Assembly: GCA_017640685.1 (NCBI GenBank)
Contig: JAEPQF010000022.1
Span: 3,756-35,901 of the forward strand
DNA: 32,146 nucleotides
Direction: 5' to 3'
DNA from: Hyphomicrobiales bacterium
GTDB lineage: Bacteria > Pseudomonadota > Alphaproteobacteria > Rhizobiales > HXMU1428-3
Shown: positions 1 to 32,146 of the stretch, one piece after another
Layout of the letters: each line of letters begins with the position of its first letter
How positions within the stretch are numbered: the stretch's first letter is position 1
Translations under genes and position numbers: made by a program
Notes under the pieces: model-generated
What the model saw: only the letters and a program-made list of their open reading frames with translations
Database searches by the model: none
What the model was told of the DNA's origin: nothing

Positions 1-587
1 GCAATAGGATTGCGCCGAAACGTGTGGAAATTATTCCGTCAGCAATCGGGCATATTTTACCTGTTACCTTTATTTTAGAGAAGAGAGCCACAGACAAATT
101 ACATTTTCGCCTTGCCGGTAGTCGGTTATGTGAAATTTTTGGCCGAGAATTTAGAAGTCTTGATTTTTTAGATTGCTGGCCTTCAAGCGAGCAAGCAATT
201 TTATCAACTTATCTGCAGCAACTGCTCACAGATGGTACAATCGTCTCTGTGGTGTTTCAGGCTAAATCTTCAAATGATCATATTGGTGATTTTGAAATGT
301 TATTTCTACCAATGATTCATGGTGGCTCGACAATTGATCGCATACTTGGCTCAATTAGCCCTATTGGTGATATTCCATGGCTTGGTCTCACGGATCTTGA
401 GTTTCATGAAATTAATGAAGTTCATATTAGTTTATTAAGAGGCAGCTCTCTTAAACAAATTTCTTCAAATTCTCGCTCTGGTATTTTCTCATCTAACGTC
501 ACGGCACTCCCTTTTCTTCCTCACAAACGCTTGGTTGAGGGCAAAAACTGCTCTCTTCGTGTTTTTGAAGGTGGGAAAACCGACTGA
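1..587 (+). CDS. PAS_5-type PAS domain protein, 5' end outside window
   Basis: Resembles the small stand-alone PAS_5 proteins common in alphaproteobacteria, which are presumed signalling proteins of unknown ligand. The reading frame is open from the first bases of the window. The residues before the first GTG (position 24) read NRIAPKRVEIIPSAIGHIL, which matches the family N-terminus (R-x-AP-x-R-xEI-x-P-x-AI), so the true start probably lies about 20 codons upstream and the GTG is internal. The hallmark FRLAGSRLCEIFGREF follows, then a beta-rich stretch ending in GSISPIGDIPWLGL. The last 50 or so residues are low-conservation tail. The next gene on the same strand is a PilZ protein, a neighbour that fits a second-messenger signalling context. 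Family assignment is fairly secure; ligand and role are unknown. Confidence 0.8.
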   Translation, partial: NRIAPKRVEIIPSAIGHILPVTFILEKRATDKLHFRLAGSRLCEIFGREFRSLDFLDCWPSSEQAILSTYLQQLLTDGTIVSVVFQAKSSNDHIGDFEMLFLPMIHGGSTIDRILGSISPIGDIPWLGLTDLEFHEINEVHISLLRGSSLKQISSNSRSGIFSSNVTALPFLPHKRLVEGKNCSLRVFEGGKTD

Positions 588-631
588 TTAGTGAGAATTT
601 TCTTATAAAATTTGAACGTACAGGTGAATTG

Positions 632-656
632 AAGGGTTCTTTATTAATCCTTTTTT
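632..656 (+). terminator. Possible weak intrinsic terminator after the PAS gene
   Basis: AAGGGTT at 632-638 can pair with AATCCTT at 646-652 (one G-T wobble) around a 7-base loop, and T residues continue to 656. Placement 45 bases after the PAS stop fits, but the stem is short and AT-rich. Confidence 0.35.
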
Positions 657-683
657 CACCATAATGGTGCGTTTTCACCAGAA

Positions 684-712
684 TAGATAAAATTTTCTAC
701 AAATTTTATCTA
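684..712. repeat. Perfect 12-bp inverted repeat upstream of the PilZ gene
   Basis: TAGATAAAATTT (684-695) and AAATTTTATCTA (701-712) are exact reverse complements around the 5-base loop TCTAC. No T run follows, so it is less like a terminator than like a protein-binding palindrome or an mRNA hairpin. It sits about 80 bases before the PilZ start codon. Confidence 0.6.
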
Positions 713-793
713 GTAATTATTCATTCATTAACTGACAAAATATTATTCTGGTAGCCAATTGTTATCTGTAAGATTTGGCTTTGGAATAACTAC

Positions 794-1498
794 ATGTCAT
801 CCACCACTGAAACTGGGAATGTCTCTGATTCTGTCCTTAAAGACTTTATTAAAGACACAAGCACTGGAAATAATGATTATTTAATCATTAAACAACATGA
901 GACCCAAAAAGATGGTATTGAGCGTCGTCGTTTTCGCCGCTTTAATATGCGCCTTATGGGCCGCTTCATGTTGGAAGATAAATCAGAATATTCTTGCCGC
1001 GTGCTGAATATTTCTGCTGGTGGTGCTGCGATTGCTTCATCGGTCAATCCAAAAATCGGTGAGAAAGTTATTCTATATCTTGATCATATTGGTCGCGCTA
1101 AGGGCCATGTTATGCGCTCTGAGCCAGAAAGTTTTGGTGTTGGGTTTGATATGTCTGACACCCAGCGCGAGCGGATTGCCCTTAAAATATCATGGCTTGT
1201 CAATCAGATTGATGGTGAAATGCCTGATATGCGCCGCCATCACCGCTTTATTGCTAATAATCGTGAAGTTCCGCTTATTCTACCTGGCGAAATAGACATT
1301 ACCTGCCAGGTGCAAAACTTTTCTTTAAGCGGTGCTTCAATTTTAACAACCGCCCGCCCACCAATGGGCTCACAAGTTACATTAGGACAACTTAAAGGAA
1401 CTGTTGCTCGCTATCATGATGAAGGCATCGGTATTGAGTTCACATCAGCGCCTTCGGCTGCCCTATTGCTTTCAGAATTTGGAACGTTATCACCTTAG
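794..1498 (+). CDS. Tandem PilZ-domain protein
   Basis: A 234-residue cytoplasmic protein with two PilZ-like modules, predicted to sense cyclic di-GMP. The first (about residues 43-130) starts with the arginine-rich RRRFRRF motif, followed by VLNISAGGAAI, close to the RxxxR and D/NxSxxG signatures that bind c-di-GMP in PilZ domains. The second (about residues 147-225) has RRHHRF and VQNFSLSGASI but a weaker arginine motif, so it may bind less well or be structural. No signal peptide or membrane segment is visible. The ATG at 794 is preceded by GGAATAAC, a modest ribosome site. The gene follows the PAS_5 gene, but the 206-base gap with a possible terminator suggests its own promoter. Its stop codon lies inside a strong terminator hairpin. 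Confidence 0.85.
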   Translation: MSSTTETGNVSDSVLKDFIKDTSTGNNDYLIIKQHETQKDGIERRRFRRFNMRLMGRFMLEDKSEYSCRVLNISAGGAAIASSVNPKIGEKVILYLDHIGRAKGHVMRSEPESFGVGFDMSDTQRERIALKISWLVNQIDGEMPDMRRHHRFIANNREVPLILPGEIDITCQVQNFSLSGASILTTARPPMGSQVTLGQLKGTVARYHDEGIGIEFTSAPSAALLLSEFGTLSP

Positions 1499-1520
1499 AT
1501 ACGATGTATCTAAGGTTTTT
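1493..1520 (+). terminator. Strong intrinsic terminator overlapping the PilZ stop codon
   Basis: CCTTAGATAC (1493-1502) pairs perfectly with GTATCTAAGG (1506-1515) around GAT and is followed by five T residues. The TAG stop codon at 1496-1498 lies in the 5' arm. Confidence 0.85.
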
Positions 1521-1524
1521 AATT

Positions 1525-1560
1525 GACCTTTAGCTTGCCCACTAGCAACCGGTCTTTTTT
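1525..1560 (+). repeat. Hairpin repeat element, copy 1 (GACC/GGTC outer stem)
   Basis: Outer stem GACC (1525-1528) with GGTC (1551-1554); inner stem TTGC (1535-1538) with GCAA (1545-1548); loop CCACTA; T run from 1555. It shares the loop and inner stem with copies near 20.1, 22.1 and 31.4 kb but has a different outer stem that still pairs. Sitting just behind the PilZ terminator, it may act as a second terminator. Confidence 0.75.
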
Positions 1561-1726
1561 TGTTTTTTGTTATGCCTTATTTAAGAACCAGAGTTTAAGT
1601 TAAAATTTTAAGTAAATTTGAGTAGAAGCTGATTAAAAAGTAACTAAATTTATGGCGTGCGTATTTGCGTCATAGAAAAGTTTTTGTGTCATGCTCCCCA
1701 TTAGTAACAGAGTATAGGGGACTACA

Positions 1727-2365
1727 ATGTATCGAGTAGTTTATAGTCTTGCGTTTTTCGCAATTTTTATGAGTAGCCAAACTTCCATCGCGCGGGCTGA
1801 ATTTGCGGTGTGGGTTGATGGCCAGAATTTAGCATCACCGCACATGCGGGTTTATGGCAACTCCAAGCCACCCATAGGTCATGTGCGTTTTTGCCAACGC
1901 TATCCACGTGATTGCGAAAGATATCGTCAAATTTCTAATAAAATTTCACTCAATAAAAGTCGCTGGCGTCAGCTTGTGACCATTAATCGTGCTGTGAATA
2001 AAGCGATCAAGCCGGTTACTGACCAGGAGCATCATGGCACGATTGAATATTGGGATTACCCTTCAAGCCGTGGCGATTGCGAAGATTATGTTCTCCTGAA
2101 ACGCCGCTTATTGGCAGAAAATGGTTGGCCTGAAAATTCCCTTCTTATCACTGTGGTTCGTGATGAAGAAGGTGCAGGGCACGCTATTCTTACCGTTCGC
2201 ACGAAACAAGGTGATTATTTGCTAGATAATAAACGCGATGAAGTGACCGTGTGGAACAAAGTGCCTTATCGTTTTGTGAAGCGCCAATCTGCTCGGCATC
2301 CTAAATATTGGGACTCGCTTTATCCTCGCGAGAGAGAGACCATTCGCTCTTCATCACAAAGGTAA
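1727..2365 (+). CDS. Exported transglutaminase-like cysteine peptidase (BTLCP/DUF920 type)
   Basis: A 212-residue protein of the bacterial transglutaminase-like cysteine proteinase family, which includes LapG. An N-terminal hydrophobic stretch (about residues 5-17) ending near SIARAEF looks like a signal peptide, which puts the protein in the periplasm. The catalytic triad is visible: Cys118 in GDCEDYVLLKRRLL, His152 in AGHAILTV and Asp167 in YLLDNKRDEV. LapG relatives cut surface adhesins under c-di-GMP control; the PilZ neighbour makes that link attractive, but no LapD-type receptor or adhesin gene is in the window, so the substrate is unknown. The ATG at 1727 is preceded by AGGGGAC, a good ribosome site. 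A strong terminator follows at about 2.46 kb, so the gene is probably monocistronic. Confidence 0.85.
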   Translation: MYRVVYSLAFFAIFMSSQTSIARAEFAVWVDGQNLASPHMRVYGNSKPPIGHVRFCQRYPRDCERYRQISNKISLNKSRWRQLVTINRAVNKAIKPVTDQEHHGTIEYWDYPSSRGDCEDYVLLKRRLLAENGWPENSLLITVVRDEEGAGHAILTVRTKQGDYLLDNKRDEVTVWNKVPYRFVKRQSARHPKYWDSLYPRERETIRSSSQR

Positions 2366-2451
2366 AATACAGAAAGTTAGATAAATAAAAGGAATTTGAT
2401 TCAGCAATCTCATCACACCCCCTCATCCCCCGATCAACTTGCTGGATCATT

Positions 2452-2489
2452 AAAAGCCGGTCTCTCTTCCCCCAGAGAGGCCGGTTTTT
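2452..2489 (+). terminator. Strong intrinsic terminator after the BTLCP gene
   Basis: CCGGTCTCTC (2457-2466) pairs with GAGAGGCCGG (2475-2484) with one T-G wobble, followed by TTTTT. Flanking A residues can pair with the T run, so it may also work on the minus strand. Confidence 0.85.
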
Positions 2490-2644
2490 GTTTGGGGATT
2501 TTTAGTTTTTCTACTTAGTGCGCCAATCAGCCGACAAGATTAGACAATTAAAATATTTTAATTTGCGTCTCCTATTTTAATCTTTTAGAGTTTCTCCTAT
2601 AGATTTACTGATGAAAAACAAAGTTTTATGGGATAAAATTTGTT

Positions 2645-4567
2645 ATGCCTTTTTTTTCTTTGCTGCGGTCCGTGTTTTTTATATTTTTATTGATAGCAGG
2701 AATTACTGTTCAAGGAAGAATAGCTCTTTCGCAAGAGGCGTTTATTTGGCAGTTCAATGAAAGTAATGATCCCTCAAATAAAGGACGAGCCACAGCTCGA
2801 TTGGTCTATGGCGTTCCCGAAACAGATAATGCACAAATCGCAGCAATCTGTGATGGGGCAGCAAGTACGTCTTCTCAATTTTCATCTATTACATTTGGAG
2901 CTGACATTGGTTCACTGAAAGAGGGAACAGCTGTCAGTTTGCGTTTTTCAGGTGGGGGCTATTCAAACGAAATAAAGGGGCAGGTTTACGGGACACTGGC
3001 CGAAGAAGGCATTACAGGCGTTCTTGTTGATCTTAAACATGATGATGCCTTATGGGAGGCCTTAACCGGAAAAGAAAGACTGTCATATCTCGTTCCAGGA
3101 TATAACGCGAGTAATGTTGAACTGAGTAAAGGGCGGTCTGCAATCAAACAATTTATTGATACGTGCCGGGCTTATGCAAATAGCAGCGTGGCAAAAATTG
3201 ACGATACACCACGTAGCGGCATTACTGAAAAAGAAGCTTTTGAGAGCGCCAAAGAACTGAATACCATTGAAGGCTGGGAAGCGTTTTTAAACAACTACTC
3301 GACTGGGTTTCGCGCTGACCTTGCTAGGGCTTATGTAAAACGTCTTGCAGGAAATCCGGCAGGTCAAGAAAAGATTAAGAGACCCAAATCAAAACCGCCA
3401 GTTACTCCCCAATCAAAAGTTAAGCGACCTGCTTTATCAATGCTCGACATGGGAGCAGCCAAATCGTCTTGGTTTACTGGAAAACGAATGGTTTCTCGTG
3501 AAGGGCTTTCTATTCATACAGCGCGCGTTCGGGCGCGCGGTGTGGAACTCGTGACTTATTGCAAAGACAATAATATGTCAGGGGGATTGGGGTATCGGCT
3601 TGGTGCTGTTATCCGTCAACTTTCACCAGGAAGCTATCCAGAATTTTATGAACGGGCGCAACAAGGAATAGAGTCTTCTTTAAAGCGCCAAGACAATGGT
3701 GCCCCTCGGATCGGCATTTGGTTTTCTGAAGGCGAAGGATTACCCCATGCTGTTGCAGATCATGGCGTAGCCAATGGAGAATTTGGTATTGGTTCGGTTT
3801 CCCATGGGTTTCCAGTAAATTCAGAGGCGGTTGAGCGCATGATGGCTTCTAGCACTATGCATGTTTCGCTCTCGCCATTTGCTGCAACTTTTCAGCTGAA
3901 GGGCAGTCGCAAGGCGATTTGCAGTATGATGAGACGGTGCGGGGCGGTGCCTGCAGGTTGCCCTGGCGCGAAAGCTAAGCCAAAAGCCATACCAGTGGTG
4001 AAGAAGGCTCGTAAATGTACGAAGGGGCGCATTTATATTTCTAGCAAACACCAAGGCAAGTGCGTTTGCCCGAGGGGAACGTCTTTTAGAAAGGGGCGCT
4101 GCCGTAAGATTGTCTGGAAAAACAAATGCCCTGCCTTTCATGAACGCATAAACGGTAAATGTGTGCGCAATGATGAAGTTAACAACCCTCATGATGATGG
4201 TTGTGGCCCAGGGTTTAAACTCGTCAAAGGAAAGTGTGTAAGCCGCTATAAAGCCCCTCAGGTTAAAAAAGCCCCTAAAGTTAAAATAGTTCCTCAGGTA
4301 AAAATTAAGCTGAAAAGTAAGCCGAAGAAAAAAACTGGGGGGATTGGCAATGCGCCACCTAGTTGTCGGTGCAAGGGGTGTTTGTGGAACGGAAAACATG
4401 CAAACGAAGCAAAGCTCCGGCTCCCGGCCAGCTCAGTATCGGTGGGCAGAAGCCGAAGAAAAAGCCGGTCGTGCAACAAAGAGCTTGTACACATGGGCGC
4501 ATTCGTAACGGGGCTGGTCAATGTGTTTGCCCGTCTGGGACGCAAAAAATTGGCGGCAAATGTGTGA
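2645..4567 (+). CDS. Exported Cys-repeat protein, N-terminal part of a frameshifted S74-domain gene
   Basis: 640 codons before the frame is lost. Residues 1-30 form a signal peptide ending near ALSQEA. Residues 31-175 are a beta-rich domain starting FIWQFNESND. A short lysine/proline linker leads to a second globular region (about 270-440) with SREGLSIHTARVRARGVE. Beyond residue 450 come cysteine-pair repeats of the pattern C-x-K/P-G-x(n)-G-K-C-V, for example CTKGRIYIS...GKCVCPRGT and GCGPGFKLVKGKCVS, separated by lysine/proline linkers. After about residue 570 the translation turns into unrelated Arg/Ser-rich sequence, while a neighbouring frame resumes the Cys repeat and ends in an S74 domain. 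The natural product is therefore probably one protein of about 740 residues spanning 2645-4875. The first two domains match nothing I can name with certainty. Confidence 0.7.
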   Translation: MPFFSLLRSVFFIFLLIAGITVQGRIALSQEAFIWQFNESNDPSNKGRATARLVYGVPETDNAQIAAICDGAASTSSQFSSITFGADIGSLKEGTAVSLRFSGGGYSNEIKGQVYGTLAEEGITGVLVDLKHDDALWEALTGKERLSYLVPGYNASNVELSKGRSAIKQFIDTCRAYANSSVAKIDDTPRSGITEKEAFESAKELNTIEGWEAFLNNYSTGFRADLARAYVKRLAGNPAGQEKIKRPKSKPPVTPQSKVKRPALSMLDMGAAKSSWFTGKRMVSREGLSIHTARVRARGVELVTYCKDNNMSGGLGYRLGAVIRQLSPGSYPEFYERAQQGIESSLKRQDNGAPRIGIWFSEGEGLPHAVADHGVANGEFGIGSVSHGFPVNSEAVERMMASSTMHVSLSPFAATFQLKGSRKAICSMMRRCGAVPAGCPGAKAKPKAIPVVKKARKCTKGRIYISSKHQGKCVCPRGTSFRKGRCRKIVWKNKCPAFHERINGKCVRNDEVNNPHDDGCGPGFKLVKGKCVSRYKAPQVKKAPKVKIVPQVKIKLKSKPKKKTGGIGNAPPSCRCKGCLWNGKHANEAKLRLPASSVSVGRSRRKSRSCNKELVHMGAFVTGLVNVFARLGRKKLAANV

Positions 4568-4875
4568 ATGTTAAGCAACTTCAAAAGGGGTTGCAGCAGA
4601 TTTTGTCCGATCGTCGATTGAAGCGTGACATTCGCCCGATTGCCACCCTAGAAAACGGACTGCAGCTTTATTCGTACAGATATATTTGGGATGATGTGTT
4701 CTACGTTGGAGTGATGGCACAAGACCTTCTCAAACAGGCCGCCTTCAAGGATGCTGTGCGCATGACGAGTGACGGTGTCTATGTTGTGAATTATGAGAAG
4801 CTTGGGCTGAAAGGTACACCACCTCTTAAAGCCTGGCAGAATGATATGATGGAAGCGGTATTAGTTCGGCAATAG
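4363..4875 (+). CDS. Peptidase_S74 (endosialidase-type intramolecular chaperone), C-terminal part after frameshift
   Basis: This frame opens right after a TAG at 4360-4362 and has no natural start, only a TTG. It resumes the upstream gene's Cys repeat (RACTHGRIRNGAGQCVCPSGT, GGKCV) and then gives an S74 domain: LSDRRLKRDIRPI, YSYRYIWDD, YVGVMAQDLL and VYVVNYEKLGLK. The S-D-x-R-x-K-x-D-I core holds the Ser (codon 4606-4608) and Lys used for self-cleavage in phage endosialidase and tail-fibre chaperones. In that family the domain drives trimerisation of the preceding stalk and then cuts itself off. It belongs to the gene starting at 2645; the join needs a one-base shift somewhere between about 4363 and 4440. 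No phage genes surround it, so this is a cellular exported protein rather than a prophage fibre. Confidence 0.75.
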   Translation: MSVQGVFVERKTCKRSKAPAPGQLSIGGQKPKKKPVVQQRACTHGRIRNGAGQCVCPSGTQKIGGKCVNVKQLQKGLQQILSDRRLKRDIRPIATLENGLQLYSYRYIWDDVFYVGVMAQDLLKQAAFKDAVRMTSDGVYVVNYEKLGLKGTPPLKAWQNDMMEAVLVRQ

Positions 4876-5008
4876 TGAGAAATTGGTTGGATTTTTAATT
4901 ATCAAAGCTTCCCCAAGGGGGCATAGGCTGACATCACTCAGGGGGTAAAACATCATCAGCGTGGGTTTTTATTTGGGTGAATTTTCACTAGAAAATATCG
5001 TTGAATAT

Positions 5009-5051
5009 CAAACTCGACCGCCTTTAAAAATAGAAGGAGGCCGAGTTTTTG
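5009..5051. terminator. Imperfect hairpin terminator left by the decayed aminotransferase copy
   Basis: AACTCG (5011-5016) pairs with CGAGTT (5042-5047), and CCgCCTT pairs with AAGGaGG inside; T5 follows on the plus strand. It lies 12 bases beyond the relic stop codon of the aspC fragment, exactly the spacing of the hairpin behind the intact aminotransferase gene, so it is probably that gene's old terminator, now also serving the S74 gene. Confidence 0.65.
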
Positions 5052-5062
5052 TACATCCAAAA

Positions 5063-5152
5063 TTTACGAACATGTCACAGCGTTTTGCAAAGGCGTCTCT
5101 TCTCTTAACCATGAAGTCTTGTGTATCGTTTAGGGCTTTTACAGATGCCCAC
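5063..5152 (-). pseudogene. Decayed 3' fragment of the neighbouring aminotransferase gene
   Basis: Bases 5075-5152 match 6879-6956 inside the intact aminotransferase gene at 68 of 78 positions by my count, same orientation. Translated on the minus strand it gives WASVKALNDTQDFMVKRRD against [19 protein letters not shown] in the intact gene. About half the differences are silent, the mark of a once-functional copy. The gene's end also survives: TTTACGA (relic stop, 5063-5069), then 12 bases to a terminator with AACTCGA and CCGAG, as behind the intact gene. About 290 bases between these parts are deleted. It lies on the far side of the TIR/GGDEF gene from the intact copy. The short plus-strand reading frame across 4961-5167 is a by-product. 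Confidence 0.8.
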
Positions 5153-5307
5153 GAAGTATCCGCCTGACGCCATTCCCATTTTCTAAAGTCGGCAATGCTT
5201 CTTCTTCGTTAGGAAAAAAATTTAGAATGAGAAAATTTACAAAGGAGTTAACACCTTAGTTTGACTTTGAAAGAGATGTTTATCAATCTTACATTTCTTC
5301 AGTCACA

Positions 5308-6393
5308 TCAATCGAGCATACTTGGTCTAAATGCCTCAATTCTATTACCTAATTTTGCAGCGATGGTCATAGCTATCTCAGACTGTTTAATTAATTGATT
5401 AGGAGTTTTATGACCTCTATCATACACTGACACTCCTATTGAAACAGTCAATTTCATTTCTTGACCTGCAATATTCATAGGGACGCTAACAGATCGTCTC
5501 AAACTTTCTGCTAACAAAGCAATTTCCTGCGGTCTATTTTCTTTTATTAATAATACAGCAATTTTTCCGTCGCAAAACCTTGCTAACGTATCTTGAGAAC
5601 CTAAAAGCCTTATAAATCTGCGAGTAATTATTAATATAATATTATCGATTATATCTTTATCTAAATTGAGATTTAGTTTCTCGAAATTGTCTATTTCTAT
5701 TGAAAACACCACGGGTGAAACCGCTTCATTTTCAAACTTAGCCCTATTTGTTGCAACGTAGAGCCTATCAGTAAACAATGCCCTTTTGGGAAGTCCGGTT
5801 AATTGATCAAATAGAAAGTCATTTAAATTAACAGGGTCATTTGATGGGTAATTTTCCGTATTATAGGGGATTGTTCGATCTGTTTTTTGTAAATCAGTTA
5901 GAGTGACTGCCTCGCTAAGAGCTAGATCTTTTAATGAGGGCTTCAAAAACTGTAACCACAATTGTCCGTAATTTTTTAGTTCTTTATAATTTGGTTCTGG
6001 CGATTTATCTGTAAAACGTTCAATCTCATCAAATAAACTATCTAAAGCGTGTGTCCTTGGATTACCATCCCAGTCTGTTAAATCTAGATATTCCTTATTA
6101 TGATAGGCAACTTTTATGCTGCAATTCTCAATTTTTACGGGTAGAAACTTATTCAATTCTACAGCCAAACTTGCCTCTCTATCAACCCAATCACTTTCAA
6201 CTGACATTTCACACCACAAAACTATAACCACTTTTGCAGCCCGCAGTTTCTGATCAATTTCCTTATTAAAATTATTTCCTTTTACCAATCGATAGTCATA
6301 CCAAACATCATATCCATAAATTTCGAGAATATTTGCCAGGTGTTCTGCAGCTCTGCGTCTCTCACTTTTGTATGAGATAAATACATCTGTCAT
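5308..6393 (-). CDS. TIR domain fused to a degenerate GGDEF domain
   Basis: 361 residues, starting at the ATG complementary to 6391-6393, which has a strong AGGGGGG ribosome site; the frame runs 21 codons further up without one. Residues 1-125 are a bacterial TIR domain: TDVFISYKSERR, YGYDVWYDYRL, VVIVLWCEMSVESDWVDREASLAVE. Glu73 in SDWVDREAS occupies the catalytic Glu position of TIR NAD+ hydrolases. After a linker (130-190), residues 193-357 have a GGDEF fold: DQLTGLPKR (196-204), FSIEIDNFEKL (Asp235 at the metal site), LTVSIGVSVYD and SEIAMTIAAKLGNRIEAF. The signature loop reads CDGKI (274-278) in place of GG(D/E)EF, so cyclase activity is unlikely. The protein may sense a nucleotide and switch on TIR NADase, as in some anti-phage systems; that is inference. 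The gene is AT-rich and flanked by a duplicated aminotransferase end, suggesting acquisition. Confidence 0.85.
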   Translation of the reverse strand: MTDVFISYKSERRRAAEHLANILEIYGYDVWYDYRLVKGNNFNKEIDQKLRAAKVVIVLWCEMSVESDWVDREASLAVELNKFLPVKIENCSIKVAYHNKEYLDLTDWDGNPRTHALDSLFDEIERFTDKSPEPNYKELKNYGQLWLQFLKPSLKDLALSEAVTLTDLQKTDRTIPYNTENYPSNDPVNLNDFLFDQLTGLPKRALFTDRLYVATNRAKFENEAVSPVVFSIEIDNFEKLNLNLDKDIIDNIILIITRRFIRLLGSQDTLARFCDGKIAVLLIKENRPQEIALLAESLRRSVSVPMNIAGQEMKLTVSIGVSVYDRGHKTPNQLIKQSEIAMTIAAKLGNRIEAFRPSMLD

Positions 6394-6536
6394 TGGATCC
6401 CCCCTATACTTACATATGCTGTTTACTAAAAAGCTCTTCGTCAACAGTCTAAACATCCCACCTTGTTTTTAAACATACAAAATAGGATTTCTTATCTAGG
6501 TCATTCATAGAATCCAGGCCATAACAAGTGTTAAAT

Positions 6537-6570
6537 ACCAACTCGATTTTAATAAACCGAGCTGGTTTTT
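6537..6570. terminator. Hairpin terminator behind the aminotransferase gene
   Basis: ACCAaCTCG (6537-6545) pairs with CGAGcTGGT (6558-6566), with T5 on the plus strand. On the minus strand, where the aminotransferase gene needs it, the following sequence TATTTAACA is a weaker T tract. Confidence 0.55.
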
Positions 6571-6583
6571 ATACGCCTATATT

Positions 6584-7798
<1,215 letters not shown>

Positions 7799-7953
7799 TC
7801 AAATAAGTAGTGTGATCGTAAGTTTTGAGTTGGATTTTTGCGCTTAATAGAGCGCATTAAATCCAGAGGAGACACTAATCCTCCCTTTCACTGGATGCAA
7901 GGAAGAATCTCGCAAACGCGTAATAAGAAGCAAATTGAGGGATCGTTCTTTAG

Positions 7954-10476
7954 TTATTCCGTCTCTTCTTCAGGGATTTCATAGACTAGGTGTGCGGCTT
8001 GTGCATTTTCAAGGAAACGGCGCATTCTATTGGACAAGTCAATCAACCCCGTTTCAAGGTATATATCATGAGCTTCTGCAAAGGCTGAGATGGCCTGTTT
8101 TAACCCTTCGTGAGCACCATATTGTTCGCTTAAATCCATCATGATTAAGCCAATTTGACTTAGGACTTCTGCTCTTTTGGTTGGGTTGGTTGTTCTAGGA
8201 GTTAAGCCGATGAATTTTTGATAATAGTGGGCAGCTTCCTTTAAAGCTTGTTCGTCAAAATGAACGCGCGCAAATGAAGCCAGCAGCTTGGCCAGATTTA
8301 GATAGAGCATTCCTTTAATGTGAGGGATGTCAAACTGATCCTCATCATCCTCGGTTCTTTTTTCAAGAATGGATATTGCAGTTTCAAGCAAATAATGGGC
8401 TTCATTAAAATCTTCCTGATTGCCATTATTTTTATATTGCCGCTTAGAAAGGAGTGTGACGAGATCACTTATTTCAACAGCCCAGCGAACATCTTGCACG
8501 CCAATCTCTGCAAGCTTTACCAATTCGCGCCTGTCTTTAATGGCGCGATCAAGAGCTATGTCATCCCCTTCGAGCACGAACAACAACTCTCTTAATCTGG
8601 CGCGCAACCTTAAGAGAACATCTTTTGTTGGCCATAATTTTCCGTTTTGCCCAATGACCGAACAGATACATGAAATTGCCGTTATCACTTGCTCTTTCTT
8701 TCGATCAATCAGAGCCAACCTTGCTTTTGCAACGGCAATACCTCGCTCAATCTTGTCTCTTGTTTGGCCAGATACTCCCATATCCAAGATATCGTTAAAT
8801 CTATAAATGGCTTGTTGATGGTGTTTGCCATCATTGCTGATGCCGCCATAATTTAAATAGCATTCTGCAAGTGCTAATTTGGTTTCTTTGATTGATTGTT
8901 TTGAGCTGTATAATTTATCTTCAAGCAAGCTTTCAAAATGATGAATGGCTTTTTCGATAAGCTCTGCCTCACCAAACCTTGTTCCCCAACTTAGATAGAG
9001 CTTGCCTAGTTCAAGCCTGATGTCAGACTTTCTTATCTTCATGAAGTTATTTTTGTGAACTTCACTTTCAGGTTGGGATAAAGCTAAACTGGCTAGAAAC
9101 CCATTTTCTGCTCGCTCCAAACCCTGCACGCCCATATTTCGTTTGGCGTCGTTTAGGGCTAATTTTCCTTTGGCGAAATAGGCTTCGCACATGGCGTCTT
9201 CTTGTTTGTTTTGCCGCCACAGTTCTATGGCTTCATCAAGAGCTAGTTCAATAGATTGGTGAGTATGCCCCTTTTCCGTAATCTCATCTTGCTCAATGAT
9301 CGATTTCCCTTGTTGGCCCAAACTCATATGATTAGACATATTGTTCGATACTGCAAAGGCGAGTTTGCACATGAGCTTTCCCCAACTGTGAGGATAATTA
9401 TCTCGCCTGAAATTGCGGATGGCTTTTTGAACCGCCTGTTTTATTTGAACGGCATAAGATAAATCAGATGGGATTAATTGCATTAAAGCATAGGCGGCAA
9501 AAGCTTCGTTAGCCTGAGCGCCGGCCATCTCAGCTTTTTCCCGGCCTTGCCAATGGTCTTCAGTTAATAGCTGATATAACTCAAGTGAACGTCTTAAAAA
9601 TTCAATATTTTGCCGACCTAACCCAGCTATCAGATAACACCAAGCGGTTATGACAACCAATTCAACATTAGAATTCGTGCTTAGAGCCTTTTCAGTTATT
9701 AAATGCTTATCTAATTGTTTTGCCCAGCGCTCTAGTTTGTTTATTGAGACGATTTGATTGGCACAACCGCATCCTCTGCTCATCACCCCAGCTATTGATG
9801 CGCGCAACAAGATTTCATCGTTTAATTGTTTTCTTCGATTTAAAGGTTCAACTGAAAGGCCTTTCAATTCAAAAAGAGGAAAATCTGAACATTCATAGAC
9901 AAACTTAAAAGGTTCTTTCCCTTCAATGAACTCCCCTTCTTGTACAAGTGGTATTCTTATTTCATTATTTTCAACGTCAGGATCAATGATATGCAATGGG
10001 CCATGAGGGTAGAAATGTAAATCTAACTTCTTATTTTTTACGGTTCCGTTTAGTGAAACTTTTACATTGAAATTTTTGCGACTGGACTTTTCTTTATTTA
10101 AGCTATCATCTTCTGCTAGACCGGTTCTAATTTGGAATGGTAACCCCTTGTTACTCTGGGTCCATTTTGTCCAAAGGTTCGTGGCAAATTCTTTGCGCAA
10201 ACTATCTAACAACCGCTCAGCTAAAAACCCAAATTCATCACCTTGAATTCTATGAAGAGTTAATTGACGATTGATCTGTCTTTTGTTGCGCTTTTTTGTC
10301 ATTGACCGTGAGTTTGTGCGTTTTCCTTTGCTTGCACCCACTGCGTTTGAGCCTGTTAACACTGATGTCACCCAAGCTCCTGCTAACAGAATTAAAATCA
10401 CGGATATAAAGAGAAAGATTTGTTCCAGTGAACTGAGATTACTAGCAAGAGTGGCATCGGTTATTGTTTCATTCAT
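7954..10476 (-). CDS. Large membrane-anchored TPR-like protein of unknown function
   Basis: 840 residues. One hydrophobic segment near the N-terminus (about 17-40, EQIFLFISVILILLAGAWV) is followed by a very basic stretch (KGKRTNSRSMTKKRNKRQINRQ split over 50-72), which by the positive-inside rule puts the bulk of the protein in the cytoplasm. Residues 80-215 form a mixed domain with FGFLAERLLDSLRKEF and a PHGPLHIIDPD stretch that I cannot assign. From about 230 on it is helical with TPR/Sel1-like spacing (EAIELWRQNKQEDAMCEAYFAKG, ALAECYLNYGG, AHYYQKFIGLTPR), a scaffold for protein contacts. A CGC motif occurs at about 235. The ATG at 10474-10476 has an AAGGGGGG ribosome site. It stands alone with paired inverted repeats upstream. 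I do not recognise a named family. Confidence 0.75.
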   Translation of the reverse strand: MNETITDATLASNLSSLEQIFLFISVILILLAGAWVTSVLTGSNAVGASKGKRTNSRSMTKKRNKRQINRQLTLHRIQGDEFGFLAERLLDSLRKEFATNLWTKWTQSNKGLPFQIRTGLAEDDSLNKEKSSRKNFNVKVSLNGTVKNKKLDLHFYPHGPLHIIDPDVENNEIRIPLVQEGEFIEGKEPFKFVYECSDFPLFELKGLSVEPLNRRKQLNDEILLRASIAGVMSRGCGCANQIVSINKLERWAKQLDKHLITEKALSTNSNVELVVITAWCYLIAGLGRQNIEFLRRSLELYQLLTEDHWQGREKAEMAGAQANEAFAAYALMQLIPSDLSYAVQIKQAVQKAIRNFRRDNYPHSWGKLMCKLAFAVSNNMSNHMSLGQQGKSIIEQDEITEKGHTHQSIELALDEAIELWRQNKQEDAMCEAYFAKGKLALNDAKRNMGVQGLERAENGFLASLALSQPESEVHKNNFMKIRKSDIRLELGKLYLSWGTRFGEAELIEKAIHHFESLLEDKLYSSKQSIKETKLALAECYLNYGGISNDGKHHQQAIYRFNDILDMGVSGQTRDKIERGIAVAKARLALIDRKKEQVITAISCICSVIGQNGKLWPTKDVLLRLRARLRELLFVLEGDDIALDRAIKDRRELVKLAEIGVQDVRWAVEISDLVTLLSKRQYKNNGNQEDFNEAHYLLETAISILEKRTEDDEDQFDIPHIKGMLYLNLAKLLASFARVHFDEQALKEAAHYYQKFIGLTPRTTNPTKRAEVLSQIGLIMMDLSEQYGAHEGLKQAISAFAEAHDIYLETGLIDLSNRMRRFLENAQAAHLVYEIPEEETE

Positions 10477-10518
10477 TTTTTAACGCCCCCCTTTCTTATT
10501 CGTTTTCATCGGCATGTG

Positions 10519-10549
10519 TTTTTTAATAGATGATGGATCTATTAAAAAA
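10519..10549. repeat. Perfect 13-bp inverted repeat upstream of the TPR gene
   Basis: TTTTTTAATAGAT (10519-10531) and ATCTATTAAAAAA (10537-10549) are exact reverse complements around GATGG. It could be a bidirectional terminator or an operator. The core AATAGAT/ATCTATT recurs in the next inverted repeat. Confidence 0.7.
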
Positions 10550-10564
10550 TGAAGTTTTCCTACT

Positions 10565-10586
10565 CAATAGATTACTTAATCTATTG
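10565..10586. repeat. Second inverted repeat with the same AATAGAT core
   Basis: CAATAGATT (10565-10573) pairs exactly with AATCTATTG (10578-10586) around ACTT. Its centre is about 41 bp from that of the preceding inverted repeat, close to four helical turns, which suits cooperative binding by one regulator of the divergent or downstream TPR gene. Confidence 0.6.
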
Positions 10587-11072
10587 GATTTTATTAGATT
10601 GCATTCATTTAACTCTGGCTGCCCCTATCTCTGGTGGCCTTGGCCCTCTTTTTTCCTATTATAAAGTGCTCTGGGGTAAATATATATTTTTCTTCTGACT
10701 AGATTAACGCGTGTAGACAGCACTTATTTACACTCAAAGTTAGGGGCAAAGACGCGCGCTATCAGAAGAGTAACGGCCTAGTTATCCACGAATTATTAAT
10801 GGCCACATAAAACCACAAAACGCACAAAAAATGAGGTTTTTTTGCCTAAAAATGGTGCAAAAATCCAAAAATTAAGCAGTTTTCCTACTTAAACTTAGCC
10901 CATTAGGCGAAGTGAGTGGGCTTTAGAGTGTTATTGCTCTAGGCATTATGGTAATCGTTAACAACCATTAACGTTTCTTGGAAAATAATAAAACTGATTA
11001 GAAACAATGTTATGGCAATTGGGACCAGGGTAGCTATTACCCTTAGGAAAATATCTATGAGAGGGACGCACT
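10587..11072. other. Long intergenic region between the TPR gene and the small membrane protein gene
   Basis: No protein gene is supported. It holds a single DnaA-box-like TTATCCACG near 10.78 kb, a hairpin AGCCCA/TGGGCT with a 14-base loop near 10.9 kb followed by TAGAG/CTCTA, and the AT-rich stretch TAAATATATATTTTTC near 10.68 kb that could be a promoter. A small RNA is possible but not demonstrable from sequence alone. Confidence 0.4.
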
Positions 11073-11252
11073 ATGCGACTAAATCCACCAACCATCTTTA
11101 TCTTTTTGATTTCACTTATCTTAGCTGTTGCTGCCATTGCCGGCCATCAGGGGCTTGTTGACATTCCTTCAGTGATTGCAGCTCAAGATTTTTGGCTTGC
11201 TGTTTCAGCTTACGTACTCCTTGCGATCGGCAATTTAGTGCGCGGTCTGTAA
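11073..11252 (+). CDS. Small two-helix membrane protein (59 aa)
   Basis: The frame reads MRLNPPTIFIFLISLILAVA..., with two hydrophobic helices (about residues 7-24 and 40-56) joined by a short loop, ending in NLVRGL and a TAA. GAGAGGGACG ends four bases before the ATG, a good ribosome site, and a strong intrinsic terminator lies directly behind the stop, so this is almost certainly an expressed gene despite its size. Short proteins starting MRL-x-PPT with this layout are, as I recall, widespread as hypothetical proteins in Hyphomicrobiales. The function is unknown; it is probably an inner-membrane protein. Confidence 0.75.
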   Translation: MRLNPPTIFIFLISLILAVAAIAGHQGLVDIPSVIAAQDFWLAVSAYVLLAIGNLVRGL

Positions 11253-11280
11253 GTTCAGCATTTTCAAATGTTTAATAAAT

Positions 11281-11314
11281 AAGCGTGTCCTTAAATTTAA
11301 GGGCACGTTTTTTT
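11281..11314 (+). terminator. Strong intrinsic terminator after the small membrane protein gene
   Basis: CGTGTCCTT (11284-11292) pairs with AAGGGCACG (11299-11307) with one wobble, followed by T7. Confidence 0.85.
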
Positions 11315-11328
11315 ATGCATGAGCCTAT

Positions 11329-12627
11329 CTAAGCTGCTTTTTGCTTAATTCTAGGTATCTTCATAAGCTTAAAGATGAGGCGCTCGAAAATGGGCTCTGT
11401 TACGCCTGCACGCAATCTCGACATGTGATAGCGCTCCATAGTTCGTTGAACGATGTGAACAAAGCGTCCTTCTATAATACGATCGATGTTGCGAGGTGGG
11501 TTTTGTGGGACAGCTAAAAATGCCGCCCCTCTTTCACCGAAATTGATCATGAAAAACCCATTGCCTGTTGGCTCGTAACATGGGTATCTTTGATGCAAGA
11601 GTTCAGCCATGTTTCCGGCCACAGTGCTTGTCATGCTTTCTCTTAAAAAGTCAGAACAAGGTTGGCCTGTTTCCATTGGTGTGGGCTCTAGCGCTGCTTG
11701 CCTTAAGCTACTTTGTGCGACAACTTCACCAATTGCAAAAATGTTTCTATATAGGCTTGATTGCAAAAATTTATTGGTTTGTATAAGCCCTGTTTTATCA
11801 GTTAAACCGCTCACTTTTGTAATGTAATCGGCCGCTCTCATTGCTGGCCAAATGAGCCCATATCTTGAGTGGAATTTTTTTCGCCCCGCTTCGGCCCCTT
11901 CTCTATCGAAATAAATAATTTCAACAGTTGTTTTATCAATGCGCTCAATGGCTGCATTACAATAATATTCGATTTGCCTTGATCTGAATTCTTTTTCAAA
12001 AAGAGAATTTGAGTGGCCTATGCCCCCTATTCCTAGATGACCAAGGAAGGGTTCAGGTGTGATAAAACGAATTGGGACTTTGTCTCTCAATCGGTAACGC
12101 CTTAGTACATGGTCAACATTTAAGGCATATTGATAAGCGCTTTGATAATCCATAGAACCGGGCGCACAGGCAATTGTCATGGGGCCTGGTGAATGTAAAA
12201 AGTCTTTAAAGCCTAACTCTGCGCGCATGGTTTCGTCTGCATTCATGGTGGAATGTACCATGTTGTGAGAGCGATTTAATCCTGGGATATGATCCCATGC
12301 CGGCACCATGCCATCAGCAATGATGAGATTGTCAAAGGGAAGTCTTTGACCATTTTCAAGGATTATAACTTGCCGGTTTGGGTGAATGGCAGAGACGTTC
12401 GTGAAGAGATATTTGATTTTAAATTTTTCAAATAGTTTTTTTAAATCAACGCGAACATCTTTTAATGGTCTAAGCCCCATACTCACATAAGGAAGTGCTG
12501 ATTTGAGAACACCATACTGCTCTGTTGATACAACCGTTATCCAATCCTCATCAGAGACAAGCTTTTTGAGTTGCAGAGCTGCAGTTAAGCTTGCAATGCC
12601 ATTGCCTATGATAACGATATGAGCCAT
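11329..12627 (-). CDS. SQR-like NAD(P)/FAD-dependent oxidoreductase
   Basis: 432 residues starting at the ATG complementary to 12625-12627, with GGAG ten bases upstream; a TTG six codons earlier is less likely. The N-terminal HIVIIGNGIASLTAALQLK is the FAD-binding GxGxxA Rossmann motif. IIADGMVPAWDHIPGL and NIFAIGEVV are the second and third FAD contacts. Overall layout, including SAYQYALNVDHVLRR, FGERGAAFLAVPQNPPRN and a C-terminal amphipathic tail, follows sulfide:quinone oxidoreductase. By recall of that family, the two redox cysteines appear replaced: Asp in the APGSMDYQSAY segment and Phe before MINFGERG. It may therefore be a quinone-reducing flavoprotein with another donor. Probably peripheral to the inner membrane. 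It stands alone. Confidence 0.75.
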   Translation of the reverse strand: MAHIVIIGNGIASLTAALQLKKLVSDEDWITVVSTEQYGVLKSALPYVSMGLRPLKDVRVDLKKLFEKFKIKYLFTNVSAIHPNRQVIILENGQRLPFDNLIIADGMVPAWDHIPGLNRSHNMVHSTMNADETMRAELGFKDFLHSPGPMTIACAPGSMDYQSAYQYALNVDHVLRRYRLRDKVPIRFITPEPFLGHLGIGGIGHSNSLFEKEFRSRQIEYYCNAAIERIDKTTVEIIYFDREGAEAGRKKFHSRYGLIWPAMRAADYITKVSGLTDKTGLIQTNKFLQSSLYRNIFAIGEVVAQSSLRQAALEPTPMETGQPCSDFLRESMTSTVAGNMAELLHQRYPCYEPTGNGFFMINFGERGAAFLAVPQNPPRNIDRIIEGRFVHIVQRTMERYHMSRLRAGVTEPIFERLIFKLMKIPRIKQKAA

Positions 12628-12970
12628 ATGAGAGGCACGCTCCAATTGTAATTCACTATTAAATCAATAACTTAAACTTTTACTTTTAGCGCCGTTACTG
12701 ATGAATGACTTACGCGCAATCTCCTTAAAACTCTCAAAGCAACTATAAAAGGCTTTAAGTTTAAGAGGTAGTCGGGGAATCAGGGAATTGTCAATGATTA
12801 AACGTGACTTATGCAAATGAAAGAGGTTTGATTTTCTACGCAAAAATTGCGATTGAGGCTTTGCCTAATTTAAATTAAACTTTCATCAAAAGTCGAAGAA
12901 AAATAAAGATTACAAACTCATCGGTGCATTCAATCATACATCGTACTGCACCAACTTCAAAAAAAAGAGG
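12628..12970. other. Divergent promoter region between the flavoprotein and dehydrogenase genes
   Basis: 343 bases carrying the 5' regions of two divergent genes. It is AT-rich, and I see no convincing palindrome, RNA structure or small gene. Confidence 0.5.
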
Positions 12971-13846
12971 ATGAAAATGACAAAAGCAACTTGGCTTGGC
13001 TTGGGGGTTATGGGGCACCCGATGGCAGGATATTTGAGTAAATTTCCTGGCCTGGATCTTACTGTATACAATAGAACAGCTTCAAAAGCTGAGGGGTGGC
13101 AAAATGAATATGGTGGCTCAACAGCCCCGAGCCCAACTGAAGCTGGGCAAGAGGCTGAATTTGTTTTCTCTTGTGTTGGCAATGATGATGATTTGCGTCA
13201 GGTTACTTTTGGTGAGACTGGCGCATTTCACTCGATGCCTAAGGGGGCTGTATTTGTTGATCATTCGACCACGTCAGCCAATGTAGCGCGAGAAGTTTCA
13301 GCTAAAGCTTCTGAAATGGGACTGCATTTTTTAGATGCACCGGTTACAGGTGGGCAAAAGGGGGCTGAAAATGGCCAATTGAGTATTATGGTTGGCGGGG
13401 ATGCAAATGCTTTTCAGCGGGCTGAACCTCTGATTTCCACTTACTCAAAAGCCGTTAAACATATGGGGCCATCTGGTGCGGGGCAACAAACAAAAATGGT
13501 GAACCAAATTGCCATTGCTGGTGTTGTGCAAGGATTATCTGAGGCGATTAATTTTGCGCAATCCAATAATTTGAATATTCCTGATGTTCTTTCTGTTATT
13601 TCAAAGGGGGCGGCTCAATCCTGGCAAATGGAAAATAGCGGGCAGCATATGGCAGACCGCTTTTTTGATTTTGGTTTTGCCGTTGATTGGATGCGTAAAG
13701 ATCTTAATATTTGCATTGCCGAAGCCAAAGCAACCAACAGCCCTCTTCCAATCGCAACATTGGTTGAGAGCTATTTGGGTGAATTGTCTGAAAAGGGGCG
13801 CGGCCGTAATGATATTACTAGCCTGATTACTCGTTTGGAAGACTAG
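12971..13846 (+). CDS. NAD(P)-dependent beta-hydroxyacid dehydrogenase (3-hydroxyisobutyrate dehydrogenase family)
   Basis: 291 residues, the normal family size. WLGLGVMGHPMAGYLSK is the GxGxxG dinucleotide site, FVDHSTTSANVA and LDAPVTGGQKGAENGQLSIMVGG form the substrate-binding signature, and the catalytic Lys sits in GAGQQTKMVNQIAIAG. FDFGFAVDWMRKDLNI in the C-terminal helical domain is also typical. Enzymes of this family oxidise 3-hydroxyisobutyrate, tartronate semialdehyde, glyoxylate-type acids or sulfolactaldehyde; residues here do not decide which. Cytosolic. The start ATG has AAAGAGG directly upstream, and a second ATG two codons later is an alternative. An Lrp-type regulator gene lies convergently downstream. 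Confidence 0.88.
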   Translation: MKMTKATWLGLGVMGHPMAGYLSKFPGLDLTVYNRTASKAEGWQNEYGGSTAPSPTEAGQEAEFVFSCVGNDDDLRQVTFGETGAFHSMPKGAVFVDHSTTSANVAREVSAKASEMGLHFLDAPVTGGQKGAENGQLSIMVGGDANAFQRAEPLISTYSKAVKHMGPSGAGQQTKMVNQIAIAGVVQGLSEAINFAQSNNLNIPDVLSVISKGAAQSWQMENSGQHMADRFFDFGFAVDWMRKDLNICIAEAKATNSPLPIATLVESYLGELSEKGRGRNDITSLITRLED

Positions 13847-13945
13847 GCCGTAACTCACTTAAAAAATGTACAATTCTTTTAACCTTAGAAGCAAGGCAAG
13901 TCAGGCATTTTTTGCAGCCCTCAATGAACAAAAAAGAGGAATGAA

Positions 13946-14440
13946 CTAAGAAGATGGTTCTAATTCTTTTTCTGACTGCCTTGCATAGGCTAATGGTAAT
14001 TCCGTGGTAAATTTGATTTGCTCCATCGCAAAAGATGAAGAAACATCGGCAATGTCAATTTCAGAAATTAACCGCTTATAAAATGCATCGTAACTTGCAA
14101 TATCTGGCACAACGACCCGTAACAGATAATCGACTTGCCCACTCATACGATAGAATTCGACAACTTCAGGAAAACTCTCAATGGCTTTATGAAATTCCGC
14201 AAGCCAGGTTTCACTATGTTTGTTTGTGGTTACGAAAACAAACACTGTGACGGGTACATTTACTTTTGTTGTATCTAAAATTGCTACTCTCGAGCGGATG
14301 ACCCCTAATTCTTCCATTTTCTGGATACGGCGCCAACAGGGTGTTGTGGAAAGCCCAACTTCCTTACCGATTTCAGCGACCGGAACTGTGCAGTCTTTTT
14401 GTAAAATTTTTAAAATCTTTACGTCCAACTTATCTAGCAT
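13946..14440 (-). CDS. Lrp/AsnC family transcriptional regulator
   Basis: 164 residues starting MLDKLDVKILKILQKD; an ATG-initiated start with AGGAAAA eight bases upstream is preferred over a start seven codons earlier that lacks a ribosome site. Residues 1-60 form the AsnC helix-turn-helix (VAEIGKEVGLSTTPCWRRIQKMEELGVI), where TTPCWRR is the recognition helix. Residues 65-150 are the RAM ligand-binding and oligomerisation domain (VFVFVTTNKH, VEFYRMSGQVDYLLRVVVPD). Such regulators usually sense an amino acid and control transport or catabolism. The target is not evident; the convergent dehydrogenase is only a positional suggestion. It likely represses its own promoter in the 14.44-14.66 kb gap. 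Confidence 0.9.
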   Translation of the reverse strand: MLDKLDVKILKILQKDCTVPVAEIGKEVGLSTTPCWRRIQKMEELGVIRSRVAILDTTKVNVPVTVFVFVTTNKHSETWLAEFHKAIESFPEVVEFYRMSGQVDYLLRVVVPDIASYDAFYKRLISEIDIADVSSSFAMEQIKFTTELPLAYARQSEKELEPSS

Positions 14441-14663
14441 TGCTTTTTTCCTATACTTCACTGAAGTTATGATGCCGATTATCCTAGAAACTATAATGAT
14501 TTTCTTTCAAAAAGATAACTAAATTAGAAAATAACAGATAAAATTCATGTTATAAAAGAAAATAAATGCTCTTCTTACCACCTAAAACTCTTTATTGTTG
14601 GAAATTATTTCCAAAGGCTGAATGTTTCTCATCATCTAGGGTAGTGATGTTAGAAAGACAAAA

Positions 14664-15158
14664 TTAATATCGCGGATTTTGACGGCGCCAGTCACTTGGC
14701 CATTCAAATTTCCCCTGCCAAATGCCTACCCTTTGTTTTTTGGCTTGTTTTTCTTGCTGTTTATAGGAACTTCCGTACGATACGGCCCAACCTTGAAGCA
14801 CCATTTTTTCGTTCAAATTTATCCCTTTGGCAAAACAAGTGGCTAAAAGTCGTTCATGGCGATCAAATTCTGTTCCTCTACAATCAACTTGCCCTTTATC
14901 TATCATTTTTCTAAGTGCTGTGGTTGCTGCTCTTCCACAAGACCAAAATTGACCATTTTTTTCGCATTTTTGCTGTAATTCTGGGGCATCAATACCTTTT
15001 AGACGTACTTTTTCACCTTTTAGTTCAAGACTATCCCCATCAACAATTCGTGGAGCTCCACTTATTTCATCTTTAAAAGACAAATCCTCGAGCCATAACA
15101 TAACTGCAAATAGAAAAATTGCACCAATAACGAATAGTTTTGAGAAATCAAACTTCAT
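14664..15158 (-). CDS. Membrane-anchored thermonuclease-family (SNase) protein
   Basis: 164 residues. The N-terminus has one hydrophobic helix (about 8-25, KLFVIGAIFLFAVMLWL), which is either an uncleaved signal anchor or a signal peptide, so the nuclease domain faces the periplasm. RIVDGDSLEL, VRLKGIDAPELQQKC and FDRHERLLATC reproduce the staphylococcal nuclease fold with its Ca-binding Asp residues and the Arg/Glu and Arg catalytic positions, followed by NEKMVLQGWAVSY. Four cysteines in the nuclease domain could form disulfides, in line with export. Likely role: hydrolysis of external or periplasmic DNA/RNA. It is transcribed alone, divergently from the sensor kinase gene. Confidence 0.87.
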   Translation of the reverse strand: MKFDFSKLFVIGAIFLFAVMLWLEDLSFKDEISGAPRIVDGDSLELKGEKVRLKGIDAPELQQKCEKNGQFWSCGRAATTALRKMIDKGQVDCRGTEFDRHERLLATCFAKGINLNEKMVLQGWAVSYGSSYKQQEKQAKKQRVGIWQGKFEWPSDWRRQNPRY

Positions 15159-15290
15159 GAAAGCCTCTTGAATTTAATAAAGAATTTTGAAAATTAAACG
15201 GGAAATTAGGAATTGCAGCGCTAAATTATATCATTATTTTAACCACTTCTTATAATTTTTGAATTGTGAGTTCTTTTAACTATAAGAGTT

Positions 15291-16964
15291 ATGACTGTGT
15301 CTCAAATGAAACCTAGCCATCACATTACATCTCAGGCCACGAATACACGGCTGGTTTCGTCTGTTAAAGAGGCGCGCGACCGTTTGGGGCAAAAACACGG
15401 AGCTGAGCGGTTTGAATATGAGCTTTTGCTTATGTTTGCTCGTAATGAACTCACAGCTTCACTATCCATTCCTTTATTTGCCGTTATTTTAGCACTGAGC
15501 ACGACGATTTGGGCCCCGATTTCACACATTGTTAGTTGGCTTGGTATGATTTTCATCACTAAGGGGATCATACTCATACTTTGCCGCAGGTTCACATCAC
15601 TTCCTCGCAAAGATTTAAATGTGGCCCTTTGGCGAAGACGCCTTACGATTGCCGAGATTTTTTATGGCTTGGCTTGGGCTGGCATTGCTGTGATTGCAAG
15701 TCAAACAACTGATCAATCCGCACATATCTTCATTTTTGCCTCATTCATCGCTGTGATTTCAATTCGGATGATGTTTGCCTCTACAGTGATGCCGCTCGTC
15801 ATTAGCGGAACAGTGCCCATGACTTTGGCTTTGGTTACGCATTTCTTATTGCTTCAAACACCCTTTTATTGGGCAATGGCAGCTATGGCGATTGGCATTC
15901 ATGCCTACTTGATCTTTCTTATGTCTGGGTTGAATTCTACTGTTCATGCCATGCTAGAATACCGTGCTGAAAAGGATGTTTTGATCGGCAAGCTTGAAGA
16001 AGCCAAGGCTTTTTCTGATGATGCTCGTAAACGAGCTGAAGAAGCTAATCTTGCTAAATCAAGATTTTTGGCCACGATGAGCCATGAACTGCGCACCCCA
16101 CTTAATGCTATTTTGGGCTTTTCTGAAGTGATGAAATCTGAAGTTTTTGGACCTCACTCAAACCCGACATACAAAGAATATGCTGAAGATATTCATACAA
16201 GTGGCGACCATCTATTAAACCTCATCAATGAGATTTTGGACCTCTCTCGTATTGAGGCTGAGCGCTATGAATTGCATGAACAATCAGTCAAGCTCATTGA
16301 AATTGCTGATGATTGCCAACATTTGATTTCTATGCGTGCGCGCAATAAAGGTATCGAGATTGAGCTGATTGAAGAGCAAACTCTCAGCCCTCTTTGGGTT
16401 GATGAACGCGCCATTCGCCAAGTTTGTCTGAACCTATTATCAAATGCTGTGAAGTTTACGCCACAAAATGGCAAAATCACTATGAAGATTGGTAAAATAG
16501 AGGAAGGTGGGCAATTCCTCTCTGTTGAAGATACCGGGCCTGGTATTCCTAAAGATGAGATTGAAAAAGTTCTAAAACCTTTTGGTCAGGGATCTCTTGC
16601 TCATGAAACAGCTGAAGGTGGCACAGGCCTTGGTTTGGCAATTTGCCAAAAACTTATTTCTATTCATGATGGGAAATTTTCACTAACAAGTGAACTTCGT
16701 CACGGCACGACTGTTCGCTTTGAAATTCCGAAAAAACGCGTGATTGCAGGAATGGCTCCTATTGCTAATCCGTTTAGTGAAAATTGGGATGAGGAACCGC
16801 AACCACTAGACCCTAACAGTAAAGAATTTGAAGACCTAACAGCACAAATTCAAAATATTATTAAAACCCGCCAAATTAAGAGAGAATATTATGCTGAACG
16901 GGACGATAAAGAGCAAGATGCCCCCCTTCTAAAACTGAAAACGGCGGCCCCAACTAAGAAGTGA
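15291..16964 (+). CDS. Membrane sensor histidine kinase (PdhS/PleC-like)
   Basis: 557 residues. A cytoplasmic N-terminus is followed by about six membrane helices (roughly 55-215) with no large external loop, so the signal is probably sensed in or at the membrane. A coiled linker (225-255) leads to HisKA with His265 in ATMSHELRTPLNAILGFSEVMKSE and DIHTSGDHLLNLINEILDLSRIEA, a wording typical of the PleC/PdhS kinases of alphaproteobacteria. The ATPase domain has NLLSNAVKFTP (N box), EDTGPGIP (G1) and GGTGLGLAI (G2). The last 75 residues are polar and poorly conserved. No response regulator gene adjoins, so it is an orphan kinase; by family resemblance DivK- or PhyR-type partners are possible but not shown. 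The ATG at 15291 has AAGAG very close upstream; the ATG five codons later is the alternative. Confidence 0.88.
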   Translation: MTVSQMKPSHHITSQATNTRLVSSVKEARDRLGQKHGAERFEYELLLMFARNELTASLSIPLFAVILALSTTIWAPISHIVSWLGMIFITKGIILILCRRFTSLPRKDLNVALWRRRLTIAEIFYGLAWAGIAVIASQTTDQSAHIFIFASFIAVISIRMMFASTVMPLVISGTVPMTLALVTHFLLLQTPFYWAMAAMAIGIHAYLIFLMSGLNSTVHAMLEYRAEKDVLIGKLEEAKAFSDDARKRAEEANLAKSRFLATMSHELRTPLNAILGFSEVMKSEVFGPHSNPTYKEYAEDIHTSGDHLLNLINEILDLSRIEAERYELHEQSVKLIEIADDCQHLISMRARNKGIEIELIEEQTLSPLWVDERAIRQVCLNLLSNAVKFTPQNGKITMKIGKIEEGGQFLSVEDTGPGIPKDEIEKVLKPFGQGSLAHETAEGGTGLGLAICQKLISIHDGKFSLTSELRHGTTVRFEIPKKRVIAGMAPIANPFSENWDEEPQPLDPNSKEFEDLTAQIQNIIKTRQIKREYYAERDDKEQDAPLLKLKTAAPTKK

Positions 16965-17218
16965 CGCGTTTCATTGCGACTACTTGTTTATTTTTTAGAT
17001 CATTATCTTAAATTAGCTTAGAAATTTCATATCTAGATTTTATTGAATTATGACACTTTTCCGAACATCAAATGTGGAGATCTTTGCATGGCCTAATAGA
17101 TGAATTTTTATTTCTTGAGCACCTGAACTATTTTTGTCTTTAAAGATCCATCTTTTTGGTGAAGAGTAAGTTTGATTATGACAAACAAACTTTAAAACGT
17201 TTTGAAACTTTGGAGGTT

Positions 17219-17929
17219 ATGGTGAGCGCTTGGATTGCCCTTGGATTACTCGTTATATCTGGTTTGATACTTGTTTTGTATCATGATCAGGGCAGCATTG
17301 GCGGCCTTGATAGTTCCAGCTTTGCAGGCCTCGTTGCCAGTTGTGCCCTTTTGATTTGGCTTGGGAGTTCCGTTTTACGCGATTATTCAGGCAAGCTTGG
17401 TCAAGCTTTTAAAGATGTTCTTACTTGGGCTGGTATTGTCCTTATATTGGTTATTTTATACACTTTCCGCACGCCTCTTCTTGAAGGTAGCGACAAAGTT
17501 ATTCAACAATTACTTCCCGCCGGGGTGAATTTTACTCTTTCTCCTCATGATTCAGAGAAAGCAACTGTCCGGTTAAGAGTGCGGGATGATGGGCAATTTG
17601 TTGTTCGCACAACTACAAATAACCGGCAAATATCTATGTTAGTAGATACTGGTGCTTCGCAAGTTGTCCTATCTGCCCGAGATGCACGTGCTCTTGGTAT
17701 TAATATGGCGGCCTTAAATTTTGTTATTCCTGTTAATACCGCTAATGGGCAAACAATGACGGCTAGATACAAAATTGATTCACTCTTTATTGGCCCTATT
17801 AAAATTTATAATGTTGAAGCTTTGGTGGCTCGTGAAGGAGATTTGAACCAAAGCCTATTAGGAATGAGTTTTTTAAGACGGTTGCGTTCTTATGAATTTA
17901 CGAAAGATTTCTTAATATTAAGAAGTTAG
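17219..17929 (+). CDS. TIGR02281-type retropepsin-like aspartic protease, first of a tandem pair
   Basis: 236 residues from the ATG at 17219, which is preceded by GGAGG; GTG at 17222 gives better spacing, and the frame is open back to a TTG at 17156 without a ribosome site. Three hydrophobic helices (about residues 5-20, 35-52 and 66-80) anchor a soluble domain with MLVDTGASQVVLSARDARALGI, the single-Asp retropepsin active site (Asp143), and the second conserved block LLGMSFLRRLRSYEF. Such proteases act as dimers with one Asp per subunit. The family is widespread in alphaproteobacteria as membrane proteins of undefined substrate. A paralogue follows 48 bases downstream, so the two genes probably form one transcript. 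Confidence 0.85.
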   Translation: MVSAWIALGLLVISGLILVLYHDQGSIGGLDSSSFAGLVASCALLIWLGSSVLRDYSGKLGQAFKDVLTWAGIVLILVILYTFRTPLLEGSDKVIQQLLPAGVNFTLSPHDSEKATVRLRVRDDGQFVVRTTTNNRQISMLVDTGASQVVLSARDARALGINMAALNFVIPVNTANGQTMTARYKIDSLFIGPIKIYNVEALVAREGDLNQSLLGMSFLRRLRSYEFTKDFLILRS

Positions 17930-17977
17930 ACTTATGGTTTTAATTTTAAGTTTTTCGTAAAAGAGATTTTTGAGGCT

Positions 17978-18535
17978 ATGATGAAACGACGTTCAGGTGT
18001 AATTCGCGAGGCTTTACTATGGCTCCTTGCAGGCATCATTGGCTTTTTGCTTGTTTTTTATTTTGACCAGCTCACTGCTAAGATAAAAGAGTTTCAAAAA
18101 GTCACGAGCTCAATGGATATGAAGCATCATGTTCGCTCACCTGAAGTAAAGAAAAATGCATGGGAGAATATAATTGCTATCCATGCGAACCGTGAAGGCC
18201 ATTTTCTAACCCACGCAAAAATCAATAATGAAGACACCCTGCTGATGGTCGATACTGGTGCAACTATCGTCGCTCTTTCCTATGAAACAGCTGAGAACCT
18301 TGGTATCACAGTGCATGATAGTGATTTTAATAAAGCTGCTCGCACTGCTAATGGTGTCTCGCGTGTTGCTCATGTGGACCTAGATGAAATTACAATTGGT
18401 GAAATCACCGTTAAAAACATCAAAGCCATTGTTGTTGAACCAGGCAAACTTGATGTCAATTTATTGGGCATGAACTTTTTATCAAAACTGTCACGTTTTG
18501 AGTTTAGAGGTAAAAAACTAATACTGGTTCAATAG
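17978..18535 (+). CDS. TIGR02281-type retropepsin-like aspartic protease, second of a tandem pair
   Basis: 185 residues with one N-terminal membrane helix (about 11-28), then a soluble domain facing the periplasm. TLLMVDTGATIVALSYETAENLGI carries the active Asp92; TANGVSRVAHVDLDEITIGEITVKNI and LLGMNFLSKLSRFEFRGKKLILVQ match the same blocks in the upstream gene, so the pair arose by duplication or the two work together as a heterodimer. GAGG lies just before two adjacent ATGs (17978 and 17981), and the second has the better spacing. The phosphohexomutase gene begins 58 bases downstream and may be co-transcribed. Confidence 0.87.
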   Translation: MMKRRSGVIREALLWLLAGIIGFLLVFYFDQLTAKIKEFQKVTSSMDMKHHVRSPEVKKNAWENIIAIHANREGHFLTHAKINNEDTLLMVDTGATIVALSYETAENLGITVHDSDFNKAARTANGVSRVAHVDLDEITIGEITVKNIKAIVVEPGKLDVNLLGMNFLSKLSRFEFRGKKLILVQ

Positions 18536-18593
18536 TCTTTTTTTTGATAGTTATCTTTCACTTATCTAAAACAGCCAACAAAGAAGTTCATCT

Positions 18594-20093
18594 ATGTTTC
18601 CAAAACCAATTGTTGAAGCGCAAGAGAATAGCGCTGAATTTGAGCGTGTGCCATTTATCAAACCAACCGGATTTCGTGAGTATGATGCACGTTGGGTTTT
18701 TGGCAAAGAGATTAACTTACTCGGCATCACAGCAATTGGCGTTGCCATGGCCGCCCTTTTTAAAGAGCGGGGTGTTCCCCAGCGCATTGTAGTTGGGCAT
18801 GACTATCGTTGGTATTCTTCAAGCATCAAACAAGGGTTGATTAACGGGCTGCTTGCGGGCGGCATGGAAGTGCATGATATTGGTTTGGCACTCTCGCCAA
18901 TGGCTTATTTTGCTCAGTTTGATTTGGATGTTGAAGGCGTTGCTATGGTAACGGCCAGCCACAATGACAATGGCTGGACTGGCATTAAAATGGGGCTTGA
19001 TCGCCCGTTGACTTTTGGCCCTGATGAAATGAGCCGCCTTAAAGAAATCGTCTATGAAGGTGATGCGCCAATGCCGGGTGGCGGTTCTTATCATTACCAT
19101 GCAGGTTTTGAAAAGCGCTATATGGATGACCTTACCAAGAGAGAACCCATTAAGCGCAAATTAAAAGCTGTTGTTGCTTGTGGTAATGGTACAGCTGGTG
19201 CTTTTGCCCCGCAGGTTTTAGAAAAACTAGGCCTTGATATTATTCCTCTTAATACTGACCTTGATCATAGTTTTCCTAACCATAACCCAAACCCTGAAGA
19301 CCTTAAAATGCTTAATACCATTCAAGACGCTGTGAAAGAAAATGGCGCTGATCTTGGGCTTGCTTTTGATGGAGATGGGGATCGCTGTGGAGTGATTGAC
19401 AATGAAGGCAACGCTATTTTTGCTGATAAAGTTGGTGTTATGCTCGCCAGGGATATTTCAGCCATTAATGAGAACGCGCTTTTTGTGGCTGATGTGAAAT
19501 CAACTGGCCTCTTTTTAACTGACCCTGTGCTGCAAGCAAATAGAGCAACAACCCATTTTTGGAAAACGGGACACTCTTATATTAAGCGCTATTCTCATGA
19601 GAATAATGCGTTGGTTGGTTTTGAAAAATCTGGTCACTTCTTTTTCAACAAACCGCTTGGTCGTGGCTATGATGATGGGCTAGTGGCAGCCCTCGCCGTA
19701 TTAGACATGCTGGATAGAAGCCCAGAAAAATCACTTAGCGACCTTCGCAATGATCTGCCGCTTACCTATCAGTCTCCTACGATGTCACCTCATTGTGCCG
19801 ATGAGGAAAAATATGGTGTGGTTGATCGCATCGTTGCGCACTTCACCAAACTTTCAGAAGATGGCGCTCAGCTTGCTGGGCAACATATTCGCGAACTCAT
19901 TACAGTCAATGGCATTCGTATTGTTCTAGAAGATGGCACTTGGGGATTGGTTAGAGCCTCGTCTAATAAACCGGAGCTTGTTGTCGTAGTGGAAAGCCCA
20001 ACAAGCGACGCTAATATGCGCGCCATTTTTAAAGAGCTTGATGATCATCTTGGTACGTATAGTGAGATTGGTGAATATAATCAGAAGATTTGA
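18594..20093 (+). CDS. Phosphomannomutase/phosphoglucomutase
   Basis: 499 residues, the length of the bacterial AlgC/ManB branch of alpha-D-phosphohexomutases. The phosphoserine loop is MVTASHNDNGWTGIKMG (Ser122), the Mg-binding loop is AFDGDGDRCGVID (259-264), the sugar-specificity loop is GFEKSGHFFFNKPLGRGYDDG, and the phosphate-binding loop is GLVRASSNKPELVVVVES. It interconverts mannose-6-P and mannose-1-P (and probably glucose phosphates) to supply GDP-mannose or UDP-glucose for surface polysaccharides. Cytosolic. The N-terminal 20 residues before FIKPTGFREYDARW are extra but common in rhizobial members. It follows the protease pair closely. A manB/noeK-type name would fit, but the branch is not certain. 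Confidence 0.9.
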   Translation: MFPKPIVEAQENSAEFERVPFIKPTGFREYDARWVFGKEINLLGITAIGVAMAALFKERGVPQRIVVGHDYRWYSSSIKQGLINGLLAGGMEVHDIGLALSPMAYFAQFDLDVEGVAMVTASHNDNGWTGIKMGLDRPLTFGPDEMSRLKEIVYEGDAPMPGGGSYHYHAGFEKRYMDDLTKREPIKRKLKAVVACGNGTAGAFAPQVLEKLGLDIIPLNTDLDHSFPNHNPNPEDLKMLNTIQDAVKENGADLGLAFDGDGDRCGVIDNEGNAIFADKVGVMLARDISAINENALFVADVKSTGLFLTDPVLQANRATTHFWKTGHSYIKRYSHENNALVGFEKSGHFFFNKPLGRGYDDGLVAALAVLDMLDRSPEKSLSDLRNDLPLTYQSPTMSPHCADEEKYGVVDRIVAHFTKLSEDGAQLAGQHIRELITVNGIRIVLEDGTWGLVRASSNKPELVVVVESPTSDANMRAIFKELDDHLGTYSEIGEYNQKI

Positions 20094-20127
20094 TGTGTTT
20101 TTATCTCACGGCTATCCTTTTTTATTT

Positions 20128-20157
20128 GTGCTTCAGTTGCCCACTATGCAACCGCAC
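20128..20157 (+). repeat. Hairpin repeat element, copy 2 (GTGC/GCAC outer stem)
   Basis: Outer stem GTGC (20128-20131) with GCAC (20154-20157); bulge TTCA; inner stem GTTGC (20136-20140) with GCAAC (20148-20152); loop CCACTAT. Upstream bases 20104-20122 (TCTCACGGCTAT then C/T-rich) are shared with the copy at 31400, where the same sequence precedes the element. Confidence 0.8.
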
Positions 20158-20160
20158 CAC

Positions 20161-20265
20161 TGAAGCGGCGAGCATTCCGAGGGGTGGTGCTAAGCGCCGG
20201 ACGCCCCTGGCGTCATGTCCCTCAGCCCGAAAAGGGCTGAGCTCCTTCTTCGGATGGAGAAATTT
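20161..20265. other. GC-rich structured intergenic block
   Basis: Clearly richer in G and C than its surroundings. It contains two clean hairpins: GACGCC (20200-20205)/GGCGTC (20209-20214), and CTCAGCCC (20221-20228)/GGGCTGAG (20234-20241) with a GAAAA loop. It resembles a mosaic intergenic repeat more than a gene; an 80-codon frame across it has no ribosome site or recognisable domain. It lies between two convergent genes. Confidence 0.5.
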
Positions 20266-20305
20266 GAGTTTTCAGCTTCGTGCCATGAGGGGAATTAAGG
20301 ATATT

Positions 20306-21460
20306 TTATTCCTTAACCTGCCAAGTATTTAACTTTTCTTTGACGCCTTCTACTATGTCTAATCGATAAGGATAAAGGGGCGCAGGGTATTCTAGATTTA
20401 TAACAAGACCTGCGGATACTGAATAGATATTGCATTTCGTAGCACGCTTCAAAAAGAAGAAGCCATTACAAGTGTTTGCATTATTTCTGATCTTGTTTTT
20501 ATTTGTTTCATTGAGGAATACACGAATACTATTGTTTGCAAGGTTTTTTAGTTTATTTGAGAGGTCTACATTAAAAAAAACTTCATAATCTCTAGGTTCT
20601 ATATAGAAATTTATTGATTGCACTTTACTAGAATAATGTTTTTTTAATATTCGCATATGGAATTTTATCGTATCAAAAGGAAAACGAAAATATTTATCAC
20701 CTAAAATAATGACCTCATTATTTTTAGGAATCAAAGTTGAAAAATATTTATGTTTTTGTTGTTTTGAAGCTGGAATAAAACGTAAAAAATAATCATTCGT
20801 CCAATTAATAGAATTACTAAGTGAATAATTTTTAGATAGCCCTATTCCCACAAAAAAACTCCATAAAATACTAATGGAGAAAACCATGATAAATAAACAA
20901 TCTCTTATCTTTGGCAGATAATACCTTGTAATGTAAGCTCCATAAGGAAGTATGAGAAGCCCGTATAACACTGGACTAAAAGCGTATTCAATTTGATTTC
21001 GAACACCCCAATTTCCAATGTATTTAACAGACAATATTGTAATAAGCAGAGAAACAATATGGACCAGTGAATACACCCTTGGTCGGTCAGTTTGCACAGA
21101 GACTGCAAATTCAGTAATTGTCAAAGGCAGGAAGACAATTACTAAACCAAGATAAAAGAAAAATTTTTTTATTATCTCCGGAGCATTTCCTTCACCTATT
21201 CCAAACATAACTCCAACAAATAGGGGTAAAATTAGAACAGCACCTATTCCACCAAAGAGGGGTACCATTAATAAATATTTCCAATATTTGGGGGAAAAAT
21301 AAATACGGGTTGCTGTAAAAATTATTACTCCAACATAGAGAGGAAAAAGCTGATTGAATAGAACAATCCTCTCAAGTTCTGATAATGGTAGTTTTTTTGC
21401 CCATACCTGCCCAAACCCTGCTAGTGCAACAGGTAAAGCAATACAAAATGAAAACAACAA
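20306..21460 (-). CDS. Unrecognised polytopic membrane protein with a weak or damaged start
   Basis: 384 codons, noticeably AT-rich. About seven to nine hydrophobic helices fill residues 1-220 (for example LYVGVIIFTATRIYF, VLILPLFVGVMFGIG, FFFYLGLVIVFLPLTI, FIMVFSISILWSFFVGIGL), followed by a soluble 160-residue domain with FSTLIPKNNEVIILGDKYFRF, INFYIEPRDYEVFFNVDL and two cysteines near CNGFFFLKRATKCNIY. No family I recognise. The frame begins at TTG codons four codons after a stop, with no ribosome site; another frame upstream is hydrophobic (IEKIILFIFVVFILY), so the real 5' end may have been lost by a frameshift. Low GC and lack of known relatives suggest horizontal gain. Surface-sugar related membrane proteins sometimes look like this, but that is only a guess. 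Confidence 0.55.
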   Translation of the reverse strand: MLFSFCIALPVALAGFGQVWAKKLPLSELERIVLFNQLFPLYVGVIIFTATRIYFSPKYWKYLLMVPLFGGIGAVLILPLFVGVMFGIGEGNAPEIIKKFFFYLGLVIVFLPLTITEFAVSVQTDRPRVYSLVHIVSLLITILSVKYIGNWGVRNQIEYAFSPVLYGLLILPYGAYITRYYLPKIRDCLFIMVFSISILWSFFVGIGLSKNYSLSNSINWTNDYFLRFIPASKQQKHKYFSTLIPKNNEVIILGDKYFRFPFDTIKFHMRILKKHYSSKVQSINFYIEPRDYEVFFNVDLSNKLKNLANNSIRVFLNETNKNKIRNNANTCNGFFFLKRATKCNIYSVSAGLVINLEYPAPLYPYRLDIVEGVKEKLNTWQVKE

Positions 21461-21664
21461 AAATGAATAAAATTATTTTTTCAATACAATGATGTCCCTA
21501 GGTGATATTTACTTATTACAATTAGTAAAACAAATTCATATGTAGTAAACAATTAACGTTACATTAATTATATATTTTGGACATTTATATAAATATTACT
21601 TTGCGAAATTCTAAAACTAGAAATGTCTCTTCAGGGTCAGAAGCAGAATCTTTTCTTGTCAATC

Positions 21665-22030
21665 TTAATACGCCCCGTCATACTTGCCTTTATACATATT
21701 CCATATGACCATTATGATTGGGGCGAAGCCGATTGCCATGAATGCACCAATCATTATATCGGATGATTGAAAGCCTCTGTCTTGAATGAGAAATATCGAG
21801 AAACCAACCAGGGCGCTATACCAAAAGCATGCGATAATATGGGCGAGCTTGATGATCCAATCTGCAAGTTCCCCTATTTTGAAAAAGACTAGCAAGGAGA
21901 AGGGTACCAGGATGATTGCAATCATCGCATAAAGCCCCACTTGCTCAGCGAGCGGGTCACTGACAATCGCTGTGGCTCCCAGTGAACCTATCCCGATGGT
22001 TAGTTTTAATGCTGCATTTGACCAGTTCAT
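21665..22030 (-). CDS. Small four-helix membrane protein of unknown function
   Basis: 121 residues: MNWSNAALKLTIGIGSLG..., with hydrophobic segments at about 9-23, 30-52, 60-82 and 90-110. The C-terminus MYKGKYDGAY is polar. The ATG complementary to 22028-22030 has only an A-rich leader and no clear Shine-Dalgarno. It follows the HCCA-isomerase gene on the same strand, separated by about 215 bases of tandem hairpin repeats, so joint transcription is uncertain. No charged residues typical of a transporter are conserved inside the helices. Not a family I recognise. Confidence 0.6.
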   Translation of the reverse strand: MNWSNAALKLTIGIGSLGATAIVSDPLAEQVGLYAMIAIILVPFSLLVFFKIGELADWIIKLAHIIACFWYSALVGFSIFLIQDRGFQSSDIMIGAFMAIGFAPIIMVIWNMYKGKYDGAY

Positions 22031-22048
22031 TTTTTAATCTTTTTAACG

Positions 22049-22083
22049 CGGCTTCAGATGCCCACTATGCATCCGCCGTTTTT
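22049..22083 (+). repeat. Hairpin repeat element, copy 3 (CGGC/GCCG outer stem, ATGC-type inner stem)
   Basis: CGGC (22049-22052) with GCCG (22075-22078); bulge TTCA; GATGC (22057-22061) with GCATC (22069-22073); loop CCACTAT; T5 at 22079-22083. The inner stem is the A-T version of the GTTGC/GCAAC stem seen in other copies. Confidence 0.8.
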
Positions 22084-22086
22084 AGT

Positions 22087-22105
22087 GCGGCTTCAGATGC
22101 CCACT
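22087..22105 (+). repeat. Hairpin repeat element, copy 4, 5' half only
   Basis: GCGGC-TTCA-GATGC-CCAC is present but the 3' arm is missing and is replaced by TTTTCTTTG. It is a truncated unit within the tandem cluster. Confidence 0.65.
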
Positions 22106-22111
22106 TTTCTT

Positions 22112-22139
22112 TGCTTCAGATGCCCACATAGCATCCGCA
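22112..22139 (+). repeat. Hairpin repeat element, copy 5 (TGC/GCA outer stem)
   Basis: TGC (22112-22114) with GCA (22137-22139); bulge TTCA; GATGC (22119-22123) with GCATC (22131-22135); loop CCACATA. Confidence 0.75.
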
Positions 22140-22143
22140 TAAT

Positions 22144-22174
22144 CTTCAGTTGCCCACTAGCAACCGGCGTTTTT
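22144..22174 (+). repeat. Hairpin repeat element, copy 6 with T run
   Basis: CTTCA (22144-22148), inner stem GTTGC (22149-22153) with GCAAC (22160-22164), loop CCACTA, then CGGCG and TTTTT. The outer 5' arm is degraded. Confidence 0.72.
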
Positions 22175-22176
22175 AG

Positions 22177-22212
22177 TGCGCCTTCAAGTTGCCCACTAGC
22201 AACCGCCTTTTT
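22177..22212 (+). repeat. Hairpin repeat element, copy 7 with T run
   Basis: TGCGCC then TTCAA; inner stem GTTGC (22188-22192) with GCAAC (22199-22203); loop CCACTA; GCG (22178-22180) can pair with CGC (22204-22206); T run 22208-22212. Confidence 0.75.
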
Positions 22213-22215
22213 ACT

Positions 22216-22247
22216 AGCGCTTTAGGTTGCCCACTAGCAACCGCGCT
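22216..22247 (+). repeat. Hairpin repeat element, copy 8 (AGCGC/GCGCT outer stem)
   Basis: AGCGC (22216-22220) with GCGCT (22243-22247); bulge TTTAG; GTTGC (22226-22230) with GCAAC (22237-22241); loop CCACTA. Its 3' arm overlaps the stop codon of the minus-strand HCCA-isomerase gene. Confidence 0.8.
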
Positions 22248-22839
22248 ATTTACAATAAGATATTGCACGCTCGAGGCGGTCATTGCCCCAGAAGAGTTCA
22301 TCGCCGACGATGAATGAGGGAGCGCCGTAGATTTTTTTCGCTTTTGCTCTTTCTGTTATCTCTCGAAGATGAGATTTATTTTCATCACCATTTGCTCTTT
22401 CAATTATGCCTTCAGCATTTTCAATATTAAGAGCGCTTAAAACACCCAAAACATTCTCTTTGTTTTTTGTCACTAAGCCATCTTGAAACTGCCGCTTATA
22501 AATCGCTTTTGAAAACTCAACGCCCCACCCTTCTTTCATACCGACGAGTGCTACCCTTGCAGCCGCTAGACCAGGATGGGGAAACTCTTCTAAAATTTTC
22601 ATCTGCGGCAAGCCGTAATACTCAGCTTCTCGCTCTATGTCTCGAAAGAAATTTTCGCCTTTTTCAGCATAGATTTTGAAGGGTGACGTTTCCCAGCCAA
22701 ACTCTTTGAACAAAGGCCCTAAAAGAAAGGGCTGATAATGAACTTCTACATTTGCAGCTGCTGCTAAGTCTTCAATTCTCATCATCGATATATATGAGTA
22801 TGGACTTGCAAATTCATACCAGAATTCTAATGTTTTCAT
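22246..22839 (-). CDS. 2-hydroxychromene-2-carboxylate isomerase family protein (DsbA superfamily)
   Basis: 197 residues, the usual length of HCCA isomerase/kappa-class GST-like proteins. EFWYEFASPYSYISMMRIEDLA opens the thioredoxin fold, with Ser12 at the place of the active Ser that binds the glutathione thiol; VHYQPFLLGPLFKEFGWETSPF and YGAPSFIVGDELFWGNDRLE (cis-Pro loop and end helix) are characteristic. The founding enzyme acts in naphthalene breakdown, but most homologues are glutathione-dependent proteins without known substrate, and no aromatic pathway is nearby. The ATG complementary to 22837-22839 has GAGGGAAA upstream. It starts 54 bases after the TauE/SafE gene, probably in one operon. 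Confidence 0.88.
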   Translation of the reverse strand: MKTLEFWYEFASPYSYISMMRIEDLAAAANVEVHYQPFLLGPLFKEFGWETSPFKIYAEKGENFFRDIEREAEYYGLPQMKILEEFPHPGLAAARVALVGMKEGWGVEFSKAIYKRQFQDGLVTKNKENVLGVLSALNIENAEGIIERANGDENKSHLREITERAKAKKIYGAPSFIVGDELFWGNDRLERAISYCK

Positions 22840-22893
22840 TATTTTCCCTCATCGCAATATTCATATTACTTAATGACTTTTTACTTAACAACT

Positions 22894-23706
22894 TTAGCCA
22901 AACACAGATATTAAAAACCGCAACCCAACTGTTAGCAAGAACAAAGCGAACATCAACTCAAGATGAGAGCGGCTTAATTTGTGCGCAAGTTTCACGCCCC
23001 ATGGTGCAGCAATTAAGCTTGCTGGTAAAATTAAGACGGCGCCGATGAGAGAAATGAAACCTATTGAGCCTTGAGGCAAAAGTTCATTGCCAAAGCCCGC
23101 CCAGATAAAACCGATGATTGCTGGTAGTGCTATAACAGGGCCAAGCGCTGCTGCTGTACCAACGGCTTGGTGAATAGAGCGACCAAAGCTTGTCATGTAA
23201 CTTGAAGAAAAAGTGCCACCACCGATACCCATTAAAGTTGAGAGGCAGCCGGTGAAAATGCCATAAGCTTGGGTTACCCAATTTGGAGGCCACGCAAAAC
23301 GTGTATTTGGGTTTTGCCGTGACCAGAGCAGAAAAGATGCGACAACCAACACCATCACCGCATAGATAAGACGTAACTGGTCTCCATCAATTTCTTTGGC
23401 AATCAACGTTCCAAGCACAACTCCAATGACGATAAAGGGGGCGATGAGTTTTACAAAACTCCAATCAATGCTCCCCTTATCTTGGTGCCCCATGGCCGAA
23501 CGAATGCCGGTTGGCAAAATGACTGCCAAAGACGTGGCAACGGCCATATGAGTTCTAATCGCTTCATCAACGCCCGCTAACCCGAAGACTTCATAGAGGA
23601 CAGGCACTAAAATGGCCCCGCCACCTACGCCAAAAAGGCCAGCCATAACGCCTGCAGTGAGCCCACCAAATAGCAAAAGTGCCGCAAAAATGAAGAAACT
23701 GGTCAC
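22894..23706 (-). CDS. TauE/SafE family anion exporter
   Basis: 270 residues, about eight membrane helices, with the diagnostic inverted repeats GVMAGLFGVGGGAILVPVL (about 19-37) and GCLSTLMGIGGGTFSSSYMTSFG (about 153-175). This family moves sulfite, sulfonates or related organic anions across the inner membrane. The start is GTG (complement of 23704-23706), supported by AAGGAGTTCTT just upstream. A glutathione-linked HCCA-isomerase-like gene follows in the same direction, so transport of a thiol or sulfur compound is a reasonable guess, not shown. It is divergent from the rplU operon with a 200-base promoter gap. Confidence 0.9.
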   Translation of the reverse strand: MTSFFIFAALLLFGGLTAGVMAGLFGVGGGAILVPVLYEVFGLAGVDEAIRTHMAVATSLAVILPTGIRSAMGHQDKGSIDWSFVKLIAPFIVIGVVLGTLIAKEIDGDQLRLIYAVMVLVVASFLLWSRQNPNTRFAWPPNWVTQAYGIFTGCLSTLMGIGGGTFSSSYMTSFGRSIHQAVGTAAALGPVIALPAIIGFIWAGFGNELLPQGSIGFISLIGAVLILPASLIAAPWGVKLAHKLSRSHLELMFALFLLTVGLRFLISVFG

Positions 23707-23914
23707 AAGAACTCCTTAACGCCAAGCTTTAAAGAAAGTAATTTCACTATAAAGAGGCCTGTTTGATGCTAATTCGGGCTAAAATCCATGAAGAATTAGT
23801 TTTTCGATCAAATTATCATTTGAAATTAAAAAAGCAATTTGTAAGACGTCTATTAATCAGACTTTATAGCCATCTAAATATTGACTGCAAAACCGTAATC
23901 AGCATAAGAAACTA

Positions 23915-23942
23915 TTGACAATAGCTCGAATTTGCCTATATT
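23915..23942 (+). promoter_or_regulatory. Sigma-70-type promoter of the rplU-rpmA operon
   Basis: TTGACA (23915-23920) and TATATT (23937-23942) separated by 16 bases, with TGCC just before the -10. Initiation near 23949 would leave a leader of about 170 bases. Confidence 0.7.
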
Positions 23943-23944
23943 CG

Positions 23945-23984
23945 GCGCTTTCGTGGCATATTTTTATGCCGCAACCAAAAGCGC
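23945..23984 (+). promoter_or_regulatory. Structured 5' leader of rplU
   Basis: Outer stem GCGCTTT (23945-23951) pairs with AAAGCGC (23978-23984); inner stem GTGGCATA (23953-23960) pairs with TATGCCGC (23965-23972), one G-T wobble. It lies right after the promoter, far upstream of the start codon, like ribosomal-protein leaders that bind their own product. L21 leaders are described in Firmicutes; this one is only a candidate. Confidence 0.6.
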
Positions 23985-24119
23985 TGTCCGAGGCCTATTT
24001 AAAGGTGATAACCATCACTTTTGAGCTATTCGAGCAAAAAGTTCACTTTTTATCTTGCCTTTTTAGGCTTTCATTCAAGTGACGCCGCAGGACGCGAAAC
24101 AGATAAAGGACTATATTAT

Positions 24120-24431
24120 ATGTATGCGGTAATTAAAACCGGTGGCAAACAATATCGTGTTGAACCGAATGATATTCTCAAAATTGAGAAACTTGAAGGT
24201 GAAGCCGGTGATAAAATCGAATTTACTGAAGTTTTAATTGTTGGTGATGATGGCGATACTGTGATTGGCGCACCGCTTGTTGAAGGTGCTAAGGTAACTG
24301 CTGAAGTGCTAGAGCAAAGCAGAGCTGCGAAAATCATCGTTTTCAAAAAGAAACGTCGCCACAATTATCGTCGGAAAAAAGGACACCGCCAACATCAAAC
24401 TGTTGTGCGCATTTCTGACATTAAGAAATAA
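24120..24431 (+). CDS. rplU: Large ribosomal subunit protein bL21
   Basis: 103 residues, starting at the ATG of [18 protein letters not shown], the invariant N-terminus of bL21; the frame is open 33 codons further up, but those residues match nothing and lie in the leader. The basic RNA-binding part [28 protein letters not shown] near the C-terminus is diagnostic. bL21 binds 23S rRNA early in 50S assembly, contacting L20. AAAGGA lies 13 bases before the ATG. It is co-transcribed with rpmA 97 bases downstream, ending at the terminator near 24.85 kb. Confidence 0.97.
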
Positions 24432-24528
24432 GCAGTTTTAACAAGTAGTTACATTCAACTATTTACAGTGATTTTAGTTTAGCTGGGCATTTAAAATATA
24501 AGCCCCACACTTTTGAGAGGAAAATCTC

Positions 24529-24786
24529 ATGGCTCATAAAAAAGCAGGCGGTTCATCCAATAATGGTCGCGATTCCGTCGGTCGCCGTCTTGGCGTGAAG
24601 AAATTTGGTGGTGAACAAGTTATCGTTGGGAATATCATTATTCGTCAACGTGGTACGAAATGGCACCCAGGTGAAGGTGTTGGTATGGGTAAAGATCATA
24701 CAATCTTTGCTATGCGTGATGGAAATGTCTCTTTCCGCACACGTCGTAACGGAAAAGTGTTTGTTTCTGTTGATGAAGGCAAATAA
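24529..24786 (+). CDS. rpmA: Large ribosomal subunit protein bL27
   Basis: 85 residues: [29 protein letters not shown], a textbook bL27 whose flexible N-terminus reaches the peptidyl transferase centre. No cleavable leader of the Firmicutes type precedes it. GAGAGGAAAA lies upstream of the ATG. Second gene of the rplU operon, a universal pairing in bacteria; a strong terminator follows the stop after 46 bases. Confidence 0.98.
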
Positions 24787-24832
24787 ATCACTTTTCGCGA
24801 ATCATGTAGACGTCTAAATTTATAGAATATCC

Positions 24833-24862
24833 AAGGGAGGCTAAGATTAGTCTCCCTTTTTT
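24833..24862 (+). terminator. Intrinsic terminator of the rplU-rpmA operon
   Basis: AAGGGAGGCTAA (24833-24844) faces TTAGTCTCCCTT (24847-24858), complementary but for one wobble, and a T run follows to 24862. The innermost pairs open as a loop. Confidence 0.88.
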
Positions 24863-25032
24863 ATAGGGCGTGTTGGTCCTGTTAAGGCGGTTCTTAAGTT
24901 ATATGAGATTTTTACTGACTTAATTTTGTCTTTTGTTCAACACAGCTATTGCTAAGATTTAGAGCTTTTCATTTGTTTCTCATCATAAGTGCGTAAAAGG
25001 GAAAGTTCTAAAGACGGATTGAAGTTTAACGA

Positions 25033-25563
25033 ATGATGCACCAAGCACGAGAAGATAGCCTCCGGCTCAGGCCTATTAGCCTATTTGATGTGCCCGGAAT
25101 CGTTGAATTGGCCAACGATTGGGATATTGCGTCTATGGTGTCTCGCATTAGCCACCCTTATCACCCCCATCACGCTAAAGTTTGGATCGAAGAAATTGAA
25201 CGTGATCGGCGCGAAGATGTGTGGGCGATTGAAGCTGATGGTTATTTTGCCGGTTGTATCGGCTATAGCCGGTCTTCTGTTTCTCATGGAGAGCTTGGCT
25301 ACTGGCTTGGTAAACCCTTTTGGGGGCAAGGTTTGGCCACTAGGGCCGCATGGCAAATTTTAGCGCATGGGTTTGCGACAGAGCCATTTCGATTTTTTAG
25401 CGCTTGTCATTTTACAGATAATGAACGCTCTAAAAAAGTTCTCACCCGTCTAGGGTTTCAACCGACAGATATTATCACATGCCCGTCTATTGCCAGAGGA
25501 AGCCCCTCACCTGCCCAACGCTATGTTTTGCAGCGTGCAGAATTTGAGCGGTTAACGAGTTAA
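25033..25563 (+). CDS. GNAT family N-acetyltransferase (RimJ/RimL type)
   Basis: 176 residues. LRLRPISLFDVPGIVELAND is the start of an Acetyltransf_3 domain; GYWLGKPFWGQGLATRAAWQILAHGF carries the acetyl-CoA pyrophosphate loop (Q/R-x-x-G-x-A), and NERSKKVLTRLGFQ is the terminal helix motif. Homologues between rpmA and obgE are usual in Hyphomicrobiales, and the RimJ/RimL branch acetylates N-termini of ribosomal proteins, but the substrate is not established. The start ATG ATG at 25033 lacks a strong ribosome site; AAGTTTAACG precedes it. Cytosolic; own promoter likely in the 24.87-25.03 kb gap. Confidence 0.9.
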   Translation: MMHQAREDSLRLRPISLFDVPGIVELANDWDIASMVSRISHPYHPHHAKVWIEEIERDRREDVWAIEADGYFAGCIGYSRSSVSHGELGYWLGKPFWGQGLATRAAWQILAHGFATEPFRFFSACHFTDNERSKKVLTRLGFQPTDIITCPSIARGSPSPAQRYVLQRAEFERLTS

Positions 25564-25697
25564 TAGCTAAATAAATTGACCCTGGTTTAAAAATAGCTCA
25601 GAAAGAAGGGCTTACTGCCTGTCAGGTTTTCTTATTCCCCATGACATGCTATTGAATTTAAAAACTTGTAGCTCATCAAGGCTGCGCAAAGATATGA

Positions 25698-26747
<1,050 letters not shown>

Positions 26748-26844
26748 TTAGCAGCCTGTATAAAGATCATGATAAATAGATTTTCATGCGTTTTTCAAGA
26801 ACCAGAAGGAGAAGCACAATACGTGCTTTTAAGAATTAAATTTC

Positions 26845-27990
26845 ATGAGACAAGAGTGGGATAATGCGAAACGTATCGTTATCAAAATTGGCTCTGCCCT
26901 TCTGGTTGATGAAGAAAGTGGTCGGCTACGCCAAGAGTGGATTTATTCTCTTATTGAAGATATTGCCCGCTTAAAGAGCGAAGGTAAAGAGGTTGTTCTT
27001 GTTGCCTCTGGTTCTAAAGCGCTTGGCCGCAATGAACTTGGTTTGGCGAATGAGACGCTCACGCTTAATCAAGCGCAAGCTTCGGCCGCGATTGGTCAAA
27101 TTTCTCTTGGGGCTACGTTTAAAGCATTGTTCCAGAACCATCAGTTAAAAGCTGCGCAAATTTTATTGACCATTGGTGACACAGAAGATCGCCGCCGTTA
27201 CTTAAATGCCCGCGATACGATGAATACACTTATCGAATTTGGTGCTATTCCTGTGGTGAATGAAAATGACACCGTTGCAACGAATGAAATTCGCTTTGGA
27301 GATAATGACCGGCTTTCAGCTAGAGTGGCTTCTATGGTTGAAGCTGATGTTCTTGTCATCCTCTCAGACATAGATGGGCTTTATACAGCACCGCCTCATT
27401 CAAGCTCAGATGCGCAACATATTCCTGAAGTAAAGAAAATTACTCCTGAAATTGAGGCTATGGCTGGGGGGACTGGAAGTAGTTTTTCATCTGGTGGTAT
27501 GGTGACGAAGATCTTAGCTGCTAAGATTGCCGTTGCAGCCGCATGTCATATGGTGATTGCTTCTGGGCAAGGGGCGAACCCGATTACAGCTTTGCTTAAT
27601 AATGCAAAATCAACATGGTTTCTTTCATCTGCTGATCCTAAAACGGCTCGGAAGAATTGGATTGCAGGGTCTCTTGATATAAAAGGAGAGATACGCATTG
27701 ATAAGGGGGCCGAACAAGCATTATATGATGGAAAGAGTTTGCTTCCCGCTGGGGTGACCCATTCAACGGGTGATTTCCATCGCGGTGATATTATTGCGAT
27801 TAAGAATGAGGCTGGCGCTATCATTGCGCAAGGGGTAAGCTCATATGACCAGGTTGATACGGTTAAGATTATCGGCAAAAAGAGCTCTGAGATAACTTCT
27901 ATTCTGGGGCATTCTGGACGCACTGAGTTGGTTCATAGAGATAATATGGTGCTTATAGACATGAGCAACCCTGTTGTTAAGACAGATTAA
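26845..27990 (+). CDS. proB: Glutamate 5-kinase
   Basis: 381 residues: amino-acid kinase domain (about 5-260) plus C-terminal PUA domain (about 280-375), the full-length ProB layout. It phosphorylates glutamate to glutamyl-5-phosphate, the first step of proline synthesis, and is normally inhibited by proline. KRIVIKIGSALLVDEESG is the ATP-side motif; IPVVNENDTVATNEIRFGDNDRLSARVA is the family signature; GSSFSSGGMVTKILAAKIA binds nucleotide. A small departure: VASGSKALGRNELGL in place of the common SSGAIALG wording. ProA follows 46 bases downstream, so the two enzymes that channel the labile product are made together. Confidence 0.97.
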   Translation: MRQEWDNAKRIVIKIGSALLVDEESGRLRQEWIYSLIEDIARLKSEGKEVVLVASGSKALGRNELGLANETLTLNQAQASAAIGQISLGATFKALFQNHQLKAAQILLTIGDTEDRRRYLNARDTMNTLIEFGAIPVVNENDTVATNEIRFGDNDRLSARVASMVEADVLVILSDIDGLYTAPPHSSSDAQHIPEVKKITPEIEAMAGGTGSSFSSGGMVTKILAAKIAVAAACHMVIASGQGANPITALLNNAKSTWFLSSADPKTARKNWIAGSLDIKGEIRIDKGAEQALYDGKSLLPAGVTHSTGDFHRGDIIAIKNEAGAIIAQGVSSYDQVDTVKIIGKKSSEITSILGHSGRTELVHRDNMVLIDMSNPVVKTD

Positions 27991-28036
27991 AAGTTCAAAG
28001 TGAAACAGGTAAAGCTTTATTTGAAGGTTTAGAGAC

Positions 28037-29332
28037 ATGGATATGGCGTTAAATAATTCAGTAAACACATCTGAAATTGAAACCATTATGAATGGTTTGG
28101 GCGCGCGTGCAAAAGAAGCCGCACGTCACCTTGCTTCTGCGCCGGCATCACAAAAAAATAAAGCGCTTAACATCATGGCTGAGAAAATCGAAGCCAATTT
28201 AGATCTGATTTTAACCGCCAACCAAAAAGACGTTCAGGCGTCTAAAGAGGCCGGTAAAGATGAGGCCTTTATTGACCGCTTGGAGCTTAACCCTGATCGG
28301 ATAAAAGCCATGGCAAATGGCCTTCGGGAAATTGCTCTGTTAGATGACCCTGTTGGGAAAACCCTAGCCACTTGGGAGCGCCCAAATGGGTTAGAGATCT
28401 CTCGTGTGCAGGTGCCACTTGGCGTGATTGGTATTATCTATGAAAGCCGCCCGAATGTGACAGCTGATGCCGGGGGGCTTTGCCTTAAAGCTGGCAATGC
28501 TGCCATCCTTCGTGGTGGGTCAGATAGCTTTCATTCATCTCACGCGATTGAAGATGCATTAAAGGCAGGATTAGTGGCAGCTGACTTGCCAGAAGCTGCC
28601 ATTCAATTGGTACCAACAACCGACCGTCAGGCGGTTGGTGAAATGCTCAAGGGGCTCAATGGAACGGTTGACGTGATTGTGCCTCGCGGTGGTAAAAGCC
28701 TTGTTGGCCGTGTGCAAACGGAAGCCCGTGTGCCTGTCTTTAGTCACTTGGAAGGCATTTGCCATATTTATGTTGATCAATCAGCTAAAGCCGAAATGGC
28801 AGAGGAAATTGTTTTGAATGCCAAACTTCGCAGAACTGGTGTTTGTGGAGCGGCTGAAACATTGCTGATCGACAAGGCTTTTCCTGAAGAGCAAACAAAG
28901 TCTCTCCTCCTCGCACTTTTGGAAGCTGGTGCGCGCATAAAAGCTGATGAGCATTTACAAGCTTTTGATGAACGCATTGAAGCTGTGACGGAAGAAGACT
29001 GGGACACGGAATATCTTGATAGCATTATTTCAGCACGGCTTGTTGATGGTGTTGAAGATGCCATTGATCATATTGCAAAACATAGCTCTAATCATACTGA
29101 ATCTATTATCGCGGAAAACCCTTTTGTGATTGATGCTTTTTTCAATAAGGTTGATAGTGCAATTGTGATGCATAATGCCTCGACCCAATTTGCTGATGGC
29201 GGTGAATTTGGCATGGGTGCTGAAATTGGCATTGCAACTGGCAAGATGCATGCGCGCGGCCCTGTTGGTGTCGATCAACTCACCAGCTTTAAATATATTG
29301 TAAGAGGCTCTGGCCAGATTAGACCGGCATAG
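28037..29332 (+). CDS. proA: Glutamate-5-semialdehyde dehydrogenase (gamma-glutamyl phosphate reductase)
   Basis: 431 residues of the aldehyde dehydrogenase fold. It reduces glutamyl-5-phosphate with NADPH to glutamate semialdehyde. Visible motifs: [48 protein letters not shown], the catalytic Cys in [14 protein letters not shown], and [36 protein letters not shown] near the end, which is specific for ProA. The ATG at 28037 is used; a second ATG two codons later is possible. nadD begins 21 bases after the stop, so the operon continues. Confidence 0.98.
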
Positions 29333-29352
29333 TTTTAAAGGTTCCGTTAAAA

Positions 29353-29979
29353 ATGCCTAGCCCTAGCACTAATTTTGGTAGCCTCACTGTTCGTCCGCCG
29401 CAAACGGCAAGCGGTCAACGAATTGGCATTTTGGGAGGGTCTTTTAACCCTCCGCATGAGGGCCACCGCAACCTTAGTCTGATGGCATTAAAAACGCTTG
29501 AGCTTGATCGTATCTGGTGGCTGGTCACCCCTGGCAACCCGATTAAATCTCATGACGGGTTGGTGAGTTTAAAGGAGCGTCTTAAGACTTGTGAAGCTGT
29601 GAGCGCTCACCCTAAGATTGATGTGACAGGTTTTGAGGCGGCCCTTCCTACAAATTATACGGCTGATACGCTTCGATTTTTAAAAATGAGGTTTAGGAAC
29701 GTTGATTTTGTTTGGTTGATGGGAGCTGACAACCTTGCTTCTTTTCATAAATGGCAAAAATGGCGGACAATTTTTCATACCTTACCCATCGCCGTTTTTG
29801 ATCGGCCTGGATATAGATTAAAAGCGTTGTCTAGCCCTGCTGCGCAAACTTTCCAGAAAGCGCGGGTTACGAATGGCCACTCTATACGTTTGGCTCATCT
29901 CGCCCCTCCAGCATGGCAATTTATCACAATGCCGCTCTCTCATCTTTCCTCTACTGAGCTCAGGAAAAACAGCTTTTAG
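29353..29979 (+). CDS. nadD: Nicotinate-nucleotide adenylyltransferase
   Basis: 208 residues. GILGGSFNPPHEGHRNLSLMALK holds the GxFxPxHxGH nucleotidyltransferase signature; WWLVTPGNPIKS, FVWLMGADNLASFHKWQKWRTIF and the C-terminal LSSTELRKN (equivalent of the ISSTxIR motif) complete the active site. It makes deamido-NAD from nicotinate mononucleotide and ATP. The first 23 residues before RIGILGGSF are a variable extension typical of alphaproteobacterial NadD. It sits between proA and rsfS as in other Hyphomicrobiales. A 407-base gap follows before rsfS. Confidence 0.96.
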   Translation: MPSPSTNFGSLTVRPPQTASGQRIGILGGSFNPPHEGHRNLSLMALKTLELDRIWWLVTPGNPIKSHDGLVSLKERLKTCEAVSAHPKIDVTGFEAALPTNYTADTLRFLKMRFRNVDFVWLMGADNLASFHKWQKWRTIFHTLPIAVFDRPGYRLKALSSPAAQTFQKARVTNGHSIRLAHLAPPAWQFITMPLSHLSSTELRKNSF

Positions 29980-30386
29980 AGGCATTTGTTAAGCATTTTA
30001 CCGAAAAACTTGCCGCAAATCACACTCTAGCGTATTATGGCTTATATCTTAACGTTCTAAACCGACAAAAAAACCATATAGAATCAGGTTAAGTTGGTTG
30101 AGATAGAGATAAAAATGAGAGTTTAAACCCTCGATGCAGATTTTAATTTTCTCATTCTTGTTTAAATTATAGAGTTTTTATCACTGGCTGGACAATTTTC
30201 GGGGATTTTTGCAAACTTGCACGTCAAACATCTACTTTTTGAGGTACTAACCGACAAAATACACATTTGTGATCTCTTTTTGAGGCTTAAACACCTTCTT
30301 TTTGCCCTCAATTTGGAAGATATTGTCCAATCTCTAAACTTAATTTCACCTACCATTTTAATGCCTAAAAGGACATATGGAATAGC
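29980..30386. other. Long AT-rich gap between nadD and rsfS
   Basis: No gene is supported on either strand. AACCGACAAAA occurs near 30.06 and CTAACCGACAAAA near 30.25 kb, a short direct repeat of unclear meaning. A separate promoter for rsfS is expected here, but I cannot pick one reliable -35/-10 pair. Confidence 0.45.
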
Positions 30387-30827
30387 ATGCAGACAAGCAC
30401 AGAGGATGCAGTCGTGATGAACAAAACTGCGTCACCCTTACCCGCTTCAAAAGACAAAGCAACTGATCAATTAACTATGACCATTAACAGTCTTGAAGAT
30501 GGGAAAGCTGAAGATATTGTCACGATTGATCTTGAAGGGAAATCTTCTCTTGGAGATTATATGATTGTGGCTTCAGGGCGCTCGCACCGTCATGTTTCGT
30601 CTATTGCTGACAAATTAGCAAAACAAATTAGAGAAGCTGGGTTTGGTCGTCCTCGTGTTGAGGGAACGGACACAAACGATTGGGTTCTTGTCGATGCGGG
30701 TAGTATTATTGTTCATATTTTCAGACCTGAAGTGAGAGAATTTTACAATATTGAAAAAATGTGGCTTGCCGCGCGCCCTGAAGATAATTCAGCTCTTGAT
30801 TTTGAAGATGAACCTTCAAAAGACTAA
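30387..30827 (+). CDS. rsfS: Ribosomal silencing factor RsfS
   Basis: 146 residues. INSLEDGKAEDIVTIDLEGKSSLGDYMIVASGRSHRHVSSIADKL and EGTDTNDWVLVDAGSIIVHIFRPEVREFYNIEKMW are the complete RsfS/Iojap domain. It binds uL14 on the large subunit and blocks joining of the subunits when nutrients are short. The first 30 residues vary; the ATG at 30387 is followed by another at 30417 (MNKTASPLP), which is an equally good start. rlmH follows after about 50 bases, the usual pairing. The C-terminal extension LAARPEDNSALDFEDEPSKD is acidic. Confidence 0.95.
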   Translation: MQTSTEDAVVMNKTASPLPASKDKATDQLTMTINSLEDGKAEDIVTIDLEGKSSLGDYMIVASGRSHRHVSSIADKLAKQIREAGFGRPRVEGTDTNDWVLVDAGSIIVHIFRPEVREFYNIEKMWLAARPEDNSALDFEDEPSKD

Positions 30828-30875
30828 CAAGCAATTTAGCTTACGTATTAAACGTGCCTTTTGATTGATAAAGCC

Positions 30876-31361
30876 ATGATGCAATTTGATATTTTAGCGA
30901 TTGGCCGATTAAAACAAGACGCTGAATTAAAACTGCAATCTCGTTACATTGAGCGGATTAATAAATCTGGTCCCTCTTTGGGCATTAAGTCTCTTCAATT
31001 GACAGAGCTGGTTGAAGCTAAGTCACAGGAAACTCAGGCAAGAAAATCAGATGAAGCGAAACGTTTGATTTCTTCACTTCCTAAAGATGCCTATCTCATT
31101 GCTCTTGATGAAAAAGGGAAGAGCTTTTCAACCAGCGAATTTGCAGAGCTTATACAAAAGCGAAAAGAAGATGGGCATGGCTCATTAAGTTTTGCCATTG
31201 GCGGGCCTGATGGACATGGGGCTGAACTTTTGGAAGAAGCCTCACTTAAACTTTCCCTTTCTAAACTCACTTTGCCGCATGGGTTGGCCCGCGTTTTTTT
31301 AATCGAACAGCTATACCGCTCCCTTACAATTTGGTCTGGCCATCCCTATCACAGGGAGTGA
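30876..31361 (+). CDS. rlmH: 23S rRNA pseudouridine-1915 N3-methyltransferase
   Basis: 161 residues starting at the ATG ATG of MMQFDILAIGRLKQ; an upstream TTG in frame is not credible. SPOUT-class methyltransferase: LSFAIGGPDGHGAELLEEA forms the S-adenosylmethionine knot and LPHGLARVFLIEQLYRSLTIWSGHPYHRE is the nearly invariant C-terminus. It methylates the modified base in helix 69 of 23S rRNA in complete 70S ribosomes. HG in place of the usual HM in LPHxLARV is a small variation. The TGA stop lies within a terminator hairpin. Confidence 0.96.
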   Translation: MMQFDILAIGRLKQDAELKLQSRYIERINKSGPSLGIKSLQLTELVEAKSQETQARKSDEAKRLISSLPKDAYLIALDEKGKSFSTSEFAELIQKRKEDGHGSLSFAIGGPDGHGAELLEEASLKLSLSKLTLPHGLARVFLIEQLYRSLTIWSGHPYHRE

Positions 31362-31376
31362 TAGGGGTTTTGTTTT
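31344..31376 (+). terminator. Strong intrinsic terminator overlapping the rlmH stop codon
   Basis: CCCTATCAC (31344-31352) pairs exactly with GTGATAGGG (31358-31366) around AGGGA, followed by GTTTTGTTTT. The stop codon TGA at 31359-31361 lies in the 3' arm. Confidence 0.88.
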
Positions 31377-31399
31377 CTCTCACGGCTATTCTTTTTAAT

Positions 31400-31431
31400 G
31401 CGCCTTCAGGTTGCCCACGAGCAACCGGCGC
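31400..31431 (+). repeat. Hairpin repeat element, copy 9 (GCGCC/GGCGC outer stem)
   Basis: The best-formed copy: GCGCC (31400-31404) pairs with GGCGC (31427-31431); bulge TTCAG; GTTGC (31410-31414) pairs with GCAAC (31421-31425); loop CCACGA. It is preceded at 31378-31396 by the TCTCACGGCTAT stretch that also precedes copy 2. Confidence 0.82.
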
Positions 31432-31438
31432 TATTAAT

Positions 31439-31460
31439 GCGCCTTCAGATTGGCTTTTTT
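31439..31460 (+). repeat. Hairpin repeat element, copy 10, truncated
   Basis: TGCGCCTTCAGATTGGC followed by a T run: the 5' outer arm and bulge are kept, but the inner stem and loop are deleted. Confidence 0.55.
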
Positions 31461-31462
31461 TA

Positions 31463-31487
31463 GCTTCAGATGCCCACTTGCATCCGC
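31463..31487 (+). repeat. Hairpin repeat element, copy 11 (ATGC-type inner stem)
   Basis: GC (31463-31464), TTCA, GATGC (31469-31473), loop CCACTT, GCATC (31480-31484), C, GC. The outer stem is reduced to two pairs; flanking CTTCA and TGAAG (31491) could pair instead. Confidence 0.7.
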
Positions 31488-31725
31488 AATGAAGAAACCG
31501 GCGCAATGCAAGTTGCACATTAGGTTTTGAATGTTACTTGGGTTTCGCGGCCTCTGAAACTGCTTATCCCCACTTGTTTGCCGTTTAATGCCGTGATTTA
31601 AGCTTATTTCTATGCTAGTTACTTTAAACTATGATTTGCTTATAGGCCGAATTTCATTTTGGCTGAATTTCACTGGCTTATTTTCTCTTTGATCCAACAT
31701 TTCAACTGGGCATCTATTATTTAAC
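31488..31725. other. Gap between the hairpin repeats and the envC-like gene
   Basis: Presumed promoter region of the next gene. It holds a 16-base-period direct repeat, GGCCGAATTTCATTTT then GGCTGAATTTCACTGG at 31645-31676, which could be a regulator site. No gene or clear promoter can be assigned. Confidence 0.4.
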
Positions 31726-32146
31726 ATGATCAAACCTAACTTTATTCTGATCAAAATAAATATGTTTAAATGGTTTTTTGCTGGCCTTTTGGTTTGTGGT
31801 TTACTTACCCTTTCTAAGTCTTTTTCTCCCCCACTTGGTTTTATCTCCCCCTCATACGCGCAAAGCGATGATGACAATGTTGTTCCTCAAAAAGAAACAG
31901 CTGAACAGATGAGGAAACGTCTGGCTGAAGAAAAACGCAAATTAGAAGCCATTCAATCTAAAAAGAAGGGTGTAAACAAGCAAGTTAAGCAATTGGACAG
32001 AGAGCGCGCACGCTTAAATAAGCTATTGATTGATTATGCCAAGCGTATTCAAAAAAGTGAGACCAATTTAACGGACCTTGAATCGAAACTCACAAAACTT
32101 CATAACAAAGAAGATAAGCTTCGCCAGTCTATGTTAAAGCGCCGGG
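31726..32146 (+). CDS. EnvC-like murein hydrolase activator, 3' end outside window
   Basis: The frame is open to the window edge (140 codons). ATG at 31726 gives MIKPNFILIKINMFKWFFAGLLVCG; an ATG at 31762 gives a more compact signal peptide. Neither has a clear ribosome site. Cleavage is expected after SPSYAQ, so the protein is periplasmic. From about residue 55 the sequence is a long charged coiled coil (ETAEQMRKRLAEEKRKLEAI, KQVKQLDRERARLNKLL), which matches the N-terminal coiled coil of EnvC; the LytM/M23 domain would lie beyond the window. EnvC activates amidases at the septum for cell separation. The position directly after rlmH is the usual one for envC in Hyphomicrobiales, followed there by ctpA, and supports the call. 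Confidence 0.8.
   Translation, partial: MIKPNFILIKINMFKWFFAGLLVCGLLTLSKSFSPPLGFISPSYAQSDDDNVVPQKETAEQMRKRLAEEKRKLEAIQSKKKGVNKQVKQLDRERARLNKLLIDYAKRIQKSETNLTDLESKLTKLHNKEDKLRQSMLKRR

Follow-up and report, generated by a model that had tools for sequence, protein, structure and literature searches.

Short REP-like hairpin units of Hyphomicrobiales genomes follow strand skew and nest within one another

Here, we report a family of hairpin units of about 40 nt in Hyphomicrobiales genomes whose orientation tracks the replication-type strand skew of the contigs and not transcription, and whose members are found nested in the loops of one another. The family was first noticed in the window, i.e., the whole stretch of 32,146 nucleotides analysed here, in an earlier note that described a dispersed hairpin repeat; the one-way orientation, which is the main point, was absent from that note. 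In our opinion the best explanation, and one we hold somewhat better than even, is that the units are non-autonomous REP-like mobile hairpins that would enter the single-stranded lagging-strand template.

Results

Hairpin structure of the unit

Read on the plus strand of the window, the unit consists of a T-run, a variable outer arm of 3–6 bp, a bulge on the 5' side, an inner arm (G(N)TTGC or GATGC), a loop of CCAC plus two or three bases, and both 3' arms. Base frequencies over 438 units place the left edge at the T-run, where T makes up 61–86% at positions -13 to -9 counted from TTCA, and the right edge directly behind the outer arm. The loop had been proposed as CCAC plus two or three bases, but it may also be CTAC. 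The bulge, too, varies, although the unpaired bases had been described as fixed: it reads TTCA in 219, TTTA in 18, and TTCG in 11 of 248 units, counted with a pattern that admitted only these kinds. Duplicate contexts were removed before the bulge count and before the nesting, flank-pairing, and flank-tag counts.

The stems covary, in agreement with the compensatory changes reported earlier. When 44 units, 42 of them distinct, were aligned by sequence only with MAFFT, paired cells made up 93.9%, and 59 cells are changed on both sides versus 21.9 in shuffles and 2–24 in slid controls; the number of pairs having a double change, 5 versus 4.2, is not unusual. Of the 42 rows of this alignment, 32 have T-A and 10 have A-T as the second inner pair; GC, CG, and UA all occur among the outer pairs. 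Over a larger set of 509 units, the outer arms form 3.90 of 5 pairs versus 2.87 when re-dealt. Pairing is kept or restored; covariation alone, however, is no proof of selection on RNA because arm-to-arm templated correction gives the same pattern.

Copies in the window and in other genomes

All of the 11 sites previously listed in the window hold a copy, and all copies are on the plus strand. Nine are full hairpins (1525, 20128, 22049, 22112, 22144, 22177, 22216, 31400, and 31463), with poorly matched outer arms in units 22144 and 22177, but those at 22087 and 31439 are 5' halves (Table 1). A strict pattern gives six matches in the window and none in 100 dinucleotide shuffles. The covariance model, built in part from the window copies themselves, gives eight matches (E 1e-10 to 1e-14), all on the plus strand, and further weaker ones at E 0.17–0.61, including 5129–5168. 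What looked like a simple head-to-tail cluster is a partly nested arrangement instead. In the nest host at 31438–31505, GGCGCA of the 3' half pairs with TGCGCC of the 5' half (outer arms, 5 of 5 positions); its inner arms pair only partly, and the inner type was scored as unmatched.

Table 1. Units and related features in the window
Position	Strand	Feature
1493-1515		Terminator-like hairpin CCTTAGATAC..GTATCTAAGG, directly before unit 1516..1554
1516..1554	+	Full unit with T-run and loop; GACC/GGTC as outer arms, TTTA as bulge
5129..5168	+	Possible decayed unit, oriented like the others (11.9 bits, E 0.19)
20104..20255	+ (unit orientation)	Family B copy (larger multi-hairpin repeat); unit replaces its first hairpin arm
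20118..20157	+	Full unit within family B copy, outer stem GTGC/GCAC
22040..22079	+	Full unit 1 of cluster, GATGC/GCATC type
22087..22105	+	5' half-unit GCGGCTTCAGATGCCCACT, broken off by next unit; 3' half not found
22106..22139	+	Full unit, outer stem TGC/GCA
22144..22169	+	Full unit, outer arms mismatched
22170..22207	+	Full unit TGCGCCTTCAAGTTGCCCACTAGCAACCGCC
22208..22248	+	Full unit TAGCGC/GCGCTA, most stable among cluster units folded
31378..31391	+	Family B left end (TCTCACGGCTATTC), directly before unit 31392..31431
31392..31431	+	Full unit, GCGCC/GGCGC
31438..31452	+	Host-unit 5' half (TGCGCCTTCAGATTG)
31455..31487	+	Unit nested in loop of host unit 31438-31505
31495..31505	+	Host-unit 3' half (AAACCGGCGCA)

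The stretch 22049–22247 has an orthologue in another species (locus L009, 1505–1691) with five near-identical units, versus divergent and partly broken ones in the window, suggesting local homogenisation or turnover.

The family is dispersed genome-wide, well beyond the four window sites, with at least 173 covariance-model matches in the window's own genome. All eight genomes of the genus (78–99% complete) carry matches, namely at least 177, 173, 164, 158, 138, 40, 35, and 4, which are lower bounds with 150 candidates scored per genome; this genus is the only one examined for its family. In a survey of 397 genomes sampled from the order, with 17 candidates scored per genome and stricter filters, 14 carry units at E 1e-5, i.e., the eight of the genus and six of one other family. 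A scan of a public collection yielded at least 93 stretches (loci L014–L106), of which 80 were listed; the matches listed are in MAGs from uncultured Hyphomicrobiales and their relatives, including Methyloligella sp. DHS20C07, Rhodomicrobium sp. DHS20C08, OFTM213, and OFTM288.

Two other repeat families accompany the units. Family B is a multi-hairpin repeat, mostly 100–180 nt long (TCTCTCACGGCTATTC ... CTCCTTCTTCGTAT), that often carries a unit; copies are found at 20104–20255 of the window, in L019 from 6113, and in L089 (minus strand). The arms of its first hairpin vary between copies yet look paired by eye, and no Rfam match was found for this family. Family C is a CCTAAAACCGGTRTCCACTTTTAGG palindrome, sometimes located directly 3' of a unit, with sites in L170 (minus strand) near 10365, L055 near 2945, and L193 near 1535; we take it to resemble a rhizobial palindrome.

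Strand orientation

For the orientation analysis, 40 regions were fetched mostly near known matches, so that density is not to be read from them. The majority strand of each contig was taken as the expected strand, and skew served as an independent test. Covariance-model matches, decayed copies included, lie on the majority strand of their contig in 296 of 305 cases over 28 contigs (238/239, 50/58, and 8/8, the last in the window). Counted as strict full units (1.62 Mb, four genomes, 28 contigs), 233 of 237 units and 146 of 149 arrays do so, and adjacent full-unit pairs less than 150 bp apart are head-to-tail on the same strand in 88 of 88 cases. The exceptions concentrate in two 400-kb stretches taken regardless of matches, G002:C1 (41 versus 5) and G005:C2 (9 versus 3).

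To remove coding effects, 4-fold sites were averaged over the genes on both strands; by this measure, the unit strand is T-rich in all 28 contigs and G-rich in 27 of them, the odd contig having a GC value of 0.016. In intergenic DNA with repeats masked, the unit strand is likewise T-rich in 28 of 28 and G-rich in only 14 of 28 (the intergenic GC skew has the expected sign in 12 of 28 before masking); the two measures concur where a contig has strong GC skew. The raw GC skew of regions is noisy, with 145 versus 81 units. Because of this weak intergenic GC and noisy raw GC, the assignment of the leading strand depends chiefly on TA skew and on the 4-fold sites. Individual contigs and genomes vary. 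In G005:C1, three of three units agree and the GC sign is right in 20 of 20 regions; in G256:C30, which belongs to another family, nine of nine units agree and 16 of 18 regions have the right GC sign, but TA skew does not go along with GC. G343:C2 agrees by GC but G343:C1 disagrees, having three of four units on the C-rich strand. The direction of rpoB, compared in three genomes, agrees with the unit strand in G002 and G004 and runs against it in G005 (G005:C1).

The ORFs in these regions, which stand for genes here and were called by a simple script without curation, divide equally between the strands, 645 on that of the units and 644 on the opposite one, and, given the agreement with skew, the units therefore follow skew and not transcription. 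By the usual convention, a strand rich in G and T is leading-sense, and its sequence is that of the lagging-strand template. The unit strand would thus be the leading-sense strand by skew convention.

The gene comparison bears directly on the view that the unit is an RNA element under selection, e.g., a terminator, a 3'-end stabiliser, or a processing site. Covarying stems, the intergenic position of most arrays (133 of 149 outside ORFs of 300 bp or more, at an ORF coverage of 79%), and the depletion of arrays between divergent genes (12 of 123) are what such an element would show, but in 123 cases the gene on the 5' side runs with the unit 59 times and against it 64 times, the T-run comes before the hairpin on the unit strand, and neither the window nor any of five loci has an Rfam match at the gathering cut-off. 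We consider an RNA element very improbable. The selected RNA end offered earlier as one option fits poorly, as orientation ignores gene direction and the T-run is 5' and not 3' of the hairpin; an intrinsic terminator or RNA 3' end was rejected on these grounds.

The same strand bias is found in family B (left end, 85 versus 4) and in family C (15 versus 2). KOPS and Chi are sites of direction-sensing chromosome proteins, and the units could be likened to them, i.e., they would be putative sites for such a protein, with wrong-way copies purged. While the strong polarity common to families B and C speaks for this proposal, and the weaker bias in G002:C1 and G005:C2 leaves room for tolerated wrong-way copies, the same polarity would have to be selected in three unrelated sequences, match numbers range from 4 to at least 177 inside one genus, and nesting and clean insertions need a movement mechanism anyway. 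Selected polarity thus appears improbable to us. Please note that the strength we give to the lagging-strand model was itself lowered because of the masked intergenic GC skew and the weaker bias in the stretches taken regardless of matches.

Nested units and insertion sites

Many seeming half-units are host units that carry another unit in the loop. Among 54 nest candidates, of which some are double-counted, inner-arm types match in 36 (shuffled mean 23.3, maximum 35) and outer-arm pairing is 3.07 versus 2.65 when re-dealt; for either measure, 0 of 2000 shuffles was as high. The inner arms are unmatched in 18 of the 54, the window's own nest among them; some of these 18 are double counts, and others may be multi-level or recombined. 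Lone 3' halves (GCATCCGC, GCAACCG) for which no 5' half matches are also common, e.g., in L020 (minus strand, 5847–6074).

An orthologous pair shows the empty and the filled state of one nest. The loop GATGC-CCACA-AAGCATC in L163 of G004 is occupied by a 43-nt unit in L065 (MAG OFTM213), the flanks being 84 and 90% identical, and the resident loop bases are replaced at the nested site. In L150, a unit occupies the loop of a family B hairpin that is empty in the orthologue L089, and L164 has, relative to the empty site of L019, an insertion without visible target duplication between GTTCCC and TCTCACA. Other orthologous pairs compared were too rearranged to read. Insertion differences are thus seen between related species, and the self-nesting of units is well supported.

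A general preference for hairpin loops outside the unit family is only suggested. Flanking arms pair over at least 6 bp in 29 of 193 single units versus 6.1 when shuffled (maximum 12 in 100 shuffles), an excess that comes mainly from unit hosts (16) and family B hosts (9). Where the flanks are neither unit nor family B, the stem count (4 versus 1.4, maximum 5) is within shuffles, and the duplex energy is outside 100 shuffles. Three of eight empty sites are in a hairpin loop predicted by MFE folding versus 97 of 420 random positions, which is not significant for loop targeting at ordinary sites, and a constant target tetranucleotide was not seen in the few empty sites. Loop-specific insertion has a precedent in IS1397, which inserts in this way into REPs.

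It is conceivable that no transposition is involved and that replication slippage and template switching at hairpins of one template strand, including copying from distant units, generates the copies. Such a process would account for the strand polarity, for compensatory changes templated by the other arm, for locally homogenised tandem arrays (the window cluster versus L009), and for the replaced loop bases at the nested site; against it stands the same discrete unit, with the T-run at its left edge, inserted at unrelated places, which suggests defined ends. We hold such copying without transposition to be a rather improbable source of the family.

Candidate enzymes

A transposase of the RAYT type had been named as a possible mover. 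Y1_Tnp is present in one of the eight genus genomes (searched by PF01797) and in one of the six unit-bearing genomes of the other family. Two Y1 genes are present in G004, of which the one scanned matches REP_Tyr_transpos at 80.4 bits (cut-off 80), and about 1.5 kb fetched around either gene contains no units. The Y1 gene of G390 is an IS200 transposase, and the 2.1 kb fetched with it is without units as well. A RAYT gene flanked by the element, which had been suggested as something to look for, was therefore not seen in the fetched flanks of these three Y1 genes, and with Y1_Tnp this rare, RAYT was rejected as the general mover. Other candidates are not general either: Y2_Tnp and IS110 DEDD are each found in one of eight genus genomes and RVT_1 in two of eight, with no units in the fetched flanks of L207 and L208. 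L207 (1576–2884), from the window's own genome, has a reverse transcriptase ORF and, after it, an ORF that looks CRISPR-associated by eye. The absent enzyme can mean loss, incomplete draft genomes, or a new family.

The short tags of known REPs are scarce at the units. In GTAG-type REPs, the tetranucleotide GTAG (or GTGG) stands 0–2 nt 5' of the hairpin. The outline had been described earlier as REP/MITE-like without the GTAG head, and this holds: among 438 units, GTAG occurs in the five-prime flank of 6 and in the three-prime flank of 10. GTGG, counted anywhere in the flank, occurs in 65 and 33, and CGTC in 20 and 16 five-prime and three-prime flanks, respectively.

Classical REP/RAYT spread, in which a Y1 (TnpA-REP) transposase acts in trans and its gene has been lost or missed in most genomes, is in our view unlikely, if not without merit. 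The size, the bulged hairpin, the copy number, and the single-strand route resemble those of REPs (PMC8266576), and G004 does have its two Y1 genes, one just at the REP_Tyr_transpos cut-off. But Y1_Tnp is absent from seven of eight genus genomes, including G002, in which at least 177 matches, no fewer than in G004, were counted; the flanks of the G004 and G390 Y1 genes are without units; GTAG is absent at units; and every pair of adjacent full units is head-to-tail, whereas most REP families have predominantly head-to-head dimers (PMC3733652).

Discussion

The units are REP-like, and the combination of one-way units, self-nesting, and no tag was not found in the literature searched; in the open literature, which the search covered, no paper on the unit family or its self-nesting was found. 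REPs are described as hairpins of 20–50 nt, sometimes bulged, in many copies, intergenic and clustered, with single-strand recognition (PMC8266576; PMC6006769). Like GTAG REPs and REPINs with RAYT, the units are short hairpins in high copy, mostly intergenic, and in clusters. They differ in having no GTAG head and no inverted dimers among adjacent full units, in the 4-nt bulge on the 5' side, in self-nesting and strong strand orientation, and in that a Y1 gene was not found in seven of eight unit genomes of the genus. A related orientation effect is known from Pseudomonas fluorescens SBW25, where some of the tandem REP arrays point in opposite directions on either side of the chromosome (PMC3116915). 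CGTC REPs, whose tag is CGTC, TGTC, or CCTC, are mostly alphaproteobacterial and repeated, with no associated transposase according to PMC3733652, which also gives predominantly head-to-head dimers, stems of 8–9 bp, negligible head-to-tail pairs, and some REP families located inside palindromes. The units share the mostly alphaproteobacterial, repeated nature and the lack of a transposase found; however, they have no CGTC tag, are head-to-tail, and have a different stem structure.

IS200/IS605 elements transpose by way of an ssDNA circle and insert without target duplication. They resemble the units in their hairpin ends and in an orientation that follows replication (for the units, by skew and with exceptions), whereas the units have no transposase gene, are not two-ended elements, and show no constant target tetranucleotide in the few empty sites. 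For IS608 and ISDra2, insertion into the lagging-strand template with replication-following orientation is described in PMC5371812 and PMC6006769.

Rickettsia palindromic elements (RPEs) are palindromic repeats, some of them in frame within genes, and are longer than the unit and different in sequence. Both are palindromic, and one unit is in frame in an ORF (L195), while units are mostly intergenic. In that locus (minus strand, ORF 401–2521), the unit is in frame in a 706-aa ORF, carboxylase-like by eye, with apparently about 19 extra residues. Two RPE families have been equated with CGTC repeats (PMC3733652).

In the lagging-strand model that we prefer, a non-autonomous hairpin of about 40 nt would move as a folded strand and would join the single-stranded lagging-strand template behind the replication fork. 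Insertion would leave no visible target duplication and would often hit other hairpins, above all the loop of a unit already in place, and the joining would be done by a putative enzyme, which may be HUH-like, lost, rare, or of another kind. The intermediate is probably single-stranded, and hairpin loops may be preferred targets outside the unit family, too. Compensatory arm changes would then reflect the need to fold for movement, or arm-to-arm templated repair, and not an RNA function. Of this model, we observed the copy number, the covariation, the skew-following orientation, the nesting, one orthologous nested site, and insertion differences between species; the leading-sense nature of the skewed strand, the enzyme, the single-stranded intermediate, and the wider loop preference are its conjectural parts. 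More tentatively, and with a good deal less confidence, we suggest that the units may represent a class of miniature single-stranded mobile DNA, set apart from RAYT/REP by tag and enzyme, that would land in hairpin loops of the lagging template, its own loops first, with machinery shared with families B and C.

Head-to-head dimers prevail in most REP families, and any strand preference is thereby hidden; for the CGTC REPs of alphaproteobacteria, no transposase is known (PMC3733652). The unit family raises the question of which enzyme moves units in genomes where a search for Y1 transposase finds none. Units that all face one way and nested insertions that can be dated make single-strand, replication-coupled dispersal of REP-like elements testable from sequence.
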